A stretch of 64,000 bases of DNA from Gemmatimonadota bacterium (GTDB taxonomy: Bacteria > Gemmatimonadota > Gemmatimonadetes > Longimicrobiales > Gaopeijiaceae): the NCBI GenBank assembly GCA_030430625.1, contig JAUIKL010000003.1:1-64000 (forward strand), written 5' to 3'. Numbering within the stretch: the stretch's first letter is position 1; each line of letters begins with the position of its first letter. This document shows, piece by piece, positions 1-64,000 of the stretch. The position numbers and the translations under genes are program-made. The notes beneath the pieces were generated by a model. That model was given only the letters and a program-made list of their open reading frames with translations, had not been told where the DNA came from and made no database searches.

Positions 1-215
1 GCGGCGAGTCGTACTACACGGTGATGCCAGGGCATGGGAGTCTCCTCGGAGCGGTGTCGGGCGCTGGGCCGCTTCCTCACAGGATACGCGCAGTGGGCGA
101 GGCGCGCACCCCGATGCGGGGGCGCGTCTCGATCCGTTACGCGATGGCTACCGAGAGTACACTCCAGGGGTGTCGCGGCGACCCAACCGGCGCCGCCGCG
201 ACACCCCCGATCGCG

Positions 216-1562
216 TCAGATCGCATCCGACAAGGACGTGAAGGTGAAGTCCCGCACCTTGAGCGGCGGAACTACGACGGCGTTGGTGAGTCCCGACGAC
301 TCGCCGGAAGAGATCCGCACGGGCTCGCCCATCATCTCGATGTTGTTGAGCATGAAGATCGGCGACTCGTTCCACCGGAAGTTCTTCACCGGGTGGCTGA
401 TCTCACCGTTTTCGATCAGGAAGGTCCCATCACGCGTCAGACCGGTGTACAAAATGGTCCGCGGGTCGACCCCTCGGATATACCAGAAGCGCGTGAGGAG
501 GAGCCCGCGCTCGGTCGAGCGGATCATGTCATCGAGGGTGTCGTTCCCCCCGGCCATGTACCAGCCGCTCGGGAACCCGGTCGGCTGCACACCCTGACGG
601 TCCGCCCAGTAGCGCGAGTAGTTCAGGTTTCGCAGCTCACCGTTCTCGACCCAGGTCATCGCCTTGTTCGGCAGGCCCTCGCCGTTGAAGGGTGACGAGA
701 GGATACGCCCGTCTCCCGGGTCGGAGTGGATCGTCACCCGGCTGTCGACGAACTGCTCCCCCAGCTTGGTCCCGCCACCGGCCTTGCTGAAGAAGGAACG
801 GCCCTCGTCGGCGTTTCGGGCGCTGAGTTGGTTCACCATGAGGTTGACCATGTTGCCGACGGTGGTCGGCTCCATCACCACGGTCCACCGACCGGGCTCC
901 ACGGCCCGCGGGTTCTGCGAGCGCATCGCCTTCTCGACGGCGCGAGCCCCGAGGGCCCGTGTGTCGAGGTCGTCGAAATCGTGGGCGCTCGTGCCGGCCC
1001 ACCCGGAACCCGTCCCGTCGGGGGTCCGCACGGTCGTGGTGAAGTTCACCCGGGTGTCGACGCCGTAGGCGAAGAGCCCGTTGGTCGTGGCCACGGCGGT
1101 GCTCGACGCGGCGTGGATGAGGAAGCCGGTCGAGATGAGGTTCCGGGCCGCGGCCTGCTCGGTGACCGCAGCGATCGCCTGCGCACGGCGCTCGGGCGCC
1201 AGCTCACCGGTCGACTCGAAGTACGGATCCGAGTCGGGGTAACTCTGCGGCCCGAGCTCACCCATGTACTCCTCGTTCTCGGGCACCAGGCGCGCGAGCT
1301 GCTCGCTCGTTTCGACGACCCGGCGCAGCGCGTCGTCGTCGAAGATGTTCGTCGTCGCCGACGCCACCTTGTTTCCGAGTGCGCTGGTGATCGTCAACGT
1401 CGCATTGGTCGCGTCACCCGACGTGCTCATCTGGTTCTGGGCGAACCGGGTGTTGCCGGTCTCGGAGCTGTTGAGATTCGCCCGCGCCTGGTCGGCCCGG
1501 GAGAAGGACAGCGCCCGCTCGGTGATCCGCTGCGCCTCTTCGCGTGAAATGAAGTTCGCCAT
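216..1562 (-). CDS. TldD/PmbA family protein, TldE-like (metalloprotease complex subunit lacking HExxxH)
   Basis: 448 aa ORF with TldE/PmbA-like organisation; starts 3 nt after the stop of an upstream TldD-like gene on the same strand. Confidence 0.85.
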   Translation of the reverse strand: MANFISREEAQRITERALSFSRADQARANLNSSETGNTRFAQNQMSTSGDATNATLTITSALGNKVASATTNIFDDDALRRVVETSEQLARLVPENEEYMGELGPQSYPDSDPYFESTGELAPERRAQAIAAVTEQAAARNLISTGFLIHAASSTAVATTNGLFAYGVDTRVNFTTTVRTPDGTGSGWAGTSAHDFDDLDTRALGARAVEKAMRSQNPRAVEPGRWTVVMEPTTVGNMVNLMVNQLSARNADEGRSFFSKAGGGTKLGEQFVDSRVTIHSDPGDGRILSSPFNGEGLPNKAMTWVENGELRNLNYSRYWADRQGVQPTGFPSGWYMAGGNDTLDDMIRSTERGLLLTRFWYIRGVDPRTILYTGLTRDGTFLIENGEISHPVKNFRWNESPIFMLNNIEMMGEPVRISSGESSGLTNAVVVPPLKVRDFTFTSLSDAI

Positions 1563-1565
1563 GGA

Positions 1566-3191
1566 TCAGGCCCTCCGGCCGGTGTTGATGACAGTGACGT
1601 CGCGGTGCCGGGTGACGGGACAGCCGTGACTGATCGAGTTGGACTGGGCGGGCTGGCCTTTGCCGTCGCCCATCGAACCGCCCATGAAGTAGGTGCTCTC
1701 ACCGCCGATCAGATCCATCGCATTCCAGAACTCCGGCGTGCGGATCTGGTAGGCGACGTCCTTGAGCATGCCGGTGATCCGGCCGTTCCGGATCTCGTAG
1801 AAGACCTGGCCACCGAACTGGGCGTTGTAGCGCTGCTGGTCGATCGAGAAGGAGCCGTCTCCGTCGATCAGGATACCGTTCTCGATACCGTCGATCAGTT
1901 CCTCCTCGGACACGTCCCGATCGGGGTGCGGAAGGAGGTTGATGTTCGGCATGCGCTGGAATTGGGTGACCTCCCACGACTGACCGTACGAGTTGCCGTG
2001 GGAGCGGACGGGTCGTCCCTGGGATCCGTACCAGTCGGACAGCCAGGGCGCCTGCTCCCGCGTCGTCTGAAGGTCGTTGAGGATACCGTCCTTCACGATC
2101 AGGTACTCGTCGGGGCGGACCCCCTCGTCGTCCCACCCGACCGTGGAGAGTGCGCCCGGCGTGGTCCGCTCGCCCTGGACGTTCATGAAGTCGGGGCCGT
2201 ATCGGAACGAGCCGAGGAACTCCTCGGGGGACGAGATGAACGAGGTCCCCGCGTAGTTGGCCTCGAAGCCCATGATCCGATCGAGCTCCGTCGGATGGGC
2301 GATCGCCTCGTGAACCGTCAGCCAGAGATGGGACGGGCGCAGCACGAGGTCGTACCGACCGGGCTGGACCGGCTTGGCCGACAGCTTGGCGACGGCGTCC
2401 TCGGCCCAGATCGGGGCGTTGCCGACGAGGTCCGAGTCGACGATGTGTTCGTACCCGATGCCTTTCGGCATCACGTCGCGGCTCGAGCGGGACTGGAAGT
2501 CGGAACGGTCGGACGAGACCGCAGTGACGTTCACGCCGCCGGCGGCCTTGTAGACCGTCTGGTCGGTGATGACACCGTCGGTCGACGCGAAGTACTTCTC
2601 TTCGCGGAGGAAGGACATGTTCGAACTCGCGAAGGCGACGCCCTGCACGGCCATCGCCGCGGCGTTGGCTTCGAGGAGGAGCGCGACCTTGTCCTCGATC
2701 GGGATGTCGAACGGTTCGATCTCGACGGGGCTGCGCCACTCACCACGGCCGGTCCAGTCGAGAGGGGCCAACTCGACGGGGCGCAGCTGGGCGGCGCGGT
2801 TGGCGCGGGCCTGGGCCACGGCCACCTGGGCCACGCGGGCCACCTCGTCCATCGTGACGTCACGGGAGGCGGCGAAGCCCCATGTGCCGTCCACGAGGAC
2901 GCGGATGCCGAAGCCGGACGTCTCCGAATCCTGGACCCCCGCCACGATCGCTTCGCGTGTGGCCATGAACTGGCGACGGTTCGTCGAGATGCGGATGTCG
3001 GCGTAGTCGGCCCCGGCGGCCTGGGCGGCGTTGAGGGCGGCGGCGCCGAGCGCGTCACGGTCCTGGGCGATGCCCCGGCCGATCGTCGTCGGCGTCATGA
3101 TGCCGTGGAGCAGGTTCGTGTGCCCCGCTACGCCCAGCCCGGCGGCGGCAACGGCACCGTGTCGGACGAACTCCCTTCGTTTCATACCCAT
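1566..3191 (-). CDS. TldD family metalloprotease, Tat-exported
   Basis: 541 aa; N-terminal KRREFVRHGAVAAAGLG twin-arginine-like signal; HEAIAH (HExxxH) metal-binding motif; C-terminal HGCP motif. Confidence 0.87.
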   Translation of the reverse strand: MGMKRREFVRHGAVAAAGLGVAGHTNLLHGIMTPTTIGRGIAQDRDALGAAALNAAQAAGADYADIRISTNRRQFMATREAIVAGVQDSETSGFGIRVLVDGTWGFAASRDVTMDEVARVAQVAVAQARANRAAQLRPVELAPLDWTGRGEWRSPVEIEPFDIPIEDKVALLLEANAAAMAVQGVAFASSNMSFLREEKYFASTDGVITDQTVYKAAGGVNVTAVSSDRSDFQSRSSRDVMPKGIGYEHIVDSDLVGNAPIWAEDAVAKLSAKPVQPGRYDLVLRPSHLWLTVHEAIAHPTELDRIMGFEANYAGTSFISSPEEFLGSFRYGPDFMNVQGERTTPGALSTVGWDDEGVRPDEYLIVKDGILNDLQTTREQAPWLSDWYGSQGRPVRSHGNSYGQSWEVTQFQRMPNINLLPHPDRDVSEEELIDGIENGILIDGDGSFSIDQQRYNAQFGGQVFYEIRNGRITGMLKDVAYQIRTPEFWNAMDLIGGESTYFMGGSMGDGKGQPAQSNSISHGCPVTRHRDVTVINTGRRA

Positions 3192-3244
3192 CTCTCCACT
3201 CGAGTCGACTGCGAAGCTGCGGAAGGTGAACGGCCTCGGGGGCT

Positions 3245-4888
3245 TCAGCCACCCCGGGCGGTGTTGAGGATCGTCACGTCCCGGAAGCGCGTGGCCGGGC
3301 AGCCGTGCGAGACGGCGTTGGCCTGACCCGGCTGGCCCTTTCCGTCCGAGAACGTTCCGCCGAGCTCATACGTGCTCGGCCCCCCGATTTGATCCATCGA
3401 GTTCCAGAACTCGGGGGTGCGGATCTGATAGGCGACGTCCCGAAGCATCCCGACGACCCGCCCATTGCGGATCTCGTGGAAGACCTGGCCGCCGAACTGG
3501 GCGTTGTAACGCTGCTGATCGATCGAGTACGAACCCCGTCCTTCGATCACGATCCCCTTGTCGATCTCGCTGACCAGTTCGTCGAAGGAGACGTCGCGCT
3601 CCTGGTTCGGGCGCAGATTGATGTTCGGCATGCGCTGGAACTGGGTCACGGCCCACGACTGGGCGTACGAGTTCCCGTGCGACCGGACCGGCACGCCCTG
3701 CGACCCGTACCAGTCGGCCAGCCAGGGCGCCTGCTCGCGCGTCGTCTGGAGGTCGTTGAGGATGCCGTCCTTCACGATGAGGTACTCGTCGGGCCGTACT
3801 CCCTCGTCGTCCCAGCCCACCGTCGAGAGGCCACCGTGCGCAGACCGCTCGCCCTCCACGTTCATGAAGTCCGGGCCGTAGCGGAACGAACCGAGGTAGT
3901 CCTCGACGGGATAGATGAACGAGGTGCCGGCGTAGTTGGCCTCGAAGCCCTGGATCCGGTCCAACTCCGTGGGGTGGGCGACCGACTCGTGCAGGGTCAG
4001 GAAGAGGTGGCTCGGCAGGAGGACGAGGTCCCAGAGGCCCGGTTCGACGGAGCGGGCCGTGAGCTTCTGCACCGCCTCCTCGGCCCAGAGGGGCGCCTGG
4101 CCGATGAGGTCGGCGTCCCGCACGTACTCCCACCCCAGCCCCATCGGCTGGAGCGGCGTCGACTGTCGGGATTGGAAGTCCGAACCGTCCGAGGCCACGG
4201 CCGACACGGTCATGCGGGGCCAGCACCGATACACGGTCTGATCCGTGACGATACCGTCGGTCGAGGCGAAGAACTTCTCCTCCCGGACGAAGCTCATCGT
4301 CGACGAGGCGAAGCGCGCGCCGGGAACCCGGATCGCGGCAGCGTTGGCCAGCAGCATCAGCTCGACCTTGTCCTCGATCGAGACGTCGAACGGGTCGACT
4401 TCGATCGGGCTGCGCCACTCACCCTCCTCGGCGGGGCCGATCGGAGCGAGCTCGACCGGGCGCCGTTGGGCCGCTCGGTTGGCGCGGGCCTGGGCCACGG
4501 CCGTCCGCGCGATCTCCTCGGCCGAGTCGCTCGACAGGATGTTCGAGGCGGCGAAGCCCCACGTCCCCTCGACCAGCACCCGGATGCCGACACCCGACGT
4601 CTCCGAGTCGGAGAGGCCGGTGACGATCTGCTCCCGGGTGCTGACGTTCTGGCTCCGGTTCGTACTGACGCGGACATCGGCGTAGTCGGCGCCTGCACGG
4701 GTCGCGGCGTCCAGGGCGGCCTCGGCGATGTCCCGGCTGAACGGATCGCCGACGCGGAGACGGGGGCCGGCCGGAGCGTGGACCCGGGGGTCCAGGATGC
4801 CGTGGGCCAGCCCCGACGCCAGTCCAGGCGTCAGCGCGAGCCCGGCCGCGGCCGTCGTGCCGGTGACGAGGAAATCTCTGCGTCGCAT
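3245..4888 (-). CDS. TldD family metalloprotease, Tat-exported, paralog of the adjacent gene
   Basis: Internal start at MRRRDFLVTGTTAAAGLAL (CAT at 4886-4888) preferred over the ORF start at 5062; HESVAH motif; near co-linear with the 1566-3191 product. Confidence 0.87.
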   Translation of the reverse strand: MRRRDFLVTGTTAAAGLALTPGLASGLAHGILDPRVHAPAGPRLRVGDPFSRDIAEAALDAATRAGADYADVRVSTNRSQNVSTREQIVTGLSDSETSGVGIRVLVEGTWGFAASNILSSDSAEEIARTAVAQARANRAAQRRPVELAPIGPAEEGEWRSPIEVDPFDVSIEDKVELMLLANAAAIRVPGARFASSTMSFVREEKFFASTDGIVTDQTVYRCWPRMTVSAVASDGSDFQSRQSTPLQPMGLGWEYVRDADLIGQAPLWAEEAVQKLTARSVEPGLWDLVLLPSHLFLTLHESVAHPTELDRIQGFEANYAGTSFIYPVEDYLGSFRYGPDFMNVEGERSAHGGLSTVGWDDEGVRPDEYLIVKDGILNDLQTTREQAPWLADWYGSQGVPVRSHGNSYAQSWAVTQFQRMPNINLRPNQERDVSFDELVSEIDKGIVIEGRGSYSIDQQRYNAQFGGQVFHEIRNGRVVGMLRDVAYQIRTPEFWNSMDQIGGPSTYELGGTFSDGKGQPGQANAVSHGCPATRFRDVTILNTARGG

Positions 4889-4952
4889 GTGTTGCTCGTT
4901 GGCTGAAGTACGTCCGCCGATTGTGTCGGGGCCGATCCGCGACGGCAAGCTG

Positions 4953-6560
4953 TCAGGCCAGGCCCCGGACTCGACGCACGGCCCACCCGGCACCCATGAG
5001 GAGGGAGAGGAGGAGGAAGATCCACGGGGCTCGATCGGGTCCGGCATCGACCCTCCGTCCACCGAGCGCGGCGGCTTGCGTGATGGTCATGATCCGCCCG
5101 CCCGCGCCACCGATCTCGAGTGCCGCTTCCGCCCAGCCGGGTCGATCGGTGCCGAGCGCGACGACGGCTGCACCGAGGGGGTGCATCGTCGAATCTCCGG
5201 TTTCGCTCCGAAGCTCGATCGGGTGCGCGCCGGCCGTCGTAGGCACGAACGACAAGTACCCACGGTCGACCGCCGTCGCGCGCAGGCCGAGGTCGTTCCG
5301 TAGGCCGTCCGGGTGGTCGACCGTCACGACCGTGGGGAGCCGACCGTCTATCCGTCCTCGCCAGACGGTCCTGGGTTGGGCCGCCGACCCGGCGAGGAGG
5401 GCGTCGTCGGTCATGCCATCGGCCAGCCACTCGACGACCGAGACCCACCACTCCGTGTGTGCCTCGGGTGCGCCACCGCCCAGGATCCACGGCCAGGTGA
5501 TCAGCCCCGAGCGCAGCACGCGGCCCCGACCTCGCAGCGATGCCGCCACGAGGACTCCGCCCGCCCGGTCGGTCGCGACCGGGGTGTCGATGGAGGCGCG
5601 GTCGGTAGAGAGGGGCGCCGCATCGGTGTCGAGGTCCAGCGTGGGGAGGGGGAGGAACTCGGCCGGCCCCGACCAGGTCAGCTCGTCGGCACGCGTGCGT
5701 CCACGATCCCCCTCGTCTCCCGGCTCCAGGAGGAGGAGGCCGCCCCCCGACTCTCTGACCCAGCGGTCGAGATCCCGGTGGGCCGCCGACCCGCGCGCGG
5801 CCGCCGACACGATCACGTCGACATCCCCCGGATCGAAGGCCTCCCCCGCGGACCCGATCTCCCGAATCGTCTCGCCCCCTTCCGAGAGGACGGCGAGGTC
5901 TCGACCCAGCTCCTGGCGTACCGAGACGCCGATTCCTCGTGATTCGAGCGCGCGGACGAGGTATCGGGTCTCCCAGCCGGGCGCATCGGTGACGACGAGC
6001 ACACGCAGGGGATCGGGTGGCCGGACCCACGCCATGGCCTGCGCCGAGTCGGCACCAGCGCTCAGCGTCCACCGCTCGAGTCCCTCGCGCGCGGGCTCGA
6101 CGGCCACGTCCGCCACGGTGACGCCCGTGGCGCCCACGACAACGGAGAGGGTGTCCAGTTGGCCGGACCCGTCCTCCAGGGAGATGGGCACCCGCTCCCC
6201 GGCTTCACCACGCACGCGCACACGCAGGGCGCTCCGTCGCCGAGCCACCGGAGCGCGGGGTGCGGTGACCCCGAGACGCGGCGGCACGCCCGGCACGGCG
6301 AGGGTCACCTCACGCCCCTCAGCGGCCGCGCTGGCCAGGAGGGTGGCGGTACGCCGGTCGGGGGGAACCGAGTCGCGGTACGTCACCGGACCGGATCCAC
6401 CCTCCGCGACGAGCTCGGCCACGGCGTCTACGGCACTGCGGTGATCGACGACCCGCTCATCCGTCGGCCGGTCATCGCGGCGGACCCCGAGCACGACGAG
6501 GGCGAGCAGCGCGATCGCGGAGATTGCACGGGCCGCCGATACGAAGGTGTCGGCCCTCAT
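4953..6560 (-). CDS. hypothetical membrane protein of a MoxR/DUF58/Bat-type operon
   Basis: Start MRADTFVSAARAISAIALLALVVLG at 6560 overlaps the upstream stop (ATGA); N- and C-terminal hydrophobic segments. Confidence 0.75.
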   Translation of the reverse strand: MRADTFVSAARAISAIALLALVVLGVRRDDRPTDERVVDHRSAVDAVAELVAEGGSGPVTYRDSVPPDRRTATLLASAAAEGREVTLAVPGVPPRLGVTAPRAPVARRRSALRVRVRGEAGERVPISLEDGSGQLDTLSVVVGATGVTVADVAVEPAREGLERWTLSAGADSAQAMAWVRPPDPLRVLVVTDAPGWETRYLVRALESRGIGVSVRQELGRDLAVLSEGGETIREIGSAGEAFDPGDVDVIVSAAARGSAAHRDLDRWVRESGGGLLLLEPGDEGDRGRTRADELTWSGPAEFLPLPTLDLDTDAAPLSTDRASIDTPVATDRAGGVLVAASLRGRGRVLRSGLITWPWILGGGAPEAHTEWWVSVVEWLADGMTDDALLAGSAAQPRTVWRGRIDGRLPTVVTVDHPDGLRNDLGLRATAVDRGYLSFVPTTAGAHPIELRSETGDSTMHPLGAAVVALGTDRPGWAEAALEIGGAGGRIMTITQAAALGGRRVDAGPDRAPWIFLLLSLLMGAGWAVRRVRGLA

Positions 6561-9457
6561 CGCGTCAACGCGTAGATGAGGATGTTCACCCCGAACCGCG
6601 TGTTGTCGATGGCCAGGAATCGCTTGTTCTCGGCGTGGTAGCTCCACTCCGACGAGTAGTCCTTGTTCGAATACAGGACGCCGATCCGGCCGTCGACCTC
6701 GATCTGGAAGAGCTCCCGATGGATCAGCCCGTCTCCCCACCCGCTCAGCTCGTGCCCTGTGATCGGCGGGCCGTCCGGGAACGAGAAGAACGCCGAGTAC
6801 AGCTCATGGTCGTTGGGGATCGGCGTCAGCCGCCCCTGGCCGAAGAGCCTCTGGAGCTCGGACGTGACGGACCGGTGGAAGGCGCCGTCGATGTCGTGGT
6901 TGTGGTCGTCGATGAAGACGAAGCCGCCGCGCTCTACGAAGGCGGTGAGGTTGCGGCTCTCGGCCTCGTCGAAGAAGACCGGCAGGTGCCCCGTCAGGTA
7001 GAGGAAGGGGTAGTCGAACAGGTCCTCGCTCGAGAGGTCGACGATCACGCCTTCGGCCTGCACGGGGAGGCCGGTGTATTGCGCCAACGAGTGGATCAGA
7101 TTCGAGGGTACCAGCGGCGCGGAGTCCCAATCCCCCGACGTGTACCGTGCGGTGGCGAAGACGAAGGGGTCTGCGGCAGGCGTGCCGATCGTCTCGACCG
7201 ATGGCGCCTCACCGGTCGATTCCGACGCCCGCTCCGCTTCGGCGTAGCGGGCCGCCGCGAAGGAGGACGGCCCCGAAAGGGCGTCGGACGAAAGGCGGGA
7301 GGGGGTTCCGCGCAGCTCGGTCAGCGCTGCGGAGATTCCGGCCCGCACGGCCTCTGCGTCGTCGGACTCGGCCGCAGCGGCGGCACGAACCAGGGCCTCG
7401 CTCGGGGAGGGGTCGTCCAGAACGCCCAGTAGATCCAGGGCCAGTCCGGAGATGCGCACGGCGGCGGCCCGGCCCGTGGCGATCGGGTCCGAGGACAGGA
7501 GGTCGTCGAGAATACCGATGACTTCGTCGGTGACGGGGCGCGCCGGAGCCCCCGCCGACCGGTTGGCCGGGTCGGCGTCGTCCACTTCGCCGGAGCCGCG
7601 GACGGCATCGACGTCGATCGGTGGGATCGCGACGCGGCCGCGCGGGAAGACACGCTCGGACTCGCGCAGTTCCTGCAGGAGGTCGAGCGCCAGATTCTGC
7701 GGAATCAGGGAGGAGTCGAGTTCGGCCGACCGGAGGGCGCGCTCGGCGTCCCACATGTGGTTGTAGATCGTGAGGAGCGATCGGTTGATGGCGACGATCG
7801 GATCGGAGTCGTGGTCGTGGGCCATGATCTCGACGTTCGCGATGGTCGCGATCCCCGTCTCGGGGTCGATGACCGGACCCTCGGCGGCGGCCGCCTCGAG
7901 CTCGTCGAGGAACACCTCCGGTTCGTGTTCGCCGTCGGCCCCGTGTTCGAGGTCGAAGTCGAGGTGGGATTCAGGGTCCTGAAAGGCCCCCGTGGCACGG
8001 CTGAAGATCTGTTCGCCGACTCGACCGCGGAGGCGCGCCTGTTCGTCCGCGATCGACTCGGCCTCCGCGAGGAGTTCGAGTCGCGTCAGGGTCCGCGCGG
8101 TGTCCCGGAGCTCCTCGGTGAGAAGGATGATCATGCGCTGGCTCAGGAGCGGTTCGCGCTCGCGCTCGATCGGAAAGCCGATCAGCGTCGTGATGTCCGC
8201 CAGGTCCTCGTCCCGCGAAATCCGGATCTGGCGGGTGGCGGAGACCCCCACCCCGGGGCCCGTGACGTCGTTGCGGTCGGTGGCCGTGGCGCGGACATGG
8301 ATCACGTCTCCCGGGGCGAGGTCGAGGTCGGGGAGCGGAATCGAGTACTCCGCCTCACTCCCGCCGGCCACGGGGCGTCGGTTGTCCCATGGCCACGTTC
8401 CCTCGCTGAAGTCGAACGACTCTCCGCTTCCGCGGGAGTGGACCCAGTGGAGCGTGAGGTCACCGACGCCGTAGTCGTCGAGCGCCCGAGCCCGAACGAG
8501 AATCGACCCCTGCGCCGCCGCCAGGACGAGGTCTCCGTCGGGTTCGAGGAGGGTGACCCGGGGTGCCCGGTCCGCTACGAGTCGGATCGGGAGCACACGC
8601 TGCTCGACCACGCCGCCGTCCGTGAGCGCCTCGATCGATACACCCCGGTGAGCCGTTTCGAGGACCCACTCGACCGCCCACCCGTCCGAGCCGGGCACGG
8701 GCGTGAGGGTGGCGCCGCCCGCGACCCGGGCCGCGAGCTGCGCACCCCGAGCCGAGCCGGTACCGCTGATCCGGACGCGGCTGCCCGGGAGCGCGGAGAT
8801 GGTGACGCCCTCGCTCGTTTCGGTCGGGAGGTCGGCGTACGCCGGCGGCGCGATGCGCACGGTGACGGTACCGAGGGTCGGAAGGGCCGTCGCGGTCGAC
8901 GCGTCACTCGACGTCGCACCTCCTCGGGCGGAGGCCGCATCGGCGTCGGCCCGCGCGCCCGGGCCCGCCGCGCCCGCCGTGATCAGAACGCTCACGAGCG
9001 CCGCGACGGCGGAAGCCGCAGCCCAGCCCCAAGGTCGACCTCCTTCGAGCCGAACGACCCGGGCTGGATCGACTGAACGAAGGGCGGGGATCGCGCGCCG
9101 CCTGAACGCCTCGGCCACGGGCCCGTCCGCGTTCGGCGATTGGTAGGTGGAGAGCAGGTTGCCGAGGCCGGAGCGTTCGTCGACGAGGCGGGTCACGCGC
9201 GCCCGTGTCGCGCTCCGGTGCGTTCGGGTGACGTGGACGAGTGCCGCGAAGATGCCGATCGCCGGGAGCCAGAGGAGCGGCGCGCGGAGGTCGGGGGCCA
9301 CCAGCAGGTCGAGCCAGACCAGCGCGACGGTGACGACCCCTCCGGCGGCGACGGCCCATGCCGCGGATCGAAGTCCGGCTCTGCGGACTACGCGGGACCG
9401 CACACGGCGCACGAGGTCATCGACGTCCCGGTGCTCTGCCACGGCCCGCGGTGTCAT
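6557..9457 (-). CDS. DUF4159 domain-containing protein with DUF4175-like N-terminal membrane region
   Basis: 966 aa; C-terminal GGFVFIDDHNHDIDGAFHRSVTSELQRLFG block typical of DUF4159; overlaps neighbours by 4 nt. Confidence 0.75.
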   Translation of the reverse strand: MTPRAVAEHRDVDDLVRRVRSRVVRRAGLRSAAWAVAAGGVVTVALVWLDLLVAPDLRAPLLWLPAIGIFAALVHVTRTHRSATRARVTRLVDERSGLGNLLSTYQSPNADGPVAEAFRRRAIPALRSVDPARVVRLEGGRPWGWAAASAVAALVSVLITAGAAGPGARADADAASARGGATSSDASTATALPTLGTVTVRIAPPAYADLPTETSEGVTISALPGSRVRISGTGSARGAQLAARVAGGATLTPVPGSDGWAVEWVLETAHRGVSIEALTDGGVVEQRVLPIRLVADRAPRVTLLEPDGDLVLAAAQGSILVRARALDDYGVGDLTLHWVHSRGSGESFDFSEGTWPWDNRRPVAGGSEAEYSIPLPDLDLAPGDVIHVRATATDRNDVTGPGVGVSATRQIRISRDEDLADITTLIGFPIEREREPLLSQRMIILLTEELRDTARTLTRLELLAEAESIADEQARLRGRVGEQIFSRATGAFQDPESHLDFDLEHGADGEHEPEVFLDELEAAAAEGPVIDPETGIATIANVEIMAHDHDSDPIVAINRSLLTIYNHMWDAERALRSAELDSSLIPQNLALDLLQELRESERVFPRGRVAIPPIDVDAVRGSGEVDDADPANRSAGAPARPVTDEVIGILDDLLSSDPIATGRAAAVRISGLALDLLGVLDDPSPSEALVRAAAAAESDDAEAVRAGISAALTELRGTPSRLSSDALSGPSSFAAARYAEAERASESTGEAPSVETIGTPAADPFVFATARYTSGDWDSAPLVPSNLIHSLAQYTGLPVQAEGVIVDLSSEDLFDYPFLYLTGHLPVFFDEAESRNLTAFVERGGFVFIDDHNHDIDGAFHRSVTSELQRLFGQGRLTPIPNDHELYSAFFSFPDGPPITGHELSGWGDGLIHRELFQIEVDGRIGVLYSNKDYSSEWSYHAENKRFLAIDNTRFGVNILIYALTR

Positions 9458-10887
9458 GCGGCCCTTCGACGGGTCAGCGCCACTTCACACCCGAGGAGCG
9501 CGAGGGCCAGGAGGAGCAGCCAGGGCGCGAGCTTCGTCCCGGCGGGGCTCCCGAGGTCGGCGGCCGCGATGCGTGCCGGTAGATCCGCTCGCGCCAGGCT
9601 ACTCATGGCACCGGGATCTAGCGGGGCCCCGGGGTCGATACCACGAGCGGAGGCCGAGCACACGTCGATCAGGTCGTCCAGGTAGTCGACGTAGCCCGAC
9701 GCGCTCGACAACTCGGGGTCGTCGAGGCGGATGGCGGAATAGACGACACAACCGTCGCCGATCGGTCGGTAGGCCGCGGCCGGATGCCCCGCTTCCGTCA
9801 CGGCCACCACGAAGGCACCCGGTGCGGGGCCACCGGGTGAGGGGATGGCGGACGTCGAGAGCGGGGAGCGTCCCGGATGGACGAGCACCGTCGGCGTCGT
9901 CGGTTCGGGCGCGCTCGGGCCGGGCCTCCAGGGGAGGCCGGCGTGCGTACCGCCCTGGGGTAGTGTCCCCGAAAGCACGATGGTCCCGCCCGCCTCCGCG
10001 GCGGACACGAGTCGGTCGAGAAGGTCCGTCGCCGGGTCGATACCGATCACAGTGGACGCTGTAGGGCCACCGCCCGCGGGGCGCCCGAGGGCCTCGAGTG
10101 CGCGGTGAACCGGCGACCCGACGGCAAGGCCGACCACGCCGATGCGGTCGTTCTCCTGTGCGGTCGTCTCCTGTGTCGTCGTCTCCGCTGTCGTCGCCTC
10201 CGGTGCAGTCGCCTCGGGTGTCGTCGTGGGCGCCGCCCTCGTGGATGGCTCGCCGACCGGTCGGACCTGAATGGCCCCGGGCCACAACGTCGGTCTCGTC
10301 AGTCCGATTCCCCTCGACCACTGACGCCACGTCGGTTGAAGCAGCCATACGACCTCGACCGAGTCCGCTCGGGTCTCCTCGCCGACCACACTTCGGAGGG
10401 CTCTCAACCCGTCGTGGGCTGTCGAACGGGGTTCGCCGATCCTGTCGAAGAGGGTGGTGGGGTCGTGGCTCGTGAGGAGTGACCCGTCCGCACCTCGGGC
10501 ATACGCCACGGTCCTGACGGCCCATCCCTCCGAGGTGGCCGACGTAGCGGCTCCGACCGCGGCCGTCAGCTGGTCGGCGCCGACCTCCCCTACGGCGTCC
10601 ACGTCGACCAGAAGCACCCGCACTCTTTCGGTGCGTTCGGGAAGCCAGGTGAGCCCCGCGAACGCCGCGCCCAGGACGAGCGCGAAGAGCACGCGCACGA
10701 CGAGCAGGGGGAGGTCCGACGGACGACGCGTCGGGCGAAGTAGTGTCCGCCGGTCCTCGACGAGGAAGCGCGCCGTGGGGAGCGCTTCCCGGTCCGGCGG
10801 CCGGCGAGAGAGCAGGTGCAGTACGACGGGAAGCGCAGCGAAGAGCGCACCGACCGCCAGGAACCCGGGAGCGAGGGCTGCGATCAC
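9454..10887 (-). CDS. BatA domain-containing (aerotolerance-type) membrane protein
   Basis: N-terminus FAALPVVLHLLSRRPPDREALPTARFL typical of the BatA N-terminal region; position in MoxR-DUF58-BatA order. Confidence 0.8.
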   Translation of the reverse strand: MIAALAPGFLAVGALFAALPVVLHLLSRRPPDREALPTARFLVEDRRTLLRPTRRPSDLPLLVVRVLFALVLGAAFAGLTWLPERTERVRVLLVDVDAVGEVGADQLTAAVGAATSATSEGWAVRTVAYARGADGSLLTSHDPTTLFDRIGEPRSTAHDGLRALRSVVGEETRADSVEVVWLLQPTWRQWSRGIGLTRPTLWPGAIQVRPVGEPSTRAAPTTTPEATAPEATTAETTTQETTAQENDRIGVVGLAVGSPVHRALEALGRPAGGGPTASTVIGIDPATDLLDRLVSAAEAGGTIVLSGTLPQGGTHAGLPWRPGPSAPEPTTPTVLVHPGRSPLSTSAIPSPGGPAPGAFVVAVTEAGHPAAAYRPIGDGCVVYSAIRLDDPELSSASGYVDYLDDLIDVCSASARGIDPGAPLDPGAMSSLARADLPARIAAADLGSPAGTKLAPWLLLLALALLGCEVALTRRRAA

Positions 10888-11831
10888 GAGGGGGCGCGCT
10901 CCCCTCGTACACGGGCCGTGAGCCAGCCGGCCAGGGCGGAGGTGAGGGGCTGGTCGGTCGTCAGCGGGACGTATTCGGCACCGCGTTCTTCGAGGCCGCG
11001 CCGAAGCGTCTCGTAGTAGTCGGCCACCCGCTGCCGGAAGCCCGGGTCGGAGGACGGGGCCGCGGCGATGACGTCGTCGGGGCGTTCGGGGTCGAAGTAC
11101 CGTGCGGCCGCTCCTCCCCGCTCTCCCAACTCGATCCGGGTCGCGATGCGCACGACGATCACCTCGTCTCCCCGGGCGCGGAGACGACCGACCGCTTCGA
11201 GAAGAGGCTCGGAACCGTCTTCGGAGAGACCGTCGGAGATGAGTACGACCCGCCCCCGGCGTCGGAGCGCCGACCCGACCTCGTCGAGCGCGTTCGGGGA
11301 GGAGCCCGACCCGTCGGCCCGGAGTCGCTCGAGACCGACCAGAAGGTCGTGGAGGTGGCCCGGACGATTGCGCGGCGGGAGGTGAAAGCCGGTGGCAGCC
11401 CCGGCCGACGCGAGGCCGACCGCATCGCCCGAACGGAGCATGACGTGCGCGAGCGCTGCCGCCACGAACTGACCGTAGCGGAGCTTGCTCACGGCGCCGT
11501 CCCCGACGAATCCCATCGACGCGGAGGTATCGAGGAGGAGGAAGGCCTGGAGGTTCGAGGCTTCTTCGAAGAGCCGGACGTAGAGCCGGTCGGTCCGGGC
11601 GTAGAGTCGCCAGTCGAGGCGCCGCACGTCGTCCCCCTGCTGATACGCGCGGTGTCGGGAGAAGTCCTCACCGGAACCGAGGAAGGGAGAGCGGTGGGCG
11701 CCGCTGATGAAGCCGCGCACGATCGTGCGGGCCACGAGTTCGAGTGACCCGAGGCCTTCGAGGACGTCCGGTGTCAGCAAATCGGCACCCGGATCCGCGT
11801 CGGCGCCGTGGGTCGGCGGGCGGGGTGTCAC
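10884..11831 (-). CDS. DUF58 domain-containing protein
   Basis: 315 aa; GSGEDFSRHRAYQQGDDVRRLDWRLYARTDRLYVRLFEEASNLQAFLLLDTSASM is the hallmark DUF58 region. Confidence 0.92.
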   Translation of the reverse strand: MTPRPPTHGADADPGADLLTPDVLEGLGSLELVARTIVRGFISGAHRSPFLGSGEDFSRHRAYQQGDDVRRLDWRLYARTDRLYVRLFEEASNLQAFLLLDTSASMGFVGDGAVSKLRYGQFVAAALAHVMLRSGDAVGLASAGAATGFHLPPRNRPGHLHDLLVGLERLRADGSGSSPNALDEVGSALRRRGRVVLISDGLSEDGSEPLLEAVGRLRARGDEVIVVRIATRIELGERGGAAARYFDPERPDDVIAAAPSSDPGFRQRVADYYETLRRGLEERGAEYVPLTTDQPLTSALAGWLTARVRGERAPS

Positions 11832-11863
11832 CGGGATTCTCCCCGGTCGGACCGCACCACGTG

Positions 11864-12875
11864 TCAGCTCCTGGGCGGTGGTACGTCAGCCAGGAGGGAC
11901 GTCACCACCTCGTCCGGGGAGCGGCCCTCGGCTTCGGCCTGGAAGTTCACGAGGACACGGTGACGTAGGACCGAAGGTGCCACGCGGATCAGATCGTCGG
12001 GAGCCACATGGAGCCGGCCCGCCATCAGAGCGGCCGCCTTCGCGCACAGGATGAGCGACTGCCCGGCGCGCGGGCCCGCGCCCCACCGGACCCAGCGGTT
12101 CGTGACCTCGACGGCCTCCTCTCGTCCCGGGCGGGTACTGCGGACGAGGAGGGCGACGTACTCGATCATTTCGTCCGAGATCGGGATCCCACGGACCATC
12201 GACTGCGCGGCGAGGATGTCCGGGCCGGTCAGGACCGATGCCACGTCCTCGAGCGCCGCTCCCGTCGTGCTCCGGAGGACCTCGACCTCGTCACGACGGT
12301 CCGGGTAGTCGAGACTGATCTTCAGCATGAAACGGTCGAGCTGCGCCTCGGGAAGTGGGTACGTCCCCTCCTGCTCGATCGGGTTCTGCGTGGCGAGCAC
12401 GAAGAAGGGGCGGGGCAGGTCGAGGAGTTCCCCGCCGGCCGTCACGTGCCCCTCCTGCATGGCCTCGAGGAGCGCCGCCTGCGTCTTGGGCGGTGCGCGG
12501 TTGATCTCGTCGGCCAAAAGCACCTGCGTGAAGACCGGTCCGCGCAGGAAGCGGGTCTCCCGCCGGCCGGTCGAGCGGTCCTCCTCGATGACCTCGGTGC
12601 CCGTGATGTCGCCGGGCATCAGGTCCGGGGTGAACTGGACCCTCCGGAAGTCGAGGTCGAGGGCATCGGCCAGCGTGCGAACGAGCATGGTCTTGGCGAG
12701 ACCCGGGACACCTTCCAGAAGCCCGTGACCTCCCGTGAGCAGGCAGAAGAGCACCTCTTCGACGGCGGAGTTCTGACCGACCACACGCTTGGCGATCTCG
12801 CCGCGCAGAGCGTCGAGCCGATCGGTGAGGTGCTCGAGACGGTGTTCGACGTCGTCGACCGCAGTCGTTTCCAAC
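11864..12875 (-). CDS. MoxR family AAA ATPase
   Basis: GHGLLEGVPGLAKTMLVRTLA Walker A, LLADEINRAPPKTQAALLEAMQE Walker B region; TTG start at 12875 inferred, the ORF extends to 13024. Confidence 0.92.
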
Positions 12876-12962
12876 GGGCGCTCCCAGGCCGCGGGTTGAA
12901 GGGCGGGGAAGGTTAGTGGACGAAGGGCGCTCTGACGATGGCGAACCCGTCCTCGCCCGCGA

Positions 12963-13490
12963 TCAACGCTCGGCCACGAGGCTGTCGAGCAGGCCGAGCA
13001 CCTCGTCGGGCAGCCCTCCCGCACCGACGCCGAGACGGTGCCACACGAGCCTTCGCTCCGTGTCCAGTAGCGCCAGGTGGGGCATACCGGCCTGGCGAAC
13101 GTAGAAGGCCTCGACGAGCGCGTCGTCGACCTCGGTCACGGTGGGGTACGCGGCGCCCTTTTCCTCCAACCAGTCGAGGGCCGACGCCGGGTTGTCGTCG
13201 ACGAGGATGCCGACGACCGCCAGGCGATCCCCATAGCGCTCGGCCACCTCCGTGACCTGCTCGTGCTGCTCGACGCACGGCAGACACCACGACGCCCAGA
13301 AGTCGAGGAGCACCGGGCGGCCTTCCAGATCGGAAAGGGAGAGCCGGTCCTCCGCTACCCATGCGGACCCGGTGGCGTCGACGACCTCCCACTCGGTGTC
13401 CGGCAGCCGGTCTCCGACGGCGGGCGGTCCCGGAACGGTGCACGCGGCGAGGCCGAGAGCCAGGAGTGCGAGAGGTGTGGCGCGATTCAT
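12963..13490 (-). CDS. TlpA-like thioredoxin-fold lipoprotein
   Basis: Start MNRATPLALLALGLAACTVPG (lipobox-like); LLDFWASWCLPCVEQHEQV CxxC motif. Confidence 0.88.
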   Translation of the reverse strand: MNRATPLALLALGLAACTVPGPPAVGDRLPDTEWEVVDATGSAWVAEDRLSLSDLEGRPVLLDFWASWCLPCVEQHEQVTEVAERYGDRLAVVGILVDDNPASALDWLEEKGAAYPTVTEVDDALVEAFYVRQAGMPHLALLDTERRLVWHRLGVGAGGLPDEVLGLLDSLVAER

Positions 13491-13628
13491 GGGTCGATCG
13501 ATGCTCGGCGATCGTGACGGCGACACCTCCAACATCGACGGGGTCGCGCCTGGAGACCACACCTTGTCCGTGAGGACTCGGTTAACTATATCTTGTTTAC
13601 AAACTTGGGATCAGTAAGTGAGGGTGGG

Positions 13629-13973
13629 ATGGGAAAGGGTGAGCACCTGGGTGAGTTCGAGACGATCCTCCTGCTCGCGGTCGCCGGGTTGCCCGGGGAG
13701 GCGTCGGGTGCCGCGATCCACGAGCAGATCCTCGAGTCCACGGGCCGCGACGTCTCACTGGCCTCGGTCTACGTGACCTTGTCACGCCTCGAGAAGAAGG
13801 GCTTCGTCGACACGGAGGTCGACACCGAGCACGCCGACCGGGGCGGTCGACTCCGGAAACTCTTCTCCCCGACCGAGGCCGCTGTTCGGGCTCTGCTCGA
13901 GACGCGCCGGGCCCACGATCGGCTGTGGAACCGTATCGACTTCGCTCCGTCCGACGCGAAGGGGGGCGCGTGA
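13629..13973 (+). CDS. PadR family transcriptional regulator
   Basis: MGKGEHLGEFETILLLAVAGLPGEASGAAIHEQI...SLASVYVTLSRLEKKGFVDTE winged helix. Confidence 0.9.
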   Translation: MGKGEHLGEFETILLLAVAGLPGEASGAAIHEQILESTGRDVSLASVYVTLSRLEKKGFVDTEVDTEHADRGGRLRKLFSPTEAAVRALLETRRAHDRLWNRIDFAPSDAKGGA

Positions 13974-16648
13974 CCCGGCCGCCGGGCTCCGCGCGCCGAC
14001 TGCTCGAGCGCCGTCTTCCCGACTCGGTCCGACCCTTCTTCCTCGCCGACCTGGACGAACGCTACGAGGCCTACGCGCGCCGCTCTCGCTGGCAGGCGGA
14101 CCTCTGGTATTGGAGACAGGCGGTCGCCGCCGTCTGGTCGCCGCTGCCCGGTGCCGCGGGTGTCGAGACGACGGGGCTGTTCTACGATCTGGTCGGGGAC
14201 CTTCGCGGCGCCGTCCGGACGATGTCTCGCCGACCCGCGCCCGCGCTCGCCTCGATCGTGACGCTCGGCCTCGGCCTCGGCGTGTCCGCGGCCGCCTTTT
14301 CCATCCTGTATGGAACGGTGCTCCGCGGCCTTCCGTTCGAGGAGGCCGATCGCCTCGTCCACTTCGAGCGTGCCGATCTGCCGGCCGGTCAGTCCTCCCT
14401 GGCCGTGACGCCGCACGATTACCACGCCTGGCTCGAGGCACAGACTTCCTTCGAAGACCTCGGCGCGTACGTAGAGGCCGCGACTACACTGCCGAGTGAC
14501 GGTGCGCCGCCCGTGCCGCTCAGCGGTGTGCGGATCAGCGCGAACGCGTTCTCCCTGCTGCGGGTGCAGCCGCTACACGGTCGAAGCTTCACACCGGCTG
14601 ACGAAGAGGTCGGGGCGCCGGACGTGGTCGTCTTGAGCCACGACGTCTGGACCGCTCGCTTCGGCGCCGATCCAGCTGTGGTCGGTCGGGCCGTGCGGTT
14701 GGGAGAGGCGCCGGTCACGGTCATCGGCGTCATGCCCCCCCGCTTCGGCTTTCCGATCGCGGAGGATTTCTGGATCCCGCTCCGGATCGACCTCGCGACC
14801 ATCGTGAGAGGGCAGGGCAGGCTCGACGTCTTCGGTCGCCTCCGACCCGAGTCGTCTCTGACCGAGGCGAGGGCCGAGTTCGACGGGATCACGAACCGCC
14901 TCTCGGCCGCCTACCCGGAGACCAACGCCGACATCACGGCTTCCCTGCGGAGCTTCCACGACGAGTACGTCGGCGAGGAGTTCACCAGGACCGCATACCG
15001 GATGCTCTTCGGTGCCCTGCTCCTGCTCGTCCTGTGCTGCGCCAACGTCGCCAACCTCCTCCTGGTCAGCGGCTCGCGACGGCGTGGAGACCTGGTGCTC
15101 CGGGTCTCGCTCGGCGCCACCCGGCAGCGAATCGCACGCCAGCTGCTCACCGAGGCCTCCCTCCTGGCGGCTGGGGGAGCACTGCTCGGGACCCTCCTGG
15201 CCTGGTACGGCGTCACCTGGTTCGACCGGGTCGGCGCGCAGGCGGGGGTCTTCGCCCTCCCACACGGGTCGGACTCCCTCTTCTGGTGGGACATCGGCCT
15301 CGATCTCCCCACGGTCGCTTTCCTCGTGGGCGTCGCCGCTCTGGCTGCGCTCATGTCCGGGCTCGTCCCGGCGGTCGGCCTGTCCGACGCGGCGGCGGGT
15401 GGGCGACTCCGCTCCCGCGGTCGGATCGGACGGGGACCGGGCAGCAGCTTCGCGTCGGAGGTGCTCGTCGTGACGCAGTTGGCACTGACGACCGGGTTGC
15501 TCGTGGCGGCCGGCCTGGTCGTTCGAAGCTCGATGAACATCGAATCGGCCGGTCGGGTGATCGAGGCGGACGACGTCCTCGTGGCCAACGTCGCCCTGAC
15601 CGGTGGCGGTTTCTCCGACGACGCGGCGCGGCGGGTCTTCACGGAAGAACTCGGCCGCATGCTCTCCGGTGGTGCTGCCGCTCAGCGTGTGGCCGTCGGA
15701 ACGACCCTTCCGTTGACGCTCCCGCACTCGGTGGGCTTCGCGACGCCGGACGCCCCCGATCCCGAGGCGCACCCCGAAACGGGGGTCGTGTCGGTCTCGA
15801 CGGACTACTTCGCCGTGTTCGGTGTGGCCGCGGACGAGGGCCGGACTTTCGAGGCCGGCGATCGGGTCGGTGGGGAGTTGGTCGCGGTGGTGAACCGCAC
15901 CTTTGCCGACCGGTACCTCCCGCTCGGTGGGGCGGTCGGTTCGCAGATCCGGCTCGACGCCGACGCCGAACCGTGGCTCACGGTCGTGGGGGTCGTGCCG
16001 GACCTGTGGCGTCGGCACCTCGAGCCCGAGCGCGAAGCCGGCGTGTACCTCCCCCTCGCTCAGCTGTCGGTCGGCGACGGTGCGGTTCGGCTGGGGCGTC
16101 TCGGACTTCGGTACCCGGAGATCGTCGTCGAAGGTCGGGGTGATCCCGCGGCCACCGTCGCGGCGGCTCGCGACGCAGTCTTCGGTATCGACCCGACCGT
16201 TCCGATCCGCTCGCTTCGCTCGCTGGACGAGGTCGTGGCCCAGCGCACGGGGCGGTACCGGGTGTGGGGGCGCTTCTATCTGGCGCTGGCGGTCGCGGGC
16301 ACACTCCTGGCCATGCTCGGCGTGTACAGCGTCCTCTCCTTCCGGGTCGCCGAACGGACCGCGGAGATCGGGGTGCGTCGTGCACTGGGTGCGACGACCG
16401 CCGTGGTCCAACGGGGCGTGATGGGGACGGCGGGCCGCCAGGTGGTGCTCGGCGCCGTGCTGGGCTTGGCCCTCGGCGGTGCCCTCGCCGGCGGGATGGC
16501 GCGTATCCTCTTCGGAGTCGACACGCACGACCCTGTGATCTTCACGTCGGTGGCGGGTGTCGTGGCCCTGGTCGGACTCACGGCGAGCTGGCTGCCGGCT
16601 CGCCGCGCGGCGGGGATCCACCCCGTGGAGGCGATCCGGCAGCGCTGA
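13970..16648 (+). CDS. ADOP-type ABC transporter permease (MacB_PCD/FtsX domains)
   Basis: GTG start overlapping the padR stop (GTGA); two MacB periplasmic/FtsX halves; C-terminus LPARRAAGIHPVEAIRQR. Confidence 0.9.
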   Translation: MTRPPGSARRLLERRLPDSVRPFFLADLDERYEAYARRSRWQADLWYWRQAVAAVWSPLPGAAGVETTGLFYDLVGDLRGAVRTMSRRPAPALASIVTLGLGLGVSAAAFSILYGTVLRGLPFEEADRLVHFERADLPAGQSSLAVTPHDYHAWLEAQTSFEDLGAYVEAATTLPSDGAPPVPLSGVRISANAFSLLRVQPLHGRSFTPADEEVGAPDVVVLSHDVWTARFGADPAVVGRAVRLGEAPVTVIGVMPPRFGFPIAEDFWIPLRIDLATIVRGQGRLDVFGRLRPESSLTEARAEFDGITNRLSAAYPETNADITASLRSFHDEYVGEEFTRTAYRMLFGALLLLVLCCANVANLLLVSGSRRRGDLVLRVSLGATRQRIARQLLTEASLLAAGGALLGTLLAWYGVTWFDRVGAQAGVFALPHGSDSLFWWDIGLDLPTVAFLVGVAALAALMSGLVPAVGLSDAAAGGRLRSRGRIGRGPGSSFASEVLVVTQLALTTGLLVAAGLVVRSSMNIESAGRVIEADDVLVANVALTGGGFSDDAARRVFTEELGRMLSGGAAAQRVAVGTTLPLTLPHSVGFATPDAPDPEAHPETGVVSVSTDYFAVFGVAADEGRTFEAGDRVGGELVAVVNRTFADRYLPLGGAVGSQIRLDADAEPWLTVVGVVPDLWRRHLEPEREAGVYLPLAQLSVGDGAVRLGRLGLRYPEIVVEGRGDPAATVAAARDAVFGIDPTVPIRSLRSLDEVVAQRTGRYRVWGRFYLALAVAGTLLAMLGVYSVLSFRVAERTAEIGVRRALGATTAVVQRGVMGTAGRQVVLGAVLGLALGGALAGGMARILFGVDTHDPVIFTSVAGVVALVGLTASWLPARRAAGIHPVEAIRQR

Positions 16649-16737
16649 TTCGGAGCCCCGGCGGGCGGCCCGGCCGGTTGAAAGGCATATTCGACCGGAG
16701 ACGTACCCTCTGACGTCCTGGCCCCCGTACGATCGCC

Positions 16738-17811
16738 GTGACCGCAGACCTCACCCTCGTCCTTCGCTGGACCACCGCCCTCGCGCTCCTCGTGCTCGGG
16801 GTCACCGTCGTGTGGCGCCCGAAGTGGAGCGAGGGCGCGAGGATGGCGTTCGCGGTCGTTCTGCTCGTGAACGCCGGGCTCGTCTCGGCGAGCCTCGCGC
16901 TGGTCACGGGACTGCTGTCCGCGTCCGCGAACCCTTACGCCTACTCGCTCGTGTTGGGGCTCTTCGCGACGTCACCGATTGCACTCGGCATCGCGGTCGA
17001 TCGGGTCGTTTCCCCCGCTTCGTTCGGGCGTGCCGATGCCGCGCGCTTTGCCCCCGCCGGCCTCTTCGTCCTGCTGCTCTGGTCGGCCCAGCTGCTCCTC
17101 TCCGCGGATGCCGGCCTGTACGAGCGCGTCTGGGGGAACCGGGGGGCGCTGATCGCCCTTCACCTCCTCGTTACCCCCACCCTCGTGCGCGCTGCGGTCC
17201 GCTCGGCGGCGGGTCCGACCTGGCTGCGGAGCGTCGTGAGCCTCTTCCTGGCCCACTGGCTGGCGAGTGCCGCGTCCGGTCTCACCTGGGCCTTCGGGCT
17301 TCCGGGCGGGGCGGGGCTCGAGTTGGCATCTCTTTCCACACTCCTCCTCTTCGGTGCTTCGGCGGGTCTGCTCGCGTTGCGCCGTGGGGCGTCGAGCCTA
17401 CCGGTCTACGAAGCCCCCCGCCCGGAACCTCCGGCGTCCCTGACCGATCGTAGGCTGGAGGCGTCCCTCGTTCGCCTCTTCGAGGAGGAGGCGGTCCACC
17501 GGGACCCGGAGTTGACGGTCGGTGCCCTGGCCGAGCGGGTCGGCGCCGGGGAACGCGACGTCTCCCGGGTACTGAACGACGCACATGGTGGGTACCACGC
17601 CATCCTCCGCCGGTACCGGGTCCGGGAGGCACAGCGGCTTCTGCGGGAGCGGCCCGAGGCGACCGTGTCGTCCGTTCTCTACGAGGCCGGATTCAACTCG
17701 AAGTCGGCCTTCCACCGTGCGTTCGAACAGGAGGTCGGCATGACGCCGGGAGCGTACCGTGCCACGGTCGATTCGGTCGAACAGACGGCTGCGGCGTCCC
17801 ACTTCCGGTAG
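16738..17811 (+). CDS. membrane-anchored AraC family transcriptional regulator
   Basis: GTG start; about 7 hydrophobic segments followed by an AraC HTH (VSSVLYEAGFNSKSAFHRAFEQEVGMTPGAYR). Confidence 0.88.
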   Translation: MTADLTLVLRWTTALALLVLGVTVVWRPKWSEGARMAFAVVLLVNAGLVSASLALVTGLLSASANPYAYSLVLGLFATSPIALGIAVDRVVSPASFGRADAARFAPAGLFVLLLWSAQLLLSADAGLYERVWGNRGALIALHLLVTPTLVRAAVRSAAGPTWLRSVVSLFLAHWLASAASGLTWAFGLPGGAGLELASLSTLLLFGASAGLLALRRGASSLPVYEAPRPEPPASLTDRRLEASLVRLFEEEAVHRDPELTVGALAERVGAGERDVSRVLNDAHGGYHAILRRYRVREAQRLLRERPEATVSSVLYEAGFNSKSAFHRAFEQEVGMTPGAYRATVDSVEQTAAASHFR

Positions 17812-17879
17812 TGGGACGACAGGTCGGACGGGCGTCGCTATCCCTTGACGGTTCGCTCCTCCATCCCGGTGGTCGCCCC

Positions 17880-18500
17880 ATGTCCAGGTCCTCTCGCCTG
17901 ATCCCCGGAGTCGTCCTCCTCACCGCCGCAGCGTGTGGCCTCACGGCTCCCCTCACCAGCACCCGTGGCTGCCCGGACGCGGAGTACCCGGCTGCGGACA
18001 GCTCGCCCTACTTCGTTCCGTTCGGTGTCGGCACGGTCCTGAACATCGGCCTCGCGAACTGCTCGTCGTCGTACCATGCCGAGGGTCAGCCCGACCAATT
18101 CGCGACCGACTTCGATCTCCCGACCGGAACGCCGTTCCTGGCCGCGCGTCCCGGCGTCGTGAGTTTCGTCCAGGAGGATCAGCCGTCGGGTGGTGGTGGC
18201 TCCAGCCCGCTGCTCGTCGGCAACGGTGTCTTCGTCGACCACGGCGACGGCACCACGGCGCTCTACCTCCATTCGCCGGAGAATGGGATCTTCGTCGAGG
18301 AAGGCGATACCGTGGCCGTCGGGGACACGCTGGGCATCGTCGGCCGTTCGGGACTGGCCGGATACCCACACCTGCACTTCATCGTCGTCGCGGACTTCTC
18401 CGGCTATCCGTACGAAGGAGTTCCCGTCTCTTTCCGGAATGCGTCGCCGCGCGACGTGCCGCTGCGGACCTACTCGCGCTACGAGGTGACACCGCCGTAG
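17880..18500 (+). CDS. M23 family metallopeptidase (LytM-like), lipoprotein
   Basis: MSRSSRLIPGVVLLTAAACGL signal; DHGDGTTALYLHSPENGIFVEEGDTVAVGDTLGIVGRSGLAGYPHLHF is peptidase M23-like. Confidence 0.85.
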   Translation: MSRSSRLIPGVVLLTAAACGLTAPLTSTRGCPDAEYPAADSSPYFVPFGVGTVLNIGLANCSSSYHAEGQPDQFATDFDLPTGTPFLAARPGVVSFVQEDQPSGGGGSSPLLVGNGVFVDHGDGTTALYLHSPENGIFVEEGDTVAVGDTLGIVGRSGLAGYPHLHFIVVADFSGYPYEGVPVSFRNASPRDVPLRTYSRYEVTPP

Positions 18501-18555
18501 GGGGCAGAACAGCGCGGAAGGCCTTTTTCGGGACCGCTTCTATTACCTTTCGAGT

Positions 18556-20037
<1,482 letters not shown>

Positions 20038-20038
20038 C

Positions 20039-20656
20039 CTACTCCGGCTCGACCTCGACGCCGTCGCGATAGGTGATCACGCCGCGTTCGGTGTCGTACA
20101 GGAGGAGGACGGCATCCGGGCTCCCGTGGGTGCGCATGAGGTCCAGCATCATCGGCTCCTCTCCCGGCCACGGGTATCCGTAGACGACATCGAAGTCCTC
20201 CAGCGCCCGTCCGAGCAGCAGGTATCCGGACGGACCGTCGTCGATGGTGCCCGTTCGTCGATCGCCGTCCTCCGGTGCCCACTCCCATCCCATCGGTAGG
20301 AAGCTGCCCTCGACGAAGCGGGCCGACGACCCGGTCCGTTTCGCGAGGGCCGCGGCCGACCGAACGAGAGCCGGGTCGATCTCGATGCCGAACGCCTCGA
20401 AGCCGAGAAGGTCGGCCATGATCGTGATCACCCCGTTCGCCGACCCCCACTCGAGGAAGCGACGGCCCGGTGCGCGCAATGCGATCAGCGCGTCGCGAAC
20501 GCCATCGTAGTCCGCGGCCACGAAGGGGTGCCACTGGTCCTGGCGCACACGCGTGTCGAAGTCGTGGTTGAAGTCCCGCCCCTCTTCACAAAGGGCGTGG
20601 ATGCGGCGTGCGAGTGTGGGGTCCGATCCGGCGAGCGGATCGACGGGGTGGTTCAA
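20039..20656 (-). CDS. class I SAM-dependent methyltransferase-like protein
   Basis: FLEWGSANGVITIMADLLGFEAFGIEIDPALV SAM-binding motifs; TTG start at 20656 inferred because an upstream small ORF ends at 20662. Confidence 0.75.
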   Translation of the reverse strand: MNHPVDPLAGSDPTLARRIHALCEEGRDFNHDFDTRVRQDQWHPFVAADYDGVRDALIALRAPGRRFLEWGSANGVITIMADLLGFEAFGIEIDPALVRSAAALAKRTGSSARFVEGSFLPMGWEWAPEDGDRRTGTIDDGPSGYLLLGRALEDFDVVYGYPWPGEEPMMLDLMRTHGSPDAVLLLYDTERGVITYRDGVEVEPE

Positions 20657-20661
20657 GGAGG

Positions 20662-20916
20662 TCAGGTCTGCTTCTGGAGCACGTTCGAGGTCGGTGCAAA
20701 GAAGGGCGGGCCGTCCCGATCCACGATCTCGAGCTCGAGGAGGCGACTCCCGTCCGACACCTTCCCCAGGACGCGAAGGACCGTGGCCGGACCTTCGATG
20801 GAGACGACTTCCGCTCCGATCTCGGGCGTTTGGTCGCCGACTTCCCAACCCTCCTGCTCGTACGTCGAGATGTCGAGGCGATTGCGCGCGAGACGGGAGG
20901 TGTTCTTCGGAAGCAT
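20662..20916 (-). CDS. small hypothetical protein
   Basis: MLPKNTSRLARNRLDISTYEQEGWEVGDQTPEIGAEVVSIEGPATVLRVLGKVSDGSRLLELEIVDRDG; acidic, low-bias composition unlike shadow ORFs; ends just before the methyltransferase. Confidence 0.6.
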   Translation of the reverse strand: MLPKNTSRLARNRLDISTYEQEGWEVGDQTPEIGAEVVSIEGPATVLRVLGKVSDGSRLLELEIVDRDGPPFFAPTSNVLQKQT

Positions 20917-21022
20917 CGGAGGTCCTTGGTCGAGCGAGGTGAGCCGCGCACTTCTGGGCGCGCCCATTGAAGTCGTCGCGGGAATTCGGCGCGATGTCAA
21001 ACCAAGCTGCGATTTCGGCCCC

Positions 21023-21051
21023 TTGTCATTACTCCTGCCCTGCAGTACATA
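21023..21051 (+). promoter_or_regulatory. sigma70-type promoter of padR (21084)
   Basis: TTGTCA at 21023-21028, 17-nt spacer, TACATA at 21046-21051. Confidence 0.55.
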
Positions 21052-21083
21052 TACGAGGTAACCACTACAGTGAAGGGGATATC

Positions 21084-21428
21084 ATGTCGCGCGCTCTCGG
21101 AGAGTTCGAACAGCTCATCCTTTTCGCCCTCGTGCAGCTGGACGACGAGGCGTACGGAGCCGCGATTGGTCGCGCGATCGAAGACCGGACGGGCCGGACG
21201 GTCTCGGCCGGAGCGATCTACACGGCGCTCGACCGCCTGGCCGCTCGCGGGCTGGTGACGTCCGAGATCGGTGAGCCGACCGCAGAGCGAGGGGGACGGC
21301 GCCGGAAGTACTACACGTTGGAGCCTGCCGGTGCCGTGGAGTTGAGTCGCTCGGTCGATGTGATTCGCTCGATGTCCGAGGGCCTCATGCCGAAAGTCGA
21401 AGCGCTGGCGGCGGAGCGCGCCGGATGA
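21084..21428 (+). CDS. PadR family transcriptional regulator
   Basis: [58 protein letters not shown]. Confidence 0.92.
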
Positions 21429-24145
21429 CGTCCCGGCCTCCCTGGTCGGCCCGGGTTCTCCTCCGACTGCTCCTCAGGGGACGGGGCTCGGAGTTCGTGG
21501 TCGGAGACCTGCTCGAACGCTGGGAGCGCGACGTGGCCGCGGGTGGTGTCGGCGCCCGCCGCCGGGCGCGGGGGCGGTTGTGGAAGGGAGTGATGGGCAG
21601 CGCCGCCGCGTGGTGGCGACCGGGTGCGGTGCGGGACCGCCGGCGGTGGCGTCCGGCGGGGCCCGATGGAAACGACGACAGGGGAGGGGATGGGATGGGG
21701 ATGTGGCTGCAGGATTTGAGGACGGCGGGACGGAGTCTTCGACGTCGACCGGGCTTTGCCCTGGGGGTCGCCCTGACCCTGGGGCTCGGGATCGGTGCGA
21801 CGACGACGATCTTCAGCGTCGTGGACGGCGTCATGCTTCGCCCGCTTCCCTACGACGACCCCGGACGGCTGGCTGCGATCGGGACGACGTTCCCGACTCG
21901 CGAATGGGCGGACGAAGGGGCCGGCCTCAAGTACCTGGCCGGGATCTCGATGCTGAACGTCCGGGACTTCGCCGAACGCACTCGGTCCTTCGACGCGCTG
22001 GCGGGCATCGAGACGACGAACGTCCTCCTCCCGGACCAGGGGACGGGGCCGGAGCTGGCCGGCGCGGCGCGGGTCTCGAACGAGCTCTTCCAGATCCTCG
22101 GTGTGGCTCCCGCGCTCGGGCGCACCTTCGTTCCCGAGGAGCACGAGGCAGGGGCCGACCCCGCCGTCATCCTCTCGTACGGCGCCTGGGAGCGGCGCTT
22201 CGGCGGCGACCCGGACATCATCGGACGGACCGTCGAGCCGGTCGGGCTCCCCTTCACGATCGTCGGAGTGCTCCCCGCCGACTTCGTACCGCCCGAGACC
22301 TTTCTCGGCTCGATGCCGGACTTCTGGATGCCGTTGCAGCCGAACCACGCCCGGTACGCCTCACGGGGATCTCGGAGCCTCGGCGTCGTCGGGCGCTTGG
22401 CTCCCGGTGTAACCCTCGAGTCGGCCCGCGCGGAGGCCGACGGGATTGCAGCGGAGCTGGCGGCGGAGTTTCCCGACGGCAACGTCTACCCGGACGGGAG
22501 CTGGTTCGGGATCGGGATCAACGGCCTTCACGAGGACACGGTCGGCACGACGGGCAGTACGCTGAGGATCTTCCTCGCCGCCTCGGCCCTGGTGTTGCTG
22601 CTTGCCGCGATGAACTCGGCAACGCTCCTCCTGGCGCGGGCGCTCGACCGGACCCGGGAGCTGGAGGTACGGGTTGCCCTCGGGGCAGGGCGGGGGCGGG
22701 TCATCCGACTGCTGATGACGGAGGCGGGCCTCCTCACCGCAGCGGGTGGACTCGTCGGTGTGGTCGTGGCCTTTGCCGGGGTCGAGGCCTTCTTGAGGAT
22801 GGCGCCGTCGTCCCTCCCGCGTATCGACACGGTGGCGGTCGACGGTCGGGTGCTGGCCGCCGCCGCAGCCGTCTCCGTGGGGGCGGGTATGGTGGCCGGG
22901 CTGCTCCCGTCCCTCTTCGCGACACGCAGGGGGCCGTCCTCGGTGGCAGCGAGCCGCACGACGACCGGCGACCGCTCTCGTCTCCGAGCCACGCTGGTGG
23001 GCGGACAGATCGCCGTTGCCGTGGTGCTACTCTCGGGCGCGGGTCTGCTCTTCACCTCCTTCGTTCGGATCGTTTCGGTCGACCCCGGCTTCGAGCCAGA
23101 GGGTCTGACCACGATGTTCGTGGCGCTGAAGCGACCCGGCGCGGAGGCGGAGCCGGGGTGGGTCGGTTGGGACCGGCTGGTCGAAGAGGTCGCGTCCGTC
23201 CCCGGTGTCGAAGCCGCGGCGGCCACCTCGAACCCACCCTTTCAGTCCCCTTCCTGGGGGCCGCGCCTCCTCCTACCCGGGGACGAACCCGATCGTCGGC
23301 GGGAAGGCATCGGTGGCTTCGCCGTGACACCCGAGTACCTCGAGACGATTGGTACCGAACTGGTCTCCGGTCGACACCTCCTGCGGTCCGACGGACCCGA
23401 GGCGGAGCCGGTCGCGGTCGTGAACTCCGCGTTCGTCCGTACGCAGCTGGACGGCGCGGATCCTCTCGGGCTTCAGATCCGGCAGGTGGAGGGTGACACC
23501 GAGGTCGTCCTGCGGGTCGTCGGCGTCGTCGAAGATGTCGTTCAGACGTCCGCCGACGAAGGGCCCGTACCCGCCATCTATATGCCGCACACCCAGGTCG
23601 ATTGGCCCTTCGCTCAGCTGGTGGTTCGATCGAGCCTTCCCGCCGAGACGCTCGTCCCGGAATTGAGGGCGGCGGTGGCACGCTTCAACCCGACGGTTCC
23701 GCCCCAGGATGTGCGTACCATGACCGACCGCATGTCGGCCAGCCGGACGGACCCCCGTTTCCACGCCTTCCTGATCGGGGCCTTCGCGCTCATCGCACTG
23801 CTGCTGTCGGCTGCTGGACTCTACGGAACGCTGGCCCACGCCGTACGGAGTCGTCAGCGAGAAATCGGCGTCCGGATGGCGCTGGGTTCGGCGCGGCGTG
23901 GGGTCGTCGGACTGGTCCTGCGCGAGGGTATGGCGATCACGCTCGCCGGGCTCTTCCTCGGGGTCGTGGGTGCCCTGCTCACCTCCCGGGTCCTGGCCGA
24001 CCTTCTCTTTTCGGTCGAGCCGAACGACCCGGTCACGTTCTTGGTGGTCTCTGGTGTCCTACTCGCCGTGGCCGCTGTCGCTTGCCTCTTGCCGGCGCGA
24101 AGGGCTTCCTCGGTGGATCCGGTGGAGGTGCTGCGGGCGGAGTAG
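21425..24145 (+). CDS. ADOP-type ABC transporter permease
   Basis: 906 aa; MacB_PCD/FtsX domains; ATGA overlap with padR; C-terminus [18 protein letters not shown]. Confidence 0.92.
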
Positions 24146-24150
24146 CGCCG

Positions 24151-25413
24151 TCAGTCGCGGCGTCTACGGACGACCTCGACGCCGATCCCGGTCTCGTCCT
24201 CGATGACGCTCCTCAGCTCGTCGAGCAGGTGAGCTCCGCGGATGCCGTCCCCGAGGACGATCCGTCCCCCGCCACGCAGGCGACCGGTGATGGTGTACGA
24301 GGTGCGCGCTCGACTCCCCTGGCCGGACTGCATCGTGACGCGCGCCTCGATGCGCTCGAGGTCGCCGAAGCGGGCCTCTCGAACCGACCGGCCGATCCCG
24401 TGCGAGCGCGTCGAGCGGACTGTTCCTGTGCCGATGGTGACCTCGCGGTGGCTCAGGATCATCGAGCAGGCCATGCCGACGCAGAGAAGTCCTACGAGGC
24501 CGAAGACCACCAGAAACAGTCCCCCGAACGCCAGCCCGAACACGCCGAGCCCCATGCCGAGTCCGGCCTGCGAGAAGACGAACCACCCGGACGCGAGGGT
24601 CAGCATCCCGAAGGTGAGGAGGCCGAAAGGAGCGAACCCGAACCGTCCGCGGCGATACCGGATGCATACCTCTCCGAGCCCGCGCTCGACGTCGATGCCC
24701 CGGCCTCCCCATGGGTTGTCGCGCGTCGGCGACTGCGCGGCCGGTCGGTCCGCTCGGAGAGGAGGCTCGACCCGGTAGACAGGAACCTTGAAGGTCTGAT
24801 CGAGGTCGGCGCCCGGGAGCTCTGCGGCCAGGTGCACCGACCAGTAGTGGTAGTCTTCGGGACGGAGGTCGTCATGCGCCGTCTCGGGAAGGTCCTCGTC
24901 GGGGATGTCGAAGGTGAAGGCCAGCCTCACCCCCGTTCCCGAGCGCTCGACGGCCGGGACGACCTCGGTCGACCAGACGACGTCCTCCCGGCGGGAGCGG
25001 TCGTCACCGGAACCGCGCATGTAGCTTCGGATACAGTGCAGACTCGCCCGCGCCGCCGGCGTCATACCGGCGCGGATAGGGAGGTCGACCGTACCACCGG
25101 CCTGGCCCCCGATCGACCCGGGAAACGGATCCAGCCGAAGGTGGGTGTCGCGAAAGCGAAGGTGCCGAGCCGTCCGAATCGCCGCGCCGATCGCCATCGG
25201 TATCCCGAGCCCGAGGAACAGCAGAAGAACGCCCCGCACGAAGAGGGGGATACCTCCCCAGCCGTCCGCCCACGTGGCGTACAGCACACCCACGGCGAAG
25301 AGGTTCCACACCGCCGCGCCGAGCCAGTAGGCGACCACCGGCCGCAGCCCCTCTGGGCGGGCGATGCCGTCCAACCAGCGGTCGTCGGCGAGCCATGGGC
25401 GCGATTCAGTCAT
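24151..25413 (-). CDS. hypothetical membrane protein
   Basis: 420 aa with several hydrophobic segments; convergent with the ADOP gene. Confidence 0.6.
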   Translation of the reverse strand: MTESRPWLADDRWLDGIARPEGLRPVVAYWLGAAVWNLFAVGVLYATWADGWGGIPLFVRGVLLLFLGLGIPMAIGAAIRTARHLRFRDTHLRLDPFPGSIGGQAGGTVDLPIRAGMTPAARASLHCIRSYMRGSGDDRSRREDVVWSTEVVPAVERSGTGVRLAFTFDIPDEDLPETAHDDLRPEDYHYWSVHLAAELPGADLDQTFKVPVYRVEPPLRADRPAAQSPTRDNPWGGRGIDVERGLGEVCIRYRRGRFGFAPFGLLTFGMLTLASGWFVFSQAGLGMGLGVFGLAFGGLFLVVFGLVGLLCVGMACSMILSHREVTIGTGTVRSTRSHGIGRSVREARFGDLERIEARVTMQSGQGSRARTSYTITGRLRGGGRIVLGDGIRGAHLLDELRSVIEDETGIGVEVVRRRRD

Positions 25414-25559
25414 GGCATCAGTCTACGTCGCGCGGCTTGGCCCGATCCAGATCGTTCTTGTGACGGAGCCCGCGTTTCCGCATCCTCCCGACCGTATTGC
25501 GACCGCCTGGGAACGTGCGGCGAGCTTCCGGCGCGCCGCCCTTGTGCTGAGAGGGGTAT

Positions 25560-27713
25560 GTGAAGAGGTCGATTCGAAGTGTGCTCGCGTTCGTCGTGCT
25601 CGCTCTTCCGGGGACGGCGATGGGCCAGAGCGCCGAGCGTACCGCAGTGGCGACGCGGGTCTCTCAGGGCCCCACGATCGATGGCGTGCTCGACGAAACG
25701 TTCTGGCAGACGATTCCGGTCATCTCCGACTTCGTGCAGCGGGAACCGGTCGACGGAGCCCCTGCGTCCGAGCGGACCGAAGTGCGTATCGCCTACGACG
25801 AGGGGCACCTGTACTTCGGCTTCGTCCTCTACGACTCAGAACCCGAGCTGATTCGGCGGAGCATCCTCCACCGCGAGGGACGGATCGACCAGGACGACCA
25901 TATCTGGATCGGTCTCGATTCGTACAACGACGACCGGAACGGGTACATCTTCGAGTTGAACTCGTTCGGCACCCAGGGTGACGCCCTCTTCAACGACGAG
26001 TCGATGACGCTCGACGATTGGAACTGGGAGGGCGTCTACGAGAGCGAGGCACGCATCACCGAGGAGGGGTGGACCCTCGAGGTCGCGATCCCATTCACGA
26101 CGATTCGGTTTGCGGACGCCGCCGCCCCGGAGATGGGCATCGCGATCCGCCGGGCGATCCGCAGGAAGAACGAGGACGTCTACTGGCCTCACATTCCTCA
26201 GGAGTATCGCAGCGGCTTCACGACCGTGTCGCAGTACGCCACCCTGACCGGGTTACAGGACCTGCGCCGCGGGCGCTACATGGAGGTGAAGCCGTTCGCG
26301 ATTGCGGGAGTTCAGAAGAACGCAGGCGAGGACCGGGATGTCCTGGACGACGTCGGGGTGGACTTCAAGTACGCTCTCACGTCGAACCTCGCGCTCGACC
26401 TCACCTACAACACGGACTTCGCCCAGGTCGAGGCGGACAACGTCCAGATCAACCTCACCCGTTTCTCTCTCTTTTTTCCGGAGAAGCGGGAGTTCTTCCT
26501 CGAACGGGCCGGCCTCTTCTCCTTCGGCGCGGCCCGGGACACCGAAGTGTTCTTCAGTCGTCGGATCGGTCGGGAGAACGACATCATCGGTGGTGGACGA
26601 CTCACCGGGCAGGTCGGGCCACTCTCGATCGGTGTGCTGAGCCTCCAGACCGATGACCTGAGTGAGGGAGCGACCGTCCTCGCGCCGGGGGCCAACAACT
26701 CGGTCCTGCGCCTGCGGGCCGATGTCATGCCACGGACGACGTTGGGAGGGATCGTGACGAGCCTCCAGGACGGGGACGGGCACAGCCGAACCTTCGGTGC
26801 GGATACGCAACTTCGCTTCTGGAACAGCAGCGCCCTGACCGCGTGGATCGCGAGCGTGAGGGACTCGGATGCGGGCACCTCGACCGCAGGGGCGGTCGAA
26901 CTCCGGTTGCAGCCGGAGCGTTGGTACTCCCTCACCGGGAACTACCAGACTGTCGACGAGGACTTCGACCCCGCGCTCGGCTTCGTGCGACGCCAGGACA
27001 TGGTGAAGTACGGGGGTACCGTGGCGTACACGCCTCGCTTCGAAGGAAGTGCGTGGGCGCGCTCCCTCGTAGCAGCCTTCGTAGTCGACCGGATCGATGG
27101 TCAGGATGGGGGGCAGCAGTCTTCGAGCCAGCTGTCCCACAACATGCTCACGCTGCAGTCGGGGGACTTCGTCACCCTCAACTTCCGACGTCGGTTCGAG
27201 AGGCTCGACGAGGCGAGCAGCATTCAAGGACGGACGCTCGACCCCGGAGACTACTCGTTCTTTGCCGTGGACGGATCCTTCCGAACGAATCAGAGTCGGA
27301 CCGTCTCGGGCTCCGCGAACCTCTCGGTCGGGGACTTCTGGAACGGGGATCGCACGAGCTTCGGAGGATCGCTCATGTGGAAGACCGGTCCCTACCTCAC
27401 GCTGACGGGTTCGGCGAACCGGAACGACGTGAGTCTTCCGGTCGTCGACGGTGACTTCTCGACGACGGTGCTGAGCCTCGATGTCCTCGGCGCGGTCTCG
27501 CGGAACCTCTTCGCGAACGCGCTCGTGCAGTGGGACGACGTGTCGAAGGAACTCCAGGCCAACATTCGGATCGACTGGATCCACACCCCGGGTAGCGACC
27601 TCTTCCTCGTGCTCGACACCGGCTACTTCACCGGTGAGCTGATGGATCCGAGAGACCCTCGCTTTCTTCGACGGACCGGGGTCGCCAAGCTGACGTACAT
27701 GAAGGCGTTCTAG
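25560..27713 (+). CDS. DUF5916 / carbohydrate-binding family 9-like outer membrane protein
   Basis: GTG start; TIDGVLDETFWQTIPVISDFVQREPVDGAPASERTEVRIAYDEGHLYFGF and FSLFFPEKREFFLERAGLFSFG. Confidence 0.88.
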   Translation: MKRSIRSVLAFVVLALPGTAMGQSAERTAVATRVSQGPTIDGVLDETFWQTIPVISDFVQREPVDGAPASERTEVRIAYDEGHLYFGFVLYDSEPELIRRSILHREGRIDQDDHIWIGLDSYNDDRNGYIFELNSFGTQGDALFNDESMTLDDWNWEGVYESEARITEEGWTLEVAIPFTTIRFADAAAPEMGIAIRRAIRRKNEDVYWPHIPQEYRSGFTTVSQYATLTGLQDLRRGRYMEVKPFAIAGVQKNAGEDRDVLDDVGVDFKYALTSNLALDLTYNTDFAQVEADNVQINLTRFSLFFPEKREFFLERAGLFSFGAARDTEVFFSRRIGRENDIIGGGRLTGQVGPLSIGVLSLQTDDLSEGATVLAPGANNSVLRLRADVMPRTTLGGIVTSLQDGDGHSRTFGADTQLRFWNSSALTAWIASVRDSDAGTSTAGAVELRLQPERWYSLTGNYQTVDEDFDPALGFVRRQDMVKYGGTVAYTPRFEGSAWARSLVAAFVVDRIDGQDGGQQSSSQLSHNMLTLQSGDFVTLNFRRRFERLDEASSIQGRTLDPGDYSFFAVDGSFRTNQSRTVSGSANLSVGDFWNGDRTSFGGSLMWKTGPYLTLTGSANRNDVSLPVVDGDFSTTVLSLDVLGAVSRNLFANALVQWDDVSKELQANIRIDWIHTPGSDLFLVLDTGYFTGELMDPRDPRFLRRTGVAKLTYMKAF

Positions 27714-28062
27714 CTCGTTCGCTTCAGAGGGCCGTCCGATCGGCTCGGGGCCTCCGCCGACTTTGTAGCGAGTGCGTCACGAAATCCGTCCGTGATCGGT
27801 GCTGGTACCGGGTGTCTCGACGGACGTACGAGATCGGCGGACTTCGCCGCCGGGCCGGAAGGCTGGGGGGCACCTTGGTGCCATTCCGATCACTCCTTTC
27901 CGCCCCGACGGGGGGCGCCAGCGACTGGGCCTGAAGCGGCGTGAGGGGACGGGAACCCCCGCGCCCCGGTGCGATCCGCGTCTCGAGTCGCTTGTGGCAC
28001 GGCTTTGGCAGACCGAGTCGACCGTGCGCAAAAAAAATCGGGACCGCCCGATCGATGCACGA

Positions 28063-28160
28063 CGCTGAAAAGAGCAAAACCGTCGAAAGGCGGTGACGCA
28101 GAGCCACGGGGCCTCCGCGATGAGCCATCGTCCATCGCGAAGCCGGCCGAGCCGCCAGCG
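28063..28160 (+). ncRNA. GEMM-I riboswitch-like aptamer (cyclic-di-GMP-I class; possibly cGAMP-type)
   Basis: AGAGCAAAACCGUCGAAAGGCGGUGACGCAGAGCCACGGGGCCUCC...GAAGCCGGCCGAGCCGCC: 6-bp ACCGUC/GGCGGU stem capped by a GAAA tetraloop, GACGCA.AGCC core, GCGAUG/CAUCGC stem, CGCU/AGCG candidate closing helix. Confidence 0.78.
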
Positions 28161-28190
28161 ATCCTCCAGAAATGGAGACTCACTGGCGGC
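28151..28190 (+). promoter_or_regulatory. candidate riboswitch expression platform
   Basis: GCCGCCAG (28151-28158) perfectly complementary to CTGGCGGC (28183-28190), enclosing CTCCA-GAAA-TGGAG (28164-28177); the 5' arm overlaps the aptamer 3' strand. Confidence 0.65.
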
Positions 28191-28279
28191 CCGATTCTTG
28201 ATGTAGGCCGGGGGAGCACCGCGCACAGCCCCCCCACTTACAAATCACTCGAACTCGAACTCGTACGAGTCACGAATCC

Positions 28280-31198
28280 GTGGAGCTGTGCATGTCGTTT
28301 TGGACCCGCTGGGGGGCGGTCGTACCAACCTGGTGTACCCACCCATCCAGAAACGCTCGATCGAATCTGATCATCCTTGCGATCTCGGCGATGAGTGCGT
28401 GCGCGGACGCGACGCCGACCACGATCGTTTCGCTCGAAACCGGACCCGATTTGAGCCTCGCGTCGATTGCAGTCGTCGGAGGTGACAATCAAGCCGCCGA
28501 AGTCGGGGAACTCGCGCCCGGCACGCTGGCGGTTCACGTCGTCGATGGTGAGGGGCGGCCGGTGCCGTCTCTGGCCGTGGAGTGGGACTTCCGTGACGGC
28601 GTCGGTCGCCTCGGATCCACCGAGGACTCGTTCGTCCGCGGCGTGACCGACGCAAACGGGCGGGCCGAGATCCGCTGGATCCTCGGTAGCCGTGCCGGAC
28701 TTCAGCAGGTCGATGTCTCGTTCGGTACACCGACGTCTTCGGCGAGCGCTGCTCCGGGAGGCAACGGCAACGGCCGTCACTCCACGCGGTTCCTCGCCAC
28801 GGCGCGCCCCGGTCGCGGCACGACCTTGGTCGTCGAGCCGGGGTCGTCCACCGCGATCGAGGGCGAGGAAGTTCAGTACACTGCGGAGCTGCAGGATCGC
28901 TACGGTAACGCGGTCACCCCGAGTGACGTCACCTGGTCGTCCGCGAGTCCGGCGGTCGCGACGGTGGACGGCGCCGGGATGGTCTCGGCTCTCGGTGACG
29001 GGACGACCGACATCAGCGCGGAGACCGGTGGCGTCACGGGTACGGCCCGCCTGACCGTCGAAGCGGCGCCCGAGCCCGAACCCGGTGCCCCCGATCGCAT
29101 CACGGATCTGACGATCGAAGACGTGACGCAGACGTCGATTCGTCTGCGCTGGACGCAGGTTCTGGACGGCGCGGGTAGCGCGGCACCGACCATGATCCGG
29201 TTCGACGAAGGTTCGATGCGCTGGAGTGATGCAGACAACACCGAGGTGACCGTCGCCCCGACTCAGGCCGGCCAATCGATGGAGTACACCATCTCCGGGC
29301 TCGAGCCGGACACCCGGTACCAGTTCCAGGTCGCGGGCTATCGGGCGGACGGACCGGACATCGTGTTCGGCAGCCGGTCCCCTCGTGTCGCGGCATCGAC
29401 GGACCCCATCCCCCCGGTCCTGACCACGGTGCTCGTGAGTCCGGGGCAGTCGACGATTCCTGAGGGTGGGGTCGCTTTGCTGAACGCAACCGGCTTCGAC
29501 CAGAACGGGCAGGTCATGTCCGTCGGGTCCTGGAGCTGGACCTCCTCGAACAACTCGGTCGCAACCGTGAACCAGAACGGACTCGTGACCGCACTTTCGA
29601 ACGGAAGCACCACCGTGACCGCCGTGTCACAGGGCGTGTCCGGGGCTGCGAACGTTTCGGTGACGACGGCCGCGCCGATCATCGACTGGGTCGTGGTCAC
29701 CCCCGAGACCACCACGGTCGACGAAGGAGCCGCGGAGCAGCTTGAGGTCCACGTGTTCGACATCTACGGGAATCAGGTTCAGGGTGTCGATGTCTCGTGG
29801 GTGAGCTCGAACCCCGCGATCGCGGGCGTTTCACAGGACGGCTCGGTGCTCGGCAACGAGGCCGGTTCGGCGACGGTGTCGGCCTCCGTCGATGGGGTCA
29901 CGGGGTCCGCGGCCATCGTCGTGAACGGCGACGATCCGGAGCCTCCGGCGGTCGACGAGATCGTGGTGACGCCTGCGACCTCGACCCTGACCGTCGGTGC
30001 TTCGATCGACTTTTCGGCGACGGTATACGACACCGAAGGGAACGTGATGACCGGCGAGTCCGTCACCTGGAGTTCGTCGAACAGCTCGGTCGTCTCGGTG
30101 AACGGTGGTGGTGCTGGCCAGGCCGTCTCCGAGGGAGTCGCGACGGTCAGCGCCACGATCGGATCCGTGTCCGGCTCGGCCTCGGTGATCGTCGAGGAGG
30201 AGGAGGTAGCGGCGGAGGTTGACTGGATCGTCGTGAGTCCGCCGACGCCTACGGTCAGCGTGGGCGGCAACGTGTCGTTCGCGGCGACGGTCTACGACAC
30301 CAACGGCGACGTCATGGCCGGTGAGTCGGTCTCGTGGAGTACTTCGAACGGAGGTGTCCTGTCCGTCGATGGCAACGGCGACGGTGAGGCGCATGCGATC
30401 GGTGTGGCCACCGTCACGGCCACCATCGGCTCGGTGACCGGTACCGCGCTGGTGACCGTCGAGGGTGGGCCCGGCGATCCGCCGCCGGCCGCGACCCCGT
30501 TCTGGGAGCACAACTGGGACTATGCGAGTACCCAGGAGATGATCAACGCGAACACCAACAGCTACTCACTCGGAGAGGTCTCGCTCGAGTCGGGAACGCT
30601 CTTCGATGGTTCGACCGGAAACTTCATGCGCGCACATCTGCGCGGCGATGGCTCGGAGGACGAGACCAACTACGACATGAACATCCCGGGCGCCGGCGCT
30701 GGTGTCACCGATGAAGTGTGGATCGAGATCTGGGTGCGCTTCGATGACAACTGGTACGGCACCTCTGACGACAAGACGCTGTTCGTCTGGCCCGCGCGTG
30801 GTAGCCGTTGGGAGATCCACTATGGCCTCGGACAGCGCGTGTACGGCGGACCGAGCAGCATGCCGGGTGACTTCTTCATCGTGTCGGATGACGGAAATCG
30901 CCTGGACGTGGAGGACGTGTGGGATGGTCAGTGGCACCGTCACAGGCTTCATCTGCGTGCCTCGTCTTCTCAGGGCGCCAGCGATGGAGCCTTCGAGTGG
31001 TGGTTCGACGATCAGGAACTGGTGACCGCGAACCAGCCCGCGCTGTACGGCAGCCGGACCGGTGAGGGTCTGAACACGGGGTCGTCGTACGACACGCACT
31101 TCACCTCGATGCGCCTGGGCGCGAACGCGGATCCGCGTGGTTCGGGGCAGCGGGACTGGGGCCGCATCCGCATCTGGACGTCGAACCCTGGCTGGTGA
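28280..31198 (+). CDS. secreted/lipid-anchored protein with Big2 Ig-like repeats, FN3 domain and C-terminal lectin/polysaccharide-lyase-like domain
   Basis: Signal LIILAISAMSACA; repeated VSPxxSTVxxGxxVxFSATVYDTxGNVMTGESVTWSSSN blocks; FN3-like IRLRWTQV...YTISGLEPDTRYQFQVAGYR; the start may be the downstream ATG at 28292. Confidence 0.85.
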   Translation: MELCMSFWTRWGAVVPTWCTHPSRNARSNLIILAISAMSACADATPTTIVSLETGPDLSLASIAVVGGDNQAAEVGELAPGTLAVHVVDGEGRPVPSLAVEWDFRDGVGRLGSTEDSFVRGVTDANGRAEIRWILGSRAGLQQVDVSFGTPTSSASAAPGGNGNGRHSTRFLATARPGRGTTLVVEPGSSTAIEGEEVQYTAELQDRYGNAVTPSDVTWSSASPAVATVDGAGMVSALGDGTTDISAETGGVTGTARLTVEAAPEPEPGAPDRITDLTIEDVTQTSIRLRWTQVLDGAGSAAPTMIRFDEGSMRWSDADNTEVTVAPTQAGQSMEYTISGLEPDTRYQFQVAGYRADGPDIVFGSRSPRVAASTDPIPPVLTTVLVSPGQSTIPEGGVALLNATGFDQNGQVMSVGSWSWTSSNNSVATVNQNGLVTALSNGSTTVTAVSQGVSGAANVSVTTAAPIIDWVVVTPETTTVDEGAAEQLEVHVFDIYGNQVQGVDVSWVSSNPAIAGVSQDGSVLGNEAGSATVSASVDGVTGSAAIVVNGDDPEPPAVDEIVVTPATSTLTVGASIDFSATVYDTEGNVMTGESVTWSSSNSSVVSVNGGGAGQAVSEGVATVSATIGSVSGSASVIVEEEEVAAEVDWIVVSPPTPTVSVGGNVSFAATVYDTNGDVMAGESVSWSTSNGGVLSVDGNGDGEAHAIGVATVTATIGSVTGTALVTVEGGPGDPPPAATPFWEHNWDYASTQEMINANTNSYSLGEVSLESGTLFDGSTGNFMRAHLRGDGSEDETNYDMNIPGAGAGVTDEVWIEIWVRFDDNWYGTSDDKTLFVWPARGSRWEIHYGLGQRVYGGPSSMPGDFFIVSDDGNRLDVEDVWDGQWHRHRLHLRASSSQGASDGAFEWWFDDQELVTANQPALYGSRTGEGLNTGSSYDTHFTSMRLGANADPRGSGQRDWGRIRIWTSNPGW

Positions 31199-31206
31199 TT
31201 CTCGAG

Positions 31207-31241
31207 CGGACGGCCCGGTGGCATGTGCTCCGGGCCGTCCG
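31207..31241 (+). terminator. hairpin terminator after the Big2 protein
   Basis: CGGACGGCCCGG (31207-31218) / CCGGGCCGTCCG (31230-31241); no strong U-tract. Confidence 0.5.
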
Positions 31242-31297
31242 CCGAGCGGGGTTCACGACTCGGTCCGGTCGACCGTGACGGACTAGTCGGAGGTCCG

Positions 31298-31726
31298 ATG
31301 CTGCAAGTTCAAGCGCTCGTCGCCGCCGTCCGGGAACACGGGCTCGTGCTCACGTTGGTCCCCGACCATGACCGACTCCGCGCACGCTCCTGGCGTCGCA
31401 TCCGGTGGGTGGATGCCTTGGGGACCGATCTGGTCGTTCCGGTCGACGACGAGTTCAGTGACGCGGACAAGGCGTCGCCGGCCCTCCTCCTTCAACTCGT
31501 CTTGAATACATGCGAGTACTACGAGGAGTGTGAGGACATCCTCGAATGGGCAACCGAGACGGAGTTGGATGTGGCCGAGCCCTGGGTCCTCGAGCTCTAC
31601 AGGACGCTCGGTGACGTCGTTCCGCTCGTACGTGCCGTGGTGGGACCGGACCTCCGAGCGCTTTCGCCGTGGGACTTCAGCATGAACGCCGGAGAGGCGG
31701 CCGACCTCCGCGCGCGCGAAGGGTAG
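31298..31726 (+). CDS. hypothetical protein
   Basis: MLQVQALVAAVREHGLVLTLVPDHDRLRARSWRRIRWVDALGTDLVVPVDDEFSD; acidic composition, RBS-like AGTCGGAGG upstream. Confidence 0.6.
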   Translation: MLQVQALVAAVREHGLVLTLVPDHDRLRARSWRRIRWVDALGTDLVVPVDDEFSDADKASPALLLQLVLNTCEYYEECEDILEWATETELDVAEPWVLELYRTLGDVVPLVRAVVGPDLRALSPWDFSMNAGEAADLRAREG

Positions 31727-31729
31727 GGG

Positions 31730-32650
31730 TCAGCCGCCGGCGCCGGTGAGTCGAACCGACAGGGCGCGCAGCGCCGCCTGAGCGTCGCGGTCGTACGCCT
31801 GCGCGTGGGCGCGCGAGTGCCTCGTCTGATCGAAGTATCCGCCGCTCCCGACGTTCTCACCGTCGATCAGATTCATCAGCGAGTCGGCCCCGTCTTCGAC
31901 ACTGCTCCGTACCGGCATGCCCAACTCGGTCACCATGTCGGTGTCCATCAGCGTGGCCGGGTGGACGGCGTTCGTCGTCACACCCGTGCCCTTCAGCTCG
32001 TCGGCCAGGTCCATACTGAAGATGATCTGCGCGAGCTTGCTCTGCCCGTACGCGCGGCCCTGGCCGTACCCTCGCTCCAGCATCGGGTCGTCGAAGTCGA
32101 TCGGTTGTTGAGAGATCGAAGCGACGTGGACGACCCGGCTCGGGGCGCTGGACCGAAGGAGAGGCAGCAACTCGAAGGTCAGCAGATAGCCGGCCAGGTA
32201 GTTCACGTGGAAGTGAAGTTCGTGCCCATCGGCACTCTCGAGCCGTCCACCGTCGAGCAAGACCCCGGCGTTGTTCACCAGGACGTCGAGCCGGGGGTAG
32301 TCGCGGCGCACGGCGGCGGCCAAGGCACGCACTTCGTCGAACGAGCCGAGGTCGGCTTGGTAGAAGCGGGCGCTGCCGGACCCCGTCGCCCGAACCTCCT
32401 CGACCACCTCGGCACCCCGTTCGACGTTCCTACCGTGCACGATGACGTGGTCTCCCTGGCCCGCCAGTCGGAGGGCCACCACGCGCCCCAGTCCCCCGGT
32501 GGAGCCGGTCACGAAGACGACGCGCTGGCCCGGCGTCGGAGGATCACCGGCCACGGCCTGACGCTCCTGGGACGCGGCCGACGCGGCGCTCACCGCAAGG
32601 ACGAGTGTGACGGCGACCGCGGAACGCAGGACGAACGGGAGTGATTTCAT
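31730..32650 (-). CDS. SDR family NAD(P)-dependent oxidoreductase, with signal peptide
   Basis: VFVTGSTGGLGRVVALRLAGQG, LVNNAGVLL, YGQSKLA motifs; start MKSLPFVLRSAVAVTLVLAVSAAS. Confidence 0.9.
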   Translation of the reverse strand: MKSLPFVLRSAVAVTLVLAVSAASAASQERQAVAGDPPTPGQRVVFVTGSTGGLGRVVALRLAGQGDHVIVHGRNVERGAEVVEEVRATGSGSARFYQADLGSFDEVRALAAAVRRDYPRLDVLVNNAGVLLDGGRLESADGHELHFHVNYLAGYLLTFELLPLLRSSAPSRVVHVASISQQPIDFDDPMLERGYGQGRAYGQSKLAQIIFSMDLADELKGTGVTTNAVHPATLMDTDMVTELGMPVRSSVEDGADSLMNLIDGENVGSGGYFDQTRHSRAHAQAYDRDAQAALRALSVRLTGAGG

Positions 32651-32696
32651 CCGACCAGTGTACGCCCGGCCCAGGCGACGCACGAGGCCGGAGGAC

Positions 32697-33299
32697 TCAG
32701 TCGTCGACCTCGACCTCGATGTTCGACAGGACCGATCGTCCGGTGATCCTCACCAAGGTGCTTCTTTCGTGGTCTCGCCGCCCGGATCGCCCGCGAATCG
32801 AAAAGCTCGACAGGAAGGCCTGGCCCTCGTCCTCGACGTGGACGTGTTCGGGCAGCTCGATCTCGATATTGGCCATGACCGCCTGCATCCGGATCTCTGT
32901 AACTCCAGGCGGAAAGTCCGCCCGCCTCAGATCGAGTTCCAACGAGCCCATCACGGAGCGGACTTCGAGGCATTCCGGCATCGGCCCCTGGATCTTCCTT
33001 TCGATCGAGGAGAGCACGGACGTCATTTGTCGACTCGGGCGACGAGCGAGGGATTCCGACGCCTCGGTCCGCATCGGCACGTCGGAGGGCGCGTCCGAGC
33101 GTGTCGCCAGGTCTTTCGTGATCGACACGAGGGCCTTGGACGTTTGTGCCGCATACACGTCTGCGACCCTCCGCTCGAACTCGTCCACGGCGATCGCGTC
33201 CTGAGCGAAGGCCTGGGACAGGACGCGCACGGCCGCGTCTCGTTCTTCGGCTGTCGGGAGCCGGACGACGGCCTTCGGGGATCCGTTCGGGTCGTTCAT
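32697..33299 (-). CDS. DUF1707 domain protein with LiaF-like C-terminal region
   Basis: TAEERDAAVRVLSQAFAQDAIAVDEFERRVADVYAAQT is DUF1707-like; C-terminal MGSLELDLRRADFPPGVTEIRMQAVMANIEIELPEHV. Confidence 0.85.
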   Translation of the reverse strand: MNDPNGSPKAVVRLPTAEERDAAVRVLSQAFAQDAIAVDEFERRVADVYAAQTSKALVSITKDLATRSDAPSDVPMRTEASESLARRPSRQMTSVLSSIERKIQGPMPECLEVRSVMGSLELDLRRADFPPGVTEIRMQAVMANIEIELPEHVHVEDEGQAFLSSFSIRGRSGRRDHERSTLVRITGRSVLSNIEVEVDD

Positions 33300-33474
33300 G
33301 TTCGCTCGCTCATGCGCTCAAGGTACCCGGTCCGCGGTGACCCGCCGAGACTTTTTCGCGCGGGGCGGGGGCCGACTGGCCCGACCGGCCCGGGCGCGAT
33401 ACGATCCGGCGCCGATCGGTCGCGCCCCGCCCGCCAGACCCTCGCGACCGGCCACGGATCGCGGAGATCGTACA

Positions 33475-35733
33475 GTGAGGAACGAAGGGCGGTTGCCAGC
33501 GGGCGGCCACGGGTATTCGAAGCAGACGGGGCCGGCGATGGCCACCCTTCTTCTGGGGGGGCTTCTCTTCGCAACCGGGATCACGGCCCAAACGCCGATC
33601 GACCTCGACGACGCCCCGCGACCGACGGCACAAGCGGCTCGCGCGAGCGGACCCATCGAGATCGACGGCATGCTCGACGAGGCCACGTGGTCCGCGGCGC
33701 CCCTGATCGACGACTTCTGGCAGCAGAAGCCCGACGACGGCATGCCGTCGACCGAACGCACCGAGGTGCGGATCCTCTTCGACGACGCCTACCTCTACGT
33801 CGGTGCCGAGATGTTCGACGAGGGGCCCGGCGGGTACCGAGCGATCGTACCGACACTTCAGAGGGATCCGAATACGCGCGACGGTGATGCACTGGGAATC
33901 GCCTTGGATCCCTTCCTCGACGGATCGACCGTCTTCGCCTTCTTCATCAACCCGGGCGGGGCGATCCGGGACGTTCAGACCGCGGACGACGGGCGCATCA
34001 ACAACGCGGCCTGGGATGCGGCGGTCGACCTGCGCACCAGGGTTCACGGGACGGGGTGGACATTGGAGCTGGCCATCCCGTGGTCCCAGCTCCGCTTCGA
34101 CGCTTCGGCCGACGAGCAGGTGTGGGGGTTGAACCTCCTTCGCCGGATTCGCCGGAAGAACGAGGACGCCAGTTGGGCGCCGATGGATCGCCGGTGGCAG
34201 CTGTACGTCACATCGCGCGCGGGCCGACTGACGGGCATCGAGGGTGTGCGGCCCGGACGAAACCTGTCGATCAAGCCGTTCGCCCTGGCGTCGCATCCCT
34301 CGGGGACCCTCCTGGAGGGCGTCGGTAGCGACTTCGACGCCGGGCTCGATCTGAAGTACGGGCTGACGCCGGGCCTGACCGCCGATCTCACGTTGAACAC
34401 GGACTTCAGCCAGGTCGAGGTGGATCAGGAGCAGGTGAACCTGACTCGCTTCTCTCTCTTCTTTCCGGAGAAGCGGGAGTTCTTCCTCGAAAATGCCGGT
34501 GTGTTCCAGTTCGGTGACCAGGGGAACCGACAGACCCGATCGGGCGCGACCAATCAGGACTTCACCCTCTTCCACTCACGCCGCATCGGCCTGACACCCA
34601 CGGGCGCTCCCCTTCCGATCCTCGGCGGCGGTCGGGTGACCGGATCGCTGGGGCCCGTCTCGCTCGGGGTGCTGAACATGCAGACCCGCCGCGACGGAGA
34701 CTTTTCACCGGAGAACTTCTCCGTAGCCAGGGTGCGCGGTGAGCCGGCGCCGGGCCTCAGCGTCGGCGGGATCTTCGTCAACCGAGCCGAGACCGGGGGT
34801 GGGTCGGCGGTCAATCGCAGTTATGGTGCGGACGCGAGTCTGCAGGCGATGAACGGATACCTGCTCGTGCAGTCGTACCTGGCTGCGACCGACGGTGCGA
34901 CGGAGGATGGGACGTCCATCGACCGGGGATGGGCGGGACGCTTCTCGGCCGGCTGGCGCGACCCGTTCTGGGAGGTATTCGCGCTGTACCGCCAGCTCGA
35001 CGAGGCGTTCGACCCGGGGGTCGGGTTCGTCCGGCGCAAGGGAATGCGCCATACGTACGGCACGTTCGGTGTTCGACCTCGCACGACGGTACTCGGACTT
35101 CAGTCCCTCAATCCGTACATCGAGGCTCATCGGTACGCGGACTTCGACGGCGACCTGCAGACACGGCTGGCCACATTCGGACTCGGGTACGAGTTCGGGG
35201 ACGGTGGGATGGGTTCGATCGGAGTCACGGACCGTTTCGAGCGGGTGGACGAGCCGTTCTCGGTCCGCGGGGTCGAGGTCGGGGTCGGGGAATACGGCTT
35301 CGTCGAGGGATCGGCGTCGTATCAGTCGAGCGGAGCGAGGCCGGTTTCGATCCAGGCCAACGTCAGTGGAGGTCAGTACTTCGGCGGGGATCGACGCTCC
35401 GTTGGCGGCACGCTCCTCGGTCGAGTCGGAGGCCAGCTGCTCATGAACGTGTCGGTCGACCACAACCGCATCGAGTTGCCGGGGCAGGCTGCGACGACGG
35501 CTGATGTCTATGGCACGAACCTGGATGTCTTTTTCTCGACCACCCTCATGGCCAGCGCTTTCCTCCAGTACAACGAGGCGGAGGAGCAGTTGGTCACGAA
35601 TCTCCGTTTCCGGTGGATCCACGCGCCGCTCTCCGACCTCTACATCGTGCTGACCGAAAGGAGGGACACCGGAGCGAACCAGGTGCTGGATCGTTTCCTC
35701 ACCGCGAAGGTGACCAAGCTCATCGCGTTCTGA
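33475..35733 (+). CDS. DUF5916 / carbohydrate-binding family 9-like outer membrane protein (second paralog)
   Basis: IEIDGMLDEATWSAAPLIDDFWQQKPDDGMPSTERTEVRILFDDAYLYVGAEM; FSLFFPEKREFFLENAGVFQFG; GTG start at 33475 or ATG at 33538 inferred. Confidence 0.87.
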   Translation: MRNEGRLPAGGHGYSKQTGPAMATLLLGGLLFATGITAQTPIDLDDAPRPTAQAARASGPIEIDGMLDEATWSAAPLIDDFWQQKPDDGMPSTERTEVRILFDDAYLYVGAEMFDEGPGGYRAIVPTLQRDPNTRDGDALGIALDPFLDGSTVFAFFINPGGAIRDVQTADDGRINNAAWDAAVDLRTRVHGTGWTLELAIPWSQLRFDASADEQVWGLNLLRRIRRKNEDASWAPMDRRWQLYVTSRAGRLTGIEGVRPGRNLSIKPFALASHPSGTLLEGVGSDFDAGLDLKYGLTPGLTADLTLNTDFSQVEVDQEQVNLTRFSLFFPEKREFFLENAGVFQFGDQGNRQTRSGATNQDFTLFHSRRIGLTPTGAPLPILGGGRVTGSLGPVSLGVLNMQTRRDGDFSPENFSVARVRGEPAPGLSVGGIFVNRAETGGGSAVNRSYGADASLQAMNGYLLVQSYLAATDGATEDGTSIDRGWAGRFSAGWRDPFWEVFALYRQLDEAFDPGVGFVRRKGMRHTYGTFGVRPRTTVLGLQSLNPYIEAHRYADFDGDLQTRLATFGLGYEFGDGGMGSIGVTDRFERVDEPFSVRGVEVGVGEYGFVEGSASYQSSGARPVSIQANVSGGQYFGGDRRSVGGTLLGRVGGQLLMNVSVDHNRIELPGQAATTADVYGTNLDVFFSTTLMASAFLQYNEAEEQLVTNLRFRWIHAPLSDLYIVLTERRDTGANQVLDRFLTAKVTKLIAF

Positions 35734-35764
35734 CGGGTGCTCGTCGCGTCCGGTCGAGGTCGAG

Positions 35765-38392
35765 CTACTCGGCCTTCAGCGCCGCCACCGGATCCACCCG
35801 GGACGCGGAGAGGGCCGGACGGACGACCGCCAGAACGGCTCCGCTGAGCAGGAGGAGCGGCACGAGCCCGAAGACGAGGGGGTCGTGCGCCCGCGCTTCG
35901 GCCTCGGCCAGCAGTTCCCGACTGACCACCGGGGTGAGCGACCACGATACGGCGAGGCCCACCGCGAGGCCGATCCCCACTGGCCGGAGTCCTCGACCCA
36001 GGACGTCGGCCAGTACCGTCGTCTCGGTCGCGCCGAGGGCCCGCATCACCCCGATCGCATGCCTTCGTTGGCTCGTGCTGAAGGCGACGACTCCGTGAAG
36101 GCCGACGATGGCCAGGAGGAGAGCCGCGAGACCGAGTGAGCCGAAGAGGAGGCCCATCACACGACCGCCGTCGTTCTCGCGCCGGACGAGCGCCTCGAGG
36201 GTCATGACCCGATCCAGAGGGAGCGCCGGATCGATCGACGAGATGGCGGCGGTCAGCGTCTCGAGTGGCTCCGGCGCTCCGGGTCGGCTCGTCACCGCGA
36301 TGCGGAGGCGCTCCGGATCCCGCTGCGCGACCGGAAGGAAGAGCGCGGCCACCCGTTCGCCGTCGTCGACGCTGACTCCGTCGTCGCGGACCTGACCGAC
36401 GATCTCGTAAGAGACGGGCTCCGCGTCGCGCTCACGGACGTGGACGACGAGGCCGAGTGGGGAGGCTCCGCCCAGCTGCTCGTCGACCCAGGCATCGTTG
36501 ACCACAGCGACGCCAGGGCTGTCCGGGCCGTCGGCGTCGGTGAAAGCTCGGCCCGCCGAGATCTCCATATCGAACATGTCGAAGAAGCCGGTCTCGACCA
36601 CGCGGCGCTGGGATCGTGGCCAGTCTTCGGCGCGGTCCCAGCTCGTGCCTTCGATGGCGATCCACGCGTCCGATGTCCCGTCGCCGGGCATGGCACTGGC
36701 CAGGGTATGGGCGGCCACCCCAGGGTCGCCGTCGAGCCGCTCTTTCAGGCCGGACCAGAACGCTCTCCGGGCGGCGGTGTCTTCGTACGCGAAGGGCTCG
36801 AGGAAGAGCTCGGCCGTCAGGACTCCCTCCGTCGGAAAGGCTCCCGCCTTCTGGATCGTGCCCAGCGCGCCTCGCACGGCGACCGTGGATGTGACAAGAA
36901 GAACGCAGGCCAGCGCGACTTCGACACCCACGAGCGTCGAGAGGAGCGGGGCACGATCGATCGAGGTGCCCCTCGAGTCCCGCTTGAGTGCGTCCGCCAG
37001 ATCGACCCTCGTCGTGCGGATGGCAGGGATGACTCCGGCCACCACCGTGGCGCCGAGCATCAGTGTCAGGGCGAAGGCGAGGAGACCGGGCGAGGGCTCG
37101 AGGTCCGCCCAGTACGGGAGCGTCCCCCGCGCCTCGAGGGTCGCCCCCATCCACCCGACGATGGCCTGAGCCCCGAACACACCGATGCCGGCACCGAGAG
37201 CCGAGACGATGAACGCCTCGATCCCGAGTGGACGGATGACGGCCCACCTGCCGCCGCCCGTCGACATGCGCAGGGCCGTCTCGGACGTACGCGTCAGGCC
37301 GCGCGCCAGAAAGAGTGCCGAAACGTTGGCGGCCGCGATGACGACGAGGAGCCCGACGAGGAGGTTCAGTCCCCAGAGAAGTGTGAGCGTGCGGCGTCCC
37401 TGTTGGGCGACGACGAACTCCTCCACCTCGACCGAGGTGTGGGCCGGGTCGATGGTCGAGTCGCCCAGCGCGCCGAGCGATCCGATCAGACGGGTTTCGA
37501 CGGCCTCGATCGAGCGGCCGTCGGCCAGGCGTCCGATCACGTCGACTTGGGCGTAGTCGTCGATCGGCGAGCGAAGGGTTGTCCACACCTGGTGGGCCTC
37601 GGGGAAGCCGAACGAAGCCGGCATGATGCCGACCACGGTGAAGACGTCAGGACCCATCGTGATCTCGGCGCCGAGCGCGTCGGGTCGGCGGTCGAACCAA
37701 TCGTCCCAGAGGTCCTCTCGAATGAGCGCGGTCCTCGGTGCGCCGGGAGCCGCGTCGGACTCCGTGAGGGTTCGTCCGAGCACCGGCTCGACGCGGAGGA
37801 CCTCGAGTACCCCTGGGGTGACCCGAACCGAGGGGACTCGGACCGGCGAGAAGCCGGGACCGCTGACCGCCTGGTCGTGATCATCGTAGGCGCCAAGGGC
37901 CTCGAATCCGTCGGGGCGGGCCTGCCAGGCCGAGTAGATCGAACCGGATGCCGCGAAGGTTCGGCCCGACTCACGGTCCAGGAGGTCCACCGCGACGACC
38001 CGGTCGGGTTCCTCGACGGGGAGTGGGGAGAACATCGCGGATATGATGCCGAACGCGGCGGACGGCGCGGACATCCCGAGGCCGAGCGTCCCGACGGCCG
38101 CCAGCGTGAGGCCGGGTGAACGACGGAGCGAGCGCACGGCTCGACGAGTATCGAGCAGGAGGGCACCGGAGGTGAAGACGTTTCGGATTCGGATCCCCGC
38201 GAACGCGACCGCCAGGATGAGCGTCTGTCGCCAGTACCACCGACGCGCACGGACGGAGGAATCGACCCGGCATCGCCTCGTGAAGCCTTCGTCCAGGTCG
38301 GCCAGGAGGGTGTCGACCTCCGCCCGTTCGACGATCCGCTCGAGGAGCTGTTCCGCCCGACGGGGCGGGCGTGCGTCGGGCGAGGTCCTCAT
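35765..38392 (-). CDS. ADOP-type ABC transporter permease
   Basis: 875 aa with MacB_PCD/FtsX; ATGA overlap with upstream padR; ends ASRVDPVAALKAE. Confidence 0.92.
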   Translation of the reverse strand: MRTSPDARPPRRAEQLLERIVERAEVDTLLADLDEGFTRRCRVDSSVRARRWYWRQTLILAVAFAGIRIRNVFTSGALLLDTRRAVRSLRRSPGLTLAAVGTLGLGMSAPSAAFGIISAMFSPLPVEEPDRVVAVDLLDRESGRTFAASGSIYSAWQARPDGFEALGAYDDHDQAVSGPGFSPVRVPSVRVTPGVLEVLRVEPVLGRTLTESDAAPGAPRTALIREDLWDDWFDRRPDALGAEITMGPDVFTVVGIMPASFGFPEAHQVWTTLRSPIDDYAQVDVIGRLADGRSIEAVETRLIGSLGALGDSTIDPAHTSVEVEEFVVAQQGRRTLTLLWGLNLLVGLLVVIAAANVSALFLARGLTRTSETALRMSTGGGRWAVIRPLGIEAFIVSALGAGIGVFGAQAIVGWMGATLEARGTLPYWADLEPSPGLLAFALTLMLGATVVAGVIPAIRTTRVDLADALKRDSRGTSIDRAPLLSTLVGVEVALACVLLVTSTVAVRGALGTIQKAGAFPTEGVLTAELFLEPFAYEDTAARRAFWSGLKERLDGDPGVAAHTLASAMPGDGTSDAWIAIEGTSWDRAEDWPRSQRRVVETGFFDMFDMEISAGRAFTDADGPDSPGVAVVNDAWVDEQLGGASPLGLVVHVRERDAEPVSYEIVGQVRDDGVSVDDGERVAALFLPVAQRDPERLRIAVTSRPGAPEPLETLTAAISSIDPALPLDRVMTLEALVRRENDGGRVMGLLFGSLGLAALLLAIVGLHGVVAFSTSQRRHAIGVMRALGATETTVLADVLGRGLRPVGIGLAVGLAVSWSLTPVVSRELLAEAEARAHDPLVFGLVPLLLLSGAVLAVVRPALSASRVDPVAALKAE

Positions 38393-38712
38393 GACAGCTC
38401 CTCACCGATGGCCGACCACATCGAGCGCAGGGTCGATTGAGCGTGCGCCAGTCGTGTCCGCCCCTCGGCCGTGACCGAGTACGTCTTTCGGGGACGGCCT
38501 CCGCTCGAGGGGCTCCGCGCCGCCGTGTGTCCTTCCAGCCACCCCTTCTTTTCGAGGCGGCGGAGGGTGAGGTAGACAGCGGCCTGGGCCACGTCCTGGT
38601 CCGTCTGCTCGCTCAACAGCTCGGTCACGGACACCCCGTAGGCGTCGTCTCGGAGCTGGAGGACCGCCAGAAGCACGAGGTGCTCGAACTCGCCCAGGAT
38701 GTACCGCCCCAT
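38389..38712 (-). CDS. PadR family transcriptional regulator
   Basis: MGRYILGEFEHLVLLAVLQLRDDAYGVSVTELLSEQTDQDVAQAAVYLTLRRLEKKGWLEG. Confidence 0.92.
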   Translation of the reverse strand: MGRYILGEFEHLVLLAVLQLRDDAYGVSVTELLSEQTDQDVAQAAVYLTLRRLEKKGWLEGHTAARSPSSGGRPRKTYSVTAEGRTRLAHAQSTLRSMWSAIGEELS

Positions 38713-38734
38713 GCCCGCCCTCCCGTCCCTTTGA

Positions 38735-38754
38735 GTATACGAAGTTAAGTATAC
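38735..38754. promoter_or_regulatory. candidate PadR operator
   Basis: GTATAC-gaagttaa-GTATAC, two self-complementary GTATAC half-sites in an AT-rich spot upstream of padR. Confidence 0.45.
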
Positions 38755-38869
38755 AAGATTGAGTGTAGTGGGGAAGTCCATGGAGCGGGGGAGCCTGGAG
38801 GCCGTTCGGCGGGTACCTTCTCCTCCCTTCGCACGCAGTCGAACCACCCGGAATCTTCAGAGGTCCGAA

Positions 38870-41245
38870 ATGGGGAAGTCGTCCCTTCCGAAGCTCGTCC
38901 TCGCCGCCGCAGCCCTCGCGGTCGCCCACCCCGCGTCCGCCCAGGAGCCGAACTTCGGTCGAGCCGTGGCGATGACCGGCAGCGAACTCTTCGTCGGGCA
39001 GCCCGTGAATTGGTACGGGCCGGGGACCGTGTACGCGTATACGCGCTCCGGTTCGAGTGGCTGGGCCGAACGGCAACTCGTCACGGCACCCGACTCGTCG
39101 AGGATGGACGACTTCGGGCGGGCCGTAGCCGCCGAAGGGAACACCCTCGTCGTCGGCGCTCCCCGCAAGCACGACGGCGCGGGCGTGGTCTACGTCTTCG
39201 GGCGGGCCTCGGCTTCCGCGCCGTGGGCGCACACGGCGACGCTGACGCCTCCGGAGGAAGACGGGGAAGCCCAGCTCGGTCGAGCGCTCGCTCTGCGGGG
39301 AGACGACCTCCTCGTCGGTGCACCCGAGGCGGGATCCGCTGGTGCGGTCCACCATTTCCGACGGAGCGGGCAGCGATGGACGCTGGTCGGTTCGATGCGG
39401 CCGGACGATGGCGAAGCGGATGGTTTCGGTGCGTCCATTTCATGGGATGACGAATCCGCGCTGATCGGCGCTCCCGACTCCGACGGGCGCGCCGGTCGTG
39501 TGTATGCAGCCTCGGAATCGGGGGCGTCCTGGAGCGTCGGGCCCGCCCTCACACTGCCCGCCTCGTTCTCCGCCGAGAACGCGGGAGCGGGCGCGAGCGT
39601 CCTCCTCGGAGACGGGCAGGCGTTCGTCGGCGCGCCGGGGGCCGGCGCGGTGGCGGTGCTCGACAGAGGGCAGGGCTCGTGGACCGTTCGTGAGACGCTC
39701 GTCTCCCCCGAGGACGCGGAAGGATCCCAGTTCGGCTTCGCGGTGACGCAGGCCGGCGACGAGTTGTGGGTCGGTGCCCCCGGCCTCCACCGCAGGAACG
39801 GTCGGGTCTTCCGCTACCGGACGACCGCGGCGGGAGGGTGGGGGAGCCCCACCCGCCTGGATCCCGACGACACGTCGGGAGCGTCGTGGCCGCTCGGCTT
39901 CGGCTACGCGCTCGCCTCGTCGGGGGACGGTGCGGTCGTCTCCATGCCGAGTCGGGACTTCGGCGAGGGGCGGGTCATGGCGCTCGGTCGGACGGCGTCC
40001 GGCTGGTCTTCGGGCGAACTCCTGGAAGGCAGGATCTACCGGATCGGTTCGGAACTCGAGACGGGGGCCCGCTGCGATGGGGGCCAGATGACCGAGTTTC
40101 CTTGCACGAACATGGAGATGGTCGCGCACATGCCGATCAGCGATCTCGGCGGTGAGCGCGGTGTGTGGGTGAACGACGTGTGGGGGTGGACCGATCCCGA
40201 TACCGGGAAGCGGTACGCGCTCGTCGCGCGCCGGGATGGGGCGTCCTTCGTCGATGTCTCCGACGCCACCGCGCCGCGGCTCGTCGGCAATCTGCCGAGG
40301 ACGGTGGGGTCGCCTCCCTCGGTCTGGCGCGACATCAAGGTGATCGACGAGACCGCGTACATCGTCTCCGATGGAGCGGGCGCGCACGGCATGCAGGTCT
40401 TCGATCTCAAGCGACTCCGGGAGGTCGGGGCCGAGCCCGTCGACTTCGAGCCGAACACGACCTACCACGAGGTCTTCTCGGCGCACAACGTCGTGGCCGA
40501 CACCGCTTCCAAGTTCCTCTACATCGTCGCGGCCAACGGCGGAGGCCGGACGTGTGGCGGCGGTCTCCACATGGTGGACGCCCGCGACCCGCTGAACCCC
40601 GAGTTCGCAGGCTGCTACCACGATACCGCGAGCCCTGGCGCTCGCGGGTACACGCACGATGCCCAGTGCCTGGTCTACGAGGGGCCGGACGACGACTACC
40701 GCGGTCGGCAGATCTGTGTGGGCTCCAACGAGTCCGAACTCAACATCGCCGACGTGACCGACAAGTCGAATCCGGTGACGGTCGCCCGGATGAGCTATCC
40801 GAACGTCTCGTACGCCCACCAGGGGTGGTTCGACGAAGAGCAGCGTTTCTTCTACATGAACGACGAACTGGACGAGGTGGCCGGAAACACCGACGGGACC
40901 CGGACCATCGTCTGGGACCTGACCGAACTCGACGACCCGGTCGTGGCCAACCAGTACATCGGGCCCGTCCGCGCCACGGACCACAACCTCTACGTCGTCG
41001 GCGACCGGATGTACCAGTCGAACTACGGGAGCGGTCTCCGGGTGATCGACATCAGCGATCGTGCCAACCCGCACGAGGTCGCTTTCTTCGACAGTGCGCC
41101 GTACAACAACAACGACCCGGGCACGAGCGCCGGGCAGAGTGGTGCGTGGAGTAACTACCCGTTCTTCGAGGACGGTCTGGTGATCTTCACCAGCGTGCGC
41201 GAAGGCCTGTTCATCATGCGGGTGAGCCCGCCGCCGGTCAGCTGA
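38870..41245 (+). CDS. choice-of-anchor B family protein (FG-GAP/beta-propeller plus LVIVD-type repeats)
   Basis: Start MGKSSLPKLVLAAAALAVAHPASAQ; WTDPDTGKRYALVARRDGASFVDVSD; GGLHMVDARDPLNPEFAGCYHD. Confidence 0.87.
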   Translation: MGKSSLPKLVLAAAALAVAHPASAQEPNFGRAVAMTGSELFVGQPVNWYGPGTVYAYTRSGSSGWAERQLVTAPDSSRMDDFGRAVAAEGNTLVVGAPRKHDGAGVVYVFGRASASAPWAHTATLTPPEEDGEAQLGRALALRGDDLLVGAPEAGSAGAVHHFRRSGQRWTLVGSMRPDDGEADGFGASISWDDESALIGAPDSDGRAGRVYAASESGASWSVGPALTLPASFSAENAGAGASVLLGDGQAFVGAPGAGAVAVLDRGQGSWTVRETLVSPEDAEGSQFGFAVTQAGDELWVGAPGLHRRNGRVFRYRTTAAGGWGSPTRLDPDDTSGASWPLGFGYALASSGDGAVVSMPSRDFGEGRVMALGRTASGWSSGELLEGRIYRIGSELETGARCDGGQMTEFPCTNMEMVAHMPISDLGGERGVWVNDVWGWTDPDTGKRYALVARRDGASFVDVSDATAPRLVGNLPRTVGSPPSVWRDIKVIDETAYIVSDGAGAHGMQVFDLKRLREVGAEPVDFEPNTTYHEVFSAHNVVADTASKFLYIVAANGGGRTCGGGLHMVDARDPLNPEFAGCYHDTASPGARGYTHDAQCLVYEGPDDDYRGRQICVGSNESELNIADVTDKSNPVTVARMSYPNVSYAHQGWFDEEQRFFYMNDELDEVAGNTDGTRTIVWDLTELDDPVVANQYIGPVRATDHNLYVVGDRMYQSNYGSGLRVIDISDRANPHEVAFFDSAPYNNNDPGTSAGQSGAWSNYPFFEDGLVIFTSVREGLFIMRVSPPPVS

Positions 41246-41255
41246 GGAGCGGGGC

Positions 41256-41750
41256 GTGGCGAAGCGATCGAAGGGACGTACGGGTGCTTCTCGTGCGGGG
41301 GGCTGGAAGTGGGGTGCGGTACTCGGGGTCTCGATTGTCGTCGCGGCTTGCACCGATCCCCTCGTCTACGATGATCTGTCGGGTGACTTCTCTGGCTCGT
41401 TCACGAGTGTCGAGCCCGGCGGACAGCAGTTCGACGGGGTGTTCTCGCTGAGCCTGACCCAGGTCGAGGGTGCTGTCACCGGCTCGTTCGAGATCGACGG
41501 TACGATCATGGGGCAGGGCTCGGTCGAGACGACGACCACGGGGGGCGTGGTGGCGACGATTCCACTCGGCGAGCATCCGACCTTTCAGGTCGACATCGCG
41601 TATTCCTTCTGCCCGCAGGACACGATCGGGTTTGCGGCCTCGTTCGATTCCTCGACCGAGACGCTGACGTTGGTCGGTGACCTCGACATTCCGAACTCGT
41701 CCTGCAATGTACTGACTGCCTATCCGATCAACGTCGCGCTGACTCGATGA
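41256..41750 (+). CDS. hypothetical lipoprotein
   Basis: GTG start; GAVLGVSIVVAACTD lipobox; stop overlaps the next start (ATGA). Confidence 0.65.
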   Translation: MAKRSKGRTGASRAGGWKWGAVLGVSIVVAACTDPLVYDDLSGDFSGSFTSVEPGGQQFDGVFSLSLTQVEGAVTGSFEIDGTIMGQGSVETTTTGGVVATIPLGEHPTFQVDIAYSFCPQDTIGFAASFDSSTETLTLVGDLDIPNSSCNVLTAYPINVALTR

Positions 41751-42883
41751 TGCGGGCCCGAGGCGCGATCAGGCTGTTGACCACGGTGCTGTTCACGCTC
41801 TTCGGGGCCGCTTGCGGTGAGGCAGGGATCGAGCCTGAGAACCCCTCCGATGGTGCCATCACCTTTGCCACGATCGGAGCGGGCGAGGGCCACACCTGTG
41901 CGTTGACGTCGGACGGCGTTGCCTACTGCTGGGGGAGTAACCGGGATGGGCAGCTCGGGATCGGGTCCGACTTCGTCCCCGGTCCGATCCACCAGGTGAC
42001 AGGGGACCTGACATTCTCGATGCTCTCGGTCGGCTGGGCGCACACCTGCGCGCTCACGCCCGAAGGGATCGCGTACTGTTGGGGCGGGAACAACAGCGGA
42101 CAGTTGGGGACGGGGAACCAGACGGACAGTGACGTTCCCGCACCGGTCCTGACCGGGGCTCGGTTTTCGTCCATCGCCGCGGGCGGAGCGCACACGTGCG
42201 CGGTCGCCGTGTCCGGGAGTGTTCTCTGCTGGGGCTTCAACGGGAACGGTGAGCTCGGTGACGGGACGTACGAGACGCGCACGACTCCCACGCTCCTCTC
42301 GGGTGGCCTTCCTCTCGTGTCAGTGGCTTTAGGTGGCAACCACGGATGCGGGTTGACCGACAACGGGGCGGCGTACTGTTGGGGGAGCGGGGGGAATGGG
42401 CAGCTCGGCATCGGCCCTGGGGGAAGCACCTCCCCCGTGCCTGTGGACGGCGGGTATACGTTCGACGAGGTGGCCCTGGGGTCGACCTTCACGTGCGGTA
42501 TCGAAGCGTCTGGCGCCGTCCTCTGCTGGGGAGAGTTGTTCGGTCTCGATCCAGTTTCGATTGCCTCGGGGACCTCGTTCCGTGGCTCTGCGGCAGGCTT
42601 CAGACATGCGTGTGCCATCGATTCGTCCGGGGCGGGACATTGCTGGGGCGACGGCGACTGGTCGACCTTCGGTGCCGGAGCGAACGATACCGCGATGGCC
42701 CCTGTGCCGATCGCCGGCGGGCACGTCTTCCGTGACCTGGCCGGGGGGTGGCGCCATTCGTGCGGCGTCGCGGTCGATGGGACTGCGCTGTGCTGGGGCG
42801 TCAACCAGTTCGGTCAACTCGGGACCACAGCGGTCGATGAGATCGCGAATGTCCCCGTCGTCGTCGAAGCCGAGAGGCGTTAG
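41747..42883 (+). CDS. RCC1 repeat-containing lipoprotein
   Basis: Repeated HTCALTSDGVAYCWGSNRDGQLGIG / HTCALTPEGIAYCWGGNNSGQLGTG units; LTTVLFTLFGAACG lipobox. Confidence 0.9.
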   Translation: MMRARGAIRLLTTVLFTLFGAACGEAGIEPENPSDGAITFATIGAGEGHTCALTSDGVAYCWGSNRDGQLGIGSDFVPGPIHQVTGDLTFSMLSVGWAHTCALTPEGIAYCWGGNNSGQLGTGNQTDSDVPAPVLTGARFSSIAAGGAHTCAVAVSGSVLCWGFNGNGELGDGTYETRTTPTLLSGGLPLVSVALGGNHGCGLTDNGAAYCWGSGGNGQLGIGPGGSTSPVPVDGGYTFDEVALGSTFTCGIEASGAVLCWGELFGLDPVSIASGTSFRGSAAGFRHACAIDSSGAGHCWGDGDWSTFGAGANDTAMAPVPIAGGHVFRDLAGGWRHSCGVAVDGTALCWGVNQFGQLGTTAVDEIANVPVVVEAERR

Positions 42884-42916
42884 CACTGTGGGGAGCGGGA
42901 GGGAGACCGGCCCCCT

Positions 42917-45328
42917 TTACGTCACCGGCCGCTGCGGCCGCAGGATGAACAACCCTTCGTTCATGCTCGACACCACGATCATCCCGCTCTCGAAGAAGGG
43001 CCACGCCGTCCACGCGCCTCCGCCGAATCCGGGCGGGTTCTCCCCGTAGGGCGTCGTGTCGAACCAGCCGATCTCGACGGGGCTCTCCGGGTCGGAGACG
43101 TCGAGGACCCGAAAGCCCGCCTGGTAATTGGCCAGGTAGGCCCGGCTTCCCGAGATGAAGAGGTTGTGGTCGGTGGCCTGGTCGGGCCCGAGGTGTTCAC
43201 CGATGAGGATCGGATCGTCCAACTCCGCGACGTCGTAGATGAGGGTCCGAGTCCGGTCGGTGGTACCGACGATCTCGTCCAACTCGTCGTTGACGTAGAG
43301 GTATCGGTGATCCTCGGTCAGCCAGCCCTGGTGGATGTAGGCAGTCCCGGGATGGCTCGCGGTCGAGATCGGGCGCGGTGCGGATTTGTCCGTGACGTCG
43401 ACGATCCGCATGGCGGTCTCGTTCGAGGCGAAGCAGATCTGGCGGCCCGTGTAGTTCTCGTCGGGTCCCCGGTACACCGTGCACTGTGCGTCGTGTGTGC
43501 GACCGCTCCAGATAAGCCCTTCCGTGTCGGTGAAGCAGCCCGCGAAGGTTGGCTGGAGCGGCTCGCGGATGTCGATCATGTGAAGGCCGCCCCCACACGA
43601 CTGCCCCCCCGTGTTCGTACCGACGGTATACGCGAAGCCGGACTCGGTGTCGATCACGAGGTTGTGGGCGCTGGCCACCTGGTCGTAGCGGGCGTCGGGC
43701 TCGAAGGTTGCCGGCTCTCCTCCCGAGAGGCCGCGTAGGCGCGCGAGGTCGAAAACGAGGAGGCCGTGCTCTCCGGCCCCGTCACCCGTCATGAAGGCGT
43801 GATCCCGGTAGACCTTGATGTCTCGCGCATGGGAGGGGTTGGCAGGCATCAGTCCCAGAAAGGACGGAGCGCCGGGGTCGGTCACATCGATGAAGGCCAG
43901 CCCGGCCGTGCGACCGGCCAGAACGTACTCCCGACCCGTCTCGGGATCGGTCCATCCCCAGATGTCGGTCATGCCCTCGCCCGGCTGGGCCCCGAGCGCC
44001 GACAGGGGAAGGAAGGAGACGAGGTCGACCCCGTCACACGAGAAGCCGGCCGCTTCGCCGTCCGAACACCGAATGGGCTCGGTCCCCGCCACAGCGGCGA
44101 GTTCGGACACCGGCTCGAGCCAGACCGGTGACCCGTCCGTGTCGAGTCCGAAGACCGCGACGCGCCCGTCACCCCCGAACGCGCCGGGTGCCCCCACCGC
44201 GGCGACCGTACCGTCGAGTCCGACCGACACCCCGAAGCCGGAGTCGTCGATCCCACCGGGTGTGAGGGTTCGTTCGAGTGCCCAGCCGGCAGCACGCCGC
44301 CCGTACACGTAGACCCTCCCTTCGCCTTCGAATGCGAAGGGAGACCCGACGAGCAGTCGGTCGCCATCGAGAGCGAGGGCGGAGCCGAAGCCCAGGGCGT
44401 TCGGGCCGGTTGCTCCGGGTGGAACCAGGGTGTCGACCGCTGTCCACGACCTGTCGGCGCTGGGTTCGTAGCGGATGACCCTGCCCGCGCCCGGTGCCGA
44501 GGCGAAGAGGGTCTCGCCCGACCGGTCCAGAGCGACGACGCCTCCGAGGAGCGCACCCGCCGCCGACGAGTCCGCCTCGACGAGGCCGAGCACCTCCCCA
44601 TCGCTGCCGGCAGAAAACACGGTCACCATGCCGCCGATCCCGGTCTGCGCGGCGCCCACCGCGAGTCGATCCTCGGACAGAGAGAGGGACGGGGCGAAGG
44701 CAGTCGAAGCGTGGTCTACCGTCATCGTGGCCTCCACCGCCCACCCGTCGTCGGTTCGAGTCAGGAGCTGCACCCGTCCCGGCTCCAGGAAGCCACCGGC
44801 CACGGCCATCCGGCGCCCGTTCGGAGAGAGTGCGACCGTCCGGGCGGGCGGACCCATCAAGCTGCTTAGGGTCGCCATGTCGAGCCCTCCCGAGGGAAGG
44901 CCGGAGGGCGTGGTCGCGCTCGGATCCATCTGCACGCGGGTGCGGGGCGACCATACCCCGTCGACCCGCTCGTACCAGTGACCGGCCTCCCGGCCAGCCG
45001 GGTCGCCACTTCCCACGATCAGGGTGCCGCCGCGCGCCGCGACGGTCGGAACCAGCGTCTCGCCGGGATAGCCGCCCGGTAGCTTCGCGAGCCTATCGTG
45101 CTCGACCCACTCGCCCTCGGTGTTCGGGCGAAAGACGACGGCCGTGGGTGCCCCGACCGCATTCCCCGGTTTGACGACGACGACGTCCTGTCCGACGACC
45201 GCCACAGCGGCGCCGAACTGATCCTGGGCGAGCAGGGGCGTGGCTGTGCCCGAGCCGCCTACGAGGGCGAGCGCCGCCGCGGCGCGGATCGCGCGGGTAG
45301 CGAGTGGATGGGCGACGATCGGCACCCG
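42917..45328 (-). CDS. choice-of-anchor B family protein (paralog of 38870-41245)
   Basis: WTDPETGREYVLAGRTAGLAFIDVTD; GGLHMIDIREPLQPTFAGCFTD; GTG start near 45328 (VAHPLATRAIRAAAALALVG) inferred, the ORF extends to 45466. Confidence 0.87.
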   Translation of the reverse strand, partial: RVPIVAHPLATRAIRAAAALALVGGSGTATPLLAQDQFGAAVAVVGQDVVVVKPGNAVGAPTAVVFRPNTEGEWVEHDRLAKLPGGYPGETLVPTVAARGGTLIVGSGDPAGREAGHWYERVDGVWSPRTRVQMDPSATTPSGLPSGGLDMATLSSLMGPPARTVALSPNGRRMAVAGGFLEPGRVQLLTRTDDGWAVEATMTVDHASTAFAPSLSLSEDRLAVGAAQTGIGGMVTVFSAGSDGEVLGLVEADSSAAGALLGGVVALDRSGETLFASAPGAGRVIRYEPSADRSWTAVDTLVPPGATGPNALGFGSALALDGDRLLVGSPFAFEGEGRVYVYGRRAAGWALERTLTPGGIDDSGFGVSVGLDGTVAAVGAPGAFGGDGRVAVFGLDTDGSPVWLEPVSELAAVAGTEPIRCSDGEAAGFSCDGVDLVSFLPLSALGAQPGEGMTDIWGWTDPETGREYVLAGRTAGLAFIDVTDPGAPSFLGLMPANPSHARDIKVYRDHAFMTGDGAGEHGLLVFDLARLRGLSGGEPATFEPDARYDQVASAHNLVIDTESGFAYTVGTNTGGQSCGGGLHMIDIREPLQPTFAGCFTDTEGLIWSGRTHDAQCTVYRGPDENYTGRQICFASNETAMRIVDVTDKSAPRPISTASHPGTAYIHQGWLTEDHRYLYVNDELDEIVGTTDRTRTLIYDVAELDDPILIGEHLGPDQATDHNLFISGSRAYLANYQAGFRVLDVSDPESPVEIGWFDTTPYGENPPGFGGGAWTAWPFFESGMIVVSSMNEGLFILRPQRPVT

Positions 45329-45471
45329 TCCGGTCGGCTGCTGTGGGTCGGTTGAGCGGGAGCAGTTGGGCACAGGCTTTCGGGCTCGAGACGTGCAACG
45401 GCCCCCGAAGATGGATCGGGTCATACGCATCGGCCAGCGCGTGAGGGGGAGCCTTCGGCTCGACAAAGGAA

Positions 45472-45504
45472 AACTCCTCCCCGACGGGCTGTCGGGGAGG
45501 AGTT
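45472..45504 (-). terminator. intrinsic terminator downstream of the gltB-amt-PII operon
   Basis: Minus strand AACTCCTCCCCGAC-AGCCC-GTCGGGGAGGAGTT followed by TTCCTTTG; 14-bp perfect stem. Confidence 0.85.
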
Positions 45505-45552
45505 GGACGCCGAGGCGCTCGAGGCTACGCGAGGACGGCGCAGAGCCGGCGT

Positions 45553-45903
45553 CTACTTCACCGGCGTCACCGCCGCCGAGTCCACCTCGCCGGTGCGGAT
45601 CCGAACGACCCGCTCGACCGGCAGGACGAAGATCTTTCCGTCGCCCACGTCCCCGGTGCGTGCGTTTTCGACGATCGCGTCGATGGTCGCCTCGACGTAC
45701 GGCTCGCTCACGCCGACATCGATCATGATCTTCTCGGTCAGTTCCATTTTTACGGTCGTGCCGCGGTACGTCTCGACGGTCTCCGCCTCGGCGCCGTGGC
45801 CGTGCACCCGGGACACCGTCATCCCCTTCACTTCGACCCGGTAGAGCGCCTTGAGGACGTCGTTGAGTCGATCGGGCCGAATGACTGCCTTGATCAGCTT
45901 CAT
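45553..45903 (-). CDS. glnB: P-II family nitrogen regulatory protein
   Basis: MKLIKAVIRPDRLNDVLKAL; TGDVGDGKIFVLPVERVVRIRTGE PII signature. Confidence 0.95.
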   Translation of the reverse strand: MKLIKAVIRPDRLNDVLKALYRVEVKGMTVSRVHGHGAEAETVETYRGTTVKMELTEKIMIDVGVSEPYVEATIDAIVENARTGDVGDGKIFVLPVERVVRIRTGEVDSAAVTPVK

Positions 45904-47213
45904 CGGGCTTCCTCCGAGGTCGTCACGAAACGCGACGGCTTGTCGTGATCGGGGTCCATGTCGAAGACGCCGACGGCCTCGTCGTCGAGGAGCAGCAGCG
46001 CGCCCTCCCCTGTCGAGTAGGCCTCCTCACCGTGGTTGGCGAGGTCGAGGCCCTGGCGTTCCTGCTTGTCGTCGACGCGAAGCGGGAGGACGAGTCCGAT
46101 CGCCTTGAGGATGCCCACGGTCAGGATCCCGCTGTAGGCGAAGACCGCGATGACCGACAGGGCCTGCGACAGCACCTGGCCCGGGTTGCCCTCGACCAGT
46201 CCGGCCGCGGGGCTGCCCAAGGACGTCTGGGCGAAGACACCGGTGAGGATCGCTCCCACGATCCCTCCCAGTCCGTGTGCGGCGAAGACGTCCAGCGAAT
46301 CGTCGAGCCGTGTTCGAGCCCGCCACTCGAGCGCGAAGTAGCTCGGCACGGCGGCGAGTGCTCCGATCACCAGAGCCGAGACCGGAGAGACGAACCCGGC
46401 CGCGGGCGTGATGGAGACGAGACCCACGACGACGCCGGTCGCGAGGCCGACTGCGGTGACCCGCTTGGTGTTCATGAGGTCCAGGATGGCCCAGACGAGG
46501 AGTGTCGCGGCCGGCGCCAACATCGTGTTGGTGAACGCCAGAACGGCGATCCCGTCGGCGGCCAGAGCGCTCCCGCCGTTGAAACCGAACCAGCCGAACC
46601 AGAGGAGGCCCGCTCCGAGGAGCACGAACGGCACGTTGTGCGGAAGGAGTGCCTGCCGACCGTAGTCCTTCCTGGGGCCGAGCACGTACGCGGCCACGAG
46701 CGCGGCCGCACCGGCGTTGACGTGCACCACGGCGCCACCGGCGAAGTCCAGGGCGCCGAGCGTGTGGTCGACCCACCCGCCACCCCACACCCAATGCGTC
46801 ACGGGGGCGTAGACCAGGACGAGCCACGCTCCGATGAAGGCCATGTAGGCAGGGAAAGCCATGCGGCCGACCACCGCGCCCGAAACGAGGGCAGCGGTGA
46901 TGATGGCGAACGTCCCCTGGAACGCGAAGAAGAGCATGTGGGGGATCGTCCCGTTGGCCTCCAGGTCGACCCCGTTCATGAGGACCATCGAGAAGTCACC
47001 GATGAAGGAGTTCCCTTCACCGAAAGCCAGGGAATACCCGACCAGGGGCCAGAGTACACCCGCCACGCTCATCGCGATGAAACTCATCATCATCGTGTTG
47101 AGCGCGTTCTTTGATCGCACCAGCCCTCCGTAGAAGAAGGCCAGCGCGGGTGTCATGAGAAGAACCAGCGCGGTCGATATGAGGACCCACGCGGTATCGG
47201 GAGCAGAGATCAT
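45900..47213 (-). CDS. amt: ammonium transporter
   Basis: FFYGGLVRSKNALNTMMMSF, DFAGGAVVHVNAGAAALVAA, HGLGGIVGAILTG Amt signatures. Confidence 0.96.
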   Translation of the reverse strand: MISAPDTAWVLISTALVLLMTPALAFFYGGLVRSKNALNTMMMSFIAMSVAGVLWPLVGYSLAFGEGNSFIGDFSMVLMNGVDLEANGTIPHMLFFAFQGTFAIITAALVSGAVVGRMAFPAYMAFIGAWLVLVYAPVTHWVWGGGWVDHTLGALDFAGGAVVHVNAGAAALVAAYVLGPRKDYGRQALLPHNVPFVLLGAGLLWFGWFGFNGGSALAADGIAVLAFTNTMLAPAATLLVWAILDLMNTKRVTAVGLATGVVVGLVSITPAAGFVSPVSALVIGALAAVPSYFALEWRARTRLDDSLDVFAAHGLGGIVGAILTGVFAQTSLGSPAAGLVEGNPGQVLSQALSVIAVFAYSGILTVGILKAIGLVLPLRVDDKQERQGLDLANHGEEAYSTGEGALLLLDDEAVGVFDMDPDHDKPSRFVTTSEEAR

Positions 47214-50200
47214 GATGTCGGAGGAGATGGTGGAGTGGGAGGGCTTTCCGCACGGCGGCGTTCAGTCGTTCCGAACCGTGGGGAGGGACCGGTGCTGCTC
47301 TGTTCTCGGCCCGCCGGGCGCTGCGCGGTACTCATGCTCGACGCCAGGCGAGCCACGCGTTGGTCCGGTTGCCACTCTTGCGCCTCCTCCGGTGCACTTC
47401 TCGGCTCGACCCTCCAGAAGCGGGTCGCGCTCGCGGGCCACGCATTGAGGACGCGCGCGGCCTTCTGGGAGCCCGTCGCGGCGCGATGGGCTTCGAGGAG
47501 CAGTCTCAACTCCTCCAGTGCCTCGTCCTCGGTCACGAGATGGTAGCTGACGTGTCCGGGGTTGAGGCGCGCCGGGAAGTCGCCCAGGGAATCGAGCACG
47601 TACGCCCGCCCCCCCGACATCCCGGCGCCGAAGTTCCGGCCGGTCGGCCCCAGAACGGCCACGATGCCCCCGGTCATGTACTCACAGGCGTGCTTTCCGG
47701 CCCCTTCGACAACGGCCAGCGCACCCGAGTTGCGGACCGCGAAGCGATCCCCCACGCGGCCCGCCACGAAGAGCGAACCACCCGTGGCTCCGTACAGGAG
47801 CGTGTTGCCCGCCAGGACGGCCTGTCCGCCCATGATGCCCGAGCGCGCAGGGCGGCGGATGGAGATACTCCCTCCCGTCATGCCCTTGCCGACGTAGTCG
47901 TTCGCCTCACCCTCGAGGCGGATGTGAACACCGTCGACCAGCCATGCGCCCAGAGACTGGCCCGCTGAGCCGACCAGTCCGATGTCGATCCGGCCGTCCG
48001 GAAGGCCCGCGTCACCGTGGAGAGCGGCAATCGCTCCGCTCAGGCGAGCGCCGACCGTTCGATCGTAGTTCCGGATCTCCCACGTCCCCTCGAAATCCTC
48101 CTTCCGGCTCACGGCGCCGGCGGCGGCCTGAAGGATCGCGTCGTCGAAGCGTTCCTCCGTGCCGCGGTTCGGGATTCCGGCGGAGACGAGGGGCGCGTCC
48201 GCGTTCGACACGAGGAGGCTCGACAGATCGACCCCCTCCCACCGTGCGTCCGCTGGCGTCGGTAGCTGCTCGAGCAGGTCGGCACGACCGATCACCTCGT
48301 CGAGGCGCTCGTACCCGAGGTGCGCCAGGATCTCCCGCACTTCTCCCGCGACACCCTCGAAGAATCGGATGAGCATCTCGGGTGTGCCGAAGTACTTCTT
48401 CCGGAGGTGTTCGGCCTGGGTCGCGATTCCGACGGGGCAGGTGTTCGAGTGGCACTGTCGCGCCATCTTGCACCCGAGGGCGATGAGCGCCGCCGTTCCG
48501 AACCCGTACCTCTCGGCACCCAGAAGCGCGGCCTTCACGACGTCGCGCCCGGTGTGGAGGCCACCGTCCGTCGTGAGCATGATGCGGTTGCGCAGCCCGT
48601 TGCGGACGAGGGTCTGCTGGGCTTCGGCCACACCCAACTCCCATGGCGCGCCCGCGTGCTTGATCGACGTCAGCGGAGAGGCTCCGGTTCCGCCGTCGGC
48701 ACCGCTGATGTGTACGACGTCGGCGTACGCCTTGGCCACGCCGGCCGCGATCGTCCCCACACCCTCGCTCGCGACGAGCTTCACGGCGATCCGTGCTCGG
48801 GGGTTCACGGTACGCAGGTCGTAGATGAGCTGTGCGAGGTCCTCGATGGAATAGATGTCGTGGTGGGGCGGGGGAGAGATGAGCGGCGTTCCGGGGCGCA
48901 CGTGACGCCGCGCCGCGATGTAGGCCGACACCTTGAAGCCCGGAAGCTGGCCACCTTCACCCGGCTTCGACCCCTGGGCCATCTTGATCTCGATCTCGTC
49001 GGCGGCGGCCAGGTACCCGGCCGTCACACCGAAGCGTCCCGACGCCACCTGCTTGATGCGGGAGTTCGCATCGTTCATCGGGCCACCCGGTGTGTAGCGA
49101 TCCGGGTGTTCGCCCCCCTCACCGGAGTTGGACTGCGCTCCGATCCGGTTCATGGCTCGGGCGATGTCCTCGTGGGTCTCGGCGCTGAGCGCACCGAGGG
49201 ACATCGCGCCCGTCTGGAAACGCCGGGTGATGTCCGCGACCGACTCCACGCGGTCGATCGAGATCGGCTCCCGATCGGAGGAGAAGGTCAGAAGGTCACG
49301 GAGTGACGTGGGCGGCCGGCCGTGGACCAGGTCCGCGTACGTCCGGTACTCCTCGTCACCACCGTCTTGAACGGCGGCGTGGAGGGCTCTCCACACGGGC
49401 GGCTCGTTCGCGTGGTACTCCGGTCCGCGCCGGTACCGGAACCACCCGCCCTTGTCGAGCGCCGGCTCCTCGAGCCCCGCCGCGTCCATCCTCGCTGCGA
49501 TCTCGTCCGCGATCGCCTGAATCTCGATCCCTCCGATCCGCGACCGCATGGCCGGGAACCAGTCGTCGATCAGCTGCCGGCCAAGGCCGACGGCCTCGAA
49601 GATCTGAGCTCCGTGATACGAGGCCACCGAGCAGATGCCCATCTTGGCCATGATCTTCAGGAGGCCGGACTCGCTGGCCTGGACGAAGCGTCGTTCTACG
49701 TCGTCTGCATCGCTGGTCGCGCGTACGGTGGCGAGGGCCAGCCAGGGGTTCACGACCTCGGCGCCGAAACCGATCAGCGTCGCGAAGTGGTGGACGTCCC
49801 GGGCATCAGCGACTTCCGCGCCGATGCTCACCCGGGTGCGCAGTCCCTCGTCGATGAGGTGGTGGTGGACGGCCGACACCGCGAGAAGCATCGGGATGGG
49901 CGCGGAACCCGGCGTCCCCATCCGGTCCGAAACGACCACGAAGTCGTAGCCATCCCGGACCGCGTTGGCCGCCGACACGCGCAGGGCCTGGAGGGCAGCG
50001 GAGAGGGCCGGGCCTCCCCCGCCCACTTCGTACTCGGCCTTCAGGGTGATGGCGTGCAGCCCCGACGCCGCCTGAGTCCGCAGGAGGTCCAGAGTGGCGT
50101 CGGTGACGATCGGGGAGGGAATGTGGGTACGCGCCGCCGCGTCGGGACCCGGTTCCAACCATGAACCACGCTTGCCCAGGTAGGTGTCGAGCGACATGAC

Positions 50201-51892
50201 CAGTCGCTCCCGAATCGAGTCCATCGGCGGGTTGGTGACCTGGGCGAAGCGCTGACGCAGGTAGCTGTACAGCGTTCTCGACGCATCCGAGAAGACGGAG
50301 AGCGGTGAGTCGTCTCCCATCGAGCCGATGCCGTCCTTCCCGTCCTCGGCCATGGGCGTGAGGATGAGCCGGAGCTCTTCGGCGGTGTAGCCGTGGACGA
50401 TCTGCAGACGATCGAGATCGACGACCGCGTCGGACCCCCCCCTTGGGGTGTCGACCGGGGCAGACGCACCGGTGACCGAGGGATCCGACGCGGTTGTGTC
50501 GATCGACTCGGCAGGATGAACCCTGCGGAGCCGTTCCTGAATCCACGTGTGATAGGGGCGGCGCTTGGCGATCGTCCGCTTGATCTCACGGTTGTTGACG
50601 AAGCGACCCGCGCGCGTATCGACCGCGAGCATGCGACCGGGCCCGATCCGACCCGACTCCAGAACCTCTCCGGGCGGCAGGTCGAGGATGCCGACTTCGG
50701 ATCCTACGATCACGAGCCCGTCGCTGGTCCGTTGATATCGAGCGGGGCGCAGACCGTTGCGGTCCATCGAAGCCGCCACGACGGCTCCGTCGGTGAAGAC
50801 GAGCCCTGCGGGGCCCTCCCACGGTTCACCCACGCAGGCCCGGACCTCGTAGAAAGCGCGCAGCTCCGGGTCGATGCCGGGCATCCGCTCCCAGGCCTCC
50901 GGAATCAGAGACGCCATCGCCTCGAGTACGTCACATCCCGAGGTGATGAGGAGGTCGAGGGCTTCGTCGAGGGAGGCCGTGTCCGACCCGGCGTGGGAGA
51001 GAACCGGCGCGAGGGAAGGGACCTGGCGGCCCCACTCCGATGCGGCGAGCTCACCTTCCCGAGCCGCCATCCAGGCCCGGTTTCCGAGGAGGGTGTTCAC
51101 CTCGCCGTTGTGGGCGATCCGCCGGAACGGCTGAGCGAGATGCCACTGCGGTGTGGTGTTGGTGGCGAAGCGCTGGTGGAAGACGGCCAGAGCCGAGACC
51201 GTCTCGGGGTCGGCGAGGTCCGGGTAGAACCGGGTCAGGACTTCCCCTTGAACGAGCGCCTTGTACACGACCGTCCGGGACGACATCGAGACGATGTAGG
51301 CGTCGAGACCGACGTCGGACAGCCTCGCCTCCGCGTCCCGACGGGCCGCGTACAGCAGCGTTTCGAAGGCCGAGTCGTCGGGCGCAGAGGCCAGGGCGCC
51401 ATCGTCGTCGTCGGCCGTCGCAGGAGCAGAGCCGAGGATCAGCTGTTCGACACGAGGCATGGCCGCGTGTGCCACCTGCCCGAGGGCGTCGGGGTCGGTC
51501 GGAACGAGCCGCCACCCGAGGGACACGGCGCCGGACTCGACCGCAGCCGTCTCGATCAGAAGGCGGGCGTGTTCCGCGTCCGCCGGGTCCTGGGGCAAGA
51601 AGACCATGGCCACGCCGACGAGACCGTCATGGTCTGCGATCGTCGGGACATCCCGTTCGAGGAGTCGGACCGGCAATTGAATGGTGAGGCCCGCCCCGTC
51701 GGCCGACTGACCATCGGCGCCGACGGCCCCGCGGTGGGCCAGGTTGGTCAGCCCACGAAGGGCCAACTGAATGAGTCTGTGGCTCGGATCACCCGCGATG
51801 GATGCGACGAAGCCCATGCCACACGCGTCATGCTCGAATTCGGCGTCGTAGAGCGGGTATGCGGCAGGTCCTTGGGCTTCGTTCTCGTGCAT
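47210..51892 (-). CDS. gltB: glutamate synthase large subunit
   Basis: About 1560 aa; DACGMGFVASIAG N-terminal Cys region, GEGGEHPDRY, KPGEGGQLPG, SGADGGTGASP, C-terminal GXGXG domain (GMTGGSISIRRP). Confidence 0.96.
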   Translation of the reverse strand: MHENEAQGPAAYPLYDAEFEHDACGMGFVASIAGDPSHRLIQLALRGLTNLAHRGAVGADGQSADGAGLTIQLPVRLLERDVPTIADHDGLVGVAMVFLPQDPADAEHARLLIETAAVESGAVSLGWRLVPTDPDALGQVAHAAMPRVEQLILGSAPATADDDDGALASAPDDSAFETLLYAARRDAEARLSDVGLDAYIVSMSSRTVVYKALVQGEVLTRFYPDLADPETVSALAVFHQRFATNTTPQWHLAQPFRRIAHNGEVNTLLGNRAWMAAREGELAASEWGRQVPSLAPVLSHAGSDTASLDEALDLLITSGCDVLEAMASLIPEAWERMPGIDPELRAFYEVRACVGEPWEGPAGLVFTDGAVVAASMDRNGLRPARYQRTSDGLVIVGSEVGILDLPPGEVLESGRIGPGRMLAVDTRAGRFVNNREIKRTIAKRRPYHTWIQERLRRVHPAESIDTTASDPSVTGASAPVDTPRGGSDAVVDLDRLQIVHGYTAEELRLILTPMAEDGKDGIGSMGDDSPLSVFSDASRTLYSYLRQRFAQVTNPPMDSIRERLVMSLDTYLGKRGSWLEPGPDAAARTHIPSPIVTDATLDLLRTQAASGLHAITLKAEYEVGGGGPALSAALQALRVSAANAVRDGYDFVVVSDRMGTPGSAPIPMLLAVSAVHHHLIDEGLRTRVSIGAEVADARDVHHFATLIGFGAEVVNPWLALATVRATSDADDVERRFVQASESGLLKIMAKMGICSVASYHGAQIFEAVGLGRQLIDDWFPAMRSRIGGIEIQAIADEIAARMDAAGLEEPALDKGGWFRYRRGPEYHANEPPVWRALHAAVQDGGDEEYRTYADLVHGRPPTSLRDLLTFSSDREPISIDRVESVADITRRFQTGAMSLGALSAETHEDIARAMNRIGAQSNSGEGGEHPDRYTPGGPMNDANSRIKQVASGRFGVTAGYLAAADEIEIKMAQGSKPGEGGQLPGFKVSAYIAARRHVRPGTPLISPPPHHDIYSIEDLAQLIYDLRTVNPRARIAVKLVASEGVGTIAAGVAKAYADVVHISGADGGTGASPLTSIKHAGAPWELGVAEAQQTLVRNGLRNRIMLTTDGGLHTGRDVVKAALLGAERYGFGTAALIALGCKMARQCHSNTCPVGIATQAEHLRKKYFGTPEMLIRFFEGVAGEVREILAHLGYERLDEVIGRADLLEQLPTPADARWEGVDLSSLLVSNADAPLVSAGIPNRGTEERFDDAILQAAAGAVSRKEDFEGTWEIRNYDRTVGARLSGAIAALHGDAGLPDGRIDIGLVGSAGQSLGAWLVDGVHIRLEGEANDYVGKGMTGGSISIRRPARSGIMGGQAVLAGNTLLYGATGGSLFVAGRVGDRFAVRNSGALAVVEGAGKHACEYMTGGIVAVLGPTGRNFGAGMSGGRAYVLDSLGDFPARLNPGHVSYHLVTEDEALEELRLLLEAHRAATGSQKAARVLNAWPASATRFWRVEPRSAPEEAQEWQPDQRVARLASSMSTAQRPAGREQSSTGPSPRFGTTERRRAESPPTPPSPPTS

Positions 51893-51912
51893 GATCGGTG
51901 TGGGATCGAGGG

Positions 51913-51950
51913 TAAAAAATGACCGGCACTTCGTCAGGGAAGGGCCGGTC
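51913..51950 (-). terminator. intrinsic terminator-like hairpin in the gltB leader (candidate attenuator)
   Basis: Minus strand GACCGGC-C-CTTC-CCTGAC-GAAG-T-GCCGGTC followed by ATTTTTT; ends about 20 nt upstream of the gltB ATG. Confidence 0.7.
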
Positions 51951-52149
51951 CGTGTCACTTCGTTCGCTACTCGCGTGGGATCACAGACTCCGGCGGTACG
52001 GCTCCTTATTCAGGTTCGCTGGGGATTTCATACGACAACAGCGGTTCATTATGCCAAACCCCGACACCCGTCCGAGTGCATCGGCACTCGGTTGGCTTAG
52101 TTTTCGTTGGCATCGGGGCATCTTCGAGGTTCCGTACGCGATACGGCGG

Positions 52150-52167
52150 TTTGAATATTTATTCAAA
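52150..52167. promoter_or_regulatory. AT-rich palindrome upstream of gltB
   Basis: TTTGAAT-ATTT-ATTCAAA perfect 7-bp inverted repeat in a GC-rich background. Confidence 0.45.
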
Positions 52168-52250
52168 TGTACACACTTGTGATCGATGGTGCAAGTCGGG
52201 GTGCGCGTTGCGCACGGGAGACCGGTGCACCCGCCGACGGGTGGAGGCGC

Positions 52251-53375
52251 TCAGCGCTCCCCGCGCAGGACGCGCAGAAGGGCTCGGCCGACCTCGTCGT
52301 TCCTGCGGATCCCGCCGAAGGCTTCGGCGCCCGGGCCCCGCGCAAAAAGCGGGACCATGACCCCCGTGTGGGATCCCGAGGAGTAGCCCATCACGACGTC
52401 GCGATCGTCGTCGTAGTCCAGGGAAACCCCGCCGGTCTCGTGGTCCGACGTGACGAGGACCAGCGTTTCGGGATGCGCGGCCTGATAGTCCAGGACCTGT
52501 CGGACGGCGGCCGCGAAGTCCAGCATCTCGCCGACGATCGTACCCATGTCGGCGTTGGCGTGGGACTGCGTATCCGACTCCTCGTTCTCGATCATGAGGA
52601 AGAACCCGTCCGGGTCCCGATCGAGGATGCCGAGCGCCTTCTCGACCATGGTGGCCAGCGCGCTCTCACCGCGGTCGGGCACGATGCCCATGTCCCCCTG
52701 CGCGAGGAGCCCGAAGAGCCGATCGGTCGAAGACGGGTCGACAGCGGTGAGCTCCTCGATCGTCTCCACGTACGTGTAGCCGGACCGAATCCGATCCATC
52801 AGAGCGCCGTCGTCCCCCTGTGCTGGACCGTCGAACGACATGCGACCGCCTCCGAGAACGACGGTCAGTTCGCGGTCGACCAACTGTCGGGAGAGTTCGG
52901 GGAAGGCGTAGCGTGTCGGACTGTGGAGTGCGAACGAGGCCGGAGTGGCGTCGACGATCGAGGTGGTGGTGATCAGTCCCGTGGCGAGCCCGCGCGCCGC
53001 GGCCGCCTCGGTGGCGTTCTCCACGGGCAAAGAGTCCGGCCCGACGCCCACAGCTCCCATGAAGGTCCTGACCCCCGTGGCGTACGCCGTGGCCGTGGGC
53101 GCGCTGCCGGAGACGACATGATCGGCGCCCTGCGTATCGACGAGGCCGATCTGCATGTCCGACACCCCGATCGAAGGGTCGGCCATGTAGGCCATGGTCC
53201 AGTGGGACAACCCGGCGCCGTCGGCGATCATGACGACCACACGCGTGGGTGCCGGGGTGGAGTCGGTTCCGGTCCCTGTACGATCGGCGGGCTCGGCGCG
53301 TCCGCAGGCCGCACCCAGCAGGGCGGTTCCCGTGACGAGGGCGACGGTGAGTCTCGAACGTAGGGCGTTCGTCAT
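52251..53375 (-). CDS. alkaline phosphatase family lipoprotein
   Basis: VVVMIADGAGLSHW; VVSGSAPTATAYATGVRT active-site region; TSDHETGG; LLGAACG lipobox. Confidence 0.93.
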   Translation of the reverse strand: MTNALRSRLTVALVTGTALLGAACGRAEPADRTGTGTDSTPAPTRVVVMIADGAGLSHWTMAYMADPSIGVSDMQIGLVDTQGADHVVSGSAPTATAYATGVRTFMGAVGVGPDSLPVENATEAAAARGLATGLITTTSIVDATPASFALHSPTRYAFPELSRQLVDRELTVVLGGGRMSFDGPAQGDDGALMDRIRSGYTYVETIEELTAVDPSSTDRLFGLLAQGDMGIVPDRGESALATMVEKALGILDRDPDGFFLMIENEESDTQSHANADMGTIVGEMLDFAAAVRQVLDYQAAHPETLVLVTSDHETGGVSLDYDDDRDVVMGYSSGSHTGVMVPLFARGPGAEAFGGIRRNDEVGRALLRVLRGER

Positions 53376-53501
53376 GGTCGTCGGTGGTGTGGCGTGGGCG
53401 TTGACCGGGTCCGTCGGATTCTCGCGGATATCGCCGGGGAGCGGGGGGTGCCTGCGGTAACGGGGAGGTCACGGTAGACCGGAGGCCTCTCCTTGACAAC
53501 T

Positions 53502-53542
53502 TAGGAGAGTGCGTCGAGCCTTCTCCTAACTGAACTAGGAGA
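53502..53542. promoter_or_regulatory. candidate PadR operator array
   Basis: TTAGGAGA (53501-53508), TCTCCTAA (53522-53529), TAGGAGA (53536-53542): three alternating half-sites, with TTGACA at 53493-53498. Confidence 0.55.
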
Positions 53543-53546
53543 GTCT

Positions 53547-53894
53547 GTGTCCGAACATGCCGAGATCCTGCCTGGCACCCTCGACTTGCTGATTCTGAAA
53601 GCGGTGTCCCTCGGCGCCGTGCACGGGTACGGAGTGCTCCTGCGCATCCAGGAGATCTCCGGAGGAGCGATCGCCATCCAACAGGGGGCGTTGTACCCGG
53701 CTCTGTATCGGCTCGAGCACCGAGGCCTGATCGAGAGCGAGTGGGGGCGATCGGACAACAACCGGCGGGCGAAGTTCTACCGCCTGACCGGCTCCGGCCG
53801 CGAGCACTTCGTCGAAGAAGAGGCAGGTTGGCGCCGACTCGCCGACGCGATGTCCCTCGCGTTGGCCGCCGAAACGCGGGAGGTGGAGTCGTGA
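53547..53894 (+). CDS. PadR family transcriptional regulator
   Basis: VSEHAEILPGTLDLLILKAVSLGAVHGYGVLLRIQEISGGAIAIQQGALYPALYRLEHRGLIESEW. Confidence 0.95.
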   Translation: MSEHAEILPGTLDLLILKAVSLGAVHGYGVLLRIQEISGGAIAIQQGALYPALYRLEHRGLIESEWGRSDNNRRAKFYRLTGSGREHFVEEEAGWRRLADAMSLALAAETREVES

Positions 53895-56629
53895 CCGGGC
53901 CACCGCCGCGGCCCCCATTTCACCGCCGCGCGATGGCGTGGTGCCGCTCGATGGTCGATGGCCTTCTGCGCCGGAACCGCATCGAGGCCGATATGAGGGA
54001 GGAGTTTCGCACGCACATCGAGATGCGGACCGACGATCTCGTGGCCCGCGGCATGAGCCAGGCCGAGGCGTCCCGACGTGCGCACGTCGAGTTCGGCCAC
54101 GTCGAGTCACACCGGGCCGCGGCTCGGGCGGCCAGGGGGCTGCGGTGGGTCGACCGCCTCCGCTTCTCGTGGGTCGATGTGCGTCTGGGGCTGCGGATGA
54201 TGGTGAAGCACCCGGGGCTGACCCTCGTCGCCATGGTGGCTCTCGCCCTGGGGATCCCCACGGGGATGGCGCCGATGCATTTGGCCGAGGCGTTGGACCG
54301 GCCTCTCCCGGAGGACAGCGGGAATCGGATCCGTACCGTCCGCTTCTGGGACCCGGCGTCCGGGGTGATGACGCTTCCCACCGAGGGTGACCTGGAGATT
54401 CTCTTCGACGAGTCGTCGTCCTTCGAGAGTCTGGGGGCCTTTCGGAACGGCGCGTTCAACTTGGCGTCGCCCGACGGCCGGGCCGCCTCCGTCCCCGGCG
54501 CCGAGGTCACGGCCGCGGCCCTGGCCATGCTGGAGGTCGCTCCCCTGATGGGGCGACTGCTCGACAGCGAGGACGAGCGCCCGGGAGGAACCGACGTGGT
54601 CCTTCTGGGCCACGATGTCTGGACCTCCCGCTTCGGCGGGGACCCTGAGGTCGTCGGCAGCACGGTTCTCGTCGGCCGCACCCCGCACACGGTCGTGGGC
54701 GTCATGCCAGAGGGGTTCTTCTTTCCCTTTCGGGATCAGCTGTGGGTACCCCTGCGGCGGAGTCCCGCCACGGGACCCGGTGAAGGGCCCCCTCTGCGGG
54801 TCGTGGCCCGCCTGGCGGACGGGGTGACGACCGACGAGGCGCATGCGGAGGTGTCGAGGATCCGACTCCCCGACACGCATCCCGCCAACCGGGGGCCCTC
54901 TCGGCTGGCTCTCGAGGTCGTGCCCTTTTCGTACATGTACGTCGGACTCCCGCGGGGGGGCTTCGGTGCGCTGCCGGAGTTCCACTTCATGCGGTTGCTC
55001 GGGGGGCTCCTCCTGCTCGTGGCCTGTGCCAACGTCGCGATGCTCGTCTTCGCGCGGACAGCCACTCGATTCCGTGAACTCGCCGTTCGCACGGCGCTCG
55101 GGGCCGGGCGGAGTCGGATCGTCTCCCAGGTGTTCGTGGAGACGCTGGTGCTTGCCGTCTGTTCCGCAGGCGCCGGCCTGCTCGTCGTCGACGTGGCCAT
55201 CCGACGGGTACCGTGGGAGGTCATGGCCGGGTCTTCCATCCTTCCGTACTGGGTCGACCTGGGCGTTCCGATGTCGGTGCTCCCCTGGGCTGCCCTCTTC
55301 ACGGTCATGAGTGCGACGGTTGCGGGTGTCGTGCCCGCGCTGCGGATTACGAGGGGGGACATCCACGGCAACATCCGGGCCGCCGATTCGGGTCGCTCGG
55401 GTGTACGGTTCGGTGGCGTCACCGGCGCGCTGATCGTGGCCGATGTGGCTCTCGCCGTCGGCGTCATCGGCTTTGCCGTGGGGATCACCGGTTACCTGAA
55501 CGAACTCGCCGACTCCGACCTGCGGGTGGGTGTTCCCGCAGAGGAGTTCCTGGCCGTCGAACTCCGCCGGTCGATGAACGAGACGCCCGCGCTCGGTGAG
55601 GCAGCTGCGTCTTCGCAGAGCTTCGGTGCCGTACAGGAGCGGCTCAGAGAGCGGCTCGCATCGGAAGCCGGTGTGCGCGCAGCCGTCTTCGCCGACGCGC
55701 TCCCCCGGATGAACCACCGGTCGCGGCTCGTGCGGGTCGATGGGCCGGACCGCGACGACGCGTCGGCGCGGTGGGTTCGCGTCGCGCGTGTCGACGTCGA
55801 CTTCTTCTCACAGCTGAGACAACCGATCCTGGCCGGTCGGGACTTCGACCGCGGGGACATCGACGGCGACGTGCGACCCGTCATCGTCAACGCTCGCTTC
55901 GTCGAGGAGATGATCGGGGGCGAGGGTGCGGTCGGTCGGAGAATCCGGCTCGTGTCCTCCGCCGAGTCGACTGATGATCCCTGGCACGAGATCGTCGGTG
56001 TCGTGGGCCGCCTCGGGATGAACACGGTATCGAGGAACGGTTCACCGGGCGTGTACTTCGTCGAGCCGGCTGGCAGCATCCATCCGGTTCAACTGGGCGT
56101 TCACGTCGGCATCGGCCCGGAAGAGTTTGCCCCTCGGCTCCGGGAGATCGTCTCCGAGACCGATCCTTCGGTCATCGTCGGGACGCCGGTGGTGCTCGGG
56201 GAGGTCCAGCAGGGAGACTGGTACGTGGCGGTCGGGATCACGGCCGCCATGAGCCTCCTCGTCGGCATTCTGATCGCCCTGGCCGCGTCCGGCATCTATG
56301 CGATCGTATCCTTCTCGGTCTCCGAGCGTACGCGCGAGATCGGTATTCGGTCGGCCCTGGGCGCAAGTCGGACGACGTTGGCCTATACGATTCTACGCCG
56401 AGCACTGGCACAACTCGGGCTCGGGGCCTTGTTCGGCATCCCTCTGGCGGCCTGGCTTCTGCTGCAGCTCCAGGATCCCGATGCGGAGAGAGGAGCTATG
56501 CTCGCGACCATCGCTCGGTCCGTGGCACTCGGACTGGGGACCGTGGGTCTCGTGGGCCTCGTGTCCTGCGTGGCACCGGCGCGGCGCGCCCTCGCGATCG
56601 ACGCGAACGACGCCCTCCGCGCCGAGTAG
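53891..56629 (+). CDS. ADOP-type ABC transporter permease with N-terminal permease prefix domain
   Basis: GTG start in GTGA overlap with the padR stop; EFRTHIEMRTDDLVARGMSQAEASRRAHVEFG prefix domain; MacB_PCD/FtsX. Confidence 0.92.
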   Translation: MTGPPPRPPFHRRAMAWCRSMVDGLLRRNRIEADMREEFRTHIEMRTDDLVARGMSQAEASRRAHVEFGHVESHRAAARAARGLRWVDRLRFSWVDVRLGLRMMVKHPGLTLVAMVALALGIPTGMAPMHLAEALDRPLPEDSGNRIRTVRFWDPASGVMTLPTEGDLEILFDESSSFESLGAFRNGAFNLASPDGRAASVPGAEVTAAALAMLEVAPLMGRLLDSEDERPGGTDVVLLGHDVWTSRFGGDPEVVGSTVLVGRTPHTVVGVMPEGFFFPFRDQLWVPLRRSPATGPGEGPPLRVVARLADGVTTDEAHAEVSRIRLPDTHPANRGPSRLALEVVPFSYMYVGLPRGGFGALPEFHFMRLLGGLLLLVACANVAMLVFARTATRFRELAVRTALGAGRSRIVSQVFVETLVLAVCSAGAGLLVVDVAIRRVPWEVMAGSSILPYWVDLGVPMSVLPWAALFTVMSATVAGVVPALRITRGDIHGNIRAADSGRSGVRFGGVTGALIVADVALAVGVIGFAVGITGYLNELADSDLRVGVPAEEFLAVELRRSMNETPALGEAAASSQSFGAVQERLRERLASEAGVRAAVFADALPRMNHRSRLVRVDGPDRDDASARWVRVARVDVDFFSQLRQPILAGRDFDRGDIDGDVRPVIVNARFVEEMIGGEGAVGRRIRLVSSAESTDDPWHEIVGVVGRLGMNTVSRNGSPGVYFVEPAGSIHPVQLGVHVGIGPEEFAPRLREIVSETDPSVIVGTPVVLGEVQQGDWYVAVGITAAMSLLVGILIALAASGIYAIVSFSVSERTREIGIRSALGASRTTLAYTILRRALAQLGLGALFGIPLAAWLLLQLQDPDAERGAMLATIARSVALGLGTVGLVGLVSCVAPARRALAIDANDALRAE

Positions 56630-56652
56630 AACGCTCCCACCGCGCACGAAGA

Positions 56653-56684
56653 AGCCCCGCCCGGTCCGAAGACCGGGCGGGGCT
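56653..56684. terminator. bidirectional terminator between convergent ADOP and HU genes
   Basis: AGCCCCGCCCGGTC-CGAA-GACCGGGCGGGGCT, 14-bp perfect stem followed by CTTTGT. Confidence 0.85.
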
Positions 56685-56714
56685 CTTTGTACGTCCTACC
56701 GGACGCGGTCAGGA

Positions 56715-57008
56715 TCAGGTGCGGACGCGATCCTTCAGTCCCTTCCCGGCCTTGAAGGTCGGAACGGTCATGGCCGGGATCTGAATCGTGGCTCCCGTGC
56801 GCGGGTTGCGGCCCTCACGAGCCTTCCGCCGGCGGGTACCGAAGGTGCCGAAGCCGGTCACGGTGAAATCGCGGCCAGCGTCGAGCTCGATCGCGATGAT
56901 CCCCTCCCGCGGCTCCGTGGAGAAGATGCAGTCGATTACCTCGCGCGCCTTGGCTTTGCTCAGGTCGGTCTTCTTAGCAAGCTTCGCCGCGAAGTCGTCT
57001 TTGGTCAT
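56715..57008 (-). CDS. HU family DNA-binding protein
   Basis: MTKDDFAAKLAKKTDLSKAKAREVID; VTGFGTFGTRRRKAREGRNPRTG. Confidence 0.96.
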   Translation of the reverse strand: MTKDDFAAKLAKKTDLSKAKAREVIDCIFSTEPREGIIAIELDAGRDFTVTGFGTFGTRRRKAREGRNPRTGATIQIPAMTVPTFKAGKGLKDRVRT

Positions 57009-57381
57009 GCTTGATGCTCCCGTTCAGATAGTGAGACCCGCATCCGGTACGAACGCACTCATTGTCGGCTAAAAGCGGGTGAGTCCGCAACCCCCTTGAC
57101 CGCGTGTTTGGCAAACAACCATGCGGTTTCCCGAGGTTTGAAGGATCGCGTCGTCGCCCGTCGGGACCCGTCCCGGGTGCCGCTGCCAGCGGGGGATCGG
57201 GGTGAACATGCGTCGCTTGTAGGACGAACCCGAAGGCCTTCAACAGCTTAGGCACCATTCTCGCGCCGTTCCGGCCCCATCGTCGGCCGCACTCGAGCCC
57301 ACCGTTTCGCGGCGCGCGCTTGCCCGGACTCGCCGCAGACGGTAGCCGTTCGACCTGTTCGGGCTTCACCTGGAGACCTCG

Positions 57382-60300
57382 ATGAATCGCCTCCTCTCCG
57401 CCGCAGTACTCGTCTCGGCCGTTTTTTCAGGGCCTCCTTCACACGCCGAGGCACAGGGGCTCGCCTCCCTGTACGAGCCCGGGATTTCTCCCGACGGGTC
57501 GGAGATCGCCTTCGTCTCCGGCGGCGACATCTGGACGGTCCCGTCGAGCGGAGGCGCCGCGCGCCTCCTGGTCGCTCACTCCGCGCACGAGTCTCGGCCC
57601 CTGTACTCGCCGGACGGGCGCTTCCTGGCCTTCAATTCCGATCGGAACGGAGGGTTGGACATCTTCGTCCTCGACCTCTCCTCGGGGGCGCTCCGACGCG
57701 TCACCCATGACGCGGCCTCGGAACAGTTGAACGGGTGGTCACCCGACGGGGCGTGGCTCTACTTCAGTTCGAGTGCGCAGGACGTGGCGGGTACCCACGA
57801 CGTCTACCGCGTCCGTGTGGCGGGAGGTACGCCGATGGTGGTGGCCGGGGACCGCTACGAAGGGGAGTACTTCGCGGCCCCGGGCACGGGCGGGCGGCTG
57901 GCGATCTCGACCCGCGGAGACATGGCGCTCGGACAGTGGTGGCGGAACGGCCACAGCCACATCGACGAATCGGAGATCTGGATCGTCGACGAGGCGACCG
58001 AGGAGGGCGGGGTTCCGTCGTACCGTCCGGTTTCGGTAGGCGGCAAGAACCTCTGGCCGATGTGGTCGGCGGGGGGCGATGCCCTGTACTTCATGTCCGA
58101 TCGTTCCGGTGCCGAGAACATCTGGCGGTCCACGCTCGGTGGCGCCGACGAGGCCGTTACGACCTTTCGAGGCGGTCGTGTCCTCTTTCCCTCGATTTCG
58201 GCCGATGGATCGAGGATGGCCTTCGAGCGCGACTTCGGCATCTGGACACTCGACACCTCGACCGGGCGCCATGCGCAGATCGATATCACTCTGATGGGAT
58301 CCGTCGAGGCTCCGACGCCATCCTTCGAAGAGGAAGAGTCGGGCTGGAGTGGGGTGGTGGTCTCTCCCGACGGAGAGAAATGGGCCTTCACCGCCGGAGG
58401 GGACGTGTGGGCCGCATCGATGGAAGGCGACGCCCCCGCCAGCCAGGTGACGCGAACGTCGGCTGCAGAATTCGGGATCGCGTGGACCCCAGACTCGAAC
58501 GGGATCGTGTACGCCTCCTGGCGCTCGGGCACGCCGAAGCTCTACCACTACGACTTCGTCCAGCGAACCGAACGGGCCGTCACCAGCGGCGGTGCTCGTG
58601 ATCAGGTCGGCGGCTTCTCTCCGAACGGGCGCCACCTGCTGTACTTCCGCCAGCTGCACGACGAGCGTGAGCTACGGGTCGTCGACTGGGAGAGCGGTGA
58701 CGACCGGCGGCTCGCGTCCGACCTCGCGGGAGGGGCGGCGTGGTCACCCGACTCCCGTTGGATCGCGTACGGCGGGGAGACCGACGAGTTCAGCAACGTC
58801 CTGGTCGTCCCGGTCGACGGGGGGCGGCCGCGCCAGGTGAGTTTCGTGGCCAGCTCCTTCTTCGGATCGATCGAGTGGAGCGCCACCGGGGACTTCATCG
58901 TCTACCGTACGGCACAGAGGACCGAGCCGGGTGAGCTGATCCGGGTCGATCTGGTGCCCGCACCGCCGACCTTCGACGAAGAACGCTTCCGGGACCTCTT
59001 CAACGAGCCGTCGGAGGAAGAGGACGACGAAGGGGCCGAATCGGACGAGGCTCCGCAGCCCGGGCAGCCCGCCGCGGTTCCGGATGAAGTCACGATCGAC
59101 TTCGACGGGATTCGGCGTCGTGGGGGTGTCGTGCCGACGGACTTCTCGGTGGGTGCCGTCCTCCTCCATCCCGACGGTACGTCCGGGGTGCTCACAGGTG
59201 AGGGGGCTCTCCACCGAATCACCTTCGGCCCGAACGGAGACGTCGACATCGACGAGCTGGAGGTGGCTGGGAACCCGCTCGCCTTCTCAGAAGATGGACG
59301 CTCCCTCTACACGACGAGGGGCGGACAGCTGCGTGTCGTCTCGTGGCCCGGTGGGAGCGAGCGCACGGTGACCACGTCGGCCGATGTCCTCGACGACTTC
59401 GAGCAGACCAAGGTCGCCGCGTTCGAACAGGGGTGGGGTGAGATGCGTGATGGCTTCTACGACCCGGACTTCCACGGCGTCGACTGGAACGGCGTCCGCG
59501 ACACCTTCCGACCCCGGATCGAGGGAGCGCGAACTCGAGCCGAGTTCGGCCGACTCATGGACATGATGCTCGGGGAGTTGAACGCTTCCCACCTCGGCCA
59601 CTCCGGACGCACGGGTGCACCCGGTGGGGGCGATGGACACACGACGGGTCGGCTCGGGCTGCGCTTCGACCGGATCGGCTACGAGCGGGACGGACGATTC
59701 ATCGTGACCGAGGTTCTCGAACTCGGCCCGGCGGATGTGGCGGGTGGCATCTCTGCGGGGGATCGGCTCGTCTCCCTCGATGGCGCGATCCTCGATGGTT
59801 CCTCGGACCTCTCCGCCCTCCTGCGTGACGCCGACGGTCGTCAGGTCGTGCTCGGGGTGTCGGACGGGTCGAATACCCGGGAGGTCGAGGTCCTCGCCAC
59901 GTCGGCAGGTGCCGAGAGTCAGCTCGTGTACCGGAATTGGGTGGAGTCGAGGCGCACGTATGTCGAGGAGGCTAGCGGTGGCCGCCTCGGCTACGTGCAC
60001 ATCCCGTCGATGTCGGCGGAGTCGCTCACGCAGTACATCCGCGACCTCGATCAGCTCAACCACGCCAAGGACGGCGTGGTCATCGACGTGCGGGACAACA
60101 ACGGCGGCTTCGTGAATGTCTACGCCATCGACGTCCTGGCGCGCCGCAGCTACCTGACGATGGAAGGGCGGGGGAGCGACGTGCGCGCGCCGGCGCGGGT
60201 GCGACTGGGTCAGCGTGCGCTGCTGGCACCGACGGTACTGGTCACGAACCAGAACACCCTGTCGGACGGCGAGGACTTCACGGAGGGTTATCGTGAACTC

Positions 60301-60549
60301 GGCCTCGGCTCCGTCGTGGGTGAACCAACGGCCGGGTGGATCATCTTCACCGGGAGTCGCGGCTTGGTCGACGGGACCCAGGTGCGTATGCCGGGCACCT
60401 ATATACGCGACAACCGGGGTGAAAACATGGAGTTGGTGCCGCGACCGGTCGACGTCGAGGTCGAGCGCGCCACGGGAGAGTGGTACCGCAGCGTCGATAG
60501 TCAGCTGGACGCCGCGGTCAGGACCCTACTGGCGCAAATCGGAGGGTAG
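57382..60549 (+). CDS. S41 family peptidase, tricorn protease homolog with PD40 beta-propeller
   Basis: SPDGSEIAFVSGGDIW repeats; C-terminal PDZ and S41 core: VIDVRDNNGGFVNVYAIDVLARRSYL, LVTNQNTLSDGEDFTEGYRELGLGSVVGEPTAGW. Confidence 0.93.
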   Translation: MNRLLSAAVLVSAVFSGPPSHAEAQGLASLYEPGISPDGSEIAFVSGGDIWTVPSSGGAARLLVAHSAHESRPLYSPDGRFLAFNSDRNGGLDIFVLDLSSGALRRVTHDAASEQLNGWSPDGAWLYFSSSAQDVAGTHDVYRVRVAGGTPMVVAGDRYEGEYFAAPGTGGRLAISTRGDMALGQWWRNGHSHIDESEIWIVDEATEEGGVPSYRPVSVGGKNLWPMWSAGGDALYFMSDRSGAENIWRSTLGGADEAVTTFRGGRVLFPSISADGSRMAFERDFGIWTLDTSTGRHAQIDITLMGSVEAPTPSFEEEESGWSGVVVSPDGEKWAFTAGGDVWAASMEGDAPASQVTRTSAAEFGIAWTPDSNGIVYASWRSGTPKLYHYDFVQRTERAVTSGGARDQVGGFSPNGRHLLYFRQLHDERELRVVDWESGDDRRLASDLAGGAAWSPDSRWIAYGGETDEFSNVLVVPVDGGRPRQVSFVASSFFGSIEWSATGDFIVYRTAQRTEPGELIRVDLVPAPPTFDEERFRDLFNEPSEEEDDEGAESDEAPQPGQPAAVPDEVTIDFDGIRRRGGVVPTDFSVGAVLLHPDGTSGVLTGEGALHRITFGPNGDVDIDELEVAGNPLAFSEDGRSLYTTRGGQLRVVSWPGGSERTVTTSADVLDDFEQTKVAAFEQGWGEMRDGFYDPDFHGVDWNGVRDTFRPRIEGARTRAEFGRLMDMMLGELNASHLGHSGRTGAPGGGDGHTTGRLGLRFDRIGYERDGRFIVTEVLELGPADVAGGISAGDRLVSLDGAILDGSSDLSALLRDADGRQVVLGVSDGSNTREVEVLATSAGAESQLVYRNWVESRRTYVEEASGGRLGYVHIPSMSAESLTQYIRDLDQLNHAKDGVVIDVRDNNGGFVNVYAIDVLARRSYLTMEGRGSDVRAPARVRLGQRALLAPTVLVTNQNTLSDGEDFTEGYRELGLGSVVGEPTAGWIIFTGSRGLVDGTQVRMPGTYIRDNRGENMELVPRPVDVEVERATGEWYRSVDSQLDAAVRTLLAQIGG

Positions 60550-60555
60550 AGAGAA

Positions 60556-60585
60556 GGGCGGGGTCGACGCCGGTCGACCCCGCCC
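60556..60585. terminator. hairpin terminator between convergent genes
   Basis: GGGCGGGGTCGAC-GCCG-GTCGACCCCGCCC. Confidence 0.65.
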
Positions 60586-60602
60586 CTCGTCCTGCCAACT
60601 CG

Positions 60603-61079
60603 TCAGCGGATGACTTCCGCCCCGATCGCGGCCAACCCGGCGCGTACCGCCTGAGCGTCCTCGGAGCCCCGAGCGCCGCTCGCGGCCATCGCGCCGACGA
60701 GCACTCCGCTCATCTTCACGGGAACACCGCCCTCGTAGTGGATGCCGCCCGGAATGCTGTCGACCGTGCCGGCAGCCAGCCCTTCGCCGTACTCACGCGT
60801 CGTGGCCCCGGTCTCGAGGACGACGTGGACTTTCATGCCCACGATGTCGTAGGTCCGCGGGCTGGCACCGTCCATCCTGCGCAGATAGACCGGCACGCCC
60901 TCGGCGTCGACGACCAGGAAGGTGAGGTTCCAGCCGTTGGCGCGCGCCTCGGCCTCGGCCGCGTCCACGGCCGTCTGGGCCTGTTCCATCGTGAGTTGGG
61001 CCTCGGCCGACTTCGGCGCGATGGCCATCAGTCCCAGCGCAGCGATGGCGAGGGTGGAGCGGAGTATCCTGGACGTCAT
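60603..61079 (-). CDS. GlcG/HbpS family heme-binding-like protein, secreted
   Basis: Signal peptide to SAEAQ; MEQAQTAVDAAEAEARANGWNLTFLVVDAEGVPVYLRRMDGA; PGGIHYEGGVPV. Confidence 0.92.
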   Translation of the reverse strand: MTSRILRSTLAIAALGLMAIAPKSAEAQLTMEQAQTAVDAAEAEARANGWNLTFLVVDAEGVPVYLRRMDGASPRTYDIVGMKVHVVLETGATTREYGEGLAAGTVDSIPGGIHYEGGVPVKMSGVLVGAMAASGARGSEDAQAVRAGLAAIGAEVIR

Positions 61080-61194
61080 GTTGGTTTCCGTATTGAGGTG
61101 AACGCCGGCGTAGCTTGGACGCGCGGGTCGATCCGGGCCAGAGCCCGATCGGTGGTGTGCTACACACGGAGGGCACCCGGGTTCGGCGCCGTGT

Positions 61195-61224
61195 GACGGG
61201 TCGGGCCCGAAGACCCGACCCGTC
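61195..61224 (-). terminator. hairpin terminator downstream of the TonB-dependent receptor
   Basis: GACGGGTCGGG (61195-61205) / CCCGACCCGTC (61214-61224). Confidence 0.6.
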
Positions 61225-61244
61225 GGTGTTCGCTCCGGGTCGCT

Positions 61245-63923
61245 CTACCGGAACTGGTACTGCAGCGTCACGGTCGCATACGGGCCGTACTGCTCCCACT
61301 GGAGGAGCCGGGCCGAGTCGAGGCTCGGATCTCCGAGGTACTGATGCTCCTCGTTGGCCGTCAGTCCGTTCACCTGTCCGCTCACGACGAGCCGGTCGGA
61401 GATGGACTTGGTCACGGACAGGTCGAGCTGGAACTCCGCGTCGAAGTAGACGTCGTTGTGCTCCGCATCCCCGACTCCGATCAACAGCGCATCCCGGTAG
61501 TTGCCGGCCACGACGAACGAGAGGCCGAGCCCTGCGTTGTCGTAGAGGATGGAGAGGTTACCGGTATGCTCGGGGCTGTTCGTCAACGGAAGCATGCGTC
61601 CGCCGACCTCGCCTTCGGAGTGTGTGTAGTTGTAGTTCCCGAAGAGGCTGAAGTCCGCGAGCGCGGGCGCGATTCCGGACAGCCGCTGGTTGAAGGCGAA
61701 CTCGACCCCGAAGTACGAGGCCGTGCCGTCACCCATGACCTTCTGCGTGGCCTCGTAGACGTCGGTGCCGATCGTCTCGTTGAAGCGCCGGGTCGTCTGG
61801 AAGGCGCGGAAGCGCTTGTAGAACACACCCGCGCTCACCATGCCGAGACGCGACGTGTACCGCTCGTACATGAAGTCGAGGTTGTCGGCCGTACGCGGCT
61901 CGAGATCGGGGTTGCCGTAGCTGATCGTGAGTTCGTCCTCGTCGACCACCCGGCGGGGCACGAGGTCCTGGTACCTCGGGCGAGCGAGTCCCGTGGTGTA
62001 CGCCAGGCGGATGTTGCTCCGGTCGTCCGGGCGGATCGTCAGGTGGACGGACGGCATGAAGTTGCCGTACCCACCGGACCCCGTCAGAGGCGCCGACTCC
62101 GTTTCGGGGTTCGGCTGCTGGTACTCGGTCGACGTGTCCTCGTAGCGACCACCGAGCAACACGGACACGCTCGCGGACGGGTTGATCGTGGCCATGGCGT
62201 AGACCGACGCCACGTCCTCGGTCGCCTCGTAGTCGTCGGTGACGTTGCGCTCGTCCCCCCAGTCGGTCAGCAACGGCTGCAGCGCTGCTCCGTCGTAGCG
62301 CACGTCTTCGAACCCGAACTCGCCCTCGCCCAACGTGGACGGCTGGGAGAAGCTCGTCATCTGGAAGCGTACCCGATCGAACGACACGTCCTTCCGGAGG
62401 AACTTCCCGCCGAATTGAACCGTGCTCCGACTCCCGCCCATCGAGAACGGCACGGTGAAGTTCGTCTGGAACGAGGCATCCTGGTCGCGCTTCAGCATGT
62501 CGTCCCAGCGAATTCGATTCAGGGTCGGGGCGTCCGCACCCGTGAAGGTCGTGGTCCCGTCGAAGCCCTTGATCTGGTCGTTCGAGAACTGATCGAGTGG
62601 GACGTCCCGCTGGTAGCGGAGGTACGTCCGGTCGGGTAGCTCCTCGGTCGACCGAATCCATGCGCCTTTGTAGTCGATCAGGACCGAGCCGAGGTCGTGG
62701 CTCCCGCCCGCCATGAAGAGCGCGACGCGCTGGTCTTCGAGGCGGTTCCGGGTCTCACGCGTCTCTTCACCGTCGTCGATGTTGAAGTCGACCAGGCGGC
62801 GCACTTCATCGTCGAGGTAGACGTTGTAGCTCGCGGTCCCGTAGACCTCGCTGCCGACTGCGGGGACGAAGTCCAGGGTGGCGCTCCCACCGAACCGCTG
62901 GCGGTGAACGTCGTAGTCGTTCGTGTGCTGGGCGAAGATGACGTCGTCGATCGAGCCGTCTCCGTCGTCGTATTCGAACTCGCGCAGCTTGGAGTCGCGG
63001 GCGGTCTTGAAGTAGGCGCCGTCGAGCAGAAGGCCGAAGCGACCGTCCGTCGAGCGAGTCCCGAAGATCCCGGCGAAGTCCTGGATGTCCGAGCCCAGCG
63101 TGTTGAAGTCCGACGTCTGGTCGTTGAGGCCGAAGCCGGCGCTGAGGGAACCGACGCCGCCCTGGGGCGCGCGTCGAAGACCGAAGTTGACGACGCCTCC
63201 GACGGCGTCGGCGTCCATGTTCGGCGAGATCGCCTTCACGACCTCGATTTCGCCGAGGAGCGAGTTGTTGATGAGGTCGAGACCGACGCTGCGCTGACCG
63301 TCGGCTTCATCGGGGGCGGGGATGCGGATTCCGTTGATCGTCAGCGAGTTGTACTCCTGGTCGACGCCGCGGATCTGCACGTACTCACCCTCACCCTGAT
63401 CCCGGTCCACGGAGATCCCGGGCAGGCGGCGGACGGTCTCGGCCGCGTTCCGGTCCGGGAACCGGTTGAAGAGCTCCTCCGAGACGACGTTGGTGATCTG
63501 AAGGGAGGTTCTCTGGCGCTGCAGGGCCTCTGCCTGACCTCGGGTGGCGGCACCGTACACCACGACGCCGTCCAGCTCGACCGCGCTGACCTCCATGCGG
63601 ATCGACCGCTCGGCCGTCTCACCCGCGCGAACCGTCACCGGCTGCCGGACATCGGTGTAGCCGACGTACGATACGATCAACTCGTGCGTGCCGACCGGTA
63701 CGCGGTTCAGGGCGAAGGCGCCCGTGCTGTTCGACAGAGTGCCGACACCGGGCCCCACCAGTCGAAGCTGGGCCGAGGCCAGACCCGAGCCTCCGGCGGC
63801 TTCGACGACGCGCCCGGAGATTGCGCCCGTTTGGGCGGCCGCGGACCCGACCCCGGCTCCGCTCAGAAAGGCGGCGAGCATCCCCGTGCCGAGGATCGCG
63901 CGCAACCGTGAATATCCCATCAT
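61245..63923 (-). CDS. TonB-dependent receptor with carboxypeptidase-regulatory-like domain
   Basis: Signal peptide; AISGRVVEAAGGSGLASAQLRLVG...VGTHELIVSYVGY; plug RLPGISVDRDQGEGEYVQIRGVDQEYNSLTINGIRIP; C-terminal YATVTLQYQFR. Confidence 0.95.
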   Translation of the reverse strand: MMGYSRLRAILGTGMLAAFLSGAGVGSAAAQTGAISGRVVEAAGGSGLASAQLRLVGPGVGTLSNSTGAFALNRVPVGTHELIVSYVGYTDVRQPVTVRAGETAERSIRMEVSAVELDGVVVYGAATRGQAEALQRQRTSLQITNVVSEELFNRFPDRNAAETVRRLPGISVDRDQGEGEYVQIRGVDQEYNSLTINGIRIPAPDEADGQRSVGLDLINNSLLGEIEVVKAISPNMDADAVGGVVNFGLRRAPQGGVGSLSAGFGLNDQTSDFNTLGSDIQDFAGIFGTRSTDGRFGLLLDGAYFKTARDSKLREFEYDDGDGSIDDVIFAQHTNDYDVHRQRFGGSATLDFVPAVGSEVYGTASYNVYLDDEVRRLVDFNIDDGEETRETRNRLEDQRVALFMAGGSHDLGSVLIDYKGAWIRSTEELPDRTYLRYQRDVPLDQFSNDQIKGFDGTTTFTGADAPTLNRIRWDDMLKRDQDASFQTNFTVPFSMGGSRSTVQFGGKFLRKDVSFDRVRFQMTSFSQPSTLGEGEFGFEDVRYDGAALQPLLTDWGDERNVTDDYEATEDVASVYAMATINPSASVSVLLGGRYEDTSTEYQQPNPETESAPLTGSGGYGNFMPSVHLTIRPDDRSNIRLAYTTGLARPRYQDLVPRRVVDEDELTISYGNPDLEPRTADNLDFMYERYTSRLGMVSAGVFYKRFRAFQTTRRFNETIGTDVYEATQKVMGDGTASYFGVEFAFNQRLSGIAPALADFSLFGNYNYTHSEGEVGGRMLPLTNSPEHTGNLSILYDNAGLGLSFVVAGNYRDALLIGVGDAEHNDVYFDAEFQLDLSVTKSISDRLVVSGQVNGLTANEEHQYLGDPSLDSARLLQWEQYGPYATVTLQYQFR

Positions 63924-64000
63924 GCGTTCATTGCTCCATGCAAGCTTCGTGTTCGAGGCCCTGTGCGGGACCCGTCGGGGGGAGGCTAGCCGTCGAGCGC

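Follow-up and report, generated by a model that had tools for sequence, protein, structure and literature searches.

Riboswitch-based signalling by 3',3'-cGAMP (cAMP-GMP) is documented mainly in Geobacter and its relatives. In Geobacter and Bdellovibrio, cGAMP is made by Hypr GGDEF enzymes, in which Ser or Thr replaces the canonical Asp at the position of PleD D344 (PMC9140294, PMC6456294), and ON switches built on competition between P1 and a terminator have been described in Geobacter for pilM and pgcA (PMC9262584, PMC6456294). Ligand choice in GEMM-I aptamers has been linked to the final base of J1/2, which is G20 in the Vibrio cholerae aptamer Vc2; its counterpart in Gm0970, a cGAMP aptamer from Geobacter, is A14 (PMC6274999). 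In a survey of tandem riboswitches, G at this position denoted c-di-GMP selectivity and A denoted cAMP-GMP selectivity (PMC9481103), and the G20A and A14 marker is also given in PMC7288161 and PMC6274999. A GEMM-I aptamer with this G-to-A pocket change, the cluster-3 aptamer of Desulfobacca acetoxidans, had measurably improved cAMP-GMP binding and retained much of its c-di-GMP affinity (PMC9481103).

We analysed a 64,000-nucleotide stretch of a Gemmatimonadota genome (the window), in which an aptamer of this kind precedes a gene for a surface protein. The leader holds a true GEMM-I riboswitch. It belongs to a variant that we call A20/G48 after two of its pocket bases in Vc2 numbering. Using cmscan, nucleotides 28063–28159 (+) were aligned to RF01051 (c-di-GMP-I) along the full model (positions 1–87 of 87, uncut) with 53.7 bits, against a gathering cut-off of 35 bits, and an E-value of 1.1e-7 computed over the whole window. 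This was the sole match of any Rfam family at gathering score in the window, and the single RF01051 match in the genome assembly (3.46 Mb, 294 contigs, 87% complete). The core pattern AGCAAA-N-CGAAAG-N-GACGCAGAGC occurred once in the window and in none of 100 shuffles. The initial annotation had assigned 28063–28160 (+) to GEMM-I, citing a GAAA loop, a GACGCA core, a second stem and a GCCGG..GCC 3' strand; each of these is present in the sequence that it quoted, and the Rfam score and the retained invariant core bases bear the assignment out. It named c-di-GMP and cGAMP as alternative ligands without choosing between them. It did not remark that the core reads GACGCA-G-AGC where the family has GACGCAAAGC, or that the base preceding P2 is A where RF01051 has G. 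The features are collected in Table 1.

Table 1. Features of the riboswitch and its regulated gene, with positions numbered from the first nucleotide of the window.
Feature	Position	Strand	Basis
GEMM-I (c-di-GMP-I) aptamer, A20/G48 subtype	28063..28160	+	RF01051, 53.7 bits; helix covariation in 48 related aptamers
P1 5' strand CGCUG, partner CAGCG at 28156–28160	28063..28067	+	P1 cells 94.6% paired; both-side changes in 3 of 5 pairs
A at the Vc2 G20 position (Gm0970 A14), ligand-selectivity base	28073	+	Model position 11, cmscan alignment; role from PMC9481103, PMC6274999, PMC7288161
P2, GAAA tetraloop at 28085–28088	28074..28099	+	cmscan alignment; covariation
J2/3: A47 = 28100, G48 = 28101 (A in the G20 class)	28100..28101	+	cmscan alignment; A20–G48 linkage
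P3, perfect 7-bp distal hairpin 28116–28122/28133–28139	28103..28152	+	cmscan; distal hairpin folding z −3.7
C at the Vc2 C92 position, pairs with ligand G	28155	+	cmscan alignment; role from PMC6274999 (C75)
Predicted terminator/anti-P1 hairpin GCCGCCAG...CUGGCGGC	28151..28190	+	−27.5 kcal/mol, z −6.35, 0 of 200 shuffles; 63 of 79 related loci arranged likewise
GGAG, probable Shine-Dalgarno for ATG 28292	28282..28285	+	Read from sequence
Regulated gene, predicted lipoprotein	28292..31198	+	Pfam; ORF listed from GTG 28280

The cmscan alignment and covariation in 48 aptamers show a three-way junction of P1, P3 and a GNRA-capped P2, with A as the last base before P2. The helices, GAAA tetraloop, GACGCA core and C92 are common to Vc2 (canonical RF01051), but where Vc2 has G20 and A48 the window has A20 and G48. 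The same fold, with A at G20 and C at C92, is that of the Geobacter GEMM-Ib riboswitches (Gm0970 and Gs1761/pgcA), from which the window's aptamer differs in keeping the canonical GC..AAA/GAC..GC bulge and GAAA loop in P2, and in having G at position 48 where the corresponding Gm0970 residue, A42, is A (PMC6274999). The base combination of GEMM-Ib (A 28073 with C 28155) is therefore present and the G20 of GEMM-Ia is not; by the published rule, the A at 28073 indicates the cGAMP subclass. RF03167 (c-di-GMP-I-GGC), of the same clan and with similar stems, has a consensus in which the G of G20 is retained; membership in it was rejected, as the window's aptamer scored 50.6 bits, below the cut-off of 59.

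The structure is well supported across the subtype. In the 48 A20/G48 aptamers, 91.3% of cells in the helices of the cmscan structure were paired (83.9% in shuffles) and 16 of 27 pairs showed changes on both sides, with none of 500 shuffles as good, while sliding the partner strand by 1–3 columns lowered pairing to 24–47%. RNAalifold returned essentially the same structure for these aptamers. The tetraloop-receptor region of the window's aptamer reads CCUCC/GAA, as against the CUAC/AUG usual in the subtype.

The 3' end of the aptamer overlaps a strong predicted hairpin (28151–28190), which cannot form together with P1, the base of P3 and the ligand pairing of C92; the initial annotation had not remarked this overlap. 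In folding calculations it supplants P1 once about 126–130 nt from 28063 have been transcribed. The arrangement recurs among relatives: the P1-closing, C92-bearing strand (GCCGCCAGC) finds a downstream complement with at least 8 of 9 pairs in 63 of the 79 loci with a readable 3' strand, compared with about 9% of shuffles, and in 48 of those 63 loci a T-rich tail follows the complementary strand. As the terminator shares a strand with P1/P3 and C92, ligand should prevent termination, and the element is most likely an ON switch for the lipoprotein gene, a direction read from the arrangement of the sequence; Geobacter GEMM-Ib riboswitches are likewise ON switches that set P1 against a terminator (PMC6456294, PMC9262584, PMC6274999). 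Without ligand, 28151–28158 would pair with 28183–28190 and RNA polymerase would tend to stop ahead of the gene. A cyclic dinucleotide bound at the three-way junction would lock P1, the base of P3 and C92, thereby blocking the terminator hairpin and allowing the surface lipoprotein to be made, with a possible effect on adhesion. If the preferred ligand is 3',3'-cGAMP, A28073 would read its adenine side and C28155 its guanine side. Termination may be leaky, since only 4 of 10 bases in the U tract are T and the tail at 28191–28203 is only weakly U-rich. A sigma-70-type promoter was sought upstream of the aptamer and none was found; a minus-strand terminator-like hairpin with eight T lies just upstream, at 28036–28053 (−).

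A Big2/FN3 gene had been placed about 120 nt downstream of the aptamer, and this is confirmed by Pfam, at 119 nt from the listed GTG start (28280) or 131 nt from the better ATG start. A leader position ahead of a membrane, surface or motility gene is in keeping with GEMM-I. The encoded protein has a signal sequence with a lipobox-like AMSAC motif (Cys codon 28400–28402), five Big_2 domains, one fn3 domain (about 29099–29353) and a C-terminal jelly-roll-like domain (about 30494–31195). For this last domain the predicted fold is of low confidence (mean pLDDT 55), the jelly-roll/lectin and polysaccharide-lyase matches are weak, and a sequence search of the PDB gave no significant match of use. 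It recurs at four other A20/G48 loci (L059, L074, L075 and L085). A paralogue of the domain, 66% identical (L300, G000:C194:6523-7296), stands behind a shorter signal/Big_2-like part, with no riboswitch nearby. Two CBM9-like/DUF5916 proteins flank the region of the Big_2 gene, at 25560–27713 (+) and 33298–35733 (+); the upstream neighbouring ORF ends at 27713.

To define the linkage between positions 20 and 48, we searched 395 Gemmatimonadota genomes with RGCAAA-N5-CGAAAG-N5-GACGCARAGC, a pattern that admits all four base combinations. Among the approximately 150 aptamers listed, A20 always occurred with G48 and G20 always with A48, with none mixed; the fetched loci, many of them fetched using the A20/G48 pattern, comprised 104 A20/G48, 18 G20/A48 and 0 mixed. 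In place of A48, which accepts from the guanine of the ligand, G48 might donate to the ligand's adenine. The two classes also differ in J1/2, usually CTCAG in A20/G48 (AAAAG in the window) versus ACAAA or ACAAC in G20/A48. In data with one genome per species, the exact A20/G48 pattern matched 113 stretches, at least one of which (locus L083) is a chance match; most were in Gemmatimonadota, with others in Nitrospirota (including Manganitrophus), Eisenbacteria, Zixibacteria and ANGP1. A literature search, beyond whose reach lay the founding GEMM-Ib papers (Kellenberger 2015, Nelson 2015), returned none joining Gemmatimonadota, cGAMP and riboswitch. We regard A20/G48 as a variant of the known GEMM-I kind and claim no priority for it.

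The two classes precede different genes. Taking as target the longest ORF downstream of each aptamer, chosen regardless of function, we found Big_2 in 38, Big_1 in 32 and fn3 in 17 of 73 A20/G48 targets, many of which start with a lipoprotein-like signal. The 12 G20/A48 targets from relatives had no Big_2 (p 4e-4 for 38/73 vs 0/12) and no fn3, and include a GGDEF-EAL protein, M23 peptidases, a CAP protein and GH26-like proteins. The Big_2-type gene class is thus a hallmark of the A20/G48 subtype, and since the two co-resident aptamer classes have distinct targets they probably read different signals. Known Geobacter targets are cytochromes and pili, whereas A20/G48 targets Big_2/fn3 lipoproteins, in the lineage Gemmatimonadota; the Desulfobacca acetoxidans aptamer is paired with AdoCbl riboswitches and, unlike the window's, is unlinked to Big_2 lipoproteins.

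To find Ser/Thr-type GGDEF proteins, we scanned the 395 Gemmatimonadota genomes for DNA encoding ND..GH..G-S/T and translated the matches. In 42 genomes this gave true GGDEF ORFs carrying Ser, and these co-occurred with A20/G48 (both in 26 genomes, A20/G48 only in 25, Ser-GGDEF only in 16, neither in 328; Fisher p 4e-16). The same tally was 23/1/4/53 in family f4, with Ser-GGDEF in 23 of its 24 A20/G48 carriers, and 7/1/3/23 by genus (p 1.6e-4); the counts per family and per genus were compiled manually, and kinship is addressed by the genus tally alone. The co-occurrence is partly a matter of shared ancestry. Ser-GGDEF was found in 4 of 57 genomes carrying only G20/A48. Outside Gemmatimonadota, A20/G48-bearing genomes with Ser-GGDEF ORFs comprised two Eisenbacteria and six Nitrospirota (two of them Manganitrophus), and two ANGP1 genomes carrying A20/G48 had Thr-GGDEF. 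The Gemmatimonadota Ser-type (Hypr-like) proteins (loci L157-L182 and L186-L205) have N-terminal membrane, GAF-like or FHA-like regions and are putative cGAMP synthases.

The window's own family presents a different picture. We read all 10 GGDEF matches from the window's genome, which is 87% complete: at the D344 position none carries Ser or Thr, nor does any alignable GGDEF domain in eight further A20/G48 genomes of the family, one of which is a single 4.2 Mb contig. With every GGDEF match read, a hidden Hypr enzyme in these genomes was rejected. A search with a Hypr-domain profile gave canonical GGDEFs as best matches in carriers of families f1, f2, f3 and f5 and in genome G346 of f4, and no SMODS domain (DncV-like synthase) scored above cut-off in 24 carriers, with no hit for the window's genome and its eight A20/G48 relatives. 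One other genome of the genus (G005) encodes a Ser protein, but its motif is GGEEF; engineered enzymes combining the two were reportedly inactive (PMC6456294), and the genome gave no match to A20/G48. The assembly may lack the synthase, the synthase may be of another kind, or the aptamers of the window's family may answer c-di-GMP.

These observations bear on what the riboswitch senses. That the same ON switch responds here to c-di-GMP, or to both messengers, despite A20 is a substantial possibility, about one in three by our estimate: the genome encodes GGDEF cyclases of the canonical GH..GD type but nothing recognisable as a cGAMP synthase, eight related A20/G48 genomes look the same, and c-di-GMP affinity persisted in an A20 aptamer from Desulfobacca (PMC9481103). 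A single shared ligand would, however, make it hard to explain why A20/G48 and G20/A48 stand so sharply apart in sequence and targets, often within one genome, and why A20/G48 co-occurs with Ser-GGDEF elsewhere. From its pocket bases, cGAMP is favoured over c-di-GMP as the ligand here, unproven because no cGAMP synthase was found in the window's genome. The weak U tract and the divergent tetraloop-receptor region also count against the cGAMP ON-switch reading. With modest confidence, we thus read the element as an A20/G48 GEMM-I transcriptional ON switch that probably prefers 3',3'-cGAMP, set before a Big_2/fn3 lipoprotein gene.

It is improbable that the riboswitch and gene are a laterally acquired or relic unit whose aptamer became unresponsive after the genome lost the messenger. 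GEMM-I gave no match in the genus's 13 other genomes, the window's genome holds only one copy, the gene on contig C194 with the paralogous C-terminal domain lacks a riboswitch and the U tract is weak, but the invariant core bases and helices are all intact, and a relic drifting freely would soon lose them. A chance fold mimicking the family might be suspected, since the leader has a high GC content and the isolated aptamer outdoes its shuffled versions in folding only moderately (z −1.86); the full-length Rfam match, the covariation and the conserved place before the same gene class in more than 70 loci make such mimicry exceedingly unlikely, and we rejected it.

More tentatively than for the single locus, and at slightly less than even confidence, we suggest that A20/G48 may be a discrete cGAMP riboswitch subtype outside Desulfobacterota, switching on Big_2/fn3 lipoproteins in Gemmatimonadota, Nitrospirota and Eisenbacteria, in which A48G would compensate for the ligand adenine and some Gemmatimonadota tandems with a c-di-GMP-type aptamer would act as AND gates. 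A subtype tied to Ser-type GGDEF proteins and one class of surface protein would make a cGAMP regulon readable in uncultured members of Gemmatimonadota and in further phyla of soil and sediment. Its natural aptamers, some in heterotypic tandem, would also offer material for studying what turns a single RNA scaffold from c-di-GMP to cGAMP or back.

Heterotypic tandems were seen at eight loci (L052, L055, L081, L093, L094, L098, L106 and L154), each with an A20/G48 aptamer and its own terminator followed 158–183 nt later by a G20/A48 aptamer, and with a Big_2 lipoprotein gene next in most. Both aptamers passed Rfam in the four tandems checked, and the arrangement is a candidate two-messenger AND gate. 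Homotypic A20/G48 arrays of three (L063) and two (L120) aptamers also occur. Relatives of the window carry another GEMM-I variant, CGGCACCCC..GGUCCGCAAAG (L030, L033, L034, L035 and L036), in which the P2 bulge changes from AAA/GAC to ACC/UCC and G20 is retained. At Nitrospirota locus L090, an A20/G48 aptamer precedes an apparent multihaem cytochrome with a single match to class III cytochromes, which recalls the cGAMP regulon of Geobacter.
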